Assembly (NCBI RefSeq): GCF_009733815.1
Contig: NZ_WNXY01000007.1
Coordinates: 186,001-250,000 of the forward strand
From: Pseudactinotalea suaedae
GTDB taxonomy: Bacteria; Actinomycetota; Actinomycetes; Actinomycetales; Beutenbergiaceae
Reading direction: 5' to 3'
Length of the DNA: 64,000 nucleotides
Shown: piece by piece, positions 1-64,000 of the stretch
Numbering within the stretch: position 1 is the first letter of the stretch
How the letters are laid out: the number at the start of each line of letters is the position of its first letter
Translations under genes and position numbers: made by a program
Notes under the pieces: model-generated
The model's input: the letters and a program-made list of their open reading frames with translations, nothing else
What the model was told of the DNA's origin: nothing
Database searches by the model: none

Positions 1-1
1 T

Positions 2-853
2 CTGGCGGGCTCGCAGTCCTCCACGATCGCGCTGGTCGTCCACGACATCCGCGATGCCTACTTCGCCCTGATCGCGGGAGCTGTGGTCGCGGCGGCCGAG
101 CAGCACGGCATGCTGGTGACCATCGTCTCGACCTACCGCGACCCGCAGCAGGAGGCCCGTTACCTGGCGCTGCTGAGGGCGCAGCGACCACGCGCGATCA
201 TCCTCGCCGGCAGCGGGTTCACGAACCGGTCCGCGGCAGACCCGATCCGCGAGGAGCTGCAGCGTTACGAAGGGACCGGCGGTGTGGTCGTGACGCTGGG
301 CCGGCAGGACGCGGGGCACAGCATCATCGTCGGCAACCAGGAGGGCGCGCGCAGCCTCGCGCACGCCATGGTCGACCTCGGACATCGCGAGTTCGCCGTC
401 GTGACCGGCCCTGCCAAGCTCATGACGGTGCGAGACCGGCTGAAGGGGTTCCGGCGCGGGCTCGAGGAGTGCGGCATCGACCTCGACCCCGCGGCCGTGA
501 TCCACGGTGCCGCCACGCGAGAGAGCGGTGGCACGGTCGCGGCACAGCTGGCCGAGGCGAAGCACCGACCGACCTGCGTGTTCGGCTCGTTCGACGTCGT
601 CGCCGTCGGTCTCGTCGCAGGCTTTCAGCGGCTGGGCATCGCGGTCCCGGGCGAGATCTCCGTCGCCGGCTTCGGCGACGTCCCGGTGGCGTCCGACATC
701 ACGCCCAGCCTGACCACGGTGCGGCTGCCCCTCGAGCAGGTCGGCCAGCAGGCCGTCGAGCTCGCCCTGTCGCCCGACCCGGCCGTGCGGCGCTCGGTCG
801 CGTTCGAGGGCGTGGTGATGCTGCGAGACAGCACCGCGGCTCCGCCGGCCTGA
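2..853 (+). CDS. LacI-family transcriptional regulator (5' partial)
   Basis: The frame is open from the first bases of the window, so the N-terminal helix-turn-helix lies outside it; what is visible is the periplasmic-binding-protein-like effector domain. It shows the family pattern: an IALVVHDIRDAYF strand near the visible start, GHREFAVVTGP in the middle, and the C-terminal ITPSLTTVRLP followed by GQQAVEL typical of LacI/GalR proteins. The first ATG at base 83 is internal, not the start. Two LacI-type palindromes at 2877-2888 and 3928-3939 lie in front of the neighbouring catabolic genes, so this protein is their likely repressor; the ligand cannot be told from sequence. Confidence 0.9.
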   Translation: MAGSQSSTIALVVHDIRDAYFALIAGAVVAAAEQHGMLVTIVSTYRDPQQEARYLALLRAQRPRAIILAGSGFTNRSAADPIREELQRYEGTGGVVVTLGRQDAGHSIIVGNQEGARSLAHAMVDLGHREFAVVTGPAKLMTVRDRLKGFRRGLEECGIDLDPAAVIHGAATRESGGTVAAQLAEAKHRPTCVFGSFDVVAVGLVAGFQRLGIAVPGEISVAGFGDVPVASDITPSLTTVRLPLEQVGQQAVELALSPDPAVRRSVAFEGVVMLRDSTAAPPA

Positions 854-864
854 CGCGCACATGA

Positions 865-1680
865 TCAGCTCACGCTCGGGAACCGGTCGCGGATCAGGGA
901 GATCACCTCGTCCGCGTCCCGCGACCACACGTCCTCGTTGAAGATCTCGACCTCGATCGGGCCCTGGTAGCCGACGGAGTCGACCTGGCGGGTCAGAGCC
1001 GCGAGATCGATGACGCCGTCCCCGGGGATACCACGACCGAACACCGGGTGCGGCTGCGGCACCAACCAGTCGCAGATCTGGTAGCTGATGACCCGTGCGC
1101 CCGCTCGTTCGAGCGAGGCAGGCAGCTGGGGATCCCACCAGACGTTGTAGGAGTCGACGGCGACCCCGACCGCCGGTGAGCCGACGGCGTCCACCATGTC
1201 CAGCGCCTGGGCGAGCGTGACGACCACGCAACGATCCGCCGTCATCATCGGGTGCAGCGGCTCGAGCGCGAGCGCGACGCCCGCCACCTCGGCCTCGACG
1301 GCCATGGCGGCGAGCCCGTCGAGCGCCATGGCGCGGGCACCGGCCAGGTCGTTGTCCTGTGCCAGCGGGCCGCAGACGATGTACAGGCAGTCACCGCCGA
1401 CGGCTCGCGTGATCTCGATGGCGCGGCGGTTGGCGTCCGAGACCCTGCTCGGATCGGGCTGCGCCGTGAAGAAGCCGGCCCGGCACACGCTCGAGACGTG
1501 CAGGTCGTGATCGCGCAGCAGCGCGACGCTGCGTTGCAGGCCGAGCTCCTCGACCCTTTCCGGCCAGACGCCGATGCCGCCGATGCCGTGCCGCGCGAGC
1601 CCCTCGGCCGCCTGCGCCAGGGACCAGTCACGCACGGTGATCTGGTTGATGCTCAGCCGCTCCAGCCGTGGGGTGCTCAC
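865..1680 (-). CDS. Sugar phosphate isomerase/epimerase-like TIM-barrel protein
   Basis: A 271-residue protein of the AP-endonuclease-2/xylose-isomerase-like TIM barrel family, whose members are metal-dependent isomerases, epimerases, dehydratases or lyases acting on sugars and related polyols. Visible family features are the EPLHP strand in the middle, VAVDSYNVWW, and the C-terminal GPIEVEIFNEDVW carrying a probable metal-ligand glutamate. The GTG start overlaps the stop of the upstream Gfo/Idh gene by four bases (GTGA), so the two are translationally coupled. This pairing is common in polyol and sugar-acid catabolic operons. A 3-dehydroshikimate-dehydratase-like role is conceivable given the nearby AroE-like gene but is only a guess. 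Confidence 0.8.
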   Translation of the reverse strand: MSTPRLERLSINQITVRDWSLAQAAEGLARHGIGGIGVWPERVEELGLQRSVALLRDHDLHVSSVCRAGFFTAQPDPSRVSDANRRAIEITRAVGGDCLYIVCGPLAQDNDLAGARAMALDGLAAMAVEAEVAGVALALEPLHPMMTADRCVVVTLAQALDMVDAVGSPAVGVAVDSYNVWWDPQLPASLERAGARVISYQICDWLVPQPHPVFGRGIPGDGVIDLAALTRQVDSVGYQGPIEVEIFNEDVWSRDADEVISLIRDRFPSVS

Positions 1681-2831
1681 AGCGTCAGCTCAGGGATGTC
1701 GATCCATCGGCGCTCGTCCACCGACTGCTGCGCGGCCTCGGCCAGCTGGACGCCTCGGGCACCCTCCAGAAGGTCCCACGGGTGCGGGTTGGCGTCGTCC
1801 ACGACGTGCGCCAGGAACATCTCCCACTGGATCCGGAACGCGTTGTCGAAGGTGGCGTTGTCCGGGACCTGCGCCCAGCCGGCCCGGAAGTCGATCGGGT
1901 TCGGGATGTCCGGGTTCCACACCGGCATCGGGGTGGTTCCGCGCGACTGCACCCGGCACTCGCGCAAGCCGGCGATCGCGCTGCCGTTCGTGCCGTCGAG
2001 CTGCCACTCGGCGATCTCGTCGCGGTAGGGCCGGGTCACCCACGAGGTCGTGAACTGGGCGAACACCGGGTCGTCGAACCGGAACATCCCGTAGGCCGCG
2101 TCCTCGGCGGTCGCGGTGTAGGCGTTGCCGGCCTCGTCCCATCGTCGCGGGATGTGGACCTGGGCGTGGCACAGGACCGAGCGGACGGGTCCGAGCAGGT
2201 GCCCCAGCACGTACTGCCAGTGCGGGTACATGTCGAGGATCAGGCCGCCGCCGTCCTCCTTGCGCGAGTTCCACGAGGGTCGGTTGATCGGCTGCCAGTC
2301 GCCCTCGAAGACCCAGTACCCGAAGTTCAGCCGCAAGCTGACGAGATCTCCGAAGAAGCCACCCTCGAGCAGCCGCTTCAGCTTGATGACGCCCGGCAGG
2401 AAGAGCTTGTCCTGCACCACGCCCGCCTTCACGCCGGCATCCTTGGCCAGCCGTGCCAGCTGCAGCGCATCGGCGAGCGAGGTCGCCGTCGGCTTCTCGC
2501 AGAAGATGTGCTTGCCGGCCTCGATCGCTCGAGCGACGTCGTGGAACCGACGGTCGGTGGTCTGGGAGTCGAAGTAGATGCTGTCGTCAGGGTTCGCGAG
2601 CGCCTGCTCCAGGTCGGTGGTCCATCGCTCGATGCCGAACCGCTCGGCGAGCGCGGACACCTTGGCCTCGTTCCGTCCGACCAGGATCGGGTCGACGACG
2701 ATCCTGCGCCCGTCGGGCAGCGACAGACCTCCGGCGTCCCGGATCGAGACGATCGATCGCTCGAGGTGCTGCCGGGTGCCCATGCGCCCCGTGACCCCGT
2801 TCATGATCACGCCGAGTCGGACATCGTTCAT
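1677..2831 (-). CDS. Gfo/Idh/MocA family oxidoreductase
   Basis: A 384-residue NAD(P)-dependent dehydrogenase. The N-terminal Rossmann segment begins LGVIMNGVTGRMG; the family EKP motif is present as GKHIFCEKPTATS around residues 107-120, contributing the catalytic lysine region. The remainder matches the alpha/beta substrate-binding half of glucose-fructose oxidoreductase or inositol dehydrogenase relatives. The length is normal for the family. It is first in a two-gene operon with the TIM-barrel gene. A perfect 12-bp LacI-type palindrome lies 46 bases upstream of its ATG, implying repression by the LacI protein at the window edge. The substrate is unknown; a cyclitol or sugar acid is typical of the family. 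Confidence 0.85.
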   Translation of the reverse strand: MNDVRLGVIMNGVTGRMGTRQHLERSIVSIRDAGGLSLPDGRRIVVDPILVGRNEAKVSALAERFGIERWTTDLEQALANPDDSIYFDSQTTDRRFHDVARAIEAGKHIFCEKPTATSLADALQLARLAKDAGVKAGVVQDKLFLPGVIKLKRLLEGGFFGDLVSLRLNFGYWVFEGDWQPINRPSWNSRKEDGGGLILDMYPHWQYVLGHLLGPVRSVLCHAQVHIPRRWDEAGNAYTATAEDAAYGMFRFDDPVFAQFTTSWVTRPYRDEIAEWQLDGTNGSAIAGLRECRVQSRGTTPMPVWNPDIPNPIDFRAGWAQVPDNATFDNAFRIQWEMFLAHVVDDANPHPWDLLEGARGVQLAEAAQQSVDERRWIDIPELTL

Positions 2832-2876
2832 CGCTCACTCCTCTGTGTGCGGTGCGGGCGATCGCCCTGCCGATCT

Positions 2877-2888
2877 GAAAGCGCTTTC
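2877..2888. promoter_or_regulatory. LacI-type operator, copy 1
   Basis: GAAAGCGCTTTC is a perfect 12-bp palindrome with the central CG step and flanking A/T runs typical of LacI/GalR-family operators. It lies in the leader of the minus-strand Gfo/Idh-TIM-barrel operon. A one-mismatch copy sits at 3928-3939. Binding by the LacI protein at 2-853 is inferred from proximity. Confidence 0.8.
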
Positions 2889-2936
2889 TATCAGCGTCGA
2901 CCGGCGGTGTCAAGAACGGGACCCGGGCGCTACTCG

Positions 2937-3905
2937 TCAGAGGTCGTGCCGGACCTGCCCCAGGAGCCCGGCGAGCGTCTGTCCGAGAACGGCCTGGCGA
3001 ACATCCGGCCGGCCGCTCGCGAGTCGCTCCACCCGCTCGACCGCACGCGGGTCGCCGGTCGCGAACGGGAAGTCGGTGCCCAGCAGGAGGCGATCCGCAC
3101 CGACGAGATCCGCGAGGAAGGCCAGCGCCCGGTCGTCGTGCGTCAGGGTGTCGAAGTACAGCCGCCCGAGCAGCTCGAGCGGCCGCGCGCCACCCTCAGC
3201 CCCCGAGTGGTCCCACAGCGCCTCGACCCGTCCCGCCAGGATCGGTAACGCCCCACCACCGTGCACCACGCAGATGCGCAGGTCGGAATGCCGGTCCAGC
3301 ACCCCTGCGCGCAGCAGCGACACGACCGCCAGCGTCCCCTCGACCGGCGTCCCCACCAGGTCGCCGATGTGCTGCGCACGGGTCCGTGCGACCTCCACGG
3401 GGTGCCGTGGATGTGGCATCAGCACAGCGCTCAGCCGCTCGGCCGCGGCCCAGAACGGCTCCATCGCGGGGTCGGCGAGCGGCAGCCCGATCCCCGAGGT
3501 CGTCAGCAGCGCACCACACATGCCCAGCTCGGTCACCGCTCGCAGCAGCTCCCCCGCAGCCTGCTCCCCGGTGTGCTGCGGGACCATCGCCATGCCCACC
3601 AGCCGGTCCGGATGTCTGCCCACGACCTCCGCCAGGGCATCGTTGACGCGACGGATGTGACGCTCGGCCCGCTCGGGGGACAGGCCGTTGGGAGCCAGCT
3701 CGATCCACGGCGAGACCACTTGCCGGTCGATGCCACCCTCGTCCATGCGGCGTAGCCGTGCGGTGACGTCGCTGAGCACCGGTGGGAAGCCGGGCAGCGG
3801 CAGCCCGCTCGGGCCGCCGCTCGCGAGCAGCGGGGCTGGCAGCAGGTGGGCGTGCGCGTCGATCACCGCGCCCCGCGAGGCGGTTCCACTTGCGTCTTCG
3901 CTCAC
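2937..3905 (-). CDS. Amidohydrolase family protein (ACMSD-like)
   Basis: A 322-residue metal-dependent hydrolase or decarboxylase of the amidohydrolase-2 family. The N-terminal metal motif HxH is seen as VIDAHAHLLP (about residues 15-24), a further histidine is in ICVVHGGGALP, and the conserved late aspartate is in LLLGTDFPF. This set resembles ACMSD and 2-pyrone-4,6-dicarboxylate-lactonase-like enzymes that act on ring-derived acids. It is transcribed alone on the minus strand, divergently from the SDR operon, and shares with it the operator at 3928-3939, so it probably belongs to the same regulon. Hydrolysis of a lactone or a decarboxylation step is plausible; the exact reaction is not predictable. 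Confidence 0.85.
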   Translation of the reverse strand: MSEDASGTASRGAVIDAHAHLLPAPLLASGGPSGLPLPGFPPVLSDVTARLRRMDEGGIDRQVVSPWIELAPNGLSPERAERHIRRVNDALAEVVGRHPDRLVGMAMVPQHTGEQAAGELLRAVTELGMCGALLTTSGIGLPLADPAMEPFWAAAERLSAVLMPHPRHPVEVARTRAQHIGDLVGTPVEGTLAVVSLLRAGVLDRHSDLRICVVHGGGALPILAGRVEALWDHSGAEGGARPLELLGRLYFDTLTHDDRALAFLADLVGADRLLLGTDFPFATGDPRAVERVERLASGRPDVRQAVLGQTLAGLLGQVRHDL

Positions 3906-3927
3906 GCCATGGGACTCTACCCGAATT

Positions 3928-3939
3928 GAAAGCGCTTCC
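3928..3939. promoter_or_regulatory. LacI-type operator, copy 2
   Basis: GAAAGCGCTTCC differs at one position from the perfect palindrome at 2877-2888. It lies in the 48-bp gap between the divergent amidohydrolase (start 3905) and SDR (start 3954), so one bound repressor could block both promoters. It indicates that the minus- and plus-strand genes form one regulon. Confidence 0.75.
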
Positions 3940-3953
3940 TGGAAATTGGATCG

Positions 3954-4739
3954 ATGACGATGACTCTCTCAGGCGCCGTGACCACCTCCCGCCGGCTCGA
4001 CGGCAAGGTCGTGCTCGTCACGGGCGGCGGCACGGGGCTCGGCAGCGCGGTGGCCCTGGCCGTGGCACGAGCGGGCGGCGACGTCGCCCTCACCTTCCAC
4101 ACCAGCGAGCAGGGCGCTCGGGAGACCGCGGCAGCGGTCCGCGAGCTCGGGGTCGGCTGCCAGACGCGCCCGCTCGACGTGCGCGACCAGCAGGACGTCG
4201 TCGGCGCCGTCGCGTGGGCGGTCGAGACCTTCGGGCATCTGGACGGCCTCGTCAACAACGCCGGAGTGATGCCCGAGCACCCGTTCCTGGAGATCACGGC
4301 CGAGCAGTGGGACGACGTGCTCCGCACCGACCTCACCGGTGCGTTCTACGCCAGCCAGGCCGCGATCCCGGTCATGCTCGAGCGTGGCGGCGGCTCGATC
4401 GTCAACATCGCCTCACGCCTCGGCCAGGTCGGCTGGCCGGGAGTCGCCCACTACGCCTCCGCCAAGGCGGGCACGATCGCGCTCGTGAAGTCGATCTCCC
4501 GCGAGTTCGGCCAGCAGGGCATCCGCGCGAACGCCGTCTCCCCCGGTGTCATGAACACGGACATGGGCCGGACCGTGATGGAGGGCGAGACCGGCCGCAA
4601 GCGCATGTCGGAGCTCCCGCTGGGCCGGTTCGCCGAGCCCGAGGAGGTCGCCGACGCCGTGGTGTTCCTGCTCTCGGACGACTCGGCGCTCTTCCTCGGC
4701 CAGACCCTGTGCCCCAACGCCGGCGGGCTGATGCCATGA
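3954..4739 (+). CDS. SDR family NAD(P)-dependent oxidoreductase
   Basis: A 261-residue classical short-chain dehydrogenase. The cofactor motif TGGGTGLG is at residues 23-30, NNAG at 101-104, the catalytic serine near 154 in NIASR, and the YxxxK pair at Y167/K171 in HYASAKAG. The C-terminal GQTLCPNAGGLMP is typical of FabG-like members. It opens a four-gene operon; its stop overlaps the CoA-transferase start (ATGA). The upstream near-perfect LacI operator suggests substrate-induced expression. It probably oxidises a hydroxyl or reduces a ketone in the catabolic route; a second in-frame ATG six bases downstream is an alternative start. Confidence 0.9.
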   Translation: MTMTLSGAVTTSRRLDGKVVLVTGGGTGLGSAVALAVARAGGDVALTFHTSEQGARETAAAVRELGVGCQTRPLDVRDQQDVVGAVAWAVETFGHLDGLVNNAGVMPEHPFLEITAEQWDDVLRTDLTGAFYASQAAIPVMLERGGGSIVNIASRLGQVGWPGVAHYASAKAGTIALVKSISREFGQQGIRANAVSPGVMNTDMGRTVMEGETGRKRMSELPLGRFAEPEEVADAVVFLLSDDSALFLGQTLCPNAGGLMP

Positions 4740-6307
4740 GGGTCGTCTCGCGCCGCGAGGCCGTCGAGCTCGTCCAGGACGGCGACGCCCTCTGGATCGG
4801 AGGCTCCGGTGCCGGGCACGCCGTCCCGCAAGCGTTCATCGACAGCCTCGCCGAGACCTTCGCCGAGGTCGGTGCCCCACGCGGGCTCACGACCGTACGC
4901 GTGGTCGGCATCGGTGACTTCGCCGAGGTGGGCATGTCCCAGCTCGCTCTTCCCGGCCTGCACGCGCGCACGATCACGAGCAACATCGGCAACGAGCCTC
5001 GGCTCGGTGCCATGGTGCGCGCCGGCGAGATCGAGGCGTACTCCTTCCCCCAGGGCGTGCTGTCGGCGCTGTGCCGTGAGATGGCGGCCGGCCGCCCGGG
5101 CCTGGTCACCGACGTCGGCCTGGGCACCTATGTCGACCCGCGCCAGACCGGCGGCCGGCAGAACTCCGTCACGACGACGGAGCTCGTCGAGGTCGTCGAG
5201 CTCGCCGGTCGGGAGTGGCTGTTCTTCCCGGCGCTCCCGATCGACGTGGCCGTGATCAGGGCGAGCACCGCCGACGAGGACGGCAACCTCACGATGGAGG
5301 ACGAGGCGGTCCACGGCGACTCGCTGGCGCTGGCGATGGCCGCTCACAACAACGGCGGGCTGGTCATCGCGCAGGTGGCCCGCCTCGCCCAACGACACAG
5401 CCTGAAGCCGCGGGACGTGCGCATCCCCGGTGCGCTCGTGGACTTCGTCATGGTCGAGCCGTTCCAGTCCCAGACCTATGCGACGACCTACTCCCCCTAC
5501 TACGCCGGACAGCTCAGGCGACCCGACCCCGCCGCCACAGCTGTCGCCGGCGAGGTCGGGATGCGGGAGATCATCGCGCGACGCTCGCTGCTGGAGTTCC
5601 AGCGCGGTGACATCTGCAACCTCGGCTACGGCGTCAGCCAGCTGATCGGCGAGATCGCGGCCACCGAGGGGATCACCGGCGACCTCACGCTCACGGTGGA
5701 GCAGGGCATCTTCGGCGGTGCCCCGGCCGGCGGCCCTGACGGCGGTGCCGGCGTCAACTTCCAGGCGATGCTCGAGCAGCCCTCGATGTTCGACTTCTAC
5801 GACGGCGGCGGGCTCGACATCGCGAGCCTCTCCTTCGCCGAGATCGACGCCGAGGGCAACGTCAACGTGCACGAGTTCGACGACCGCCCGCGCGGCCCGG
5901 GAGGCTTCATCAACATCGCCAACCGCACCGGGCGCCTCAACTTCGTCGGCAGCCTCACGGCGCGCGGGCTGCGCACACGCGTGGTCGAGGGCACGCTGCA
6001 GATCGAGCAGGAGGGCAGCCAGCAGAAGCTGGTCCCCCGGGTCCGGCAGATCAGCTTCAGCGCCGCCCGCGCCCGCGAGAAGGGCCAGCACGTCACCTAC
6101 ATCACCGAGCGCGCCGTGTTCGTGCTCGGTGAGGAAGGACTGGTGCTCACCGAGATCGCCGACGGCGTCGACCTCGAGAGCGACGTCATCGCCCAGATGG
6201 GGTTCCAGCCGCACGTGTCACCTGACCTGAAGCGGATCGACCCGCGCGTCTTCCGGTCGGGACGGATGGGGCTGGCTGCGGACTTCGCCCGGGAGGCGAC
6301 CACATGA
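4736..6307 (+). CDS. Acyl-CoA:acetate/3-ketoacid family I CoA-transferase (fused alpha-beta)
   Basis: A 523-residue protein with both CoA-transferase subunits fused, as in YdiF and propionate CoA-transferase. The N-terminal half begins MRVVSRREAVELVQDGD with a GGSGAGHA loop; the C-terminal half holds LTVEQGIFGGAPAGG, in which E322 is the expected catalytic glutamate that forms the glutamyl-CoA intermediate. The chosen ATG overlaps the SDR stop by four bases; the frame is open further upstream but only as an antisense-like shadow. The stop overlaps the next ATG in the same way. It would activate a carboxylic acid intermediate for beta-oxidation-like processing by the following hydratase. Confidence 0.9.
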   Translation: MRVVSRREAVELVQDGDALWIGGSGAGHAVPQAFIDSLAETFAEVGAPRGLTTVRVVGIGDFAEVGMSQLALPGLHARTITSNIGNEPRLGAMVRAGEIEAYSFPQGVLSALCREMAAGRPGLVTDVGLGTYVDPRQTGGRQNSVTTTELVEVVELAGREWLFFPALPIDVAVIRASTADEDGNLTMEDEAVHGDSLALAMAAHNNGGLVIAQVARLAQRHSLKPRDVRIPGALVDFVMVEPFQSQTYATTYSPYYAGQLRRPDPAATAVAGEVGMREIIARRSLLEFQRGDICNLGYGVSQLIGEIAATEGITGDLTLTVEQGIFGGAPAGGPDGGAGVNFQAMLEQPSMFDFYDGGGLDIASLSFAEIDAEGNVNVHEFDDRPRGPGGFINIANRTGRLNFVGSLTARGLRTRVVEGTLQIEQEGSQQKLVPRVRQISFSAARAREKGQHVTYITERAVFVLGEEGLVLTEIADGVDLESDVIAQMGFQPHVSPDLKRIDPRVFRSGRMGLAADFAREATT

Positions 6308-7077
6308 CCGAGCTCGTCTCGCTCACCCTCGGCCGACGCTGCGAGGTGCGGCTGGAGGCGCCGCCGATGAACCTGGTCAGCCGTGCGCTGACCCTGCAGC
6401 TGCGCGAGGCCCTCACGAAGATCGAGCAGCACGGCGATGCCCGGGTGGTCGTGCTCTCCAGCGCGGGCGACCGCACCTTCTGCGCCGGTTCCGACATCAC
6501 CGAGTTCGAGGACCTGCACGGGCAGGGTGCCGAGGGCAAGCTGCTCCTGGAGAAGCTGGTCTACCGGCAGCTCGCCCTGCTGGCGGTCCCCGTGATCGCC
6601 GCGATCGAGGGCCACGCCCTCGGCGGCGGACTCGAGCTCGCCCTCTCGTGCGACCTGCGCGTCGCCAGCGAGCACTCCCGGCTCGGGCTGCCCGAGCTGC
6701 GGCTCGGTGTCGTGCCGGGAAGCGGCGGGACCCAGCGGCTCGCACGCGTGATCGGCCTCGGCCGCGCCAAGGAGATGATCCTGCTCGGTGAGCTGATCAG
6801 CGCCGAGCGCGCCGAACAGATCGGACTCGTCAACCGAGTGGTGCCCAGCGGTGAGGCGCTCACCGCGGCGCGAGCGCTCGCCGATGAGATCGCTGCCCGC
6901 GGCCCTCGCGCGGTCAGGCACGCCAAGAGGCTGCTCGATGCCTCGGTGGACCGCCCCCTCGACGAGGGCATGGCGCTGGAGCTGGACGCGTCCGAGGACG
7001 TCTTCGCCAGCGAGGACATGCTGGAGGGTGCCCGCGCCTTCAAGGACAAGCGCACGCCGCGGTTCACGGGGCGCTGA
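6304..7077 (+). CDS. Enoyl-CoA hydratase/isomerase family protein
   Basis: A 257-residue crotonase-fold protein. The oxyanion-hole and acid/base region is intact: FCAGSDITEF, then GHALGGGLELALSCD with the first catalytic glutamate, and GLPELRLGVVPGSGGTQ with the second. Both glutamates of true hydratases are therefore present, arguing for hydration or dehydration of an enoyl-CoA rather than a divergent crotonase reaction. It overlaps the CoA-transferase by ATGA, which gives a direct functional link: the transferase makes the thioester and this enzyme acts on it. It is probably part of ring-derived acid degradation under LacI control. Confidence 0.9.
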   Translation: MTELVSLTLGRRCEVRLEAPPMNLVSRALTLQLREALTKIEQHGDARVVVLSSAGDRTFCAGSDITEFEDLHGQGAEGKLLLEKLVYRQLALLAVPVIAAIEGHALGGGLELALSCDLRVASEHSRLGLPELRLGVVPGSGGTQRLARVIGLGRAKEMILLGELISAERAEQIGLVNRVVPSGEALTAARALADEIAARGPRAVRHAKRLLDASVDRPLDEGMALELDASEDVFASEDMLEGARAFKDKRTPRFTGR

Positions 7078-7078
7078 G

Positions 7079-7936
7079 GTGACGAGCACGCGACTCGCAG
7101 CCCTGCTCGGTACGCCGCTGAGACGAGCCCACTCCCCGGCCATGCACAACGCGGCCTTCGCCGCCTTCGGGATCCCGGGAACGTACGTGCTGCGGGACAT
7201 CGGGGCCGACGAGCTCGCCGCCGAGGTGACGCGCGCGCGGGACGAGCACTGGTTCGGGTTCCAGATCACCGCTCCGCACAAGCGCGCGATCATGCCCATG
7301 CTCGACGAGATCGAGCCGGGTGCGCTGGCGATCGGGGCGCTCAACTGCGTCGAGGTCACCGACGACGGGCGCCTCGTCGGCTTCAACACCGATGTGGTCG
7401 GCTTCCTGGCGGGTGCCGAGCAGCTGTTGGGCGGCCCACCTACGGACCGCCGCGTCGTCGTCGTCGGCACCGGCGGCGCCGCCCGATCCGCGATCTACGG
7501 GCTGGCGCAGCAACGACCGCAGCATCTCGCCGTCGTCGGACGCTCGGGCGCTGCAGCCGCTGACCTGGTGGCGGAGCTCGCCTCCGGGACCGAGACTGCG
7601 GCGATCGCTCTGGACGACCCGGTCCTCGCGAGCCACCTCGCCGAGGCCGAGCTGGTCGTCAACGCGACGAGCGTCGGGATGCTGAGCCCTGGCCCGGTCG
7701 TCGACGTCACGCTGATCGGGCAGGGGGCCGCGGTCTACGACGTCGTCTACGTCCCCCGCACCACCGTGCTGCTGGAGCAGGCGCGTGCGGCTGGGCTCCG
7801 CTGCCTCAACGGCGAGCAGATGCTGGTCACGCAGGCCGCCGTGACCTTTCAGCGCTGGACGGGTTCACCCGATCCCACGGACGTCATGCGTGAGGCCGCC
7901 GAGCCGTTGTTCGCCGATCCCCACGCTCAGCCCTGA
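7079..7936 (+). CDS. AroE-like shikimate/quinate-type dehydrogenase
   Basis: A 285-residue protein starting at GTG one base after the hydratase stop; the frame is open far upstream but that part overlaps the hydratase. The shikimate-dehydrogenase fold is clear: LLGTPLRRAHSPAMHN at the N-terminus, catalytic K68 in QITAPHK, GALNCV, catalytic D105 in GFNTDVVGF, and the cofactor loop VVVVGTGGAARSA. The first serine of the usual SxS substrate-binding motif is Ala17 here, only Ser19 being kept, so the substrate may not be shikimate. Position as last gene of a LacI-controlled catabolic operon also argues against the housekeeping AroE. It overlaps the convergent nagA by ten bases. Confidence 0.8.
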   Translation: MTSTRLAALLGTPLRRAHSPAMHNAAFAAFGIPGTYVLRDIGADELAAEVTRARDEHWFGFQITAPHKRAIMPMLDEIEPGALAIGALNCVEVTDDGRLVGFNTDVVGFLAGAEQLLGGPPTDRRVVVVGTGGAARSAIYGLAQQRPQHLAVVGRSGAAAADLVAELASGTETAAIALDDPVLASHLAEAELVVNATSVGMLSPGPVVDVTLIGQGAAVYDVVYVPRTTVLLEQARAAGLRCLNGEQMLVTQAAVTFQRWTGSPDPTDVMREAAEPLFADPHAQP

Positions 7937-9141
7937 CCGCCATCACCCCACGGCCGCAGGTCGAGGTCGGTCAGCACGAGGTCCGCCTGGTACCCGGCGC
8001 GGATCGCCCCGAACGCCCGGCCGACGCCGCGGTGCCCGATCACCTCGGCCGGCACCAGCGACGCCGAGCGCACCGCGTCGTGCAGCGGCACGCCGGCGGC
8101 CACGGTGGTCCGCACCACGTCGAGCAGGTGCGCGGTGCCGCCCGCGATGGAACCGCCGTCGGCGAGCCGTGCCACCCCGTCGTCGACACTGACCCGCTGG
8201 GTCCCGAGCTGGTAGAGGCCGTCCGGCATCCCGGCCGCCGCCATCGCGTCCGTGACGAGCGCGACGTTCGCCGCCCCGACGAGCTCGAACACCTCGCGCA
8301 CGAACTCGGGTGCCAGGTGGGTGCCGTCGCCCACGAGCTCGACGACGAGCTGGCCCTGCGCCGCCATGGCGAGAGCCGTCGGCACCGGGCCTGGGGCGCG
8401 GTGGTGCATCGGCGGCATGCCGTTGCACAGGTGGGTCACCGTGGCGCGCGCGGAGCGGGCGGCCTCGCCGTGCGCCGCCAGCGCGGCGACACCGGCCTCG
8501 ACCGCGGTGCGCATCGTGGTCGCGTCCGCATCGGTGTGGCCCCAGGAGGGCAGCGCGCCGCCCTCGACCAGTGCCTCGAGCACGCCGCCCGGACCGAGCA
8601 GGCCAGGCGTCTCGGGCGCCACCGTCATGGTGGCCACGTGACCGCGTCCGATCGCGAGGAGCTCACGGGTCAGTGCGGCGTCGCCGTCGATGATCAGGTC
8701 GGGGTCCTGGGCGCCGCACCGGACCGTCGACAGGAACGGGCCCTCCAGGTGGATGCCGGCGATCCGACCCTCGTCAGCGGCCTCGGCCAGCAGTGCGACC
8801 CGCTCCCGCAGCACCTCGGGCGAGGCGGTGACGAGCGAGGCCACCACATGCCGGGTGCCATGAGCGCCGTGCTCGGCGACGGCGGTGCGCACCTCGTCCA
8901 GACTCCTCGCGTCGGGGAGGGACGCGCCGCCCCCGCCGTGGTTGTGCAGGTCGACGAGGCCGGGCAGCACCAGACGCTCGGGGGCCGCGGGGACAGCCGC
9001 CACGGCGTCGCCCCAGCCGGCCGCGACCGCCGAGGCGGCGTCGCCCACCCAGGCGATCACGCCGTCGTCGTCGACGACGACGACGCCGTCGGAGACGACG
9101 GCTTCAGGGGTGACCACGGCACCACGGACGGTCTGCGTCAT
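7927..9141 (-). CDS. nagA: N-acetylglucosamine-6-phosphate deacetylase
   Basis: A 404-residue amidohydrolase-superfamily enzyme that removes the acetyl group of GlcNAc-6-phosphate in amino-sugar and cell-wall recycling. Seen are the N-terminal VLPGLVDLHNHGGGG metal site, the central GIHLEGPFLS glutamate motif, THLCNGMPPMHHR (counterpart of HLFNAM), and LVTDAMAAAGMPDG with the catalytic aspartate. The start ATG shares one base with the stop of nucS, so the two are cotranscribed. No nagB or PTS gene is adjacent. The length is typical. Confidence 0.93.
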   Translation of the reverse strand: MTQTVRGAVVTPEAVVSDGVVVVDDDGVIAWVGDAASAVAAGWGDAVAAVPAAPERLVLPGLVDLHNHGGGGASLPDARSLDEVRTAVAEHGAHGTRHVVASLVTASPEVLRERVALLAEAADEGRIAGIHLEGPFLSTVRCGAQDPDLIIDGDAALTRELLAIGRGHVATMTVAPETPGLLGPGGVLEALVEGGALPSWGHTDADATTMRTAVEAGVAALAAHGEAARSARATVTHLCNGMPPMHHRAPGPVPTALAMAAQGQLVVELVGDGTHLAPEFVREVFELVGAANVALVTDAMAAAGMPDGLYQLGTQRVSVDDGVARLADGGSIAGGTAHLLDVVRTTVAAGVPLHDAVRSASLVPAEVIGHRGVGRAFGAIRAGYQADLVLTDLDLRPWGDGGQG

Positions 9142-9842
9142 CAGAACAACCTCGAGTCCACGTCATCGACACCGCGCATGGCGTCGTAGTCCAGCACCAG
9201 GCACCGGATGCCCCGGTCGGTCGCGAGCACCCGCGCCTGCGGCTTGATCTCCTGTGCGGCGAACACGCCCCGCACCGGGGCCAGCAGCGGGTCGCGGTTG
9301 AGCAGGTCGAGATACCGGGTCAGCTGCTCCACGCCGTCGATGTCGCCGCGCCGCTTGATCTCGACGGCGATGTGGCCGGCGGTGGACACCGGCCCGCGCG
9401 CGAGGATGTCGACCGGCCCGATCGGGGTCGGGTACTCGCGGCGGACGAGCGTGTGGCCGCTGCCGAGCAGCTCGACCTGCTCGGCGAGCAGCTTCTGCAG
9501 GTGGGCCTCCACGCCGTCCTTGACCAGACCGGGATCGACGCCGAGGTCGTGGCTGGTGTCGGCGTGCACCTCGTGCAGCTGCACCACCAGGCGGTCGTCG
9601 CTCTTCGCGTGCTGCACCGTCCAGACGGCGGTGACGCCGGCCGCCAGCTGCTCGCTGTCCGGTGCCGACTCGGCCAGCCGGCACGGGGGCGACATCCAGT
9701 TCAGCGGCTTGTACGAGCCGCCGTCGGAGTGCACGAGGACCGAGCCGTCAGCCTTGACCAGCAGGACCCGGCGGGCGAGAGGGAGGTGAGCGCTGAGCCG
9801 ACCGGAGTAGTCGACCGAGCAGTCCGCAACGACGATACGCAT
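9141..9842 (-). CDS. nucS: Mismatch-specific endonuclease NucS
   Basis: A 233-residue NucS/EndoMS protein, the non-canonical mismatch repair nuclease of Actinobacteria lacking MutS/MutL. The N-terminal dimerisation and DNA-binding half starts [16 protein letters not shown]; the C-terminal RecB-like nuclease core shows GPVDILARG followed by [14 protein letters not shown], giving the D...ExK catalytic set. The extreme C-terminus DVDSRLF resembles the short hydrophobic tail with which NucS contacts the sliding clamp. It lies downstream of the ATP synthase operon, a conserved actinobacterial location. Confidence 0.95.
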
Positions 9843-9903
9843 CGGTGCTCGATGCTACTGCCCCCGACGCCGCATCGGTCACCGAAGGCCCGGCAGCGAG
9901 AGG

Positions 9904-10317
9904 TCAGATGACGCGGTTGTTGCGCGCGCCCGGCGGCGCAGACTCGAGCCAGGCGGCCAGGCCCTCGAACGCCGCCGGCGCCGCAGCGATCTGGAGCGGC
10001 TGCGAGTCGTGAAGGCAGCGCGCCTCGACCACGAGAGCGTCGCGGTGCGGGTCCTGCCGCACGGTGCGCTCGAGGATCACCAGCTCCTCGCGGTCCCAGG
10101 TGTGTCGCGGCCGCCGCGACAGCGACACCACGTCGTACCAGACGAGGGCCTCGCGCGTGTAGGTCGCGATGCCCGGGAGCCAGCGGCTGCCGGCGTGCAG
10201 GGCGCACTGGAACGATCCCACGCGCGCCGCGATCGAGCGCAGCCGCCACAGGAACACCAGCACCAGGGCGAGTGCGAGCAGCGCGACCACCACGAGGATG
10301 ATGACCGCGTCGCGCAT
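9904..10317 (-). CDS. DUF2550 family membrane-anchored protein
   Basis: A 137-residue protein starting MRDAVIILVVVALLALALV, a single N-terminal membrane segment (about residues 4-26), then a soluble domain of DUF2550 type with SRWLPGIATYTREALVWYDV. The family is conserved directly downstream of atpC in many actinobacteria; its function is unknown. The chosen ATG lies four bases after the atpC stop, so it is part of the atp transcript. A longer frame exists upstream but overlaps atpC. It probably sits in the cytoplasmic membrane. Confidence 0.85.
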   Translation of the reverse strand: MRDAVIILVVVALLALALVLVFLWRLRSIAARVGSFQCALHAGSRWLPGIATYTREALVWYDVVSLSRRPRHTWDREELVILERTVRQDPHRDALVVEARCLHDSQPLQIAAAPAAFEGLAAWLESAPPGARNNRVI

Positions 10318-10321
10318 CGAT

Positions 10322-10597
10322 TCAGCCGACTGAGTCCAGCGCGGCCGCAGCCGAGGCGTCGAGGACGATCGTGACCTGGTCGTGGTCGACCGAGAAGAAG
10401 CCGCCGTCGACCTCCAGCTCGACCGACTCGCCCTGGACGGGCGTGACCACCACGCGTCCGGGGCGCAGCACCGACAGCACGGGCTGGTGGCCCGCCAGCA
10501 CACCCATCGAGCCATCCGCAGCGGGCGCGCTGACGGACGTGGCCTCGCCCTCCCAGAGGACGCGGTCGGGCGCGACGACCTCGACGTTCAGCGGCAC
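10322..10597 (-). CDS. atpC: ATP synthase epsilon subunit, N-terminal domain only
   Basis: Starts at GTG one base after the atpD stop (VPLNVEVVAPDRVLWEGEA) and encodes 91 residues. The whole beta-sandwich domain is present, including DGSMGVLAGHQPVLSVLRPG and the closing VDGGFFSVDHDQVTIVLD, but translation ends at LDSVG without the C-terminal alpha-helical hairpin that most epsilon subunits (about 120-140 residues) carry. The next gene begins four bases after the stop, so this is not a recent frameshift. The missing domain is the one that can extend into F1 to inhibit ATP hydrolysis; control of the enzyme must rely on something else. Confidence 0.9.
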   Translation of the reverse strand: MPLNVEVVAPDRVLWEGEATSVSAPAADGSMGVLAGHQPVLSVLRPGRVVVTPVQGESVELEVDGGFFSVDHDQVTIVLDASAAAALDSVG

Positions 10598-10598
10598 C

Positions 10599-12991
<2,393 letters not shown>

Positions 12992-12993
12992 GC

Positions 12994-14628
12994 TCAGGCC
13001 CGCTTCTGCTTGACGATCTGCTCCTGGTCGATATCGACGTCCTCGGGGTTCTCGGGGACGTCGTCCGAGGTCAGGCTCTGGCCGTCGCTGGAGCGGAACG
13101 TCGAGCGGAAGCTGGCGAGCTCGGACTCCAGCTGCTCGATCGTCGCGTCCTCGAGCCTGCCGCTCTCGCGGATCGAGCCCAGCACGTCGGAGTGACGGCG
13201 CAGGTGGTCGAGCAGACCCTGCTCGAAGCGGTGCACGTCATCGAGCGGGACCTCGTCGAAGTGACCGTTGGTGCCGGCCCAGATCGAGACGACCTGCTCC
13301 TCCGCGGGGTACGGCGAGTACTGGGGCTGCTTCAGCAGCTCCATCAGCCGCGCACCTCGGGTCAGCTGCTGGCGCGAGGCCGGGTCGAGGTCCGAGGCGA
13401 ACATCGCGAACGCCTCGAGCGAGCGGTACTGCGCGAGGTCGATCTTCAGCGTTCCGGCGACCGACTTCATCGCCTTGATCTGGGCGTCACCACCGACGCG
13501 GGAGACCGAGATGCCGACGTCGACGGCGGGGCGCTGGCCCGCGTTGAACAGGTCGGACTGGAGGAAGATCTGACCGTCGGTGATCGAGATGACGTTGGTC
13601 GGGATGTAGGCCGACACGTCGTTCGCCTTGGTCTCGATGATCGGCAGCCCGGTCATCGAGCCCGCGCCCAGGTCGTCGGAGAGCTTGGCGCAACGCTCGA
13701 GCAGGCGGGAGTGCAGGTAGAAGACGTCACCCGGGTAGGCCTCGCGGCCCGGCGGGCGGCGCAGCAGCAGCGACACGGCGCGGTAGGCCTCGGCCTGCTT
13801 GCTGAGGTCGTCGAAGATGATGAGGACGTGCTTGCCCTGGTACATCCAGTGCTGGCCGATGGCCGAACCGGTGTAGGGGGCGATGTACTTGAAGCCGGCC
13901 GGGTCGGAGGCGGGGGCCGCGACGATCGTCGTGTACTCCAGCGCTCCGGCATCCTCCAGCGCGCCACGCACCGAGGCGATCGTGGAGCCCTTCTGGCCGA
14001 TGGCGACGTAGATGCAGCGGACCTGCTTGGTGGGGTCGCCGCTGTCCCAGTTGGCCTTCTGGTTGATGATCGTGTCGAGCGCGATCGCGGTCTTGCCGGT
14101 CTGGCGGTCGCCGATGATCAGCTGACGCTGGCCGCGACCGATCGGGATCATCGCGTCGATCGACTTGAGGCCGGTCTGCAGCGGCTCGTGCACGCTCTTG
14201 CGCTGCATCACGCCGGCTGCCTGGAGCTCGAGGGCGCGGCGGCCCTCGGTCTCGATCTCGCCGAGCCCGTCGATCGGGTTGCCCAGCGGGTCGACGACGC
14301 GGCCGAGGTAACCCTCACCGACGGCGACCGAGAGCACCTCGCCGGTCCTGCGGACCTGCTGGCCCTCCTCGATGCCCGCGAACTCACCGAGCACCACGAC
14401 GCCGATCTCACGGACGTCGAGGTTCTGCGCGAGGCCGAGGGTGCCGTCCTCGAAGGTCAGGAGCTCGTTCGCCATCGTGCCGGGCAGGCCCTCGACGTAG
14501 GCGATGCCGTCGGCAGCAACGGTGACGGTGCCGACCTCCTCGCGAGCGCTTGCGGCCGGCTCGTAGGAGCTCACGAAGCTGTCCAGCGCCGCGCGGATCT
14601 CGTCCGGCTTGATCGTCAGCTCGGTCAT
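12994..14628 (-). CDS. atpA: ATP synthase F1 alpha subunit
   Basis: A 544-residue regulatory nucleotide-binding subunit. Walker A is [15 protein letters not shown]; the crown domain starts [37 protein letters not shown] and [22 protein letters not shown] are characteristic. The C-terminus carries an acidic tail ([15 protein letters not shown]) with a basic end, an extension commonly seen in actinobacterial alpha subunits. It follows atpH by 57 bases. Confidence 0.98.
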
Positions 14629-14685
14629 CGTGGTGCTCTTTCTGTCGTCTGCTTCACAAAGGTATGGGGTGGTGCGCAGGCTCGC

Positions 14686-15500
14686 TCAGCCTGCGAGGCG
14701 GCGGCGAGCGTGGTCGAGACGGGCGGCGATCGTCGCGTCGACGACCTCGTCACCGATCTGGATGCGGAAGCCGCCGGTCACCGCAGGGTCGATCGCGATG
14801 TTGAGCTGCACGTCGCGGCCGTACGCCTGGGCCAGCGAGGCGCCGAGCCGGTCCTGCTGGGCCTGGCTCAGCGGGGACGCCGCGGTGACCACGGCGACCA
14901 GCTGGCGGCGGCGGCGGGCGGCAAGCTCGCCGATGCGCGCCAGTGCGGCGGTCAGGGTCCGCGACCGCAGCGACCGCACCGCGCGGGTGACCAGGGCCAG
15001 CGTCTCCGCGCTGACCTTGCCGCCGAACACCGAGCTCAGCAGCTGCACCCGGCGCTCGGCGCCGGCGTCGCGGTCGCCGAGCGCGAACCGCAGCTCGCGG
15101 TTGTCGGCGAGCACGCGCGTGAGGCGGAATGTGTCCTCCTCGACCTGGGTCAGATCGCCCTTGGCGTCGGCGGCGGCCAGGTAGGAGATCACGGCGAGCT
15201 CCTCGAGGGAGTCCACGAGGTCGCCGTCAGCCGACCAGCGGCTGCGCACCATGCCGGAGACGAGCTCGACGACCCGGTCGTCGACCTTGCCCTGGAGCAG
15301 CTGGGACACGACCGCGGCCTTGTCGTCGCCGTCCCGGGTGGGTTCGGTGAGTGCGCGGCGCAGCCCGGCGGAGCCGTCCAGCGCGTCGACGACGGCGAAC
15401 AGCTGCTCGCCGTAGGTCGCCGCGTCAGCTCCTGCCTGCTGCAGCACCGACTCCCACGAGGTGGTAGCGGTGCGCAGGCTCGCCTGGCTGGTCGCGCGCA

Positions 15501-15501
<1 letters not shown>
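14686..15501 (-). CDS. atpH: ATP synthase F1 delta subunit
   Basis: A 271-residue peripheral-stalk protein linking b to alpha. It starts MRATSQASLRTATTSWESVLQ and ends with RDVQLNIAIDPAVTGGFRIQIGDEVVDATI, the conserved C-terminal delta signature. It is longer than the roughly 180-residue E. coli protein, as is usual in Actinobacteria, where the delta N-terminal region is extended. Its ATG shares one base with the atpF stop. Confidence 0.96.
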
Positions 15502-16380
<879 letters not shown>

Positions 16381-16417
16381 TCATCGGGACCGTATGAGAA
16401 GCGGGTGCTGCGAGGGG

Positions 16418-17242
16418 TCAGTGCGACTCTTCGAGCGAGAAGTTCAGGTAGACGGCCGAGAGCAGGGTGAAGACGAACGCCTGCAGCCCGGCGACGAAGA
16501 TCTCGAAGAGGGTGGCGGCGAAGCCGGAGACGAAGGTCAGCGCACCGACCGGCACCATCGCGGCCTCGGAGTAGAACAGCAGGGTGTGCGTACCGACGAA
16601 GGTGAGCACCAGCAGGATGTGGCCGGCCATCATGTTGGCCACGAGCCGCAGCGCGAGCGTCAGCGGACGGATCACGAACAGCTGGAGCGCCTCGATCGGG
16701 ACGATGATCGGCAGCATCCATCCCGGGACGCCGGCCGGCACCAGCTGGGCCTTGAAGTAGGTGCCGCCGCCGTGACGCCGGACCCCGACCACGAGGTAGG
16801 TGACGAACACCCAGAGCGCGAGCACCAGCGGCATCCCGATGCGGGAGGTACCGGCGACGTTGAGGAACGGGATGATCCCGGCGAGGTTCATGAACAGGAT
16901 CGTGAAGAAGATGACCGTGAACATGCCGACGAACGGCTTCGCGCGTTCCTTGCCCAGCGTCTGCTCGACGATCTGCACCCGGACGAAGTCCAGGCCCATC
17001 TCGAGGAAGCCCTGCAGGCGGCCGGGAACGACCTTGGCCTTGCGGACCGCCAGCCACAGGAACAGGATCATCGCCGCCATCACGACGAGCCGCACCAGCA
17101 TCACGCGGTCGAGCGCCCACCAGTCGTCCGCCGTGCCCCAGATGAACGGGGTCGGGAAGAAGTCGCCGACACCGGGCAGGTGCGGTGCGTCGGCGGAGGC
17201 GCCTTCGGCGAGAAGGCTGCCTGAGCTCAGGGTCGTGGACAG
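16418..17242 (-). CDS. atpB: ATP synthase F0 a subunit, probable CTG start
   Basis: Membrane proton-channel subunit with five or six helices; the functional helix has LRLVANMMAGHILLVLTFVG with the essential arginine. The first usual start in frame is a GTG at 17104, but the frame upstream is plainly coding (HLPGVGDFFPTPFIWG then DDWWALDRVMMLV, matching the N-terminal region of actinobacterial a subunits). Between the upstream in-frame stop and that GTG no ATG, GTG or TTG occurs in frame. A CTG at 17242 sits six bases after AGGAG and would give 274 residues, the usual size. A second in-frame CTG lies at 17230. The start choice is inferred. Confidence 0.85.
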   Translation of the reverse strand: MSTTLSSGSLLAEGASADAPHLPGVGDFFPTPFIWGTADDWWALDRVMLVRLVVMAAMILFLWLAVRKAKVVPGRLQGFLEMGLDFVRVQIVEQTLGKERAKPFVGMFTVIFFTILFMNLAGIIPFLNVAGTSRIGMPLVLALWVFVTYLVVGVRRHGGGTYFKAQLVPAGVPGWMLPIIVPIEALQLFVIRPLTLALRLVANMMAGHILLVLTFVGTHTLLFYSEAAMVPVGALTFVSGFAATLFEIFVAGLQAFVFTLLSAVYLNFSLEESH

Positions 17243-17413
17243 CGTGCACTCCTGCGGGTCGTGGGCACGGACGCCCGCCGCACGATTGTGCGGCCAGCGC
17301 CACCGAGGTGATCTGCGGCTTGGCTACGTCAATCGTAGCGGCGTTGAACCGTGCTCCGGCGGGCGGGATCTGGCACTGACTCTACCGGATCCGTCCGGTT
17401 GCTCCGGACCGGG

Positions 17414-18013
17414 TCACGCCCGTTCGTCGGGCTGGTCGGCACGGTCCCCCGAGCGCGCGATCGTCTCGCCGTCGGCGCGATTCCGCCGTTCCTCGTCCGC
17501 CGGCGGCTGAGGGGCGCCAGGATCACGCTCCGGTGTGACCCTGCTCACGTCCGCGGCCAGCGGCCGGCCGGGCTCGACCGTGGGGATCCGGGCGTTGGCG
17601 ATCGTGCCGATCTCGACGGCGACGGCACCGATCACCACGACGGCGAGCGTCACGAAGAACACGCCGCGGTCGTAGAAGTCCTGCGAGCGCAGCCAGAGCA
17701 TCAGCACCACGACGAGGGCCATCTTGATCAGCCAGCTGCCGATCAGCACGATCTGGAGCAGCTCGGGCCCGCGGCCCACGAGGAACCGCAGCGTGGCCAC
17801 GGTCGTGAAGGTGAACACCAGACCCAGACCGGCGGCGAGCAGGGCACCCCACACACCCGGGGTCTGAGCCACCAGCAGACCCACGAGCACGCCGAGCACG
17901 GCGGCCCCCGCGGTGAGCAGCAGCAGCCGTCGTTGGATCGTCCGGAACAGCGCGAGCATCGCCTCGGTGCGCACCGGCGGGTCGTTGAACATCATGGGGC
18001 CCGACATGGCCAC
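17414..18013 (-). CDS. AtpI-like membrane protein of the ATP synthase operon
   Basis: A 199-residue protein with four predicted membrane helices in the first 150 residues (e.g. LLLLTAGAAVLGVLVGLLV, GSWLIKMALVVVLMLWL) and a hydrophilic C-terminal tail rich in Pro, Arg and Glu. Position immediately upstream of atpB and the helix layout match the ATP synthase I / AtpI-like proteins, thought to assist c-ring assembly or Mg2+ transport. Two nearby in-frame ATGs (18013, 18007) could serve as start; the tail past residue 155 is not conserved in the family as far as I can tell. Confidence 0.75.
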   Translation of the reverse strand: MAMSGPMMFNDPPVRTEAMLALFRTIQRRLLLLTAGAAVLGVLVGLLVAQTPGVWGALLAAGLGLVFTFTTVATLRFLVGRGPELLQIVLIGSWLIKMALVVVLMLWLRSQDFYDRGVFFVTLAVVVIGAVAVEIGTIANARIPTVEPGRPLAADVSRVTPERDPGAPQPPADEERRNRADGETIARSGDRADQPDERA

Positions 18014-18043
18014 CAGGATCCCACGACCGCCGGGATGCGGCGG

Positions 18044-19165
18044 TCAGCGGTTGAGGCGGGGGAACGGCTGCCGGGGCAGCCGCAGCGTGGCCCAGATCGC
18101 GAGCGCGAGCCCGATGCCGATGCCGGTGGCCAGCACCGGGACAGGGACGTTCGGGATCGCGAACGCCGCCGCGCTGAACGCGAGCACGGCGGTCCAGATG
18201 TACATGATCAGCACCGCGCGTCGGTGGCTGTGCCCGAAGTCGAGCAACCGGTGGTGCAGGTGCATGCGGTCGGGGTGGAACGGTGACTTGCCGGCCAGCA
18301 CCCGCCGCACGACCGCGAGGCCCATGTCGAGCAGCGGCAGCATCAGCACCGCGAGCGGCAGCAGGATGATCACGACGAAGGCCGGCAGCGCGGTGCCGAC
18401 GTCGATGCGCGCGGGGTCGATCTGACCGGTGACCAGGATCGAGGCCGCGGACATCGTCAGGCCGAGGAACATCGCGCCCGAGTCCCCCATGAAGATCCGG
18501 GCCGGGAAGAAGTTGTGCGGCAGGAACCCCAGGCACACCCCGACCACGCAGGCCATCACCGCCGTCGCGATGTTGGAGTAGTCACCGGGGCTCTGGGTGG
18601 TCGTGAGCACGTAGGTGTAGCCGAAGAAGGCGGTGCCGCCGATCGCGATCACGCCGGCGGCGAGCCCGTCCAGCCCGTCGACGAAGTTGACGGCGTTGAT
18701 CGCGGTCACCACCACGAGGATCGTGACGATCAGCGAGAGCCGGGAGCTGCCGATCGTCAGCCCGAACACCGGGAACTGGATCAGCTGCACGCCCTGCCAC
18801 GCCATGAAGCCCGCGGCGAGCACCTGGCCCACCAGCTTGGTGAGCCAGTCGAGATCCCAGATGTCGTCGGCCACGCCGAGCAGGCACACCACGGTCGCCG
18901 AGACCAGGATCGCCCAGGGCAGCGGCAGGCCGCCGGCCCCGTCGAACAACGGCTGCAGGAACGGCATCTGCGACGCCACGGTGAGCGCCACGGCGAACCC
19001 GATCAGCATCGCCACGCCCCCGAGCCGAGGGATGGGCACGGTGTGCACGTCGCGCTCGCGCACCGCCGTGATCGCGTTGGTGCGCAGGGCGAGGAACCGC
19101 GCCAGCGGCGTCGCCAAGAAGGTGACCGCCGCGGCGAGCGCCATCAGCAGCAGGTAGATCCTCAC
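18044..19165 (-). CDS. wecA: Undecaprenyl/decaprenyl-phosphate GlcNAc-1-phosphate transferase (WecA/TagO-like)
   Basis: A 373-residue polytopic membrane enzyme of the MraY/WecA superfamily, which transfers a sugar-1-phosphate from UDP-sugar to the polyprenyl phosphate carrier at the inner membrane face, starting cell-wall glycan or arabinogalactan-type polymer synthesis. Motifs seen are VADDIWDLDWLTKLVGQ, NFVDGLDGLAAGV, the catalytic FMGDSGAMFLG, and PDRMHLHHRLLDFGH, the WecA-type histidine motif that separates it from MraY. It starts at GTG overlapping the YrdC gene stop by GTGA. The position between sua5 and the atp operon is conserved in actinobacteria. Confidence 0.93.
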   Translation of the reverse strand: MRIYLLLMALAAAVTFLATPLARFLALRTNAITAVRERDVHTVPIPRLGGVAMLIGFAVALTVASQMPFLQPLFDGAGGLPLPWAILVSATVVCLLGVADDIWDLDWLTKLVGQVLAAGFMAWQGVQLIQFPVFGLTIGSSRLSLIVTILVVVTAINAVNFVDGLDGLAAGVIAIGGTAFFGYTYVLTTTQSPGDYSNIATAVMACVVGVCLGFLPHNFFPARIFMGDSGAMFLGLTMSAASILVTGQIDPARIDVGTALPAFVVIILLPLAVLMLPLLDMGLAVVRRVLAGKSPFHPDRMHLHHRLLDFGHSHRRAVLIMYIWTAVLAFSAAAFAIPNVPVPVLATGIGIGLALAIWATLRLPRQPFPRLNR

Positions 19166-20262
19166 GGTGCGGGGGTCTCCGCGGTGGGTTCAGGGGGCTC
19201 GGTCGACGGCGCGTCGGACGGTGCCGGCTGCCCGCCGGCCGGCGTGGCCTTCTTGCGCACGCGGCGCGGTGCGATCGTCACGGCGTCCGCGGAGCCTGCG
19301 GCCGCCTCAGGCTTCGACCGGGGTGTGGCCCTGGGCTTCGCCGCTGCCCGCGGCTTGCGCGCCGGTGTCGGCTTCGCCGCCGCGACCGGCTCAGCGGCGA
19401 CGACGGGCTCCGGCTGCTCGCCGGCGCCCTGCGCGGCGGCGTCCGTGTCGGCGGCGGGCGCCTCGGCCGGCTCGGGTCTGACCTCGGGCTCGGTCTCCTC
19501 GGCGGGCGTGGCTTCCTCGGCGGGCGTGGCCTCCTCGGGAGCGGAGTCCTCCTCGGGAGCGGCCTCCTCCTCGGGGACGGACGCCGCCGCCGTCGCAGTC
19601 TCCTCCTCCACCGCGGCAGGTTCCTCCGCGGGAGCGGGCTCCTTGATCCCGAGGTCCGCGGCGCTGAGCGCGCCCTCGCGAACGATCCGCAGCTCCGGGC
19701 CGGTGGCGTCCACGATCGTGGAGGCCACTCCCCCGGGTGAGGTCCCGCCGTCGAGATAGACGCGCACGGATTCACCGAGCATCGAGGCGGCCTCGGCCGC
19801 CGTCGTGGCCGCGGGCGAGCCGGTGGTGTTGGCGCTCGAGACCGCGAGCGGCCCGGTGCGGCGCAGCACCGCGAGCGCGAGCTCGTGGTCCGGCATCCGC
19901 AGCGCGACCGTGCCGTTGGTCTCCCCCAGGTCCCACTGCAGCGAGGGCTGGGCGTGCAGGATCACCGTGAGCGGGCCCGGCCAGTGCGCCGTGACCATCT
20001 CGCGGACCTGATCAGGGATGTCGTCGGCGAGACCGTCCATCGTGCGCACGTCGCCGATCAGCACCGGCGGCGGCATCTGGCGACCGCGACCCTTGGCGTC
20101 CAGCAACGCCTGGACGGCCTCGGGCTTGAAGGCGTCCGCGGCGATGCCGTAGACGGTGTCGGTAGGCAGAACCACCAGGCCACCGACGGCGAGCGCCTTC
20201 GTCGCCTCGTCGACGTGAGGCCACCAGGTGGCCGGGTCGGTGCAGTCACGCAACGCAGTCAC
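19162..20262 (-). CDS. L-threonylcarbamoyladenylate synthase (YrdC/Sua5 type) with long charged tail
   Basis: A 366-residue protein. Residues 1 to about 205 are a YrdC domain making threonylcarbamoyl-AMP for the t6A37 tRNA modification: GGLVVLPTDTVYGIAADAF, LDAKGRGRQMPPPVLI (usually KxR), and LAVSSANTTGSPAATT. The rest, about 160 residues, is low complexity: first a Glu/Ala/Pro-rich acidic stretch, then a Lys/Arg/Ala/Pro-rich basic stretch around ARKPRAAAKPRATPRSKP, with no recognisable Sua5 domain. The start is GTG. The neighbourhood prfA-prmC-sua5-wecA is the usual actinobacterial order. Confidence 0.9.
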   Translation of the reverse strand: MTALRDCTDPATWWPHVDEATKALAVGGLVVLPTDTVYGIAADAFKPEAVQALLDAKGRGRQMPPPVLIGDVRTMDGLADDIPDQVREMVTAHWPGPLTVILHAQPSLQWDLGETNGTVALRMPDHELALAVLRRTGPLAVSSANTTGSPAATTAAEAASMLGESVRVYLDGGTSPGGVASTIVDATGPELRIVREGALSAADLGIKEPAPAEEPAAVEEETATAAASVPEEEAAPEEDSAPEEATPAEEATPAEETEPEVRPEPAEAPAADTDAAAQGAGEQPEPVVAAEPVAAAKPTPARKPRAAAKPRATPRSKPEAAAGSADAVTIAPRRVRKKATPAGGQPAPSDAPSTEPPEPTAETPAP

Positions 20263-20315
20263 GACCGCGATCCTCCCACGCCCGCACGCCCCAGCTCGTC
20301 GTAGGCTCGTGCGCG

Positions 20316-20756
20316 ATGTCCACCGATGAGGCGGTAGCCCGACCGCGGCCCCGCGTCGTGCTGCCCGTGATCGCCTGGGTGGCGTTCGGTCTCGCGGTCC
20401 TCGCGAACCTGTGGGGCCTCTACGCGCCGTCGCAACCCGGACCTGCGCTGTTCCCGGGAGCCGACAAGCTCGCGCACGCCGGCAGCTTCGCGCTGGTCAC
20501 GCTGACCGGGCTGCTCGCCGGCGTGAGGCCGCGACCGTTCGTGGTCGGGGTCGCCGCACACGCGGTGGTCTCGGAGGTGGTGCAGGCCACGCTGCTGCCC
20601 AGCCGATCGGGTGACGTCGCCGATCTGGCCGCCGACGTGGTCGGCATCGCACTGGGCTGGCTGGCGTGGTCGCTGATCCGGCGCCGGCGGAGAGCATCGG
20701 CGACGAGGCGGCCGGTCAGACGCGACGAGCCCGCAGGTACCGGTCCCGACCGGTGA
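20316..20756 (+). CDS. VanZ-like family membrane protein
   Basis: A 146-residue protein with about four hydrophobic segments (VVLPVIAWVAFGLAVLANLW, FALVTLTGLLAGV, FVVGVAAHAVVSEVVQ, VVGIALGWLAWSLI). The spacing and the SEVVQATLLPSRSGDVADLAAD segment fit VanZ-like proteins, whose members influence glycopeptide susceptibility but mostly lack a known function. It is the only plus-strand gene between sua5 and prmC, and its 3' end overlaps the convergent prmC by 41 bases. Confidence 0.75.
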   Translation: MSTDEAVARPRPRVVLPVIAWVAFGLAVLANLWGLYAPSQPGPALFPGADKLAHAGSFALVTLTGLLAGVRPRPFVVGVAAHAVVSEVVQATLLPSRSGDVADLAADVVGIALGWLAWSLIRRRRRASATRRPVRRDEPAGTGPDR

Positions 20757-21624
20757 GGTCGCGCTCGGTCGCGATCTCGACGAACGCGCCGGTCCGCTCG
20801 GCGAGCGACCGGGTGCCCTCGCCCTGGGTGTCGGCGTGCTCCATCACCAGCAGCCCGCCCGGGCGCAGCAGCCGCACGGCGGCCTCGACGACGGCGGCCG
20901 GCAGGGTCAGTCCGTCCAGTCCCCCTCCGTACAGCGCCAGGTCGGGATCGTGGTCCCGTACCTCGACGTCGTTCGGGACGGCGTCGGGCGGGATGTAGGG
21001 CGGGTTCGCGACGAGAACGGCGACCTCCCCGGCGAGAACCTGGAACAACCCGGGGTCCCGCACGTCGCCCACCTCGACCCTGGACGGTTCCTCGCGGACC
21101 GCGTCGAGGTTGGCCCGCGTCAGCCGTGCCGCCTCGGGTGCGGCGTCGACGGCGACCACCCGCGCCGGGGTCTCGTGGGCCACCGAGGCGGCGATCGCGC
21201 CCGATCCGCTGCACAGGTCGACCACCAGCGGCCGCGGCTCGCCCGCGCGAACCAGCCGGGCCACCTCCTCGATCGCCGCGCCGGCGACCACCTCGGTCTC
21301 GGGCCGGGGCACGAACACCCCCGGCGCCATCCGCAGCGTCACGTACCGGAACACCGCGTACCCGAGGATCTGCTGCAGCGGCTCGCGGCGGCGCCGGCGC
21401 TCGACGAGCTGGGTCATCGCCGCGATCAGCTCGGTCGTGACCGGCGGTGCGAGCGCGAGCTCCAGCCGAGCGGTGGGCGCGAGCCCGAGAGCCGCCGCGG
21501 CGAGCTCGAGCGCGTCGTGACGAGGCGAGGCGACCCCGGCCTCGGCGAGGACCGCCGTCGCGCCGTCGATCAGCTGCCGCATGCTCGGCAACGAGAGCCC
21601 GGGATCCCGGGCGCCGTCGGGCAC
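20716..21624 (-). CDS. prmC: Release factor glutamine methyltransferase
   Basis: A 302-residue SAM-dependent methyltransferase that methylates the GGQ glutamine of RF1 and RF2. The SAM-binding VVDLCSGSGAIAASVA and the substrate motif NPPYIPPD are visible, along with FVPRPETE, the PrmC signature. Translation probably starts at GTG 21624; an ATG at 21582 before RQLIDGATAVL is an alternative. It follows prfA by two bases, linking the enzyme to its substrate. Confidence 0.95.
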   Translation of the reverse strand: MPDGARDPGLSLPSMRQLIDGATAVLAEAGVASPRHDALELAAAALGLAPTARLELALAPPVTTELIAAMTQLVERRRRREPLQQILGYAVFRYVTLRMAPGVFVPRPETEVVAGAAIEEVARLVRAGEPRPLVVDLCSGSGAIAASVAHETPARVVAVDAAPEAARLTRANLDAVREEPSRVEVGDVRDPGLFQVLAGEVAVLVANPPYIPPDAVPNDVEVRDHDPDLALYGGGLDGLTLPAAVVEAAVRLLRPGGLLVMEHADTQGEGTRSLAERTGAFVEIATERDLTGRDRYLRARRV

Positions 21625-21626
21625 GA

Positions 21627-22712
21627 TCAGTCCTCGGCGACGCTGAGTCGCTCGGCCTCGTCCATCGCGATCGCGGAGGCGATCACCGGGCCGAGATCAC
21701 CGTCGAGCACCTGGTCGAGGTTGTGCGACTTGTAGCCGGTGCGGTGATCCGCGATGCGGTTCTCGGGGTAGTTGTAGGTGCGGATGCGCTCGGAGCGGTC
21801 GACCGTGCGCACCTGGGAGCGCCGCTGCTCGGCGGCCGCGGCGTCCGCCTCCTCCTTCTGCGCCGCGAGCAGCCGGGCGCGCAGCACGCGCATCGCAGCC
21901 TCGCGGTTCTGCAGCTGGCTCTTCTCGTTCTGCATCGACACCACGATGCCGGTGGGCTCGTGGGTCAGGCGCACGGCGGAGTCGGTGGTGTTGACGCTCT
22001 GGCCGCCGGGACCGGAGGACCGGAAGACGTCGATGCGCAGGTCGTTCGGGTCGATCTCGATCTCCCCGGTCTCCTCGGCCTCGGGAAGGACGAGCACGCC
22101 CGCGGCAGAGGTGTGGATCCGGCCCTGCGACTCGGTGACCGGCACCCGTTGCACCCGGTGCACGCCACCCTCGTACTTCAGGTGCGCCCACACCCCCTCG
22201 GAGGGGTCCACGGCACCGCGGGACTTGATCGCGACCGAGACGTCCTTGTACCCGCCCAGGTCGGAGGAGGTCGCGTCGAGGATCTGCGTGCTCCAGCCCT
22301 GGCGCTCGGCGAAGCGCATGTACATGCGCAGCAGGTCGCCGGCGAACAGCGCGGACTCCTCGCCGCCCTCCCCCGCCTTCACCTGCAGGATGACGTCGCG
22401 GGCGTCGTCCGGGTCGCGCGGGATCAGCCGGGCTCGCAGCGCCTCGCTCGCCTCGGCCGCGAGCGCCTCGAGCGCGGGCAGCTCGGCCGCGAAGGACGCG
22501 TCGACCTCGGCGAGCTCGCGCGCGGCCTCCGCGTCCTCCGACGCCGCCCGCCACGCGCGATACGCCGCCACGACTCCCCCGAGCTCGGCGTAGCGGCGCC
22601 CGAGCGAGCGGGCGCGCGCCTGGTCGCCGTGGACCGCCGGGTCGGCGAGCTGACGCTCGATGTCGGCGTGCTCGGCGAGCATCGGCTCGACGACGGCGAA
22701 CTCCTCGGTCAT
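21627..22712 (-). CDS. prfA: Peptide chain release factor 1
   Basis: A 361-residue class I release factor reading UAG and UAA. The codon-recognition tripeptide is PVT in [18 protein letters not shown] and the peptidyl-hydrolysis motif is GGQ in [19 protein letters not shown] start it at the ATG giving [15 protein letters not shown]; a GTG at 22736 would add eight residues and overlap rho. The gene usually found between rho and prfA in actinobacteria, rpmE (L31), is absent: only ten bases separate them. Confidence 0.96.
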
Positions 22713-22722
22713 CGCGGTGCGC

Positions 22723-24813
22723 TCAAGCGAGCTCACCGGGCTCGGCCCGGCTGACCGAGATCAGGAGCTCGGCGTTCGAGCCGCTCTGCCGGATCCGGGC
22801 GAGCAGCATCTCGAGGGCCGCTTCCGGCTCCAGGCCACCGAGCACGCCACGCAGCTTGCGCACGGCGGCGAGCTCGTCGGCCGTGAGCAGCTTGTCGTCG
22901 TGCGCGGTGCCGGAGGCCAGCGGGTCGAGGGCCGGGAAGATCCTGCGGTCCGCGAGCGACCGCACGAGCCGGAGCTCGGAGCTCGCCGTGCCGCCGAGCT
23001 CCTCGAGGATGACCTCGTCGGTGGCCGATCCGGTCTCGACGGCGGCCGTGGCCACGATCGTGAGCGAGCCGCCGTTCTCGATGTTGCGGGCCGCTCCCAT
23101 GAGCTTCTTGGGCGGGTAGAGCGCACCGGCGTCGACACCGCCGGACAGGGCTCGGCCGGACGGCGGGGCGGTCACGTTGTAGGCACGCGCCAGCCGGGTG
23201 AGCGAGTCGAGCAGGATCACCACGTCCTGCCCCAGCTCGACCAGGCGCTTGGCCCGCTCGACGGCGAGCTCGGCCACGGTCGTGTGGTCGGCGGCCGGTC
23301 GGTCGAACGGCGAGGCGATGACCTCGCCGGCCACGGTGCGCTGCCAGTCGGTGACCTCCTCGGGGCGGCCGTCGACGAGCACGACCATGAGGTGGGCCTC
23401 GGGGTGGTTGGTGGTGATCGCGTTGGCCAACGCCTGCAGCGTGGTCGTGGCGCCGGCCTTCGGCGGGGTGAGCACGAGCGCGCGCTGGCCCTTGCCCCAC
23501 GGGGAGACGAGATCGACGACGCGGCCGGTGACCTCCCGGGTGCTGGTCTCGAGACGGATCCGCTCGTCCGGGTGCAGCGGCGTCAGGTCGGCGAACTCGG
23601 ACCGGGTGAGCGCGTCCTCGAGCGGCCCGCCGTTGATCGAGTCGAGCCGCACCAGGGCGTTGAACTTCTGGCGCTGGCTCTCTCCCTCGCGGGGCTGACG
23701 CACGGCTCCCGTGACGGCGTCACCGCGCCGCAGACCGGCCTTCTTCACCTGGCCGAGCGAGACGTAGACGTCGTTGGCGCCGGGCAGGTAGCCGCTCGTG
23801 CGGACGAAGGCGTAGTTCTCGAGCACGTCGAGGATGCCGGCGACCGGGATCAGGACGTCGTCCTCGAGGATCTCGATGTCCTCCTCGGAGCTGGTGCCCT
23901 CGCGCCCGGGCGTGCGCCGCTTCCGGTCGCGGTAGCGGTCCCGACCCCGACGACGCCGACCTGAGCGCTCGTCGTCGTCGCTGCCGTCGTCGCCGCCGTC
24001 GTTGCCGCTCTGCTCGGGCGCACCCTGCTGCCGGCCGGCGCGGCGGCTCGCGCGGGGCGACTCCTCGCGGGCGCTGCGCTCGGTGGGCTCCGGGAAGTGG
24101 ATGATCTCGTCGAGCGAGGCCATCTTCTGCTCGGACTCGTCCCCATGCTGGCCCTGCTCGGACTGCCGGTCCTGCTGGCCGCGCCGCTGCTCGGACTGCC
24201 GGTCCTGCTGACCGCGCCGCTGCTCGGACTGCCGGTCCTGCTGGCCACGCTGCTGCTCGGACTGCCGGTCCTGCTGGCCACGCTGCTGCTCGGACTGCCG
24301 GTCCTGCTGGCCACGCTGCTGCTTGGCCTCGCCGCGCTGGCCGCCCTGGTTGTCCTGGTTGTTCTGGTTGCTCTGGTTGCGCTGCTGACGGCTCTGCCGA
24401 GGCTGCTGCCCCGAGCGCGGCTCGCGCGCCTCCTCCTCGGTGCCCGTGGCCGGCGCGGCCTGCTGCTGGCGGGCGCGGCGCTGCGTCCGCTCCGCCTGCG
24501 GGGCCTCCGCGCGGTCGGGCTGCTGGGACTGCTCGGCCTGCTCGCGGCGCACGGGCTCCTCGGTGCGGGTCCCGTTCTGCTCCCGGCGCGGAGCCTCCTC
24601 GCGGGACGCCTCGATCAGACCCGGCTGCTCGGCGCGCGGCTGCTGCGCGTTGGTGCGGCGCTTCTCGCGGATCGCCTCGACCAGCTGCGGCTTGCGCATC
24701 TTCGAGATCCCGCTGATGCTCAGACGCCCGGCGAGCGCCTGCAGCTCGGGCATGCGCAGATCGGACAGCGACGCGGACTTACCGGGCGCTACGGACTCGG
24801 TGGTGTCGGTCAC
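22723..24813 (-). CDS. rho: Transcription termination factor Rho with replaced ATPase residues
   Basis: A 696-residue Rho. Order: an N-terminal Rho_N/SAP-like domain (about 15-50), a 230-residue Gln/Asn/Arg/Glu-rich low-complexity insert with an 11-residue repeat (167-221), the OB-fold RNA-binding domain (about 310-380) and the RecA-like motor domain (about 420-690). The motor keeps [23 protein letters not shown] and [10 protein letters not shown], but by comparison with E. coli Rho the Walker A lysine (K184) is A455 in PPKAGATTT, catalytic E211 is G482 in VDGRPEEV, the arginine finger R366 is A637 in SGTAHDD, and R-loop lysines 326 and 336 are A597 and G607. ATP-driven translocation is therefore doubtful although the locus is canonical. 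Confidence 0.9.
24151..24315 (-). repeat. In-frame 33-bp tandem repeat within rho
   Basis: Five tandem copies of a 33-bp unit encode [11 protein letters not shown] or its Arg/Gly-ended variants at residues 167-221 of Rho, inside the disordered insert. Copies are nearly identical at DNA level, suggesting recent slippage or unequal recombination, so copy number may vary among strains. Confidence 0.9.
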
Positions 24814-24990
24814 GACGGTCCTTCGAGGGGGTCGGGGCGGACGCGGCTACGCGTCACGATGTGCAAGAGAATCGGATGTGCAGACGACAGCGGCCTCGGT
24901 GCGAACACACCTGCACGACTTGTCGGCAGCCCGAGACTACCAGCCGCGATCACGGCGAGATCCCACGGGCGAGGCCGGAGCCGGCGCGGC

Positions 24991-25743
24991 TCAACGCTGC
25001 TCGAGCCTCGCGCGACCACGCGCCCCGAGGCCCAGGCGTGCGGCCCAGCGCTCCCAGGGCGGTGCGTGCTCCCAGCCGAGCCGCAGCGTGCGGAAGGCGC
25101 GGCGGAATCGCCGCCGCATCTGGGCGGCACCTCGGACCGACCGTGCGGAGACACCGACGACCAGCGAGGGCATCCGCAGCACGCGCACGGCACCCAGCGC
25201 CAACGACAGGTCGAGGTCGTCGTGGATGTCGGGGTCGGACCGGTGCACGCGGTCGCGGACCTGCCACCACACCTCGCGGCGCATGGCCATGCTCGAGCCC
25301 CACAGCACGTGGTTCGCCGCCGCTGCGTGCCCGAGCAGGTAGTAGGCGCCGAGGTAGGCACGTGCCACCACCGCGCCCAGCCCGGGCGCGAGGTCGTGGA
25401 ACTCGCCGTTCCCCGTGACGGCACCGACGTCGGGGTGTCGATCCATCGCGCCGACGATCTGCTCGACCCAATCGGCCGGCGGGCGCGAGTCGGCGTCGAG
25501 GCGCGCGATGATCGTGCTCCGCGCAGCGTCGTAGCCGGTGGCTGCGGCCGGCGCGATGCCGACCGCCGGCTCCACGACCACCCGTGCGCCGTGCTCGGCG
25601 GCCACAGCCGCCGAGCCGTCGGTCGAGGCGTTGTCCACGACGACCACCTCCGCCGGGAGCACGCTCTGCCGGGCGAGCGCCGCCAGGCAGCCGGCGAGCT
25701 GGTCGGCGTCGTCGCGCACCGGGATCACCACGCTGACCGTCAT
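24991..25743 (-). CDS. Glycosyltransferase family 2, candidate carotenoid glycosyltransferase
   Basis: A 250-residue GT-A fold enzyme. The N-terminus MTVSVVIPVRDDADQLAGC and EVVVVDNASTDGS bind the nucleotide; the DxD metal motif is ARLDADSRPP. A GTGNGEFHD-like stretch and LWGSSMAMRREVWW follow. The ATG overlaps the stop of the upstream membrane-protein gene by four bases, making it the last gene of the carotenoid operon. In Micrococcus luteus the C50 cluster also ends with a glycosyltransferase gene (crtX), so glycosylation of the terminal hydroxyl of a C50 carotenoid is plausible. Acceptor specificity is inferred from context only. Confidence 0.85.
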   Translation of the reverse strand: MTVSVVIPVRDDADQLAGCLAALARQSVLPAEVVVVDNASTDGSAAVAAEHGARVVVEPAVGIAPAAATGYDAARSTIIARLDADSRPPADWVEQIVGAMDRHPDVGAVTGNGEFHDLAPGLGAVVARAYLGAYYLLGHAAAANHVLWGSSMAMRREVWWQVRDRVHRSDPDIHDDLDLSLALGAVRVLRMPSLVVGVSARSVRGAAQMRRRFRRAFRTLRLGWEHAPPWERWAARLGLGARGRARLEQR

Positions 25744-26372
25744 CGGCCCGGCCCTCGGGTGCGCGTGCGGACGAACCGTGCGAGGAGCAGACCCGCGAGC
25801 ACCGAACCGAGCAGGCCGGCGGCGAGGTCACCGATCGTGTCGTCGTAGCTGACGAAGACAGCCGGGTCGACGTAGACGTGCCCCACCCACTCGGCGATCT
25901 CCCAGATGACGGCGAGCAACGATCCCAGGCCGGTGGTGACGAGCACGACGTCGACGCTGCGGTCGAGCGCGCGACCCGCCCCGTGCGGTCGCAGCGGCGG
26001 ACCCGTCAGCAGCGTGGTCGCGACCGCGGCGAGCATGCCGGTGATCACGGTGTGCGCCACGACGTCCAGCCACGGGATCTGCTGGTAGCCGCCGAGCAGC
26101 GCCGCCCACGCCGACCCCACCAGCGAGCACAGCGTCAGGGCCTGCAGCTGCCCCGGCAGCGGAGCCAGCCGCACCACCACGACGCCGAGCAGCACCAGCG
26201 CCACCAGGGCGATCGCCACCGGTCCGAACCAGAGCCCGGCGAGCAGGCTGAGGATCGCGAGCCCGCTCGCGACGTCGGCGGTGCGGCGCGCCCACGGCGG
26301 CCCCTCGACGTGAAGCGCGTGCCGCGCCTGGTCGCCGAGCACGGTCGCCTGGTCGGATGATCGCTCGCGCAT
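25740..26372 (-). CDS. Polytopic membrane protein of unknown function in carotenoid cluster (DUF2238-like)
   Basis: A 210-residue protein, start chosen at MRERSSDQATVLG because the frame upstream overlaps the prenyltransferase gene. It has about six hydrophobic segments, e.g. VASGLAILSLLAGLWF, AIALVALVLLGVVVVRL, LGSLLAVIWEIAEW and DLAAGLLGSVLAGLLLA. The pair IWEIAEWVGHVYV and SYDDTIGDLAAGLLG resembles the W-E-x-x-E and D-T-x-x-D-L motifs of DUF2238/YjdF-like membrane proteins. It lies between the lycopene elongase and the GT2 gene with ATGA-type overlap to the latter, so it is part of the operon; its role in pigment modification or transport is unknown. Confidence 0.65.
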   Translation of the reverse strand: MRERSSDQATVLGDQARHALHVEGPPWARRTADVASGLAILSLLAGLWFGPVAIALVALVLLGVVVVRLAPLPGQLQALTLCSLVGSAWAALLGGYQQIPWLDVVAHTVITGMLAAVATTLLTGPPLRPHGAGRALDRSVDVVLVTTGLGSLLAVIWEIAEWVGHVYVDPAVFVSYDDTIGDLAAGLLGSVLAGLLLARFVRTRTRGPGR

Positions 26373-26374
26373 CC

Positions 26375-27250
26375 TCAGCCTCCTCTCGCGATCCAGATGA
26401 GCAGCAGCGTGACGAGGAACCCGGTGAGCATGTTCAACCGCAGGAACCGGCGCCAGCCGCGGTTGGCCTCCTCGCACCGGTCGTCCGGCAGCGACCGGAA
26501 GGGCCAGACGCTGACGAGGTAGGGCAGCGCCAGCAGGCCCGCGAGCGACGCCGGCCACGGCGCCAGCAGCATCACAGCCCCGGCGGCGGCGTACGCCACG
26601 ATCGTCCCGCGCACGGTGCGCGCGGCGCCCAACCAGGTCGCCACCGACGCGATCCCCGCCTCGCGGTCCGCCAGGATGTCCTGCACCGCGCCGAACGCCT
26701 GCGAGGCCATCCCCCAGAGGAAGAACGCGACGAGCACGACCACGGCCGTGCGGGTCACCGGGCCGTCGGCGAGTGCGAGGCCGAACACGGCCGGGCCGAC
26801 GAAGTGGGTGCTCGAGGTCATCGAGTCCAGCACCGGGCGCTCCTTGAACCGCAGCCCGGGCGCCGAGTACGCGACCACGGCCAGCACCACCACGGCGAGG
26901 ACCGCCGTCGAGGACCAGGAGCCCAGGACCAGCAGCGCGACCAGGAACGGCACGTTGGTGACGACCGCGGCGATCACCGTCAGCCGGTGCCAGCGCCGAT
27001 CGAGGATCACCCCCTCGACGCCGCCCTTGCGCGGGTTGCGCAGGTCGGACTCGTAGTCGAAGACGTCGTTGATCCCGTACATCAGGAGGTTGTAGGGGAC
27101 GAGGAAGTACAGGGTGCCCAGCACCAGCTCGAGCGACAGCCCGCCGCCGGCCATCAGGTAGGCCGCGGCGAACGGGTATGCGGTGTTGACCCAGCTGAGC
27201 GGTCGTGAGGAGCCCACCAGCTGGCCAACCGCCGAGGGTGCGGCGCTCAT
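26375..27250 (-). CDS. crtEb: UbiA-type lycopene elongase (C50 carotenoid prenyltransferase)
   Basis: A 291-residue intramembrane prenyltransferase with some seven to nine helices. The first Mg2+/diphosphate motif is NDVFDYESD (NDxxDxxxD) and the second is QDILADREAGI. The start MSAAPSAVGQLVG overlaps the cyclase subunit gene (GTCC...) by four bases. In corynebacterial and micrococcal clusters this enzyme adds two C5 units to lycopene to make flavuxanthin-type C50 carotenoids. Position right after the two cyclase subunits and absence of any quinone genes support this over menaquinone or heme biosynthesis. Confidence 0.88.
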   Translation of the reverse strand: MSAAPSAVGQLVGSSRPLSWVNTAYPFAAAYLMAGGGLSLELVLGTLYFLVPYNLLMYGINDVFDYESDLRNPRKGGVEGVILDRRWHRLTVIAAVVTNVPFLVALLVLGSWSSTAVLAVVVLAVVAYSAPGLRFKERPVLDSMTSSTHFVGPAVFGLALADGPVTRTAVVVLVAFFLWGMASQAFGAVQDILADREAGIASVATWLGAARTVRGTIVAYAAAGAVMLLAPWPASLAGLLALPYLVSVWPFRSLPDDRCEEANRGWRRFLRLNMLTGFLVTLLLIWIARGG

Positions 27251-27564
27251 GTCCGGGACCCGCTCTCGTCCTTGCCGAGCAGCTGCCACAGCGCCGGCAG
27301 CAGCAGCGCGGCGGCCAGCGGCCACGCGAGGTCCTCGACAGGGGCCAGCACCAGCCGGACGCCGGTGAGCGCGTCCTCGTCGAACCGGAACAGGTCGACG
27401 GCGATCATGATGCTGTCGAACACGACCGTCAACGCCACGAGGACCAGGGCGGTGATCGCCGTCGCGGTCCACCAGGACCGGCGCGGTCGGCGCAGCAGCG
27501 CGGCCACCAGGGCGACCAGCACCGGCGGGATCAGGAACACCGACCCGAGCGCGAGGTAGCTCAT
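27247..27564 (-). CDS. crtYf: Lycopene cyclase domain protein, second subunit (CrtYf/Yd type)
   Basis: A 105-residue protein with three membrane helices (MSYLALGSVFLIPPVLVALVA at the start, ITALVLVALTVVFDSIMI, and DLAWPLAAALLLPALW). The LAPVEDLAWP segment is the conserved P-x-E-(D/E) element of heterodimeric carotenoid cyclases. It starts at ATG overlapping the first subunit by four bases. With its partner it would cyclise the ends of the elongated C50 lycopene derivative into epsilon- or gamma-type rings. Which ring type is formed is not readable from sequence. Confidence 0.85.
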   Translation of the reverse strand: MSYLALGSVFLIPPVLVALVAALLRRPRRSWWTATAITALVLVALTVVFDSIMIAVDLFRFDEDALTGVRLVLAPVEDLAWPLAAALLLPALWQLLGKDESGSRT

Positions 27565-27887
27565 CGCGACCTCCGGTGCCGCAGGGCGTTCATGACCAGG
27601 CCGTGCAGGACGAGCGTCAGGTAGCACAGGAACGTGATGAAGACGAGCTCCTCCAGCGGCAGCTCCGGCGCCAGCATGATGCCGGTCATCGCCTCGCTCT
27701 GACCCGCGCGGTAGTGGCCCGAGGCGATCGCGGCGACGTCCCAGATCAAGAAGAACGCGATCCCGGCGGCCAGCACCAGGAGCGCGCGGCGCGGGTCCCG
27801 CCACAGCACCAGGCGGTAACGCAGGTCCAGCACCACCATCCCCGCCAGCGACACCAGCAGGGCCCCGAGGTAGAAGAACGCGGTCAC
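27561..27887 (-). CDS. crtYe: Lycopene cyclase domain protein, first subunit (CrtYe/Yc type)
   Basis: A 108-residue membrane protein beginning VTAFFYLGALLVSLAGMVVLD at a GTG that overlaps the crtI stop (GTGA). It has three helices and the APELPLEELVFITFL motif (P-x-E-E) conserved in the first subunit of heterodimeric cyclases. It and the following gene form the two halves of the bacterial cyclase that is fused in archaeal and fungal relatives. The frame extends upstream but overlaps crtI. Confidence 0.87.
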   Translation of the reverse strand: MTAFFYLGALLVSLAGMVVLDLRYRLVLWRDPRRALLVLAAGIAFFLIWDVAAIASGHYRAGQSEAMTGIMLAPELPLEELVFITFLCYLTLVLHGLVMNALRHRRSR

Positions 27888-29464
27888 AGCGGCACCGCCG
27901 AGGGTCCGGCGGAACGATCCCCGCGCAGCCGCTTGAGCAGGAGCTCGGCGCTGATGAGGCACATGGGCAACCCGATCCCGGGGATGGTGCTCGACCCGGC
28001 GTAGTACAGCCCGGCCACGCGGCGGGAGACGTTGCCCGCGCGGAACATCGCGCTCTGCGCCAGCGTGTGAGCAGGCCCGAGCATGCCGCCTCGCCACGCG
28101 TTCAGGTCCTCGGCGAAGTCCGCGGGACCGATCGTGCGGCGCACGACGACCCGGTCCGCCAGGTCCCCGATGCCGGCCCAGCGAGCGATCTGGTCGATCG
28201 CGGCATCGGCGACGGCCTCGACGGCGGCGGCTCCCGTACCGTCCTGCCCGCCCCGTCCGAGCCCGGGGTCGGCAGGACCGGGGACGAGAACGAACAGGTT
28301 CTCGTGACCGGCGGGCGCCACCGACGGGTCGGTCGCGGACGGTCGGCACACGTAGATCGACGCCGGGTCGGGGACGCGGCCCTGCGCGATGGCGCCGAAG
28401 TTCTCCCGCCAGTCCCGCGCGAAGAAGAGCGAGTGGTGCTGCAGCTGCGGCAGCTCGCCTTGCACGCCGAGGAGCACCAGGACCGCGCCGGGACCGCTGG
28501 TGCGCCGGTCCCACCACTCCTGAGGATAGGTCTGCAGCTCGCGCGGCAGCAGCCGGGTCTCGGTGTGGTGCAGGTCGGCGGCCGCCACGACGACGTCGGC
28601 GTCCAGGTCCTGCTCGATCCCGTCGGCGTCGAGATAGCGCACCCCGGTGGCCCGGGCTCGCCGTCGAGAACCCCGGCCGGTCACCGGGACCGTGCGGATC
28701 TGGGACACGGTGCTGGACACGCGCACGCGCACGCCCTGCCGGCGGGCCAGGTCGGCGAGCACGTCCACCAGTCGCGTGAAGCCACCCTGCGGGTACAGGA
28801 CCCCGTCGTCGAGGTCCAGCGCGCTCATGAGGTGGTACATGCTCGGTGCCTGATCCGGAGAGGACCCGAGGAAGACCGCGGGATACCCCAGGATCTGCCG
28901 GATCCGGGGATCGGTGAACCGTGCCGCCACGAAGGACTCCAACGAGCGCAGCAGCTGCGGGACGAGCCGGTGGACGTTGCCCAGCACGTCGCGGGACAGC
29001 GCGAAACCCGGCGAGGCGAACGTCGTGTAGAGGAAGCGGCGCACCGCCACGTCGTAGGTGCGTCGGGCGGAGTCGAGGTAGGTCTCCAGCGCGGCACCCG
29101 CGCCGGGTTGCAGCGACTCGAACAGCGCCACGTTCTCCTCCCGTGCCGCAGCGACGTCGACCGGCCGGTCCCGACCCTCGAAGAAGACCCGGTAGCCGGG
29201 GTCGAGCAGCTCCATCTCGAGCTGCTCGACCGTGGAGGTGCCCAGCAGGGCGAAGAAGTGGTCGAACACCTCGGGCATGAGGAACCACGACGGGCCGGTG
29301 TCGAAACGAAACCCCTCGTGGGTCCACGAGCCGGCACGACCGCCGAGGTCGGCCTGCCGCTCCAGCAGCGTGACGTCGTAGCCGTCCCGCGCCATCAGCG
29401 CAGCCGAGGCGAGCCCGGCCACCCCTCCCCCGATGACGACGGCGGAGCGCTGCCGAGCGGTCAT
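27884..29464 (-). CDS. crtI: Phytoene desaturase
   Basis: A 526-residue FAD-dependent desaturase converting phytoene to lycopene at the membrane. The N-terminal dinucleotide motif is VVIGGGVAGLASAALMARDG, followed by LLERQADLGGRAGSW and the CrtI-specific FRFDTGPSWFLMPEV. The C-terminal FAD-binding signature GLYYAGSSTIPGIGLPMCL is present. The ATG overlaps the crtB stop by four bases; longer upstream frames overlap crtB and are not used. Length is standard. Confidence 0.96.
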   Translation of the reverse strand: MTARQRSAVVIGGGVAGLASAALMARDGYDVTLLERQADLGGRAGSWTHEGFRFDTGPSWFLMPEVFDHFFALLGTSTVEQLEMELLDPGYRVFFEGRDRPVDVAAAREENVALFESLQPGAGAALETYLDSARRTYDVAVRRFLYTTFASPGFALSRDVLGNVHRLVPQLLRSLESFVAARFTDPRIRQILGYPAVFLGSSPDQAPSMYHLMSALDLDDGVLYPQGGFTRLVDVLADLARRQGVRVRVSSTVSQIRTVPVTGRGSRRRARATGVRYLDADGIEQDLDADVVVAAADLHHTETRLLPRELQTYPQEWWDRRTSGPGAVLVLLGVQGELPQLQHHSLFFARDWRENFGAIAQGRVPDPASIYVCRPSATDPSVAPAGHENLFVLVPGPADPGLGRGGQDGTGAAAVEAVADAAIDQIARWAGIGDLADRVVVRRTIGPADFAEDLNAWRGGMLGPAHTLAQSAMFRAGNVSRRVAGLYYAGSSTIPGIGLPMCLISAELLLKRLRGDRSAGPSAVPL

Positions 29465-30318
29465 GAGCGGCCCCCGAGAACCGCCCGTAGCACGATGCGT
29501 GCCTTCTCGAGGTCGCCGACGCGCACCCGCGTCGTGCGCAGCTGCGCCGCCGGTGTCTGCCGGAGCCGCCGGGACAGGGCCGCGAAGAGGTCGTGCGCGG
29601 CGCGGACCGCCGTCCTGCTGCTCGGGGGCAGCTCGCCGATGACTCGGTGGGCGGCCTCGAGATCGGCGTCGAGGTCGTCGAGCACGGCGTCTCGCTGGGC
29701 GTCGGTGATGTGCGCGAGATCGATACCGGGCAGGTAGCTGCGGCCCAAGGTGTCGTGGTCGGCCGCAAGGTCGCGCAGAAAGTTCACCTTCTGGAACGCG
29801 GCACCGAGCCGCGCGGCACCGGGGGCGAGGCGCTGGTACGCGGTCTCGTCGCCGCCCACGAACACCCGCAGGCACATCAGACCCACGACCTCCGCGGAGC
29901 CGTGGACGTAGGTCTCGAGGCTGGCCTGGTCGTGCTCGCTCTCGGTCAGGTCGGCGCGCATCGCGGCGAAGAAGGGCTCGATCAGGTCCGCCTCGATGCC
30001 GTACCGGCGCGCGGTGAGGGCGAAGGCGTGGACGACGAGGTTGGCACTGCGACCGGTGCGCACGGCGCGTGCGACCTCGGACTCGAGGCCGTCCAGCACC
30101 TCCGCGCGCAGCTCGACCGACAGTGCGGGCTCCGGGTCGTCGACGATCTCGTCGGCCACCCGCACGAGCGCGTAGATGTTGCGCACGTGGGTCCGCACCG
30201 GCGGGTGGAGCAGCCGCGTCGCCCATCCGAAGGAGGTGGAGTAGCCCTCGATGACGGCGGCGGCGCTCGCCTGCGCCACCTGGTCGTAGGAGGCTGCACC
30301 CCGGCGGGAGGCGGTCAC
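29461..30318 (-). CDS. crtB: Phytoene synthase
   Basis: A 285-residue squalene/phytoene synthase fold enzyme condensing two geranylgeranyl diphosphates. The first aspartate-rich motif is ADEIVDDPE (about residues 55-63), the second is RDLAADHDTLGRSYLP, and FQKVNFLRD is conserved. The start is GTG; 67 bases separate it from crtE, the largest gap within the operon, so an additional promoter is possible here but none is evident. Confidence 0.96.
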   Translation of the reverse strand: MTASRRGAASYDQVAQASAAAVIEGYSTSFGWATRLLHPPVRTHVRNIYALVRVADEIVDDPEPALSVELRAEVLDGLESEVARAVRTGRSANLVVHAFALTARRYGIEADLIEPFFAAMRADLTESEHDQASLETYVHGSAEVVGLMCLRVFVGGDETAYQRLAPGAARLGAAFQKVNFLRDLAADHDTLGRSYLPGIDLAHITDAQRDAVLDDLDADLEAAHRVIGELPPSSRTAVRAAHDLFAALSRRLRQTPAAQLRTTRVRVGDLEKARIVLRAVLGGRS

Positions 30319-30385
30319 GAGCCGAGCTCGCCGGCGCCGCAGCGGTGGCCGCGCCCGCGCCGGCGGTCAGGGCCGAGCCCAGCGC

Positions 30386-31480
30386 TCACGCGCGCACCCC
30401 CACGCCGGCGCCACCGACCGCGGCGGTCACCCGGCCGGCCGTGGCCTCGAGGTCGGCAGAGATCTCCTGCACCAGCACGTCGAACCAGCTGACCAGCCGC
30501 CCGGGCAGGCCGGCCTCGGACGCGCGGCGCAGCGCCGCGCTCAGGTAGTCGCCGGCGAGCGCCTCCACGAAGGCACGCGAGCCGCAGGTGGTGAGCAGCT
30601 CACGCGCTCGGGTCACCCCGGCGTCGTCGAGGTGCCGATCGCCCACGAAGGTGGTGAGGCTGGGCCAGGCGGAGGTGGAACGTGCGTGGGCGACGAGCGC
30701 GGTGTACTTGCCTTCGCGCAGGTCGCCGGGGCCGACCTTGCCCGTGACGGCCGGGTCGCCGAACACGCCCTTGAGGTCGTCGACGAGCTGGAAACCGATG
30801 CCGACCAGGCGGCCGGCCTCCCGCAGGGCCGCGACGACGTCGTCGTCCGCGCCCGCCAGCAGCGCGCCGGCCTGGAGGGGGAGCTGGAAGGAGTAGACCG
30901 CCGTCTTGTGCTCGCCCACGGTGATCACGTCGCCCAGCGGCAACGGGTCGTCCGCCAGCCCGAGCCCGAGCTCGACGTCGGCGAGCTCGCCGGCCGCGGT
31001 CACGTGCACGGTCGCCTCGAGCAGGTCCAGCAGCCGCTCGACGACGGGTGCGGGCGCCCCGCACGAGGCGACGGTCCGGACGGCGGCGACCAGCGCGAGG
31101 TCCCCGGCCAGGATCCCGGCGGTGTCGGCGTAGGTGCGGGTGCGCTCGGCGTCGGTCCCCGCCGCTGCGGCGTGCGCGGCGAACGTCCCGGACACGTTCG
31201 GGCGACCGCGGCGGACGTGGTCGCCGTCGATGACGTCGTCGTGGACGACGAAGGCCGTGTGCAGCAGCTCCACGGCAGCCCCGACCTGGGCGACCGGCTC
31301 GGTCAGCTTCCCGCCGAGCGCCTCATGGGTGCGCTCCACAAGCGCCGGACGAAAGCGCCGGCCACCGGCGCAGGCCTCGACCAGCGCGCTCCACAGCCGC
31401 TCGTACCCGGGTCCGAGCGCCACGGCGCGTTCGTGCCCGGCAGCCAGGACCCCGTTCAGTGCAGCATCGGCCGCGCTCAT
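30386..31480 (-). CDS. crtE: Geranylgeranyl diphosphate synthase (polyprenyl synthetase)
   Basis: A 364-residue trans-isoprenyl diphosphate synthase. The first aspartate-rich motif is FVVHDDVIDGD with RRGRP following; the second is FQLVDDLKGVFGD, in which the fifth position is Gly, as in many actinobacterial CrtE proteins. GEHKTAVYSF is also conserved. It overlaps idi by ATGA. Context in the carotenoid operon supports a C20 product. Confidence 0.95.
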   Translation of the reverse strand: MSAADAALNGVLAAGHERAVALGPGYERLWSALVEACAGGRRFRPALVERTHEALGGKLTEPVAQVGAAVELLHTAFVVHDDVIDGDHVRRGRPNVSGTFAAHAAAAGTDAERTRTYADTAGILAGDLALVAAVRTVASCGAPAPVVERLLDLLEATVHVTAAGELADVELGLGLADDPLPLGDVITVGEHKTAVYSFQLPLQAGALLAGADDDVVAALREAGRLVGIGFQLVDDLKGVFGDPAVTGKVGPGDLREGKYTALVAHARSTSAWPSLTTFVGDRHLDDAGVTRARELLTTCGSRAFVEALAGDYLSAALRRASEAGLPGRLVSWFDVLVQEISADLEATAGRVTAAVGGAGVGVRA

Positions 31481-32049
31481 CTCACCAGCCTCCTCGCCAC
31501 GTCAAGAGCGTCGGGAAAGCCCTCCTCCAGTGCCGCGAGCTCGTGCACCTGGGCGACCGCCCACGGACTGAGCACCCAGGGTGCCACGGCCACGAGGGCG
31601 CCGAGCTCCTGCGGTTCGACCCAGCGCAGGTCCATGACCTCGTCGGCGTTGGCGCGCACGGGCTGGCTCGTGACGGCGGTCAGCACGGGGCAGACCTCGT
31701 TCTCGACGACGCCGGAGGGGTCGACCGCGCGGTAGCGGAAGTCGGGAAGCACCTCGCGGATGTCGCTCACGCTCACCCCCAGCTCGTGGGCGGCATGCCG
31801 GCCGACCGCCTCCGGCACCGACTCCCCCGGGCGCGGGTGGCCGCAGAAGGAGTTGGTCCACACGCCGGGCCACGCGCGCTTGCTCATCGCCCTCCGCGTG
31901 AGGAGCAACCTGCCCTGCGCGTCGAGGAGATAGCACGAGAACGCGAGGTGCAGCGGCGTGTCCGCGCCGTGCACGGTCGCACGGCTGTGCGTTCCGATCG
32001 GACGGGCGCTCGCGTCGAGCAGCACGACCTCGTCGGTGACCTGAGCCAC
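31477..32049 (-). CDS. idi: Isopentenyl-diphosphate delta-isomerase, type I
   Basis: A Nudix-fold enzyme interconverting IPP and DMAPP, here about 190 residues. The active-site cysteine motif is TNSFCGHPRPGES, and YRAVDPSGVVENEVCPVL contains the metal-binding glutamates. I favour the GTG at 32049 (VAQVTDEVVLLDASARPIG) since that matches the usual N-terminus; a GTG at 32064 lies only four bases from the operator palindrome. It heads the carotenoid operon and supplies DMAPP for the prenyl chain. Confidence 0.93.
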   Translation of the reverse strand: MAQVTDEVVLLDASARPIGTHSRATVHGADTPLHLAFSCYLLDAQGRLLLTRRAMSKRAWPGVWTNSFCGHPRPGESVPEAVGRHAAHELGVSVSDIREVLPDFRYRAVDPSGVVENEVCPVLTAVTSQPVRANADEVMDLRWVEPQELGALVAVAPWVLSPWAVAQVHELAALEEGFPDALDVARRLVR

Positions 32050-32067
32050 TGCTGGTCCAATCACTAG

Positions 32068-32088
32068 TTAGGCTAGTTACTAGCCTAA
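32068..32088. promoter_or_regulatory. Palindromic operator between idi and the MarR gene
   Basis: Two perfect 10-nt inverted arms, TTAGGCTAGT and ACTAGCCTAA-type, meet at a single central base. The element is A/T-rich against the surrounding GC-rich DNA and lies in the gap between divergent idi and the MarR regulator. An extra half-site-like ACTAGTTA lies at 32063-32070. This is the expected layout for an autoregulated MarR repressor controlling a divergent operon. Confidence 0.8.
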
Positions 32089-32103
32089 GGTAACATCTGG
32101 CAT

Positions 32104-32628
32104 GTGAACCCGGAGCAGCACGTCGAGGCGGCGTCGCAGGGCTACTGGTACGGGGACGACGACCCTGTCACCGAGATCCTGTCGGCGCTGCGTGCGTTCC
32201 GTCGCGCCGACCAGGAGCTGCGCCGGCGGCTCAGCGCCGAGATGGGGATGAACGTCACCGACCTGCAGGCGATCCAGCACGTGATCGCGGCCGAGCGCGC
32301 CGGGGTGGCGGTCACCCCCCGCGACCTCACGGCGCACCTGCGGATCTCGACCGCGTCCACGACCAAGCTGCTCGATCGCCTGGTCGAGTCCGGTCATCTG
32401 ACCCGACGACCGAACCCCCACGACCGCCGGTCCGTCGTCATCGTGGCGACCGACCACGCGCACCGCGAGGTCAGGGACCGGCTCACCCGGATGCACGCGT
32501 GGATGCGGGAGGTCGCCGCCGGGGTGCCCCCGGAGTCCCGGCACGCGGTCGTGACGTTCCTGCGGGAGATGGCCGCGCGCCTCGAGGCGGAGACACCACC
32601 CGAGCCGCTGACGCCGGCGCCGGCGTGA
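32104..32628 (+). CDS. MarR-family regulator, probable carotenoid operon repressor
   Basis: A 174-residue winged-helix protein with GTG start. The recognition-helix region is LTAHLRISTASTTKLLDRLV and the wing is LTRRPNPHDRRSVVIV, both MarR signatures. It is divergent from idi-crtE-crtB-crtI with the palindrome at 32068-32088 between them. In Corynebacterium glutamicum the MarR-type CrtR is encoded divergently from the crt operon and senses isoprenoid diphosphates such as GGPP; the same role is likely here by gene arrangement. The ligand is inferred, not shown. Confidence 0.9.
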   Translation: MNPEQHVEAASQGYWYGDDDPVTEILSALRAFRRADQELRRRLSAEMGMNVTDLQAIQHVIAAERAGVAVTPRDLTAHLRISTASTTKLLDRLVESGHLTRRPNPHDRRSVVIVATDHAHREVRDRLTRMHAWMREVAAGVPPESRHAVVTFLREMAARLEAETPPEPLTPAPA

Positions 32629-32661
32629 GCAGGATCGACGAGATGGACGGGGCCGACCGGC

Positions 32662-33564
32662 TCAGCCGGTGATCTCGACGCCCCGGCCGACCGCGAGCCG
32701 CGAGCTCCGCCACGTCGGCCCGGCGATCGCGCCGATCTCGTCCCTGCCGTCGCCCTCGACGCCGTGCAGCACGAGCACGCTCGGCCCGGCACCGGAGACG
32801 ACCGCCGCGTGCCCGCGCTCGCGCAGCCGCTCCACCAGCGCGATCGACTCGGGCATGACGCTCGCGCGGTACGCCTGGTGCAGCCGGTCCTCGGTGGCGG
32901 CGAGCAGCAGGTCGGGCCGCTGGGTCAGCGCCAGCGTCAGCAGCCCGGAGCGGCCGGCGTTGGCTGCGGCGTCGCGGTGCGGGACGTGGCCGGGCAGGGT
33001 CGAGCGGGCCTTGGACGTCGACAGCCGCAGCTGCGGGACCAGCACGGTCGCCGAGATCGCCTCGAGCACGGGCAGCCGGACCGCACGCGGACCCTCGTGG
33101 TCGATCCAGGCGATCGTGGCGGCGCCGAGCAGGGCCGGGGCGGCGTTGTCGGGATGGCCCTCGAAGTCGGTCGCCAGTCCCAGGATCGAGGTGTCGTCGA
33201 GCGCCTCGGGCTCGCTGACGAGGGCGCGGGCGGCGACGAGCCCGGCGACCACGGCCGCCGCGCTCGAACCCAGCCCGCGACCGTGCGGGATCGCGTTCGT
33301 GCAGCGCAGCTCGAGACCGGCCTGCGGGGCCCCGACGTACTCCAGCCCGGCGCGGATGGCGCGGATCACGAGGTGGTCCTCGCCGTCGGGCACCTCACCG
33401 GCGCCCTCGCCCTGCACGTGGACCGAGCTCGCTCCGGTCACCGCGCGCACCTCGACGACGTCGTGGAGCGCGAGCGCCAGCCCGAAGGCGTCGAACCCCG
33501 GGCCGAGGTTCGCGCTGGTCGCGGGCACCCTGACGGCTGTGCGATCGGCGATCAGCCGCACCAT
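32662..33564 (-). CDS. thrB: Homoserine kinase
   Basis: A 300-residue GHMP kinase phosphorylating homoserine on the path to threonine. The N-terminal VRVPATSANLGPGFDAFGLA and the ATP loop IPHGRGLGSSAAAVVAG are diagnostic. The start MVRLIADRTAV is chosen because the upstream extension overlaps thrC. It follows thrC by eight bases, last of the lysA-hom-thrC-thrB run. Confidence 0.95.
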   Translation of the reverse strand: MVRLIADRTAVRVPATSANLGPGFDAFGLALALHDVVEVRAVTGASSVHVQGEGAGEVPDGEDHLVIRAIRAGLEYVGAPQAGLELRCTNAIPHGRGLGSSAAAVVAGLVAARALVSEPEALDDTSILGLATDFEGHPDNAAPALLGAATIAWIDHEGPRAVRLPVLEAISATVLVPQLRLSTSKARSTLPGHVPHRDAAANAGRSGLLTLALTQRPDLLLAATEDRLHQAYRASVMPESIALVERLRERGHAAVVSGAGPSVLVLHGVEGDGRDEIGAIAGPTWRSSRLAVGRGVEITG

Positions 33565-33572
33565 CGCCAGAC

Positions 33573-34631
33573 CTACAGACCCAGTGCCCGCACGGTGTCG
33601 GCGAGCTCCCTGCCGACCACCTCGGGCTCGACCTCGCGGCTGCCGAGGGCGGTCGCGGTGTCCTTGAGCCCGTTGCCGGTCACCGTGCACACCACGACGG
33701 CGCCGGCGGGGATGTCGCCCGCCTCGGCGCGGACGAGCAGCCCGGCGATGCTCGCGGCCGACGCCGGCTCGACGAACACGCCCTGCTCACGGGCCAGCAG
33801 GGCCTGGGCGTCGAGGATCTGCGCGTCGCTGACGGCGTCGATGCGCCCGCCGGAGGAGTCCCGCGCGTCGACCGCGAGATCCCAGGACGCCGGGTTGCCG
33901 ATGCGGATCGCCGTGGCGACCGTCTCGGGGAACTCGACCGGCTCGCCCTTGACGAACGGCGCGGCGCCATCGGCCTGCACGCCCCACATCGTCGGCAGCT
34001 TCGTGGCTGGGCCGTGCTCGGCGTACTCGCGGTAGCCCATCCAGTAGGCGGAGATGTTGCCGGCGTTGCCCACGGGCAGCACGTGGATGTCCGGGGCGTC
34101 GCCGAGGGCGTCCACGACCTCGAACGCCGCGGTCTTCTGGCCCTGCAGCCGGAACGGGTTGACCGAGTTGACCAGCGCGACCGGGTGCGACTGCGCCAGC
34201 TCCCGCACGATGCGCAGGCAGTCGTCGAAGTTGCCGTCGACGGCGATCAGCGTCGCACCGTGCACGACCGCCTGCGCGAGCTTGCCTGCGGCGATCTTGC
34301 CCGCGGGCAGCACCACGGCGCAGCCGAGCCCGGCGCGCGCGGCGTAGGCCGCGGCCGAGGCCGAGGTGTTCCCGGTCGAGGCGCACACCACCATCTCGGT
34401 GTCGGTGGCGGCGACCTTGCTGATCGCCATCGTCATGCCGCGGTCCTTGAAGGAGCCGGTCGGGTTCGCACCCTCGACCTTGACGTGCACGCGCGCGCCG
34501 GTCCGCGCCGAGAGCGCGGGCGACTCCAGCAGGGGTGTGCCGCCCTCGCCGAGGGTGACCACGGGATCGCCGGCCCCGATCGGGAGCCGGTCCGCGTACT
34601 CGGCGATCACGCCGCGCCAAGGGGTAGCCAT
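33573..34631 (-). CDS. thrC: Threonine synthase
   Basis: A 352-residue PLP enzyme converting phosphohomoserine to threonine. The PLP lysine lies in [34 protein letters not shown] and [16 protein letters not shown] are cofactor-phosphate loops. The ATG shares one base with the hom stop, giving translational coupling. Length is typical for actinobacterial ThrC. Confidence 0.96.
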
Positions 34632-35926
34632 CAGTGTCCTTCCACACGCAGGATCGAGGTGACCCTGTGCACCGGTTCCAGCTCGGCCAGCTCCGCCACC
34701 GCCGCCGACAGCGCAGCCTCGGTCTGCCCGTGCGTGACGAGCACCAGGCTCGCCGCGCCTTCCTCGGTCGCGCCCTGCCGCAGCGTCTCGAGCGAGACGT
34801 CGTGCGCCGCGAACACCTGGGCGATCTCGGCGAGCACCCCGGCGCGATCAGCGGCGTCGAGCCTGATCAGGTAGCGCGTGCGCACCGAGGCCGGGTCGAC
34901 GACGGTCAGCGCGGCGTACCGCGACTCGGCGGGCGGTCGGGCGCCGGAGACGTGCAGCCGTGCGGCGCTCACGAGATCGCCCAGCACCGCGCTGGCGGTG
35001 GGCTGGCCGCCCGCTCCGGCCCCGTAGAACATCAGGGTGCCCGCAGCCTCGGCGTCCACCACCACCGCGTTGTACGCGCCGTGCACACCGGCGAGCGGGT
35101 GGTCGAGAGGGACGAGCGCGGGGTGCACGCGCACCGCAAGCCCGTCGCTGCTCGCCTCGGCGATCGCGAGAAGCTTGATGACGTAGCCCATCTCGGTCGC
35201 GGCCTCGATGTCCGAGGCCGTGATCGCGGTGATGCCCGCCGTCGGGACGTCGCCGATCCTCACGCGGCTGTGGAACGCCAGCGAGGCGAGGATCGCCGCC
35301 TTGGCGGCCGCGTCGTGACCGCCGACGTCGGCGGTCGGGTCCGCCTCGGCGTAACCGAGCGCCTGGGCTCGCTCGAGCACCGAGGCGAAGTCGCTGCCCT
35401 CCCGGGTCATCTCGTCGAGGATGAAGTTGGTGGTGCCGTTGACGATGCCGAGCACCCGGGTCACCCGGTCACCCGCGAGCGACTCCCGGATCCCGCGGAC
35501 CACGGGAACGGCACCGGCCACGGCCGCCTCGAAGAAGACGCCGGCGCCGTGGGTCTCGGCGGCCTCGTAGAGCTCGGGGCCCTCGGTCGCGAGGACGGCC
35601 TTGTTGGCGCTGACGACCGTGGTGCCGGCCGCGACCGCGCGCGCCAGCAGCTGCCGTGCCGGCTCGACACCGGCGAGCAGCTCGACGACCACGTCCGCGC
35701 CGTCGACGACGGCCTCGGCGTCGGTGGTCAGCAGCGAGGTCGGGACGATGGGGTCGCGCTCGACGTCCAGCGACCGCACCGCGATGCCGCTCAGCTCCAG
35801 CTCGACGCCGGCTCGTTGCGTCAGCTCCGCCCGGTGGGTCAGCAGCAGCCGGACCACCTCGGTGCCGACGGTGCCGCAGCCGAGCAGACCCACGCGCAGC
35901 CGCGCGGGCGGCTCAGACTCACTCAT
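34631..35926 (-). CDS. hom: Homoserine dehydrogenase
   Basis: A 431-residue NAD(P)-dependent enzyme. The N-terminal Rossmann motif is [18 protein letters not shown]; the catalytic domain has [12 protein letters not shown] and [19 protein letters not shown]. The final 80 residues form an ACT domain ([19 protein letters not shown]), which mediates threonine feedback in Gram-positive Hom proteins. The start [13 protein letters not shown] is preferred over an upstream ATG. It is followed directly by thrC. Confidence 0.96.
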
Positions 35927-35982
35927 CGGCACCCAGGATAGGGCCACGCCATGACTCCCCGGTCCGCCGCTCGGCCGGCCCC

Positions 35983-37308
35983 TCACCCGAGGTCGAGCGC
36001 CAGCAGGTCCTCGATGCTCTCGCGGCGCACGATCTCCCGCGGATCGCCCTCGCCCACGGCCACGACGCCCGGCCGAGGCATCTGGTTGTAGTTGCTCGCC
36101 AGGCTCCGACCGTAGGCGCCGGTCACCGGGACGGCGAGCAGGTCACCGCGCCGGATGTCGGCCGGCAGCATGACGTCGCGGATCACGATGTCGCCGCTCT
36201 CGCAGTGCTTGCCGACGACCCGCGACAGGACCGGCTGGGCCTCGGAGCGCCGCGAGGCGAGCGCCGCCGTGTAGGTGGCGCCGTAGAGCACGGTGCGGAT
36301 GTTGTCGCTCATGCCGCCGTCGACCGAGACGTAGAGCCGTTCCCCGCCCCCGTCCAGCCGCACCGGCTTGACCGTGCCCACCCGGTACAGCGTGGTCACG
36401 GTCGGTCCCACGAGCGATCGACCCGGCTCGAACGAGAGCGCCGGTGCGGCCTCACCGGTCTCGCTGGCCACCTGCGCGACGGTGCCGACCAGCCCGGCGA
36501 TCAGCGCCGGGACGTCAGGGGCGTCGTCGTCGGCGGTGTACGCGACGCCGAAGCCGCCGCCCAGGTCGAGCTCCTCCAGCAGCACGCCGGTGCTCGCGAA
36601 CACCTCCGAGCGCAGCCGCAGCAGCGATCGGGCGGCCTCGACGAAGCCCTCGGGAACCATGATCTGGCTGCCGATGTGGGAGTGCAGGCCCAGCAGCCGC
36701 AGCTCGGGGGTCGCGAGGATGCGTGCGACGGCCTCGAGCGCGGCACCGCTCGCGAGCGAGAGACCGAACTTCTGGTCCTCGTGCGCGGTGGCGATGTACT
36801 CGTGGCCGCCGGCGTGGACCCCGGTGGTCACGCGCACCATCACCGGCGCGGTCACGCCCGCGGCGCGAGCCCGCTCGGCCACCAGCTCGATCTCCGAGAG
36901 CGAGTCGATGACGATGCGCCCGACGCCGTTCCGGAGCGCGAGATCGAGCTCGGCCTCCGACTTGTTGTTGCCGTGCAGGCCGATCGCCGCGCCCGGGACC
37001 TCGGCCCGTAGCGCGGTGGCGAGCTCGCCCAGGCTCGCGACGTCCACGCGCAGGCCCTCGGCGTACGCCCACCGCAGCACCGCGACCGAGCTGAAGGCCT
37101 TGCTCGCGTAGTAGACCGACGTCGCGATGCCGTGCTCCTCCCCCGCTCGCGCGGCGGCGGCCACCACGTCTCGGCAACGCGTGCGCAGGTCCGGCACGTC
37201 GAGCACGTACGACGGCGTCCCGAACCGTTCGGCGAGGACGCTCACGGGGACGTCGGCGATGGTCAGCTCATCGGTCCACGCGGCGGACCGCGACCAGGGG
37301 GATGTCAT
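35983..37308 (-). CDS. lysA: Diaminopimelate decarboxylase
   Basis: A 441-residue PLP enzyme making lysine from meso-diaminopimelate. The PLP lysine is in SVYYASKAFSSVAVLR; HSHIGSQI, ELDLGGGFGV, VGKHCESGDI and the closing YNQMPRPG segments are all conserved. The start MTSPWSRSAAW is chosen; upstream codons belong to a non-coding extension. In most actinobacteria argS precedes lysA; here a membrane protein gene and a tRNA-Arg occupy that place. Confidence 0.96.
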   Translation of the reverse strand: MTSPWSRSAAWTDELTIADVPVSVLAERFGTPSYVLDVPDLRTRCRDVVAAAARAGEEHGIATSVYYASKAFSSVAVLRWAYAEGLRVDVASLGELATALRAEVPGAAIGLHGNNKSEAELDLALRNGVGRIVIDSLSEIELVAERARAAGVTAPVMVRVTTGVHAGGHEYIATAHEDQKFGLSLASGAALEAVARILATPELRLLGLHSHIGSQIMVPEGFVEAARSLLRLRSEVFASTGVLLEELDLGGGFGVAYTADDDAPDVPALIAGLVGTVAQVASETGEAAPALSFEPGRSLVGPTVTTLYRVGTVKPVRLDGGGERLYVSVDGGMSDNIRTVLYGATYTAALASRRSEAQPVLSRVVGKHCESGDIVIRDVMLPADIRRGDLLAVPVTGAYGRSLASNYNQMPRPGVVAVGEGDPREIVRRESIEDLLALDLG

Positions 37309-37325
37309 GGCGGGATCGATGCCGA

Positions 37326-38468
37326 TCAGATCTCGGGGAGGGTGAAGTAGAACTCGAAGAGCGGGTCCTCCTCGACATCGACGAACGGTCCGACCAGCGT
37401 GCAGACGATGCCCGCGTCGTCGTACCAGACGAGAGTCTCGACGCCGTCGACCTCGAACTGGTTGAGCACTCCCTCGCCGCGGCCCTCGACCTCGCCGTCC
37501 CACACCGGACCGGTGAAGTAGGCGTCCCCGAGGTCCGCCATCACCGTCGCGGCGTAGTCGGCCGCGTGCTCGGCGGTCTCGAACGCGACGGCGGTCAGCG
37601 TCGCCTCCCCGATCTCGGAGGTGTAGACGCCGCTGCCGCCTCCGAGCTGGCGGCTGTCACCGGACTCGACGTCGCTCCAGCTGCCCTGGAGCACCCAGAC
37701 GGCGCCGTCGTTGCCGGTGTGCTGCTCGCCGACCACGGCCGCGGTCTGCAGGCAGACGTCGTTGGTGCACCCGGTCGCGGGGACGCCGGTGTCGGCCTCG
37801 GTGGCGATCTCGGTGCCGCTCGCGGCGTCGCCGCCGGGGTCGCCGCCGGAACCGCTGAAGATCCGCCAGGCGCCGAAGACGATCAGCGCGAGCACGATCA
37901 GGCCGCCGACGACGGCGAGGACGACCGCTTTCGTGCTGCTGCCCTGCGCCCGCTGCGGCGGGCCTCCGGGCGCTGCGGGACCGCCGGGCCCGAACGGCGC
38001 AGGCTGCTGCTGCGGAGCGGGCGCACCGAACGTCGGCGCCGCGCCGTAGCCGTAGCCCTGCTGCGCAGCCGGCTGTGCCTGCCCGTACGCGGGTCCCGGC
38101 TGACCCGGGACCGGGGGCTGCTGCGGGAACCCGCCGCCGCTCGCCTGGCCGAACCCCGGAGGCGCCGGTGCGTAGCCCGGCTGGGCGGGGGGCTGCTGGG
38201 AGGGCTGCTGGCCCCACGAGGACGGCTGCGGGAACGCACCCCCGGTCGGCTGACCGAACGCGGCGGGCGCGCCGCCGTAGCCAGGCTGTGCGGGAGCTCC
38301 TGCGTGACCGGGCTGCTCGGGTGCACCGAAGGTTGGCGTGCTGCTCGCCGGCATCGCGGGCGTGGCCTGCTCGGCCGCCGGCGCGGTGGGCTGCTGCTCG
38401 GGCGGGGTGACCGGCTGCTGGTCGGCACCCTCGTGCGGGGTGTCGCCCTCGTTCGGGGTGTGACTCAC
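37326..38468 (-). CDS. Pro/Gln/Ala-rich single-pass membrane protein
   Basis: A 380-residue protein of no family I can name. Residues 1 to about 178 are low complexity, rich in Pro, Gln, Gly and Ala with recurring FGQP/GYG-type units; a single membrane helix follows (KAVVLAVVGGLIVLALIVFG, about 183-203), then an extracytoplasmic domain of about 170 residues with two cysteines (GCTNDVCLQ) that may form a disulfide. This arrangement, a cytoplasmic Pro-rich tail, one helix and a small outer domain, is common in actinobacterial envelope proteins. It ends 17 bases before lysA. Confidence 0.75.
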   Translation of the reverse strand: MSHTPNEGDTPHEGADQQPVTPPEQQPTAPAAEQATPAMPASSTPTFGAPEQPGHAGAPAQPGYGGAPAAFGQPTGGAFPQPSSWGQQPSQQPPAQPGYAPAPPGFGQASGGGFPQQPPVPGQPGPAYGQAQPAAQQGYGYGAAPTFGAPAPQQQPAPFGPGGPAAPGGPPQRAQGSSTKAVVLAVVGGLIVLALIVFGAWRIFSGSGGDPGGDAASGTEIATEADTGVPATGCTNDVCLQTAAVVGEQHTGNDGAVWVLQGSWSDVESGDSRQLGGGSGVYTSEIGEATLTAVAFETAEHAADYAATVMADLGDAYFTGPVWDGEVEGRGEGVLNQFEVDGVETLVWYDDAGIVCTLVGPFVDVEEDPLFEFYFTLPEI

Positions 38469-38618
38469 CGTCGTCTCTCCCTGTGCCGGCGTGAGCGTGC
38501 TCGCGACATCCTAGGACGAGGCCCTGGGCGCCCGATCAGCGCCGTGGAGGGATCGAAGCGGTGCCCCAACACTGGTAGGCTCGCCGATCGGTCCGCAGGC
38601 ATGCTGTCGACGGTCCGC

Positions 38619-38691
38619 GCCCCTGTAGCTCAGTGGATAGAGCGTCTGCCTCCGGAGCAGAAGGTCGCTGGTTCGAATCCAGTCGGGGGCA
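38619..38691 (+). tRNA. tRNA-Arg (anticodon CCG)
   Basis: A 73-base cloverleaf. Acceptor arms GCCCCTG and CGGGGGC pair (one G-T), the D arm contains TAGCTCAGTGGATAGAGC, the anticodon stem TCTGC/GCAGA encloses loop CTCCGGA with anticodon CCG reading CGG, and the T arm is GCTGGTTCGAATCCAGT. The discriminator is A, followed by CC but then G, so the CCA end is not fully encoded. The last 16 bases recur at 38772-38787. Confidence 0.97.
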
Positions 38692-38693
38692 CC
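38678..38693 (+). repeat. Direct repeat copy 1, tRNA-Arg 3' end
   Basis: TCCAGTCGGGGGCACC, covering the T-arm/acceptor 3' part of the tRNA-Arg gene. An exact copy lies 94 bases downstream at 38772-38787. Such pairs mark integration sites of phages and islands that use tRNA 3' ends. Confidence 0.85.
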
Positions 38694-38725
38694 GAAGCGG
38701 AGCGAGGTTCCCCGACTCGATGACG

Positions 38726-38774
38726 GGAGCCGGAGCCCGGGTGCGAGGTACGAGCACCCGGATCCGGCGGCTCC
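38726..38774. terminator. Long hairpin downstream of tRNA-Arg
   Basis: Inner perfect 8-bp stem CCGGGTGC/GCACCCGG with a 9-base loop, extended outward by GGAGCC/GGCTCC. There is no T tract. It may end the tRNA transcript; its right edge runs into the second 16-bp tRNA repeat. Confidence 0.5.
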
Positions 38775-38787
38775 AGTCGGGGGCACC
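38772..38787 (+). repeat. Direct repeat copy 2, tRNA-Arg 3' end duplicate
   Basis: An exact second copy of TCCAGTCGGGGGCACC, here followed by A, so it carries a complete CCA. It is not part of a second tRNA: no cloverleaf can be built upstream. It looks like an attachment-site duplicate or a relic of the tRNA gene. Confidence 0.8.
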
Positions 38788-38850
38788 AAGCCGATTCCAG
38801 GTTTCAACACGATTCTGTGCAGCCGCCGGCGGGTCGGTAGGGTCGCCAGG

Positions 38851-39771
38851 GTGACGAACGCCACCGCACCCACCGGGTTCCAGGTCGCCCTGCACGCCGG
38901 CTCCGACGAGGCCGTGATCACCGAGGTCGGTGCTCACCTGCGTCGCTTCGCGGTGGCGGGGCGTGATGTCGTCGTGAGCTTCGCCGAGGACGAGCTGCCA
39001 CCCGCCTCCAACGGCGCGGTGCTGGTGCCGTGGCCCAACCGGATCCGCGACGGCCAGTACACCTTCGACGGCCAGGACCGCCAGCTCCCGCTGAACGAGC
39101 CGGAGCGCGGCACCGCCCTGCACGGTCTGGTCACCTGGGAGCGCTGGTCGGTCGACACCCACGACGACGCCTCGGCGACCCTGTCGCTGGACACCGTCCC
39201 GGTGCCGGGCTATCCGCACCCGCTGCGCGTCGAGGTCACGTACGCGCTCGACGGCGAGGGCGGCCTGGCCATCACCCTCACCACCACGAACCTCGGCAGC
39301 ACCGCCGCCCCGTACGGCGTCGGGTTCCACCCCTGGCTCTCCCCCGGTCCCGGGTCGCTCGACGACGCCGAGCTCCAGCTCGACGCGGAGTCCTGGATCC
39401 CGACCGACGACCGGTTGCTGCCGACGGGGCGCGAGCCGCTGCCCGAGCACTTCGACTTCCGGCAGCCGCGCCGCCTCGGCGACACCCAGCTCGACGACGC
39501 GTTCGTCGACGCCACGCGCGAGGACGACGGCCTGTCGTGGCTGCGTCTGCGGGGCTCCGACGGCCGCACCGCAGCGGTCTGGATGGACGACACGATGGGC
39601 TGCTGGCAGATGTGCACCGGCGACCACGTGGCCGCGGTGGCAGCACGCCGCACCGGGCTCGCAGCCGAGCCGATGACCTGCGTCGCCGACGCGTTCCGCA
39701 CCGGCGAGGACCTGATCACGCTGCAGCCGGGCCAGTCCCACACCGTGCGGTGGGGGCTGCGGCTGCTCTAG
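38851..39771 (+). CDS. Aldose 1-epimerase family protein
   Basis: A 306-residue galactose-mutarotase-fold protein with GTG start. The expected features are VPWPNRIRDGQYTFDG, an N-terminal arginine motif, RGTALHGLV with the first histidine, GVGFHPWLSPG with the second, DDAFVDATRED, and AEPMTCVADAF near the end, where the catalytic base usually sits. It interconverts alpha and beta anomers of hexoses; the substrate is not defined. It stands alone on the plus strand, convergent with the M23 peptidase gene. Confidence 0.88.
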   Translation: MTNATAPTGFQVALHAGSDEAVITEVGAHLRRFAVAGRDVVVSFAEDELPPASNGAVLVPWPNRIRDGQYTFDGQDRQLPLNEPERGTALHGLVTWERWSVDTHDDASATLSLDTVPVPGYPHPLRVEVTYALDGEGGLAITLTTTNLGSTAAPYGVGFHPWLSPGPGSLDDAELQLDAESWIPTDDRLLPTGREPLPEHFDFRQPRRLGDTQLDDAFVDATREDDGLSWLRLRGSDGRTAAVWMDDTMGCWQMCTGDHVAAVAARRTGLAAEPMTCVADAFRTGEDLITLQPGQSHTVRWGLRLL

Positions 39772-39783
39772 CTGCCCGCAGTC

Positions 39784-39805
39784 GCCGGCGGGCGGCAGCG
39801 CCGGC
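39784..39805. terminator. Possible weak hairpin between convergent genes
   Basis: Perfect 7-bp arms GCCGGCG and CGCCGGC with an 8-base loop lie between the stops of the convergent aldose epimerase and M23 peptidase genes. No T tract follows. In such GC-rich DNA this could arise by chance. Confidence 0.35.
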
Positions 39806-39826
39806 CAGCGGCCAGGTCACGCCGGG

Positions 39827-40903
39827 TCACTCAGCGGCGCAGGCGAGGTTCTCGGCGGTCAGCGGTGCCGCGCGGTGGCTCTCGAGCCAGGGCGCCGGGT
39901 CCACGGTGGTGAACTCCTCGTCGACGTGCACCTCGAGGTGCAGGTGCGGGCCGGTCGAGTTGCCGTAGGAGCCCACCTCGCCGATCACCTCGCCGGCCGA
40001 GACGTGCTGGCCGACGTCAACGAAGACGCCGTCCGGGTACATGTGGATGTACCAGGTCCAGAAGGTCTCGCCGTCGACCTCGTGCTTGAGCACGATGATC
40101 GTGCCGCTGCGACCGCCGAGGCCGTACCCGACATAGGTGACCTCGCCGGGCGCGACCGCGTGGATCGCCGTCCCGGCCGGTGCAGCCATGTCCAGCCCCT
40201 CGTGCATGCCGCCCCAGCGGTAGCCGTACTTCGAGGTGATCCTGTAGGTGCCGGTCTGCAGCGGCATCATGATCTGGACCGGCTCGGTGGTGGCGCTGGC
40301 GGCCACCTGGCCGTTCGCCTCGAGCTGGGCGCTGCCGCACTGCAGGACGTCGTCGCGATCGTCCGTGCGCCCGGTCGTGAGCAGCGTGCGGGCCGCGGCG
40401 AGCGGGTCCGCCGCGAAGGATCCGGTGGCGTCGAAGGCGTCGGTGCCGTCGACCTGCTCCGCCGCCAGCACGTCGAGCGCGCTGCTGGCCGCGAACGTCG
40501 CCGAGGCGGTGGCGTTCGTCGACGGGGTGGCTGCGCCGCTCAGCGGGATCGCCGTGGTCGCGATCGCGAGCGAACCCAGCACGGCGACACGCGGCAGCCA
40601 CCGGCGGGCCAGCGTGGCGCGCAGCGACTCCGGTCGCGCGGGCGCCGCGGGTCGCACGGACCGGGCCGGTGCGACCGGGCGGGCGTCGGCGTCGCTGCTG
40701 GTCTCGTCGGCGACGGCGGCGCTGACCGGCTCCGCGACCGTGGGAGCGGGCGCAACCTCGGCGACGGCGAGAACCTCGTTCGCGGGAGCGGCCGCCTGCG
40801 CGAGCCGCTCGCGCTCGCGGCGGGCAGCCTCACGGCGTTCAGCCTCACGCAGCGCGCGACGGGTCGGGAACGCCGGGAGGGCGCTCTCGTGTTCCTCGCT
40901 CAA
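39827..40903 (-). CDS. M23 family metallopeptidase (cell-wall endopeptidase)
   Basis: A 358-residue protein starting at TTG, with GGTGGAG eight bases upstream. Residues 1 to about 105 are cytoplasmic and charged, one membrane segment follows (WLPRVAVLGSLAIATTAIPL), and the C-terminal third is an M23/LytM domain. Zinc ligands are visible in GGMHEGLDMAAPAGT and in GPHLHLEVHV, the HxH motif. The active metal set is complete, so it is probably a peptidoglycan cross-link hydrolase rather than a degenerate activator. A perfect palindrome at 40964-40975 lies 61 bases upstream. Confidence 0.92.
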   Translation of the reverse strand: MSEEHESALPAFPTRRALREAERREAARRERERLAQAAAPANEVLAVAEVAPAPTVAEPVSAAVADETSSDADARPVAPARSVRPAAPARPESLRATLARRWLPRVAVLGSLAIATTAIPLSGAATPSTNATASATFAASSALDVLAAEQVDGTDAFDATGSFAADPLAAARTLLTTGRTDDRDDVLQCGSAQLEANGQVAASATTEPVQIMMPLQTGTYRITSKYGYRWGGMHEGLDMAAPAGTAIHAVAPGEVTYVGYGLGGRSGTIIVLKHEVDGETFWTWYIHMYPDGVFVDVGQHVSAGEVIGEVGSYGNSTGPHLHLEVHVDEEFTTVDPAPWLESHRAAPLTAENLACAAE

Positions 40904-40963
40904 CTGTCAGACTCCACCAGGCTGGACAACATGGGATCTCGGCTGTCCGGCCCCCGCGGCGGA

Positions 40964-40975
40964 CGTGATATCACG
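40964..40975. promoter_or_regulatory. 12-bp palindrome upstream of the M23 peptidase gene
   Basis: CGTGATATCACG is a perfect inverted repeat in the 214-bp gap before the M23 gene. The GTGA/TCAC arms resemble binding sites of CRP/FNR- or GntR-type regulators but the spacing is short. No factor can be named. Confidence 0.4.
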
Positions 40976-41117
40976 GAAACGTAACGGACAAACAGCCAGG
41001 ATCCAAGCGCGGGGAGAGCGATTACCACATGTTCTTCACGAGCCGGGTGGGTCAGACCACACGAACGTCGGATCCGGCGACGGGCGAACGGCCGCGTGGC
41101 GCCGCGGTGTGCGGGCC

Positions 41118-42173
41118 TCACCGGCGCGGCATCTGCTGGCGCTGCATGAGATCACGGACCTCTCCGACCAGCTCCTCGAGGATGTCCTCGAGAAACACGA
41201 CGCCGGTCGCCGGACCGTCGGCCTCGGACACCAGTGCCAGGTGCACGCCCTTGGCCTGCATGTTCTCCAGCACGGTCTCGACCTCGTCCTCCGCGGTCGC
41301 CACCGACATCGGCCTGACGCGCCACGACGGCACCGGCGCGCGCCGCAGCTCCGGGGTGCTCGCGTAGAGCACGTCCTTGATGTGCAGGTAGCCGACCGGC
41401 GCCCCATCCTCGGAGACCACCGGGAACCGGGAGTACCCGGTCCGGGTCACGGCCAGCTCGACGTCCTCGGGGGTGGCGCCCACCGGCACGGTCGTCAGCT
41501 TCTCGAGCCCGACCATCACGGTGGCAGCGGTGGCCTCGGAGAACTCGATGGCGCCGGAGATCAGGCCGACCTCGTCCTCGAGCACCCCCTCGGCCCGGGA
41601 CCGCTCGACGATCGAGGCGACCTCCTCCGCCGTGAACGCCGAGGCCACCTCGTCCTTGGGCTCGACGCCGAGCATGCGGAGCACCACGTTCGCGATCCAG
41701 TTGAGCAGCCGGATGACCGGTGAGGCGACCTTGCTGATCCAGACCAGCGGCGGGCCGAACCAGAGCGCCGCGCGCTCCGGCGTGGAGACCGCGAGGTTCT
41801 TCGGCACCATCTCGCCGAGCACCACGTGGAGGTAGACGACGATCGCGAGCGCGAGCGCGAACCCGACGACGTGCGCGGCCTCCTCGGGAGCGCCGGCAGC
41901 GATCAGCGGACCCTCGACGAGACGCGCCAGCGCCGGCTCGGCGACCACGCCCAACCCGGTCGAGCACACCGTGATGCCGAGCTGGGCGCACGCGAGCATG
42001 AGCGAGACATGCTCCATCGCCCACAGCACGGTCTTGGCGCCTCGGACGCCCTGCTCGGCGAGCGGTTCGATCTGCGAGCGCCGCGCCGACATGATCGCGA
42101 ACTCGGCGCCCACGAAGAACGCGTTCGCAGCCAGCAGGAGGACGGCGATCAGCAGCCCGGTGCCGATGCTCAT
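41118..42173 (-). CDS. CNNM/CBS-domain protein (TlyC/CorC family)
   Basis: A 351-residue membrane protein. The N-terminal CNNM (DUF21) domain with three or four helices starts MSIGTGLLIAVLLLAANAFFV and includes SARRSQIEPLAEQG and LGEMVPKNLAVS; two CBS domains follow (about 200-340), with YSRFPVVSEDGAPVGYLHIKD. The C-terminal transporter-associated domain of longer members is missing. Such proteins are linked to Mg2+ or Co2+ efflux. Its ATG overlaps the stop of the preceding paralogue by four bases. Confidence 0.9.
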   Translation of the reverse strand: MSIGTGLLIAVLLLAANAFFVGAEFAIMSARRSQIEPLAEQGVRGAKTVLWAMEHVSLMLACAQLGITVCSTGLGVVAEPALARLVEGPLIAAGAPEEAAHVVGFALALAIVVYLHVVLGEMVPKNLAVSTPERAALWFGPPLVWISKVASPVIRLLNWIANVVLRMLGVEPKDEVASAFTAEEVASIVERSRAEGVLEDEVGLISGAIEFSEATAATVMVGLEKLTTVPVGATPEDVELAVTRTGYSRFPVVSEDGAPVGYLHIKDVLYASTPELRRAPVPSWRVRPMSVATAEDEVETVLENMQAKGVHLALVSEADGPATGVVFLEDILEELVGEVRDLMQRQQMPRR

Positions 42174-43486
42174 CGCTCCACCTCGGGCTCGACGTCCACG
42201 GCGGTGACGCGGATCGAGTCCACGCGGCGTCCGTCCATCCGCTCGACCCGCAGCCGCACGCCGGGCACCTCGACCTCGTCGGCGACCTGCGGGAGCCGCC
42301 CGAGCATCGTCATCACGAGCCCGCCGAGCGTCTCGTAGGGCGCCTCGTCCGGCACCCTCAGCCCGGTCTCGTGGTGCAGCTCGTCAGGCCGTAGCGTGCC
42401 GGCCACGACCCAGGTGCGCTCGCCCCCGGAACGCACGGGCCGCCGTCGGGGGTCGTGCTCGTCGGCGACGTCGCCGACCAGCTCCTCCACGACGTCCTCG
42501 AGGGTGACGGCGCCCGACGTGCCGCCGTACTCGTCGACCACGACGGCCATCTGGTGCCCGAACTCGCGCAGCTCCAGCAGCAGCGGCGCGAGCCGGATCG
42601 TCTCGGGGACGCGCGGCGCGTCGTCCATGAGGGCGCCGACAGGGACGCTGTCGCGACGCTCGAACGGCACCGCGACGGCGCGTCGCAGGTGCACGAGCCC
42701 GACGACCTCGTCCGGGGAGTCCTCGATGACCGGGAACCGCGAGTGCCCGGTCTCGCGAGCCCTCGCGATCACGTCGGCGGCGGTGTCGCTCGACTCGAGC
42801 GTCGCGAGCCGCATCCGGTCGGTCATCACGTCGACGGCGGTCAGCGAGCCCAGCCCGATCGACCGGGTCAGCAACGCGGCGGTGCCGACGTCGAGCGTGC
42901 CGACCGCGGCGGAGTGCCGCACCAGCGCGGCGAGCTCGGGGGCCGACCGTGCCCCGCTCAGCTCCTCGCGCGGCTCGATCCCGAACTTGCGCAGCACCCA
43001 GTTCGCCGAGGAGTTCAACCCCTGGATCATCGGGCGCAGCGCCAACGTGAAGCCGCGCTGCACCGGTGTGATCAGTCCCGCGACCTGCATCGGCTCGGAG
43101 ATCGCCCAGTTCTTCGGGATCAGCTCGCCGAACACCATCGAGAAGGTGTTGACCAGGACGAGGCTCCCGGCCACGGCGATCGCGGTCGCGGCGCTCTCGG
43201 CGAGCGCCGAGGGCAGGGCCGCCGTCAGCAGGTTCGAGATCGCCGACTGGGCGGTGTAGCCGAGCAGGATCGTGGTCAGCGTGATGCCGACCTGCGCGCC
43301 GGAGAGCTGCGTCGACAGCTGCCGCAGCGCCTTGGAGACGCCGGCGGCGCGGCGGTCACCCGCGGCGACCCGGCGATCGACCGCGGTCGGGTCGAGCGCG
43401 ACCAGCGAGAACTCGGAGGCGACGAAGACGAATGTGCCGGCCGTGAGGACGACACCCAACAAGACCATCAACCAGTCGACGATCAC
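42170..43486 (-). CDS. CNNM/CBS-domain protein with CorC-HlyC domain
   Basis: A 438-residue paralogue of the next gene. The GTG at 43486 (VIVDWLMVLLGVVLTAG) is preferred since the hydrophobic helix begins there; an upstream ATG at 43534 is possible. It has the CNNM domain (FGELIPKNWAIS), the CBS pair (HSRFPVIEDSPDEVVGLVH), and a C-terminal CorC/HlyC FAD-like domain (VVAGTLRPDELHHETGL). Tandem pairs of a long and a short member are common in actinobacteria. A role in divalent-cation homeostasis is inferred from family knowledge. Confidence 0.9.
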   Translation of the reverse strand: MIVDWLMVLLGVVLTAGTFVFVASEFSLVALDPTAVDRRVAAGDRRAAGVSKALRQLSTQLSGAQVGITLTTILLGYTAQSAISNLLTAALPSALAESAATAIAVAGSLVLVNTFSMVFGELIPKNWAISEPMQVAGLITPVQRGFTLALRPMIQGLNSSANWVLRKFGIEPREELSGARSAPELAALVRHSAAVGTLDVGTAALLTRSIGLGSLTAVDVMTDRMRLATLESSDTAADVIARARETGHSRFPVIEDSPDEVVGLVHLRRAVAVPFERRDSVPVGALMDDAPRVPETIRLAPLLLELREFGHQMAVVVDEYGGTSGAVTLEDVVEELVGDVADEHDPRRRPVRSGGERTWVVAGTLRPDELHHETGLRVPDEAPYETLGGLVMTMLGRLPQVADEVEVPGVRLRVERMDGRRVDSIRVTAVDVEPEVER

Positions 43487-43697
43487 GCAGGATCCCCGAC
43501 CGGTTTCGTATGACCGCTCTCCATGGTGGCGCACAGCCTAACCGGCGCGGCGCCGCCGGGGAACTGCGTCCACAGGCGCCGGCCGCACGCCGGCACCGCC
43601 CCGGACGCACGAGACCTCCCCGACCTCGTCACCAGGCCTGCGCAGCAGCGGCCGCCACGTCCCGCGAACCGGCGATCGGCTGTGCCAGAGTGGCGGT

Positions 43698-44414
43698 ATG
43701 AGCCCAGCGACACCCGTGGTGCTCGTCGTCGAGGACGAGCCCGAGATCGCCACCCAAATCGTCCGACGTCTGGAGGCGGAGGGCTGGACCGCGCACTCGG
43801 TCGGTGACGGCAACGCCGGCGTCGAGGCGGCCACGACGCTGCGACCCGACCTCGTCGTCCTCGACGTGATGCTGCCGGGCATCGACGGCCTCGAGGTCTG
43901 CCGCCGGATCCAGGCCCAGGGCGCGGCCGACGGCCGGGCCGCACCTCCGGTTCTCATGCTGACCGCACGCGACGACGAGACCGACCTGCTCGTGGGGCTC
44001 GGCGTCGGTGCCGACGACTACATGACCAAGCCGTTCTCGATGCGCGAGCTGCTGGCTCGCCTGAAGGTGCTGCTGCGCCGGGTCGAGCGCGCTCGTGCCA
44101 GTGCGCAGACGAGCGACGGCGAACCTCCCCTCGTGCTCGGGGACCTCACCATCGACCGGGCCGCCCGGCGGGTGTTCCGGGGTACCGACGAGGCGCACCT
44201 GACGCCCACCGAGTTCGACCTGCTCGTCTGCCTGGCCGCGACGCCGCGCACCGTGCTCTCGCGCGAGCGGCTGCTCGCCGACGTCTGGGACTGGGCCGAC
44301 GCCTCGGGCACCCGGACGGTCGACTCCCACATCAAGGCCCTGCGCCGCAAGCTCGGCTCGGAGCTGATCCGGACCGTGCACGGCGTCGGCTACGCGCTCG
44401 AGCCCGTCACCTAG
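43698..44414 (+). CDS. OmpR/PhoB-family response regulator
   Basis: A 238-residue two-domain regulator. The receiver has the acidic pocket VVEDEPE, phosphoacceptor D56 in LVVLDVMLPGIDG, the switch LTARDDE and the lysine in DDYMTKPFS; the C-terminal winged helix has LTPTEFDLLVCLAA and TRTVDSHIKALRRKLG. It precedes the histidine kinase by 26 bases, so the pair works together. The stimulus is unknown. Confidence 0.96.
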   Translation: MSPATPVVLVVEDEPEIATQIVRRLEAEGWTAHSVGDGNAGVEAATTLRPDLVVLDVMLPGIDGLEVCRRIQAQGAADGRAAPPVLMLTARDDETDLLVGLGVGADDYMTKPFSMRELLARLKVLLRRVERARASAQTSDGEPPLVLGDLTIDRAARRVFRGTDEAHLTPTEFDLLVCLAATPRTVLSRERLLADVWDWADASGTRTVDSHIKALRRKLGSELIRTVHGVGYALEPVT

Positions 44415-44440
44415 GCCGTGTCTCGATACCGGCTCCAGAC

Positions 44441-45610
44441 ATGACCGAGCGGCACGGCCGGCAGGTCCCGACGAGCCCACCGGGTCCGCAACGGGTGCGG
44501 CACGCGCGCTCCGACGAGCCGTCGTGGCGCAACCCTTTCCCCGACACGATGCTCGACCTGCGCCCCCTCGACCCGGTGCAGTCGCTCAAGGGGAAGATGA
44601 TCGTCATCATCGCCGCGACCGCGACGATGTACATGCTGGTCACCTGGCTGGGCGACCAGCTCTTCGGCCTCGGGGTGCTGCGCACCTTCCCGCTGGCGCT
44701 GGTCTGCTCGCTGGTCCTGACCCAGCTCCTCGCGCGCGGCATGACACGGCCGCTGCGCGAGATGACGGCGGCCGCCCGGGCGATGGCACGCGGCGACTAC
44801 TCGATCCGCGTGCACACCAACAGCCGCGACGAGGTCGGCCAGCTCGCCGCCGCCTTCAACTCGATGGCCGCCGACCTCGACGCCCTCGACAGCCAGCGGC
44901 GCGAGATGGTCGCCAACGTCAGCCACGAGCTCCGCACCCCGGTCGCGGCGCTGCGTGCCCAGGTCGAGAACATGGCCGACGGCGTGATCGAGCCCGACTC
45001 CGACGCCCTCGAGGCCGCGCTCGCCCAGATCGAGCGGCTGTCCCGGCTGCTGGCGTACCTGCTCGACCTGTCCCGCCTCGAGGCCGGCGCGGCCGACCTC
45101 CACGTCGCGCCGATCGCCGTCGACCCGTTCCTGCGCAGCATCGTGAGCGACACCTCCCGGGCCAGCGCGCGGACCGAGCTGCGCTGGGAGGTCGAGACCA
45201 AGCCGGACGGCCTGACCGTCGTCGGCGACGAGGAGCGGCTCCGGCAGGTCGTGTCCAACCTTCTGGACAACGCCTCACGGCACTCCCCCGACGGCGGCAC
45301 CGTCACCTTGCGCAGCTCGGCCACCCACGGGTACGTGGTGATCGACGTCATCGACGAGGGCCACGGGATCCCCGAAGCCGACCGCGACCAGGTGTTCGGC
45401 CGGTTCCAGCGTGGCAACGCCCCTGCTCAGACCGGCGGGACGAGCACCGGCGGCACGGGTCTGGGGCTGGCGATCGCCCGCTGGGCGGTGGGTCTGCACG
45501 AGGGCACGATCGCCGTCATCGATCCTCCCGGCGGCGTCGGCACCCGGATCCGGGTGCGGCTCCCCGCCGCTGGTCCGCGCGGTCGGGCCGGCGGCGACGA
45601 CGAGCCGTGA
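44441..45610 (+). CDS. Sensor histidine kinase
   Basis: A 389-residue membrane kinase. Two helices (about residues 52-70 and 82-99) enclose only some dozen external residues, so it senses within or near the membrane. A HAMP domain follows (100-152), then the dimerisation box with H162 in VANVSHELRTPVAALR, the N box SNLLDNASRHSPDGG, and G boxes DEGHGIPEADRDQVFGRF and GGTGLGLAIARW. A proline-rich cytoplasmic N-terminus of about 45 residues is unusual. It is cotranscribed with the preceding regulator. Confidence 0.95.
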   Translation: MTERHGRQVPTSPPGPQRVRHARSDEPSWRNPFPDTMLDLRPLDPVQSLKGKMIVIIAATATMYMLVTWLGDQLFGLGVLRTFPLALVCSLVLTQLLARGMTRPLREMTAAARAMARGDYSIRVHTNSRDEVGQLAAAFNSMAADLDALDSQRREMVANVSHELRTPVAALRAQVENMADGVIEPDSDALEAALAQIERLSRLLAYLLDLSRLEAGAADLHVAPIAVDPFLRSIVSDTSRASARTELRWEVETKPDGLTVVGDEERLRQVVSNLLDNASRHSPDGGTVTLRSSATHGYVVIDVIDEGHGIPEADRDQVFGRFQRGNAPAQTGGTSTGGTGLGLAIARWAVGLHEGTIAVIDPPGGVGTRIRVRLPAAGPRGRAGGDDEP

Positions 45611-45785
45611 CGGACGGTCTGTGACCCCAGGTTGACCGCCGTTTGACTCGGCGGCGCGCGAGCCGGTGAATCTGGCCCACGACGGCCCGAAACAGGCCTC
45701 TCGGTGCGGGTTATGGAGCCAGTTTGTGACACGCTGGGTAGGACGTACTTGTCCACATGCAGGTTGAGGGAAGAGGCGACACCGC

Positions 45786-48700
45786 GTGTCCGCACCGACC
45801 GCTGGCGAAGGGGCTACCGGGCACTCCGGCGCTGCCACCTTCGGCGGTAACGAATGGCTGATCGAGTCTCAGTTCGAGGCATACCAGAACGACCCTGAGT
45901 CGGTCGAGGAGTCATGGCGGGAGTTCTTCGCCGACTACACGCCGCCGGAACAGTCCGAGCAGGCCTCGAACGGCAGCGTCGGTGCCCACGCAGGCAGCGC
46001 CACGACGAAGCAGCCGGCCGCGAAGACGCCCGCCACGGTGCCCGCGGCGCAGGCGAAGCCGCCGGCGAGCCCGCCCCAGGCCGGCGGTGGACAGACCCCG
46101 CCCGAGCCACGCCAGGAGCAGCCGCTGGCCAAGCAGCCGGCGGCATCGACCCGCCCCGCTTCCGCCGAGCCCGTGCCGCCGCCGCCCGCCCCGGTCGACG
46201 AGTCCTCGCACGCTGCCGAGACCCTGGTCGAGGAGCCGGCGCCGGTGGCGCCCGAGGCCGTCGGTCCGACAGCGCCCTACACCCAGCCCGCCCCGCGACG
46301 CCGCGAGCTGAGCACCGGGGGCGATGACGAGCTGCAGCGCCTGCGCGGCCCGCAGGCGCGCGTGGTCACGAACATGGAGTCCTCGCTGGCAGTCCCCACC
46401 GCCACGAGCGTTCGCGCCATCCCCGCCAAGCTGCTCGTCGACAACCGCATCGTGCTCAACAACCACCTGGCACGCGGTCGCGGCGGCAAGGTCAGCTTCA
46501 CCCACCTCATCGGGTTCGCGCTCGTCGAGGCCCTCATGGAGATGCCCGAGATGAACGCGGGCTACCGCGTGGTCGACGGCAAGCCCGGCGTGCTGCGCCC
46601 CTCGCACATCAACCTCGGCCTGGCGATCGACCTCGCCAAGCCCGATGGCACCCGGCAGCTGCTGGTGCCCGCGATCAAGGGCGCCGAGGCGATGGACTTC
46701 GCCCAGTTCTGGCGTGCCTACGAGGACGTGGTGAAGCGCGCGCGTGGCAACAAGCTCACGGTCGAGGACTTCCAGGGCACCACGATCTCGCTGACCAACC
46801 CGGGCACGATCGGCACCGTGCACTCGGTGCCGCGCCTGATGGAGGGCCAGGGCACGATCATCGGCGTCGGTGCGATGGACTACCCCGCCGAGTTCCAGGG
46901 AGCGTCCGCGGAGAACCTCGCGCGGATGGGTGTCTCGAAGGTGATGACCCTCACCTCCACCTACGACCACCGCATCATCCAGGGCGCCCAGTCCGGCGAG
47001 TTCCTGCGGGTCATCCACAGCAAGCTGCTCGGCGAGGACGGCTTCTACGACCGCATCTTCGCGGCGCTGCGGGTGCCGTACGAGCCGGTGCGGTGGACCA
47101 CCGACGTCGACGTCGACCCGGCCAACGACTTCGGCAAGCCGGCCCGCATCCTCGAGCTGATCCACGCCTACCGCTCGCGCGGTCACCTGATCGCCGACAC
47201 CGACCCCCTCGCCTACCGTCAGCGCAAGCACGCCGACCTCGACGTGCAGAACCACGGCCTGACGCTGTGGGACCTCGACCGCTCCTTCCCCACCGGCGGC
47301 TTCGGCGGCAAGCCGAGGCTGCCGCTGCGCGACATCCTCGGGCTGCTGCGCAACTCCTACTGCCGCACCATCGGCTCGGAGTACATGCACCTGCACGACG
47401 GCGCGCAGCGGCGCTGGCTGCAGCAGCGGCTGGAGTCCGGCTGGAACAAGCCCGAGCCGCAGGTGCAGCAGCAGATCCTGCGCAAGATCAACCAGGCCGA
47501 GGCCTTCGAGACCTTCCTGCAGACGAAGTTCGTGGGGCAGAAGCGCTTCAGCCTCGAGGGCGGGGAGTCGTTGATCCCGCTGCTCGACCAGATCCTGCAG
47601 GCGGCTGCTCACGAGGGGCTCGACGAGGTCGGCATCGGCATGCCGCACCGCGGCCGGCTCAACGTGCTCGCCAACATCGCCGGCAAGTCCTACGGCCAGA
47701 TCTTCGCCGAGTTCGAGGGGAACCAGGACCCCAAGACGGTCCAGGGCAGCGGCGACGTCAAGTACCACCTCGGCACCGAGGGCGAGTACACCTCGCTCAC
47801 CGGTGAGAAGACCCGCGTCTACCTCGCGGCGAACCCCTCCCACCTCGAGGCCGTCAACGGCGTGCTGGAGGGCGTGGTCCGCGCCAAGCAGGACCGCATC
47901 GACCTCGGCGGCGGCGGCTTCTCGGTGCTCCCGATCCTCATCCACGGCGACGCCGCGTTCGCGGGTCAGGGTGTGGTCACGGAGACGATCAACCTCAGCA
48001 TGCTGCGCGGCTACCGCACCGGTGGCACCATCCATGTGCTGATCAACAACCAGATCGGCTTCACGACCGGCGCCTCGTCGTCGCGCTCCACGCTGTACCC
48101 GACCGACGTCGTCAAGGGCCTCCAGGTCCCGGTGTTCCACGTGAACGGCGACGACCCCGAGGCCGTGGCGCACGTGGCCCAGCTCGCGTTCGAGTACCGG
48201 CAGGAGTTCAACCGCGACGTCGTTATCGACATGGTCTGCTACCGCCGCCGTGGTCACAACGAGGGTGACGACCCCTCGATGACCCAGCCGGTCATGTACG
48301 GGCTGATCGAGAACAAGCGCAGCGTCCGCACCCTCTACACCGAGGCGCTCGTTGGCCGCGGCGACATCACCGAGGACGAGGCGAAGCAGGCCCTGCAGCA
48401 CTTCCAGGGCGAGCTGGAGCGGGTCTTCACCGAGTCCCGTCAGGACTCGGTCAAGAAGGGTGACCAGGTCGCCGGCCTCGAGGTCCCGGAGTCCCAGCAG
48501 GAGGACGCCGGGATGATGGTCGGGTGGCAGACCGCCGTGCCAGGTTGGGTGCTCGAGCGCATCGGCGAGGCGCACGTGCGCCCGCCGGAGGGCTTCACGG
48601 TCCACAACAAGCTCAAGCAGCTCCTGGACCGCCGGTCCACCATGTCCACCCAGGGCGACATCGACTGGGCCTTCGGCGAGCTCGCGGCCTTCGGGTCGCT

Positions 48701-49709
48701 GCTGATGGAGGGCACCCCGGTGCGCCTCGCCGGCCAGGACAGCCGCCGCGGCACGTTCGTGCAGCGGCACGCCGTGTTCCACGACCGTCAGACCGGTGCC
48801 GAGTGGACGCCGCTGACCTACCTGTCGGCGGACCAGGCGAAGTTCTGGGTCTACGACTCCTCGCTCAGCGAGTACGCGGCGCTCGGCTTCGAGTACGGCT
48901 ACTCGGTCGAGCGGCCCGACGCGCTCGTGCTCTGGGAGGCGCAGTTCGGCGACTTCGTCAACGGCGCCCAGATCGTCATCGACGAGTTCATCTCCTCCGC
49001 CCAGGCGAAGTGGAACCAGAGCTCGTCGGTCGTGCTGCTGCTGCCGCACGGCTACGAGGGTCAGGGACCGGACCACTCCTCCGCACGCATCGAGCGCTTC
49101 CTGCAGATGTGCGCCGAGGACAACATGGTGGTCGCACAGCCCTCGACGCCCGCGAACTACTTCCACCTCCTGCGCCGCCAGGCCTACCAGCGGCCGCGCA
49201 GGCCGCTGGTGGTCTTCACGCCCAAGCAGCTGCTGCGGCTGAAGGCGGCGACCTCCTCGGTGGAGGACTTCACCGAGGGCACCTTCCAGCCGGTCATCGG
49301 TGACGCGCACGTCCCCGCGGACCGGGTGCAGGACGTCGACCGGGTGCTGCTGTGCACCGGGCGGGTCTACTACGACCTGCTGGCCGAGCGCGCGAAGCGG
49401 AGCAGCACGGGCGACGAGAAGACGGCGATCGTGCGGCTCGAGGAGCTCTATCCGTTCCCGGCCGCGGAGCTGGTGGCCGAGCTGTCGCGGTACCCCGACG
49501 ACGCCCAGCTGATGTGGGTGCAGGACGAGCCCAGCAACCAGGGCGCCTGGTCCTACGTGTCCTACCAGATGCGGTTCAAGACCCCCGAGCTCGCCGGCCG
49601 CGACCTCGAGCACGCGAGCCGCAGGCCCGCGGCCGCCCCGGCGACCGGCTCCGGCAAGGCGCACAAGAGCCAGCAGGACGAGATCATCGCCCAGGCGTTC
49701 GCACGGTGA
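45786..49709 (+). CDS. kgd: Multifunctional 2-oxoglutarate decarboxylase/dehydrogenase E1 with E2 succinyltransferase domain
   Basis: A 1307-residue TCA-cycle enzyme of the actinobacterial KGD/OdhA type. Order: short N-terminal E1 segment ([19 protein letters not shown]), a 120-residue Ala/Pro-rich linker, an E2-like succinyltransferase domain (about 190-420) with catalytic H395 in [13 protein letters not shown], then the thiamine-diphosphate E1 domain with [12 protein letters not shown] (H621), [11 protein letters not shown] and the C-terminal acetyl-CoA-sensing type region. No lipoyl domain is present, as normal for the type; lipoylated E2p would supply it. The start is GTG after GAGGGAAGAGG. 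Confidence 0.97.
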
Positions 49710-50296
49710 GCAGGCGAGTTGCCGTCGTCGGCGACGAGCTCGCCGCCGGCGTCGGTGACCCGCGCGGGATGGGGTGGGTCGGCCGTGTCATCGGCCGCAC
49801 CACAGCACCGGAGACGCTGGAGGTCTACACTCTCGCGGTGCCGGGCGAGACCTCCACGCAGCTCTCCGCGCGGTGGGAGACCGAGTGCAACCGCAGGTTC
49901 GGGCCGGGTGACAACCGGCTCGTGGTGTCGCTCGGCTCGGCCGATCTCGACCACGGCATCTCGCTCGCGCGCAGCCGGCTGAACCTGGCGAACGTCCTCG
50001 ACGACGCGGCGAACCGCCGTATCCCGGCGTTCGTGGTCGGGCCACCGCCACGCCCCGGTGTGGAGGAGTCGGCGCTGGCCGAGCTCAGCCGTGCCTACTC
50101 GGACGTCTGCCAACGCCGTCGGGTCCCTTACGCCGAGACCTTCGAGCCGCTCCGCGCCCACGAGCAGTGGCTCGCCGACGTCGCCGCCGGTGACGGCATC
50201 CACCCGGGGCAGGCCGGGTACGGCCTCCTCGCCTGGCTCGTGCTCCACAACGGGTGGCACGACTGGATCGGCGCCGACGACCCGGACGCCTCGTGA
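49706..50296 (+). CDS. SGNH/GDSL-family hydrolase
   Basis: A 196-residue protein starting at GTG that overlaps the kgd stop (GTGA). Features of SGNH hydrolases are present in modified form: [16 protein letters not shown] (block I, where the catalytic serine of GDS is replaced by glutamate in GDEL), [10 protein letters not shown] (block III) and [16 protein letters not shown] (block V, with Asp and His). The loss of the nucleophilic serine suggests an altered or non-hydrolytic role, although related actinobacterial GDSL-like proteins often carry GDE or GDS. No signal peptide is visible, so it is cytoplasmic. Confidence 0.8.
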
Positions 50297-50494
50297 GCGC
50301 CCGACGGCGCTCCGGCATCTGAGGAGCCCGGCCGGTCTCAGCTCGTGACACCGGGGTTGACACGGTGCGCCGCCGCGACACGCCGGGTTGCCCGTCGGGC
50401 CGGTCTGTGTGACGGTGGATGTGTCCGAGGCGCAACGCGACCAGTGCAGCGTGCTGCTCGTCAGCGTCACAGCCAAGGCGAAAGAGAGCTGAAC

Positions 50495-50776
50495 ATGCTC
50501 AGCATCACCGAGACTGCCCAGACCGCGATCCGCTCCCTCAGTGAGCAGGCCGGGCTCCCCGAGACCGGCGGCGTCCGACTCGCGATGGACGAGACCCAGG
50601 ACGGCCTGCAGATGTCGTTGGCCCCCGAGCCCCAGACGGGTGACCAGGTCGTCGAAGGCGCGGGAGCCCGCGTCTTCATGCCGACCGAGACGGCCACCCT
50701 GCTCGAGACGCAGGAGCTCGACGCTGCTGCTACCCCCGAGGGCACGGGATTCAGCCTGCGCGCGCAGGCCAGCTGA
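50495..50776 (+). CDS. HesB/IscA-like fold protein without cysteines
   Basis: A 93-residue protein starting MLSITETAQTAIRSLSEQAG, which with GGVRLAMDETQDGLQMSLAP and ARVFMPTETATLL follows the HesB/IscA iron-sulfur scaffold layout. None of the three cysteines of true A-type scaffolds is present (the protein has no Cys at all), so it cannot bind an Fe-S cluster the usual way. Such degenerate HesB-like proteins are widespread in actinobacteria with no known role. It stands alone and is followed by a strong hairpin terminator. Confidence 0.75.
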   Translation: MLSITETAQTAIRSLSEQAGLPETGGVRLAMDETQDGLQMSLAPEPQTGDQVVEGAGARVFMPTETATLLETQELDAAATPEGTGFSLRAQAS

Positions 50777-50788
50777 CCCAGCACCGAC

Positions 50789-50827
50789 AAGGGCCGGGCG
50801 GCGTCACACCGACGCCGCCCGGCCCTT
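50789..50827. terminator. Strong bidirectional hairpin terminator
   Basis: A perfect 17-bp stem, AAGGGCCGGGCGGCGTC against its complement, with a 5-base loop (ACACC). It sits between the convergent HesB-like gene and the DUF4097 gene. A-tract and T-tract flanks are only two bases long, typical of GC-rich actinobacterial terminators. Confidence 0.85.
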
Positions 50828-50848
50828 CGTCGTGCGGGAGCGGCCCCC

Positions 50849-51682
50849 TCATGCGTCCTGCACGTCGCCGGGCGGCAGCGGTGGCGACCATGGGGTGGAG
50901 CGCTCGACCGTGACGTTGCCGCTGACGGTCGTCACGGTCGCCATGACGCGGTCCCCCGATCCCGCCTCGTCCACCCGCGTGACGCCGAAGCCGCTGTTGC
51001 GCTCACGCCCGTCGACCTTCACGCGCGCGGCGACGCCACGGACCTCGAGCTCCAGGTGCGCCTGCGTGGGCACCACGACGCCGACGTCGCCGGAGACCGT
51101 CGTCAGCGTCAGCAGCGACGCGCCGCCGCGCTGGCGCACGTGGATGTCACCGGAGACCGAGGTGACCGCGGCCCGTGGCAGCTCACCGTCGACCCGCAGC
51201 ACACCCGAGGCCCCGCTCACGTTCACCGGGCCGTTATGGTCCTCGACCTCGACGCTCCCCGAGGCGGTGCGCAGCTTGATGGCCCCGGTGGTGCGGACCA
51301 GCCGCGAGGGTGCGGACGCCGTCGAGACGTCCACATCGCCGGTGCTGCCGCTCACGACCACCGGCGCGCTGACCGTCGCCGCCGACAGGCTGACGCCGGA
51401 GCCGACGTGCAGCCGCACGACCGCACGGTCAGGGGTGTCGGTGGACGTCAGCCGTTTGATCCAGCCGTCCCAGCCGATCGAGGGGTAGCCGACGCTGACG
51501 CGGTCGGCCTCGGTGGCGATCTCCAGCGGCTGGCCGACGATCTCGGTGACCTCCACGACCACCCCGGGCTGGTCGCGCGGCACCACCTCCAATGCGCCGC
51601 CCACGAGCTGCACGCGCACGGAGGCGCCGTCGTCGCTGGTCACGGTGTCGGGGCCGGTGATGATGCGGGACATGGTGGTCAT
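50849..51682 (-). CDS. DUF4097 (putative adhesin-like beta-helix) protein
   Basis: A 277-residue protein made of repeated short beta strands with alternating Val/Thr/Ser (GSTGDVDVSTASAPS, TTGAIKLRTASGSVEVED, AVTSVSGDIHVRQRGG), the pattern of the DUF4097 right-handed beta-helix fold. There is no signal peptide or membrane helix. The function is unknown. The ATG overlaps the stop of the upstream oxidoreductase gene by four bases, so they are cotranscribed; an alternative start lies at 51673. Confidence 0.82.
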   Translation of the reverse strand: MTTMSRIITGPDTVTSDDGASVRVQLVGGALEVVPRDQPGVVVEVTEIVGQPLEIATEADRVSVGYPSIGWDGWIKRLTSTDTPDRAVVRLHVGSGVSLSAATVSAPVVVSGSTGDVDVSTASAPSRLVRTTGAIKLRTASGSVEVEDHNGPVNVSGASGVLRVDGELPRAAVTSVSGDIHVRQRGGASLLTLTTVSGDVGVVVPTQAHLELEVRGVAARVKVDGRERNSGFGVTRVDEAGSGDRVMATVTTVSGNVTVERSTPWSPPLPPGDVQDA

Positions 51683-52662
51683 GAGGCCGTGCCTTCCGAG
51701 GTGAGGACGATCTTGCCGAAGGACTCCCCGTCCAGGAGCCGCGCGAAGGCGGCGCGGACGGCGCTGTCCGAGCTCAGGTCCGAGGTGGTGTCGATCACGG
51801 GCGCCACACCGCTCGCCTTCATCATCGCGGCGAGCCGGGAGAGCTCGGCCCGGGTTCCCATCGTGGAGCCCACGACGCGAAGGCTGCGGAAGAACACCCG
51901 GTTGAGGTCGGCCGAGGGAGCGGGTCCCGAGGTCGCTCCGGCCACGGCCACCACGCCGCCGGGACGCAGCGAGCGCAGCGAGTGCCCCCACGTGGCCTCC
52001 CCGACCGTCTCGATCACGATGTCGACCGGCTGCACCCGCTCACCGCCGGCCACCGCGTCGTGGGCACCGAGGTCGAGCGCCCTCTCGAGCTTGGCGGCGG
52101 ACCGCGACGTCACGGTCACGTGCAGGCCCGCCGCACGCGCGAGCAGCACGGCAGCGGTGGCGACACCACCGCCGGCACCCTGGATCAGCACACGCTGCCC
52201 CGGGCGTGCGTCGGCGGCGTGGAACAGCAGCCGGTAGGCGGTCAGGTACGCGGTCGGCAGGCACGCGGCCTCGGCGAACGACATCCCCTCCGGCATCGGC
52301 ACCAGGTTGCTCGCCGGCACCGCCACCCGCTCGGCGAGCGTGCCCGGGTGCAGCTCGGAGAGCAGCGTGCGCCGCGGGTCGAGGGTCTCGTCGCCCTCCC
52401 ACCCGCGCGAGGAGATCACACCGTGGACGAGCACCTTCGAGCCGTCCGGTGCGATGCCTGCGGCATCGGTGCCCAGCACCATCGGCAGCCGGTCCCCCGG
52501 CAGCCCCACACCTCGCAGGCTCCACAGGTCGTGGTGGTTCAGCGACGCCGCACGAACCTGCACCCACACCCAGTCCGGCGGGACCTCGGGCTCGAGCTCG
52601 CCGATCCTCAGCCCGGCGAGCGGGTCGTCAGGATCCTGGGATGCCGCGTAGACACTGCGCAC
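51679..52662 (-). CDS. Zinc-binding-dehydrogenase-family quinone oxidoreductase-like protein
   Basis: A 327-residue MDR-superfamily NAD(P)H-dependent oxidoreductase. The GroES-like N-terminal domain has ASLNHHDLWSLRGVGLPG and VLGTDAAGIA; the cofactor site is VLIQGAGGGVATAAVLLARAAG. Structural-zinc cysteines are not evident, so it is closer to the zinc-free quinone-reductase branch. It reduces enones or quinones by family analogy. It is the first gene of a two-gene operon with the DUF4097 gene. Confidence 0.88.
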   Translation of the reverse strand: MRSVYAASQDPDDPLAGLRIGELEPEVPPDWVWVQVRAASLNHHDLWSLRGVGLPGDRLPMVLGTDAAGIAPDGSKVLVHGVISSRGWEGDETLDPRRTLLSELHPGTLAERVAVPASNLVPMPEGMSFAEAACLPTAYLTAYRLLFHAADARPGQRVLIQGAGGGVATAAVLLARAAGLHVTVTSRSAAKLERALDLGAHDAVAGGERVQPVDIVIETVGEATWGHSLRSLRPGGVVAVAGATSGPAPSADLNRVFFRSLRVVGSTMGTRAELSRLAAMMKASGVAPVIDTTSDLSSDSAVRAAFARLLDGESFGKIVLTSEGTAS

Positions 52663-53061
52663 CCAGCCAGCCTACGACGAACGCGAGGAGCTCAACGGTG
52701 GCGCGGGCTCCGCCGGTGACTTGCCGCCCACCCCCGCCCAGCACCGGTGAGTTAGCGCCCACACCCGCGAGGTACCGGTGAATTAGGGCCCACCGCAAGC
52801 CCTTCGGTGGGCCCTAACCCACCGCCACTGCGGGGACGTGGGCGCTAGGTCACCGACGCGGTCGGTGGACGTGCATGCGCAACCACGCGCGAGGCCGGGC
52901 CGCAGCCGAGCGTGCAGGACCGCCGTCGTGACAGCGGGCTGTGCGTCGCGCCCACCCAGAGACCGCGAGGAGCCGCAGGAACACTGGTAGTGCTGCACGT
53001 GGACAGCCACCGTTGGCACGCCCCATGCAGCTGGTCAGCCCAGCACGAGCTCCGATCCCTG
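52663..53061. other. Intergenic region with repeat array and no gene
   Basis: The longest gene-free stretch of the window, between the MDR oxidoreductase start and rsrA stop. Its first half holds the 31-nt-period repeat array at 52713-52855; the second half shows no convincing coding frame, RNA gene or terminator that I can recognise. Confidence 0.7.
52713..52855. repeat. 31-nt-period repeat array, three direct and two inverted copies
   Basis: Copies of a 19-nt core, consensus CCGGTGAnTTAGnGCCCAC, start at 52713, 52744 and 52775 (exact 31-base spacing). Inverted copies start at 52807 and 52838, again 31 apart. Cores differ at three or four positions; the 12-base spacers share little. Copy 3 and the first inverted copy form a perfect 13-bp hairpin (52783-52795 with 52805-52817, 9-base loop), which could end transcription of neighbouring genes. 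Confidence 0.8.
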
Positions 53062-53331
53062 TCAGCCCGCCCCGGAGGTGCGGGCACGGATCACCGTGAT
53101 CTCGGTGCGCACACGCAGACGGAGGGTCTCGGGTGCGACCTCGGAGCAGGACCGGCGCAGGACGGCGCGCAGCCGCTGCTCGAGCTCGGCCTCACCAAAG
53201 CACGAGGTGCACTCCTCGAGGTGCGCGCGCAGCCGGTGGCCGTCGAGCTCGCCGATCTCGGAGTCCAGGTACTCCTCGAGCTTGTCCAGCGCCTCTTCGC
53301 ACTGGCACCGCTCGCTGGGCTGGTCGCTCAT
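53062..53331 (-). CDS. rsrA: Mycothiol-system anti-sigma factor (RsrA family, zinc-associated)
   Basis: An 89-residue anti-sigma factor of the ZAS family. The redox-sensitive zinc site is [10 protein letters not shown] (HxxxCxxC, about residues 36-45), preceded by cysteines in ERCQCEEA. Oxidation of these cysteines releases the partner sigma factor in Streptomyces RsrA. It overlaps sigR by ATGA, the usual arrangement, so the pair is coupled. No gene follows downstream for about 400 bases. Confidence 0.93.
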
Positions 53332-53972
53332 CGTCCCTCCCTGACCAGACCGAGGTCACGGGCGTGGTCGGCCAGCAGCGTGCGCAGCTGGCGACGGCCC
53401 CGGTGCAGCCGTGACATCACGGTGCCGATCGGGGTGTCCATGATCTCGGCGATCTCCTTGTAGGCGAACCCCTCGACGTCGGCGAGGTACACCGCCATCC
53501 GGAAGTCGTCGGGAAGATCGGCGAGGGCCTGCTTGATGACGTCGTCGCCGATCTGGTCCAGCGCCTCCGCCTCGGCCGAGCGCAGCCCGGTGGAGGTGTG
53601 CGAGGCGGCGCGGTGCTCCTGCCAGTCCTCGATGTCGTCGGCGTTGGACTGCAGCGGTTCCCGCTGCTTCTTGCGGTAGGAGTTGATGAAGCTGTTGGTG
53701 AGGATCCGGTACAGCCACGCCTTGAGGTTCGTCCCCGGGCGGTACTGGTGGAACGCGGCGTACGCCTTGGCGTACGTCTCCTGGACCAGGTCCTCGGCAT
53801 CGCTCGGGTTGCGCGTCATGCGCAGCGCGGCGCCGTACAGCTGGTCGATGAGAGGCATCGCCTCGTCCTCGAACCGCTGGTCCCGCTCGGCGGTGGTCTC
53901 TTCCGGTGCGCGCTCCAGATCGGCGCTGTCGCTCTCGGCGATCACGCCTGGTCCCTCACCCTGATCTGCCAT
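53328..53972 (-). CDS. sigR: ECF RNA polymerase sigma factor, SigR/SigH type
   Basis: A 214-residue group 4 sigma factor controlling the thiol-oxidative stress response. Region 2 has [25 protein letters not shown] and [20 protein letters not shown]; region 4 has [42 protein letters not shown]. The start [13 protein letters not shown] is chosen. The frame stays open 90 codons further up, recalling the N-terminally extended SigR' of Streptomyces, but that part reads like non-conserved sequence. A GGGAAT-N19-GTT promoter lies upstream. Confidence 0.94.
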
Positions 53973-54125
53973 CACCGACGAGCCTAGTCTGCGTCGGCGA
54001 CCTCGCCGCGCCGGGGGGCCGCTGGGCGCCGGCCGGCCGGCGGTACCAGGGCAGCCGGGCCGTGCCGGCGCCTCGGCACGGGCCCGATCGGTCGCAGTCG
54101 TGGTCAGTGCTGTCACGTCCGGCTC

Positions 54126-54153
54126 AACGTCGAGGAACGTCTCGGGAATTCCC
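54126..54153 (-). promoter_or_regulatory. Candidate SigR-type autoregulated promoter
   Basis: On the minus strand GGGAAT (54153-54148) and GTT (54128-54126) are separated by 19 bases; the SigR/SigH consensus is GGGAAT-N18-GTT, so spacing is one base long. It is about 155 bases upstream of the sigR start, in the gap before the divergent DoxX gene. SigR autoregulation is known in relatives. Confidence 0.4.
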
Positions 54154-54202
54154 GGCGACGCTTCGGCTACCGAAGTGGCCCGCAGTGCTGTAGCAATGAG
54201 AC

Positions 54203-54715
54203 ATGAGTCCTCTTCGTGCGCTCGCACGCCCGCTGCTGGCATCGGCTTTCATCCTCGACGGCGTCGACGCGCTGCGTCATACCGAGGAGCACGCCCGCAA
54301 GGCCCAGCCGTTCGCCCCTGCGCTCGCCAAGGCCGGGGCGAAGGTGCCGGGCCTGCCCACGGACCCGAGGACGCTGACCCGTCTGGTCGGTGCGGTCCAG
54401 ATCGCTGCCGGCGTGCTGCTCGCCACCGGGAAGGCACCGCGCGTCGCCGCAGCGACGCTCGCGGTGATCACGGTCCCGACGGCGATCGTTCGCCACCCCG
54501 CGTGGGCCAGCACCGGTGCCGAGCGGCAGGAGCACCTCGGTGGCCTGCTCCGCAGCGCCGCGCTGCTCGGCGGCCTGATCTTCGCGGCCGAGGACCGCGA
54601 GGGAAAGCCGTCGATCGGATGGCGCTACGACAACTGGCGCGAGCACCGCGAGGAGCTCGTCCAGCTGCGCGACGAGCTCAAGGCCGAGGTCAAGGCCGCC
54701 AAGCAGGCCGCCTGA
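54203..54715 (+). CDS. DoxX family protein
   Basis: A 170-residue protein with three or four hydrophobic segments ([65 protein letters not shown]) and a charged coiled-coil-like C-terminus ([20 protein letters not shown]). This is the DoxX layout; mycobacterial DoxX forms an oxidoreductase complex with a superoxide dismutase and a thiosulfate sulfurtransferase. It faces away from sigR across a 230-bp gap, possibly tying it to oxidative stress. Neighbouring aroA starts 34 bases on. Confidence 0.85.
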
Positions 54716-54749
54716 TCGTTGACGGTCTCGGGATGACTACCCTGGGCGG

Positions 54750-56042
54750 GTGCTGACTACCGCCGCCTGGCCCGCCCCCGGCGCGCACGCGCCGCTGGAC
54801 GCGACCGTCCTCGTGCCCGGATCGAAGTCGCTGACCAACCGGGCGCTGCCGCTCGCGGCGCTCGCGACCGAGCCGACCACGATCCGCGGCGCGCTCCGCT
54901 CGCGCGACGCCGACCTCATGATCGCGGCGTTGCGCGCGCTGGGCACCGGGATCGAGGTCGCCGACGGCGGCACGACGGTCCGCGTCACCCCCGCGCCGCT
55001 GCGCGGGCCCGCCGAGATCGACTGCGGCCTCGCCGGCACCGTGATGCGGTTCCTGCCCGCGATCGCCGCGCTCGCCGACGGCCCCGTGGTGCTCGACGGC
55101 GACGCGGCCGCACGAGTGCGGCCCATGGGTCCGGTGCTCGCGGGCCTGGCCCGCCTCGGCGTGAGGGTCACCTCCGCCGACGGCGGCGAGCCCCGTCACC
55201 TGCCCGTGACGGTGCACGGTGCCGGGTCCGTGGTGGGCGGCGAGGTCGAGATCGACGCCTCGGCGTCCTCCCAGTTCGTCTCGGGCCTGCTGCTCGCGGC
55301 CCCCCGGTTCGAGGCCGGGCTGACGCTGCACCACGTGGGCGAGGTGCTCCCGAGCCAGCCCCACATCGACATGACGATCGCGGTGCTGCGCGAGCGCGGT
55401 GTGGACGTCGACGACATCGCACCGGGCAAGTGGCGCGTCGAGCCCGGCCCGATCGCCGGCGGCGAGGTCGTGGTTGAGCCGGACCTGTCGAACGCCGGAC
55501 CCTTCCTGGCGGCCGCGCTCGTCGCCGGCGGCACCGTCCGGGTGCCGCACTGGCCCGGCGCGACCACGCAGCCGGGGGCGTTGCTTCCCGACCTGCTCGG
55601 CCGCATGGGCGCCGATACCGACCTCACCGACGGCGTCCTGTCGGTCACCGGCACCGGCTCGGTACGCCCGATCACGGTCGACCTCGGGCTCGCCGGCGAG
55701 CTCGCGCCGACGATCGCCGCGCTGGCGTCGCTCGCGCCCGGCGAGTCCCGCCTGACCGGCATCGCCCACCTCCGCGGCCACGAGACCGACCGCCTCGCCG
55801 CTCTCGTCACCGAGATCGACCGGCTGGGCGGCCATGCCGAGGAGCTGCCCGACGGTCTGCTGATCCGGGGCGGCGGGCTGCACGGCGCCGTCGTCGAGAC
55901 CTACCACGACCACCGGATGGCGACGTTCGCCGCCGTCGTGGGTCTCGCCGTCGAGGGTGTCGAGATCATCGACATCGCGACCACGAGCAAGACCCTCCCC
56001 GACTTCCCCCAGATGTGGGCCGACATGCTCGGGGCGCGCTGA
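54750..56042 (+). CDS. aroA: 3-Phosphoshikimate 1-carboxyvinyltransferase (EPSP synthase)
   Basis: A 430-residue shikimate-pathway enzyme with GTG start. Seen are VLVPGSKSLTNRALPLAALA (N-terminal phosphate-binding loop), CGLAGTVMRFLPAIAALADG (PEP and glyphosate site), SASSQFVSGLLLAA and the C-terminal YHDHRMATFAAVVGLA. Length is typical. The pair aroA-rsgA convergent with or facing sigR-rsrA is a conserved actinobacterial neighbourhood. Confidence 0.97.
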   Translation: MLTTAAWPAPGAHAPLDATVLVPGSKSLTNRALPLAALATEPTTIRGALRSRDADLMIAALRALGTGIEVADGGTTVRVTPAPLRGPAEIDCGLAGTVMRFLPAIAALADGPVVLDGDAAARVRPMGPVLAGLARLGVRVTSADGGEPRHLPVTVHGAGSVVGGEVEIDASASSQFVSGLLLAAPRFEAGLTLHHVGEVLPSQPHIDMTIAVLRERGVDVDDIAPGKWRVEPGPIAGGEVVVEPDLSNAGPFLAAALVAGGTVRVPHWPGATTQPGALLPDLLGRMGADTDLTDGVLSVTGTGSVRPITVDLGLAGELAPTIAALASLAPGESRLTGIAHLRGHETDRLAALVTEIDRLGGHAEELPDGLLIRGGGLHGAVVETYHDHRMATFAAVVGLAVEGVEIIDIATTSKTLPDFPQMWADMLGAR

Positions 56043-56046
56043 GACC

Positions 56047-57066
56047 ATGACGCGGGACCTGCAACGCGACGCCGAGGACGACGTGCGTGTGCGCCCGAAC
56101 CGGCGCGGCAGCCGCCCTCGCACCAAGCACCGCCCCGAGCACGTGAGCGCCATCCCAGGGATGGTCCTCGTGGTCGACCGCGGCCGCTACGACGTCCTGC
56201 TCGACGACGGCCCGCGGGTGCGAGCGATGAAGGCACGCGAGCTGGGTCGGGCCGCGATCGTGGTCGGGGACCGGGTCGACGTGGTCGGCGACACCTCCGG
56301 CGCCCCGGACACGCTCGCCCGCGTGGTGCGGGTGCACGAGCGGGCGACCACGCTGCGGCGGTCCGCCGACGACACCGACGACGCGGTCGAGCGGGTGCTC
56401 GTCGCGAACGCCGATCAGCTGGTCGTGGTCACCGCGCTCGCGGACCCCGAGCCCCGGCCGCGCATGGTCGACCGCTGCCTCGCGGCCGCGTTCGACGCCC
56501 GGATGGACGCGCTGCTGTGCCTGACCAAGGCCGATCTCGCCGACCCGGCGCCGTTCGCGGCGCAGTATGCGGCGCTCGACGTGCCCGCGCTGGCCACGGT
56601 GATCAGGCAGGGCACGATCGAGGGCATCGAGGCGCTGCGCGAACGGCTGACGGGCAGGGTGTCGGTGCTGATCGGGCACTCGGGCGTGGGCAAGTCGACG
56701 CTCGTCAACGCGTTGGTGCCCGAGGCGCTGCGCGACACCGGTGGCGTCAACGAGGTGACAGGGCGGGGACGGCACACCTCCTCCTCGGCGGTCGCGCTGG
56801 CGCTGCCCGAGGGAGGCTGGGTCATCGACACCCCCGGTGTGCGCGGCTTCGGGCTGGCGCACATCCAGCCCGACGACCTGATCCGGGCGTTCGCCGATCT
56901 CGACGACGTGGCCGAGGCCTGCCCCCGCGGCTGCACGCACGCCGCCGACGCACCGGACTGCGCGCTCGATGCCTGGGTGGCCTCCGGGGCCGCGGGAGCG
57001 GCCGGCGAGGCGCGGCTCTCGAGCTTCCGGCGGCTGCTCGCCAGCCGTGAGGGCAACGAGAGCTAG
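56047..57066 (+). CDS. rsgA: Ribosome small-subunit-dependent GTPase A
   Basis: A 339-residue circularly permuted GTPase that checks late 30S maturation. An N-terminal OB fold (SAIPGMVLVVDRGRYDVLLDD) precedes G motifs in permuted order: G4 as CLTKADL, G1 as LIGHSGVGKSTLVNAL, G3 as DTPGVRGFGLA. The C-terminal zinc finger has ACPRGCTHAADAPDCAL. The start ATG lies four bases after the aroA stop, with no need of the longer upstream frame. Confidence 0.96.
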   Translation: MTRDLQRDAEDDVRVRPNRRGSRPRTKHRPEHVSAIPGMVLVVDRGRYDVLLDDGPRVRAMKARELGRAAIVVGDRVDVVGDTSGAPDTLARVVRVHERATTLRRSADDTDDAVERVLVANADQLVVVTALADPEPRPRMVDRCLAAAFDARMDALLCLTKADLADPAPFAAQYAALDVPALATVIRQGTIEGIEALRERLTGRVSVLIGHSGVGKSTLVNALVPEALRDTGGVNEVTGRGRHTSSSAVALALPEGGWVIDTPGVRGFGLAHIQPDDLIRAFADLDDVAEACPRGCTHAADAPDCALDAWVASGAAGAAGEARLSSFRRLLASREGNES

Positions 57067-57137
57067 CGTCCGCAGCCCGGTTCGGCAGGCCTTGCCAAGC
57101 GTGATCCGCCGACGCTTTCATCGTCGACACTGAGCAC

Positions 57138-58334
57138 ATGCGTACCCTTGGTGTTGAGGAAGAGTTCTTGATCGTCGATCCCTACGACGGCAGTCCCCTG
57201 CCCCTCGCCGCAGACCTGCTGCGCCACCAGGACCCGGGCGACCAGGTGCATCTCTCTCCGAACCCGACGGTGACTGTCGAGATGCACCAGGAACAGCTCG
57301 AGGTCATCACGCATCCGCACAGCAGCCTGAGCGGACTCGCCGCCGAGATCGTGGCGGGCCGCTCCTACGCCGACTCGCTGGCCCGCAGGGCGGGCGCGAG
57401 GATCGTTGCGCTCGCCACGTCCCCGCTCGCGGTCAGACCGCATGCCACCAGCAACGACCGTTACGACGTGCTGCTGGAACGATTTGCTCTGACGGCACGT
57501 GAACAGCTGACCTGCGGATGCCACGTCCATGTGTCCGTCGACTCGGACGAGGAAGGGGTCGCGATCCTGGACCGCATCAGGTCCTGGCTGGCGCCGCTCA
57601 TCGCGTTGAGCTCCAGCTCCCCGTTCTGGAACGGCACGGACAGCGGCTATGCCAGCTTCCGCACCCAGGCCTGGAACCGGTGGTCCAGCGCCGGGCCCAC
57701 GGAGGTCTTCGGCTCGGCGCGGGCCTACCAGAGGATGGTGGCGGACCTGTCGGGCACCGGGGTGGTCATCAACCCGGACTTCGACGCGCGCATCTCCGCC
57801 CGCCACCCCACCGTCGAGATCCGGGTGTCCGATGTCTGCCTCGATCCGCGCGACACCGTCATGATCGCCGCCCTGGTGCGGGCGCTGGTGGAGACGGCTG
57901 CCCGAGAACGGGAGGCCGGACAGGCACCGGACATGGTTCCGGCCATCATCCTGCGCCAGGGGACCTTCCTGGCCAGCAGGTGGGGCATCCGCGGCGACCT
58001 GCTCGATCCGATCACCCACCGGCCGGACACCGCACGGCGTGTCATCGGCGTGCTCTACGACCATGTCCGGGACGCCTTGGAGGAGGCGGGGGACGCGACC
58101 TACGTCTGGGAGTCCCTGCAGAGGATCCTCAGCACCGGGACCGGGGCCGATCGACAGCGGCAGGCCTACGAACGCCGTGGCCGACTGGCCGACGTCGTGA
58201 CCGACGCCATCGGGGTCACTCACCACGAACCCACCGATGTCCTCCCACCGGGGAACGGCCTCGCGGCTGTCCCCACTCTCGGGAGCGCTGGGGAACCGGC
58301 GCGCGAGGACGAGCTCGGCCTGCTCACTGCCTAG
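57138..58334 (+). CDS. Carboxylate-amine ligase, GCS2/YbdK type
   Basis: A 398-residue ATP-grasp-like glutamate-cysteine ligase family 2 protein. Typical features are MRTLGVEEEFLIVDPYDG, TVEMHQEQLEVITHP, CGCHVHVSVDSDEEGVAILD and STFRTQAWNRWS-like AWNRWSSAG with HPTVEIRVSDVCLDP. The protein likely joins glutamate (or another acid) to an amine through a phosphate intermediate. Codon use contains more A/T third positions than neighbouring genes, hinting at acquisition. YbdK-like members have weak ligase activity in E. coli; here a role in ergothioneine (EgtA-like) is not supported by other egt genes. Confidence 0.85.
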   Translation: MRTLGVEEEFLIVDPYDGSPLPLAADLLRHQDPGDQVHLSPNPTVTVEMHQEQLEVITHPHSSLSGLAAEIVAGRSYADSLARRAGARIVALATSPLAVRPHATSNDRYDVLLERFALTAREQLTCGCHVHVSVDSDEEGVAILDRIRSWLAPLIALSSSSPFWNGTDSGYASFRTQAWNRWSSAGPTEVFGSARAYQRMVADLSGTGVVINPDFDARISARHPTVEIRVSDVCLDPRDTVMIAALVRALVETAAREREAGQAPDMVPAIILRQGTFLASRWGIRGDLLDPITHRPDTARRVIGVLYDHVRDALEEAGDATYVWESLQRILSTGTGADRQRQAYERRGRLADVVTDAIGVTHHEPTDVLPPGNGLAAVPTLGSAGEPAREDELGLLTA

Positions 58335-58374
58335 GCTCATCGGGAAACCAGGAGCAGGGGAACCAGGAGAACGC

Positions 58375-58865
58375 ATGGACGGCGGAATTACCGAAGAGGA
58401 CCGGCGCCGGCTCGCGCGCTGCGTCGAGCTGGCCGAGGAGGCGCTCGCCGATGGTGACGGACCCTTCGGCTCGGTGCTGGTCGACGGCTCTGGTGCCATC
58501 CGCGCCGAGGGACGCAACCGCGAGGTCAGCGACGGCGACGCCACCCAGCACCCCGAGCTGGTGCTGGCTCAGTGGGCGGCGCGGAACCTGTCTGCCGCCG
58601 AGCGGGCCGACGCCACCCTGTACACCTCGGGCGAGCACTGCCCGATGTGCGCCGCGGCGCACGGGTGGGCGGGATCGGCAGGCTGGTGTTCGCGATGTCG
58701 ACGCCACAGCTGGTCGAGCTGCGAGCCTCACTGGGACTGCCTGCCGGGCCGGTGGCGCCGCTCCGGGCCCACGAGGTCGCACCGCAGGTGACGGTCCTCG
58801 GGCCCGTGCCGAGCCTTGTCGAGGCCGTCGCGGCCCTGCATCGTCGGGCTGCCGCACCTCGGTAG
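58375..58865 (+). pseudogene. Frameshifted nucleoside deaminase (cytidine/deoxycytidylate deaminase superfamily)
   Basis: ATG at 58375 with GGAGAA upstream begins a protein with the zinc site: the histidine and glutamate in TQHPELV and the cysteines in GEHCPMCAAAHGWAG. After that the frame is lost; the +1-shifted frame continues IGRLVFAMSTPQLVELRASL to a stop at 58865. Adding one G to the GGG run at 58671-58673 restores a continuous 163-residue protein of normal deaminase length. It is either a real frameshift or a missed base in a homopolymer. The likely original substrate is a purine base or nucleoside. Confidence 0.8.
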
Positions 58866-58867
58866 CC

Positions 58868-59740
58868 TCAGCGATCCCGATCGCGGGCGGGAGCGACCCG
58901 GGGACGACGCTCGTCCGGCGCTGCGAAACGCGCAGCGAACCGGCCCGGCGTCATCCCGGTGACACGCCGCCAGTCGCGCGTGAAGTGGGCCTGGTCGGCA
59001 TAGCCGAGATCGGCGGCGACGCGCGCGAGGTCGACCTCGTGGTGCCGCAGCCGCTCAGCCGCCTCGTGCAGCCGGCGGCGCTGCACCAGCCAGCGCGGTG
59101 TCAGCCCCAGCCAGCGCCCGGTCAGACGCTGCAACGAGCGCTCGGTCGTGGCGAAGGCCTCCACGAGACCCGAGACACGCACCAGGTCCGGCTTGCCCTC
59201 GACGTAGGCGACGACGTCGTTGACGCGCTGGGCCTGCTCCCCGATCGGCAGCAGGTGCTCCAGCTCCGCCTCGAGCAGGCCCGCCGCGGCGCGCTGCCGC
59301 TCGCCGTCGCCAGGATCGGGCCCCAGGGTCCTCCGCACCCGGGTCACGAGGGCCTCGCCGCCGGGAAGCACGTCCGAGAGCGGCACGTGCCTGTCGCGGA
59401 GCTCCCGCATCGACCTGCCGGTGAGCAGGTGCCCGGTCGCGGGCTGCAGCATCACCCCGCACGCCCACCCGGTGCCCTCCAGGTCGGTGCGCGAGAGGCC
59501 GGAGGCGACGCCGTAGAACCGGGCATAGCTGTGGGAGACGACGATCAGCGCGCATGGGTACTGCAGCACCTGCTGCGTGCGGACGCCGCCGCCGGGCACC
59601 GACCACACGGGCATCCAGAAGCGGCGCACCAGCGACGCCATCGCGGGCGAGGGCGCCAGACGAGCGATCCGGAACGAGTCGTCAGCAGGGTCGACCAGGT
59701 GCGCACGCTCGACGTCGTTCAGCCTGTCGGGTTTCGACAA
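58868..59740 (-). CDS. AraC-family transcriptional regulator
   Basis: A 290-residue regulator with TTG start, supported by AGGAGGGG six bases upstream. The N-terminal two thirds are a divergent sensing domain of about 180 residues; the C-terminal two helix-turn-helix motifs are ATTERSLQRLTGRWLGLTPR and ADLGYADQAHFTRDWRRVTG, the AraC signature. It is divergent from the DinB-like gene at 59776 and could regulate it. No effector can be predicted. Confidence 0.9.
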   Translation of the reverse strand: MSKPDRLNDVERAHLVDPADDSFRIARLAPSPAMASLVRRFWMPVWSVPGGGVRTQQVLQYPCALIVVSHSYARFYGVASGLSRTDLEGTGWACGVMLQPATGHLLTGRSMRELRDRHVPLSDVLPGGEALVTRVRRTLGPDPGDGERQRAAAGLLEAELEHLLPIGEQAQRVNDVVAYVEGKPDLVRVSGLVEAFATTERSLQRLTGRWLGLTPRWLVQRRRLHEAAERLRHHEVDLARVAADLGYADQAHFTRDWRRVTGMTPGRFAARFAAPDERRPRVAPARDRDR

Positions 59741-59775
59741 GACCCCTCCTCTCTGCCCCTTCTACGGTCGTGATC

Positions 59776-60354
59776 ATGACGACCACGAACCACACGGACA
59801 ACGCCGACCTGCTGAGCCTGCAGTACCGCACGCTCGCCGACCGCATCACCAGCCTCCTGCACGCCACCGACAGCCGGTCGCTGCACCGACCCAGCCCGTG
59901 CGAGGGCTGGGACGGCGCCGACGTCGTCGAGCACATGATCACCACCCAGCGCGACTTCCTCGGCCGCCACACCACGATGCCCGAGCTGACCGCCACCGAG
60001 CCGATCGAACGCTGGCAGCAGCATGTCGCGCAGGTCGGCGCGCTGCTGGCCGACGGCATCGGCGAGACCCACCTCGAGGGGTACTTCGGGCCCACCACTC
60101 TCGGCGCCACCCTGGCCCGCTTCTACGGTTTCGACATGGTCGTGCACCGGTGGGACATCGGTGCCGCCATCGGGGTCGACGTCGTCTGGGACCAGGACGA
60201 GCTGGCGCAGACCGAGACCAGCATCGACGGCTTCGGCGACCACCTCTACGCCGACGGGATCTGCGCCGAGCCGATCGAGCCCGGCCCCGGTGCCACGCGA
60301 CAGCAGCGGCTGCTCGCGCGCATGGGGCGGCGCGGTGTCGGTGCCATCGCCTAA
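59776..60354 (+). CDS. DinB-like / mycothiol-dependent maleylpyruvate-isomerase family protein (TIGR03086-like)
   Basis: A 192-residue four-helix protein of the type found in actinobacteria as mycothiol-dependent metalloenzymes. Three metal ligands are expected: the histidine in DVVEHMITTQRD and the HxxxD pair in VVHRWDIGAAIG. The N-terminal PSPCEGWDGADV (usually TPCxxW) is also conserved. The ATG is chosen for its fit with the family. The following gene starts ten bases after its stop, so they are likely cotranscribed. The substrate is unknown. Confidence 0.85.
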   Translation: MTTTNHTDNADLLSLQYRTLADRITSLLHATDSRSLHRPSPCEGWDGADVVEHMITTQRDFLGRHTTMPELTATEPIERWQQHVAQVGALLADGIGETHLEGYFGPTTLGATLARFYGFDMVVHRWDIGAAIGVDVVWDQDELAQTETSIDGFGDHLYADGICAEPIEPGPGATRQQRLLARMGRRGVGAIA

Positions 60355-60364
60355 CCTGCTCGGC

Positions 60365-61168
60365 ATGGCCACCATCGGACTCATCTTCCCGCCGGACCAG
60401 CCGCCGGAGCGGCTCCACGAGATCGCGCTCGCCACCGAGGCGGCCGGCATCGAGGAGCTGTGGCTCTGGGAGGACTGCTTCAAGGAGAGCGGTATGGCAC
60501 CGGCCGGTGCGGTGCTCGCCTGGACCGAGCACCTCCGGGTCGGCATCGGCCTGTTCCCGGTGCCGCTGCGCAACGTCGCCCTCACCGCGATGGAGATCGC
60601 CACGCTCGCGCGGCTGTTCCCCGAGCGGCTGCTGCCCGGCATCGGGCACGGTGTGCTGGACTGGATGGGCCAGGTCGGTGCCCGGGTGGCCTCTCCGCTG
60701 ACGCTGCTGCGCGAGTACGGAACCGCGCTGCGCCGCCTGCTCGAGGGCGAGAACGTCACGGTCGAGGGCCGGTACGTCAACCTCAACGACGTGCAGCTGA
60801 GCTGGCCGCCGCAGAACGTGCCGCTGCTGGTCGGCGCCGAGGGCCCGAAGACCCTGGCGCTCGCCGGGGAGATCGGCGATGGCATCATCCTCACCGGTGG
60901 CACCGGGACCGAGGGGGCAGCGCAGGCGATCTCGATCGCCCAGCAGGCCCGGCGGGACGCCGGCATCGACGCCGAGCTCGACGTCGTCTCGTTCCTGTCC
61001 GTCCCTGTGACGATCGGTGCCGACGAGCTCAGCGAGCAGATCGCGGCGCTGACCGCCGTCGGGGCCACGCGCGTGAGCGTCTGCGGGGTCTCCGAGGACG
61101 GTCCTCCCGATGGCAGCGAGCGCATCCTCGGGCTGCTCGAGGTCGTCGGTCAGGTCGCGGGGCGGTGA
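60365..61168 (+). CDS. LLM-class flavin-dependent oxidoreductase (luciferase-like)
   Basis: A 267-residue TIM-barrel flavoenzyme starting MATIGLIFPPDQPPERLHEIA. Luciferase-like features are EELWLWEDCFKESG, RLLPGIGHGVLDWMGQVG and PLLVGAEGPKTLALAGEIGDG. Many actinobacterial members use coenzyme F420; whether this one binds FMN or F420 cannot be decided. It is the second gene of a probable operon after the DinB-like protein. Confidence 0.88.
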   Translation: MATIGLIFPPDQPPERLHEIALATEAAGIEELWLWEDCFKESGMAPAGAVLAWTEHLRVGIGLFPVPLRNVALTAMEIATLARLFPERLLPGIGHGVLDWMGQVGARVASPLTLLREYGTALRRLLEGENVTVEGRYVNLNDVQLSWPPQNVPLLVGAEGPKTLALAGEIGDGIILTGGTGTEGAAQAISIAQQARRDAGIDAELDVVSFLSVPVTIGADELSEQIAALTAVGATRVSVCGVSEDGPPDGSERILGLLEVVGQVAGR

Positions 61169-61171
61169 CCC

Positions 61172-62194
61172 TCAGGGCGCCTCGGTGCTGAGCCCGACCG
61201 TGACGGTGCGGGTCTCGCCGCCTGCGAGGCGCAACGGCGTGCCACCCTTCGTCTTCGCCACCTCCAGGCCCTGCCCGGGGTAGGTGGTGCCGGGCTCGAT
61301 CGCGCACACGTAGGCGCGCTTCCACCACGGGTGGCCGGGGGTGTCGCCGAGCTCCTGCCACAGCCACGCGCTGGGGTAGACGCTCGTGTCCCACTCCAAC
61401 CGCGCCGCCAGCCCGATCGCGTCGTTGACCAGTCGTGCCCACCCGGTCTCGAACTCGGACAGGTAGACCAGGCGGTGGGTCGGGAAGTCCGGAATCCTCG
61501 AGAGGTCGACGGCGGAGCCGTCCTGCGCGGGTGCGTGCGGCCACGTGGACCGCTGCCCCGCGGCGAGGTCGCCGTCGGCGATCGTGTCGTCGGTCTCGGT
61601 GACGCCGGCGCCGGTCTCGATCCGCGTTCCCGCGGCGACCAGCGGCGCACCGAACGAGGGGTGCTGCGACCACATCACCTCGATCGGGACCGGCGCGAGG
61701 TTGGTGAGCGTCTCGGTGACCGCGAGCGCGCTGCCGATCAGCTCGAGCCGCCGGTGCAGCCGCAGCGGTGCCCGGATCAGCCCGACCTCCAGCTCTGCCC
61801 ACACCCGTTCGCCCTCGACACCGGTGCCGATGACCGTCCACGGCAGCAGCGCGGCCTCGCCGTGGAACCCCCAGGTGGTGCCACCGGGTGCCGGCGTGGC
61901 CGCGCCGGCGTTGGGGCACAGCACGTTCCAGCCACCGGGGAACCGCTCGCCCCACTCGGTCTCGGTCGGGGCGCTGAACGGGCCGGTGCTGCGCGGCGGG
62001 ATCCCCCAGGGGACGCGCCACAGCACGTCGACCTCGGTGCGAGCGTCGACGAAGGACACGATGTCGCACCCCAGCTCCGGGATCAGCTGCACCCGCGCGC
62101 CGGCGGTCACCATCTCCAGCGCGGGCCACCCGCCCTCGACCGTGACCTCGCGAACCTCCGCTGCCTGTCCGTTCACTGCCGCTCCTTCGCTCAT
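61172..62194 (-). CDS. Galactose mutarotase-like superfamily protein
   Basis: A 340-residue protein whose beta-sandwich signature includes LIPELGCDIVSFVDARTEVDVLW, GGWNVLCPNAGA, TWGFHGEAALLPW (histidine), and EVMWSQHPSFGAPL with the second histidine. It resembles aldose-1-epimerase-like proteins acting on unusual sugars. The ATG overlaps the stop of the upstream HTH_42 gene by four bases. The sugar is unknown; it differs strongly from the epimerase at 38851. Confidence 0.8.
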   Translation of the reverse strand: MSEGAAVNGQAAEVREVTVEGGWPALEMVTAGARVQLIPELGCDIVSFVDARTEVDVLWRVPWGIPPRSTGPFSAPTETEWGERFPGGWNVLCPNAGAATPAPGGTTWGFHGEAALLPWTVIGTGVEGERVWAELEVGLIRAPLRLHRRLELIGSALAVTETLTNLAPVPIEVMWSQHPSFGAPLVAAGTRIETGAGVTETDDTIADGDLAAGQRSTWPHAPAQDGSAVDLSRIPDFPTHRLVYLSEFETGWARLVNDAIGLAARLEWDTSVYPSAWLWQELGDTPGHPWWKRAYVCAIEPGTTYPGQGLEVAKTKGGTPLRLAGGETRTVTVGLSTEAP

Positions 62195-63318
62195 GCGTGT
62201 GGCCCCACCGTGATGTTCCCGATCGTCAGCTCGGCGCGAGCCTGCACGATCTCGCCGATCCGCGCCACCTCGTCCGCGAGCGCGTCATCCAGACCTGCGG
62301 CGAGCGGCTCCAGCGGCTCGACCCGCACGTCCATCCTCGCGCCCGAGCGCTTGCCGTGCCACACCCCGGCCACGACACCGCGCACCAGCAGCACCGGGAA
62401 GTTGCCCGCCTGGCTGCCGGCGAGCGCCCGCTCCGCCGCGCGACCTGGGAACAGCTGCTCGCGCGGCTGCGCGGCCACGACGTAGGCGTCGAAGTACGGC
62501 AGCAGCACCACCTCGGGGACCGCCGGTTGCCGATCGTGGTCGACGGCCGCCGGTGCGCCCTGCTCGGAGCCGCCGCTCGCAGCCGCCCACGCCGCGCGCG
62601 CCCAGCTCTCGCTGGTGGCCAACCACCTGGCGAGGTGGCGGGGCTCGGAGGGACCGTAGGCGGCCCGGTAGCTCGCGACCAGCCACGGGACCGCCACCTC
62701 GGCGGGTGCGGGCTGGAAGCCCGGCAGCCACGCGGCGGGTGAGGTATAGGTGACGGCGCGGCCGCGCGGCCGCCCGAAGCAGAGCGCACCCCGATGGGCC
62801 GCGACCGTGACGGCCTGCCGCCACCTCGGCCAGAAGGTCCCGAACGCCGGCATCGTCTCCTCGACCGCCCAGGCACCCAACGTCTTCCCGATCGCGGCAT
62901 CCAGCTCTGTCAGGGTGAGCTCGTCGTCGGCGAGCACAGCCGCCACGGCGGCCACGACGTCGTCGACCTGACCCTCGTCCAGACGCACGCCGACGGCCTG
63001 ACGCGACGTACCGCCGTCGAGCGCGGTCAAGGCACCGACCCACAGGTGCAGGTCAGCAGCGGGCAGCAGATGCACGGTGCCACGCGGGCCGTAGGTGCGC
63101 ACCAGCTCGCGGCGTTCCCAGAGCGATGCCTGCACATCGGCGCAGGTCACCCCCTCGAGTCGCCGCGCGATCGAGTGCTCGGCAGCCGACTGGACCTGAG
63201 CGTGCGCGCCGCACATCGCGCGCACGGCGTCCGGGACCTGAGCCACCGAGCCGAGCGGCGCCGTCAGCCCCTGGTGGGCCATCCGCCGGCGCGAGACGCT
63301 CTCCCAGTCATCGCTCAT
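62191..63318 (-). CDS. Winged-helix DNA-binding domain protein (HTH_42, AlkX-like)
   Basis: A 375-residue protein of the HTH_42/YcaQ-like family. It starts MSDDWESVSRRRMAHQGLTAP, and has the characteristic LVRTYGPRGTVHLLPAADLHLWV plus ARWLATSESWARAAW and VVAGVWHGKRSGARMDV. Family members include DNA glycosylases opening crosslinks and alkylated bases (AlkX/YcaQ), so a DNA-repair role is possible. The start is chosen where the homology-like region begins; the open frame upstream is unlikely to be translated. Confidence 0.83.
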   Translation of the reverse strand: MSDDWESVSRRRMAHQGLTAPLGSVAQVPDAVRAMCGAHAQVQSAAEHSIARRLEGVTCADVQASLWERRELVRTYGPRGTVHLLPAADLHLWVGALTALDGGTSRQAVGVRLDEGQVDDVVAAVAAVLADDELTLTELDAAIGKTLGAWAVEETMPAFGTFWPRWRQAVTVAAHRGALCFGRPRGRAVTYTSPAAWLPGFQPAPAEVAVPWLVASYRAAYGPSEPRHLARWLATSESWARAAWAAASGGSEQGAPAAVDHDRQPAVPEVVLLPYFDAYVVAAQPREQLFPGRAAERALAGSQAGNFPVLLVRGVVAGVWHGKRSGARMDVRVEPLEPLAAGLDDALADEVARIGEIVQARAELTIGNITVGPHA

Positions 63319-63508
63319 CGATGACGATTCTGTCCTGCGCGTCAAGGATCGGGCGGTCGCTGCGCCGTCCAGCCTGCGGTGTGCGCAGGAGTTGCGTCGT
63401 GCGGCGCGGATCCAGCAGGCTCGTTGCCCTCCGGCGCGGAGCCGAGCGCGCCGGGCGCGTCCGCACAGCGACGCGACACGTCCCAGAACCGACACCGGAA
63501 GGTGGACG

Positions 63509-63916
63509 ATGCCCACAGCCGTGACCCTCATCCGTTCCAGCTCGTTGTCCGACGTGGCCGAGTACGCCTACGCCGCCACCGCTCCGGCGGACTCGCGCCT
63601 GATCTTCCTGGCCGGCTCGTGCCCCCTCGACGAGGGCGGAGCGACCGTCGGTATCGGTGACTACGCGGCCCAGGCCGCCCGGTGCGTCGAGAACCTGCGC
63701 ACGGCGCTGGCGGCTGCCGGGGCCGAGATCGACGACGTCATCAGCACACGCGTGCTCGTCGCATCGACGCAGCAGGCCGACCTCGTGACCGCGTGGGAGG
63801 TGGTTCGTGACGCCTTCGGCGACCACGACGTCCCGAGCACGCTGCTCGGCGTCACCGTCCTGGGGTACGACGACCAGCTTGTCGAGATCGAGGCGGTCGC
63901 CGCCGTCCGCGACTGA
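63509..63916 (+). CDS. RidA-family (YjgF/YER057c/UK114) protein
   Basis: A 135-residue trimeric protein starting MPTAVTLIRSSSLSDVAEYAYA with GGAAGGTGG nearby upstream. The family's LIFLAGSCPLDEGG, STRVLVASTQQADLVTAW (arginine that binds the substrate carboxylate) and LVEIEAVAAVRD (glutamate) are present. Canonical RidA hydrolyses reactive enamine/imine intermediates from PLP enzymes; this divergent member may have another substrate. It is the last complete gene of the window; bases 63917-64000 show nothing I can identify. Confidence 0.87.
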   Translation: MPTAVTLIRSSSLSDVAEYAYAATAPADSRLIFLAGSCPLDEGGATVGIGDYAAQAARCVENLRTALAAAGAEIDDVISTRVLVASTQQADLVTAWEVVRDAFGDHDVPSTLLGVTVLGYDDQLVEIEAVAAVRD

Positions 63917-64000
63917 GCGGGCGCACGGCGAGCACAGCGCTTCCACGGTGCCGCACGAGCGTTGGTTCAGGCGATGCGGGTCCGACCCTGGGAGTAGTGC

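Follow-up and report, generated by a model that had tools for sequence, protein, structure and literature searches.

Dispersed head-on repeat arrays in Pseudactinotalea suaedae and a predicted nuclease as their probable partner

Among the short repeats of bacterial genomes the REP type is the best known, and its spread is attributed to RAYT transposases. The BIME / REP sequences of enterobacteria are intergenic, often lie 3′ of genes, form hairpins and serve as targets of insertion sequences, and in the REPIN/RAYT system the core is imperfectly palindromic and carries a conserved tag at its base. According to the available part of PMC3116915, REP doublets form hairpins with their two copies at a constant distance around a variable middle, and orphans also occur; for REPIN biology we also drew on the available part of PMC8049555.

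Here we describe a family of repeat arrays of Pseudactinotalea suaedae, starting from a single copy in a stretch of 64,000 nucleotides (the window). Going by the same part of PMC3116915, the arrays share with REPINs a short, chromosomal, extragenic core that forms inverted pairs at constant distance around a variable middle, as well as extra tandem arrangements, orphan copies and a partner gene beside matching cores. Dispersed extragenic inverted doublets at a preferred distance are present (22 of 24 at 30 bp, at least 21 sites), and so is a gene flanked by such cores, although it encodes an AbiEi/PD-(D/E)XK protein instead of a RAYT. Unlike the REPIN core, the array core is not palindromic, and as many as nine copies, all in one direction and 31 bp apart, make up an arm. 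The arrays also resemble BIME / REP in being intergenic, often 3′ of genes, hairpin-forming and an insertion-sequence target, but differ from them in core and geometry, in having no palindromic unit, and in that no REP-type transposase was found. For the Y1/RAYT-type transposase family (PF01797), none of 13 genomes searched had a match; this set included P. suaedae (G000) and its sister species (G001) and lay apart from Aeromicrobium and three further array-bearing genomes discussed below (G698, G643 and G621). A control run of the same search gave matches in five of 14 named genomes, and we rejected a RAYT/Y1 transposase as the mobiliser because PF01797 was absent from the 13.

No description of these arrays was recognised in the literature, as judged by titles and abstract openings, and none of six core words of 15-17 letters occurred in the literature text searched. 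The actinobacterial words searched do not occur in PMC3733652, and the available part of PMC12306157 gives repeat counts for one Arthrobacter.

The window array and its copies in P. suaedae

The array occupies positions 52715-52854 of the window (Table 1), where five slightly degenerate 17-nt copies of the core GGTGNNNNAGNGCCCAC, three forward and two reverse, flank a 13-bp hairpin. The original prediction had described five copies of a 19-nt core, three one way and two the other, spaced by exactly 31 bases. All five copies are present, with the core taken as 17 nt rather than 19, and the spacing of 31 holds along each arm but not across the head-on centre, where it is 30 (start-to-start steps of 31, 31, 30 and 31). 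The perfect central hairpin was described correctly: in the sequence, TTAGGGCCCACCG and CGGTGGGCCCTAA form a perfect 13-bp stem that encloses nine bases. By its sequence and base counts, the core is not self-palindromic. The whole array folds with -86 kcal/mol (z -6.88), and 0 of 200 shuffles folded as well. In an intrinsic terminator the hairpin is followed by a U-run; a reading of the sequence found a four-T run directly 3′ of the hairpin on neither strand. Three sub-threshold matches of the hairpin to microRNA precursors, from a comparison with RNA families, were judged to be chance.

Table 1. Features at and around the window array (window coordinates)
Feature	Position	Strand	Remarks
Zinc-binding alcohol dehydrogenase / quinone oxidoreductase-like gene	51679..52662	-	Start codon 52 bp from array; outside element
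Core copy 1	52715..52731	+	GGTGACTTGCCGCCCAC, most degenerate of the five
Core copy 2	52746..52762	+	GGTGAGTTAGCGCCCAC, 0 mismatches to search pattern
Core copy 3	52777..52793	+	GGTGAATTAGGGCCCAC, innermost forward; 0 mismatches to search pattern
13-nt centre of head-on pair	52794..52806	.	CGCAAGCCCTTCG; across loci, fixed length and variable sequence
Core copy 4	52807..52823	-	GGTGGGTTAGGGCCCAC, innermost reverse
Core copy 5	52838..52854	-	GGTGACCTAGCGCCCAC
Flank common to array locus L029 (G000 C21)	52855..52999	.	Decayed terminator-like hairpin and 3′ end of Bax-inhibitor-like CDS
RsrA-like anti-sigma factor (zf-HC2; the name RsrA is from the original prediction)	53062..53331	-	Stop codon 207 bp from array; outside element

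The idea that this is a dispersed actinobacterial repeat element, against which a lack of further copies in the genome was to count, is borne out: a search for such copies found many in the same genome, and related arrays exist elsewhere. With up to 2 mismatches, the core GGTGANTTAGNGCCCAC occurs 63 + 66 times in the 4.54-Mb genome, versus 3 + 3 times for the reversed control pattern, which puts it well above chance. These occurrences define at least 21 array sites, namely 25 head-on centres with sound cores at 20 loci (one of the centres split by an insertion) plus a 21st site, L026, which is cut by a contig end. Outside the 25 centres lie the two cores of L026 and one isolated core in a coding region (L017). 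Chance head-on pairs from the lenient scan were removed by the core filter before counting, and a three-mismatch core pair at C20:214323 stands outside the locus counts. Three of the 21 sites, L014 (C4:183-322), L027 (C21:250-451) and L026 (C20:319754-319801), come within ~500 bp of the end of a contig. Arrays may therefore have interrupted the assembly, and the genome may hold more sites than were counted.

Dispersal and geometry are both well supported. We analysed spacing at 22 loci of this genome (21 fetched plus the window), where the reversed pattern yields zero pairs. With no spacing preset, 81 of 90 same-direction neighbours less than 70 bp apart are separated by exactly 31; of the 24 head-on neighbours, the two that are not exactly 30 apart are at 61, which is one unit more. 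In unbroken chains the lenient core gives between 1 and 9 forward copies and between 2 and 5 reverse ones; a stricter core gives up to 8 forward copies. This 31/30 geometry is rigid while spacers and centres differ in sequence.

Among 141 cores, positions 1-4 (GGTG), 10 (G) and 12-17 (GCCCAC) each carry one base in 91-99% of copies and position 9 (A) in 87%, whereas positions 5-8 and 11 vary; between loci, core identity is 0.80. Neighbouring spacers within an arm are 0.80 identical (47 pairs), but spacers in the two arms of one array are only 0.43 identical (19 pairs), compared with 0.45 between loci. Because spacers are alike within arms and not between them, the arms grow by local tandem duplication, each independently of the other. 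A CRISPR array has identical direct repeats in one direction and unique spacers; the head-on arms, the 80% likeness of neighbouring spacers and the dimensions (repeat of 17 nt, spacer of 14 nt) led us to reject CRISPR.

With gene predictions from a simple codon-usage script, the 23 array rows (L017 left out) fall between same-direction genes in 12 cases, convergent genes in 6 and divergent genes in 2, with 3 at contig ends. None is inside a predicted gene, although at L012, L020 and L022 an outermost core and the end of a predicted gene share 5 bp. The arrays are often near the stop codon of the upstream gene, the window array being an exception. The 40 proteins encoded beside or inside arrays are of mixed function (five have no Pfam match and three are LacI-type regulators), for which reason a common regulon of the flanking genes was rejected. 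The original prediction had also noted that the window array lies beside the sigR-rsrA operon; it does, but we found no special meaning in this position, and neither G001 nor the congener G002 has an array there and the neighbours of other arrays are mixed. The adjacency thus looks incidental, and an operator of the SigR regulon was rejected on the grounds that the two congeners have no array at the window site.

At L013, the 13-nt array centre is split exactly by an element with an rve-type transposase (L013:5755-7015; G000 C3:145754-147014), which we read as IS30-like. The array L022 is similar, and set against it the element seems to have duplicated 3 bp of target; L013 and L022 also have ~54 bp of right flank in common.

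The history of the window copy can be read in part from its surroundings. Synteny with G001 and G002 extends on both sides of the array, with 34 bp (G001) and 112 bp (G002) at the site versus ~400 bp in P. suaedae. Since the congeners carry no array here, it arrived in the P. suaedae lineage, unless it was lost in both of the others. To its right, the window shares sequence with L029: 191 of 255 positions are identical between L029:5627-5877 and window 52754-52999, including the last 55 bases of the Bax-inhibitor-like gene, and window 52883-52999 matches at 75% (E 6.4e-10). This match points to a locus of the L029 kind as the donor, and the carriage of flanking sequence is unlike precise transposition. 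At the Bax-inhibitor-like locus of G001 and G002 no array was recognised, and G001 has ~440 bp of other sequence there. A MITE has terminal inverted repeats with a target-site duplication; comparison of the window array with the array-free sites revealed no recognisable duplication around it. The terminator hairpin of the Bax-inhibitor-like gene (L029:5758-5805) resembles several sites in G000, G001 and G002 and perhaps belongs to a second, ordinary repeat family.

Related arrays in other genomes

The sister species G001 has 35 head-on centres, with 33 of 34 head-on steps at 30 and 34 of 41 same-direction steps at 31. The consensus of its dispersed inner cores is GGTGGCTCAGCGTCCAC, versus GGTGAGATAGCGCCCAC in P. 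suaedae, a difference that also holds at shared loci, though the picture is mixed at L068. Four of the 16 fetched G001 loci are orthologous to P. suaedae array loci (L066/L028, L068/L021, L069/L012 and L099/L013), so that some arrays are probably older than the split despite their different cores. At six G001 loci (L069, L066, L067, L091, L092 and L096), complete head-on units recur in tandem, the periods being ~62, 72, 84, 92 and 142-173 bp. In the congener G002, the searches turned up no array.

A generic head-on pattern, which has the step of 30 built in and detects close cores only, matched seven genomes among 396 of the order and five among 394 of the class, leaving 389 of each set without a match. 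The reversed control pattern matched ten of the 396 and ten of the 394, so lone matches prove nothing, and we treated the single match in G259 as chance. Four genomes of one genus, g15 (G028, G216, G327 and G380), are credible because their hairpins have a common outer palindrome close to CAACGCGG...CCGCGTTG. The g15 loci L072-L075, L077 and L078 are single intergenic hairpins of ~62 nt with a 30-bp head-on step, and in five of the six (L072 being the exception) the arms mismatch around core positions 10-11. We also accept as credible three genomes of another genus, g134 (G698, G643 and G621): their cores agree, and each has 31-bp arm steps, which were absent from the search pattern. A tandem pattern run over the named GTDB genomes returned one record, Aeromicrobium sp. 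9AM, with copies in the order +, -, - at steps of 30 and 31; the same pattern had 0 matches in viral contigs, and a viral origin was rejected. Aeromicrobium sp. 9AM, the sister species and genomes from two other families all have arrays built on the same plan but with other cores.

The gene bracketed by arrays

At 4 of 48 loci, two array centres are more than 400 bp apart (1071-1254 bp): L028 (G000), L066 (G001), L144 (G698) and L152 (G621). The 48 loci come from five genomes (22 from P. suaedae, including L013, L017 and L026 without a scored centre; 16 from G001; and 10 from G698, G643 and G621), with the six g15 loci and Aeromicrobium outside the set. At all four bracketed loci the gene between the arrays belongs to the same family, as judged by tblastn between genomes (E 3e-51 to 1e-115); the G698 protein is 41-53% identical to the other three, the G000 gene being in two pieces. 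Because L028 and L066 are orthologous and L144 and L152 have a common downstream typA-like gene (typA-, carD- and ispF-like identities were read by eye), these represent two independent contexts, in genomes of two orders according to their kinship labels. The association of nuclease and arrays thus comprises four loci in two genomic contexts, found via the arrays. In G698 and G621 the bracketed coding sequence runs at its 3′ end into the downstream array. The four fetched array loci of G643 (7.5-8 kb each) do not include the bracketed gene.

The N-terminal part of the protein is AbiEi-like: PADLOC AbiEi models matched two of three proteins (E 1.2e-8 and 2.6e-6), the G001 protein having no such match. 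The C-terminal part resembles DUF559-type PD-(D/E)XK nucleases, with an hhalign probability of 98.2 against a profile of 6 of 30 DUF559 loci, which were chosen by a motif that includes the nuclease signature, and a blastp E of 1.7e-18 to one of these six. The bracketed proteins of all four genomes contain D...E-Y-[DE]-G-x-x-H, which we take to be the signature of PD-(D/E)XK (DUF559-like) nucleases. Pfam gave sub-threshold matches to REase_MTES_1575 (E 0.026 and 0.045), NCBIfam gave none, and a PDB sequence search returned weak, apparently unrelated matches, the best to an ankyrin repeat (E 0.011). The G698 protein had no relative in viral contigs, plasmids or phages, a further ground for rejecting a viral origin.

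The domain make-up of the bracketed gene matches that of DUF559 / AbiEi-domain proteins of high-GC bacteria, but ordinary DUF559 loci are without proper arrays. The bracketed genes are absent from the PF04480 matches and also remain below the MTES_1575 cut-off. We fetched 30 of the 35 PF04480 matches (3.1-3.3 kb each). None of these loci had a proper array; ten lenient head-on pairs were found in their ~96 kb, versus three in 51 kb of array-free window DNA. As no proper core occurred in head-on pairs at the 30 loci, the DUF559 family in general was rejected as the partner of the arrays. In G380, a weak PF04480 (DUF559) match and a g15 hairpin lie ~3 kb apart (C1:2869946-2870131 and 2873070-2873116).

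In G000 and G621 the cores that bracket the gene are closest to the dispersed cores of the same genome (for G621, two dispersed cores were available for comparison), whereas those of G001 and G698 are marginally closer to the dispersed cores of G643 than to their own (0.774 vs 0.767 and 0.862 vs 0.853, respectively). Roughly two thirds of the way along, the G000 gene is interrupted by an in-frame TGA, and the arrays of P. suaedae may therefore now be an orphan population.

A proposed explanation and its rivals

The REPIN-like layout, found together with no RAYT in 13 genomes, suggests a REPIN-like family with the nuclease as its likely partner. On balance, and somewhat better than evenly, we favor the view that the window array is a copy of a dispersed, non-autonomous, extragenic family of this kind and that the predicted nuclease in the brackets, judging from the sequences, is probably its partner. 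The unit would be a head-on pair of non-palindromic 17-nt cores at a step of 30, with each arm extended by local tandem duplication into same-direction copies at a step of 31. The nuclease may recognise the cores, either as duplex or as an extruded hairpin, and cut DNA; repair copying would then seed arrays elsewhere between genes, at times together with flank of the donor, as with the window copy. Any consequence for the host would come second, for example termination of transcription in both directions between genes. The more specific proposal, in which the phased 31/30 arrays form a REPIN-like class that is both substrate and offspring of the bracketed AbiEi-wHTH / PD-(D/E)XK endonuclease and spreads by cut-and-repair copying with no HUH tyrosine transposase, is tentative, and we put it slightly short of an even chance.

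The rigid 31/30 steps, the conserved core and the variable spacers, as read from the sequences, would also suit a host DNA-binding protein (nucleoid-associated or a regulator), in line with the protein-binding array of the original prediction. Spaced three helical turns apart, the cores would present one DNA face to its cooperative binding; the arrays would be maintained because they organise the chromosome or stand in the way of transcription, and the nuclease would have no connection with them. Such a protein could accommodate the intergenic position of the arrays, rarely between divergent genes (2 of 23 rows), as well as a core consensus that differs between G000 and G001, even at shared loci (mixed at L068). 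We nevertheless think it unlikely: no array was found in the congener G002 or, with a pattern that sees close cores only, in 389 genomes of each set (396 and 394), the window site has turned over, the neighbouring genes have no common function, and the bracketing of one gene family would be left unexplained. An ordinary mobile-element remnant or simple slippage product, with neither function nor dedicated enzyme, is very improbable. Expansion of the arms by tandem duplication (spacer identity 0.80 within arms), the larger tandem units of ~62-173 bp in G001 and the donor flank carried along all fit it, but cores and 30/31 steps are conserved in genomes of several families while spacers and centres have diverged, and slippage alone makes no head-on copies at many sites.

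Rather unlikely, too, is that the arrays are bidirectional intrinsic terminators whose RNA hairpins end transcription of the preceding gene and which spread by local duplication. The strong folding (z -3.1 to -10.9 in nine folds, from eight arrays), the many arrays that closely follow a stop codon (of 23 rows, 6 lie between convergent and 12 between same-direction genes) and the single ~62 nt hairpins between genes in g15 agree with it. Hairpin clusters are proposed intrinsic terminators in the available part of PMC8355165, where several hairpins likewise stand in a row near stop codons; going by that part, the arrays differ in conserving a periodic core and not inter-arm pairing. In 25 arrays of G000, the innermost forward and reverse cores match each other no better than shuffled partners (0.814 vs 0.821, P 0.78), and at 15 G001 loci, with one centre per locus and L068 outside the filter, the excess is small (0.792 vs 0.763, P 0.057), so selection for pairing beyond the shared consensus is not clear. 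The conserved positions pair in any case, which makes recognition of a hairpin with an internal loop possible. Also against the terminator explanation, a separate terminator-like hairpin lies, by eye, between gene and array at the Bax-inhibitor-like locus and in Aeromicrobium, and up to nine same-direction copies would be needless.

Arrays that bracket a predicted nuclease gene in four related genomes hint at an undescribed way of spreading short repeats in bacterial chromosomes. If the proposed reading is right, REPIN-like logic with a different geometry and a nuclease-type partner would suggest more than one evolutionary origin for the spread of short extragenic repeats, and the AbiEi/DUF559-like protein family would gain a first testable role, for which the rigid 31/30 steps provide a precise and cheap biochemical prediction.

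Elsewhere in the window, a 33-nt unit recurs 5.2 times at positions 24154-24323, with 97% matches; this unit length is a multiple of three, and the repeat perhaps lies within a coding sequence.
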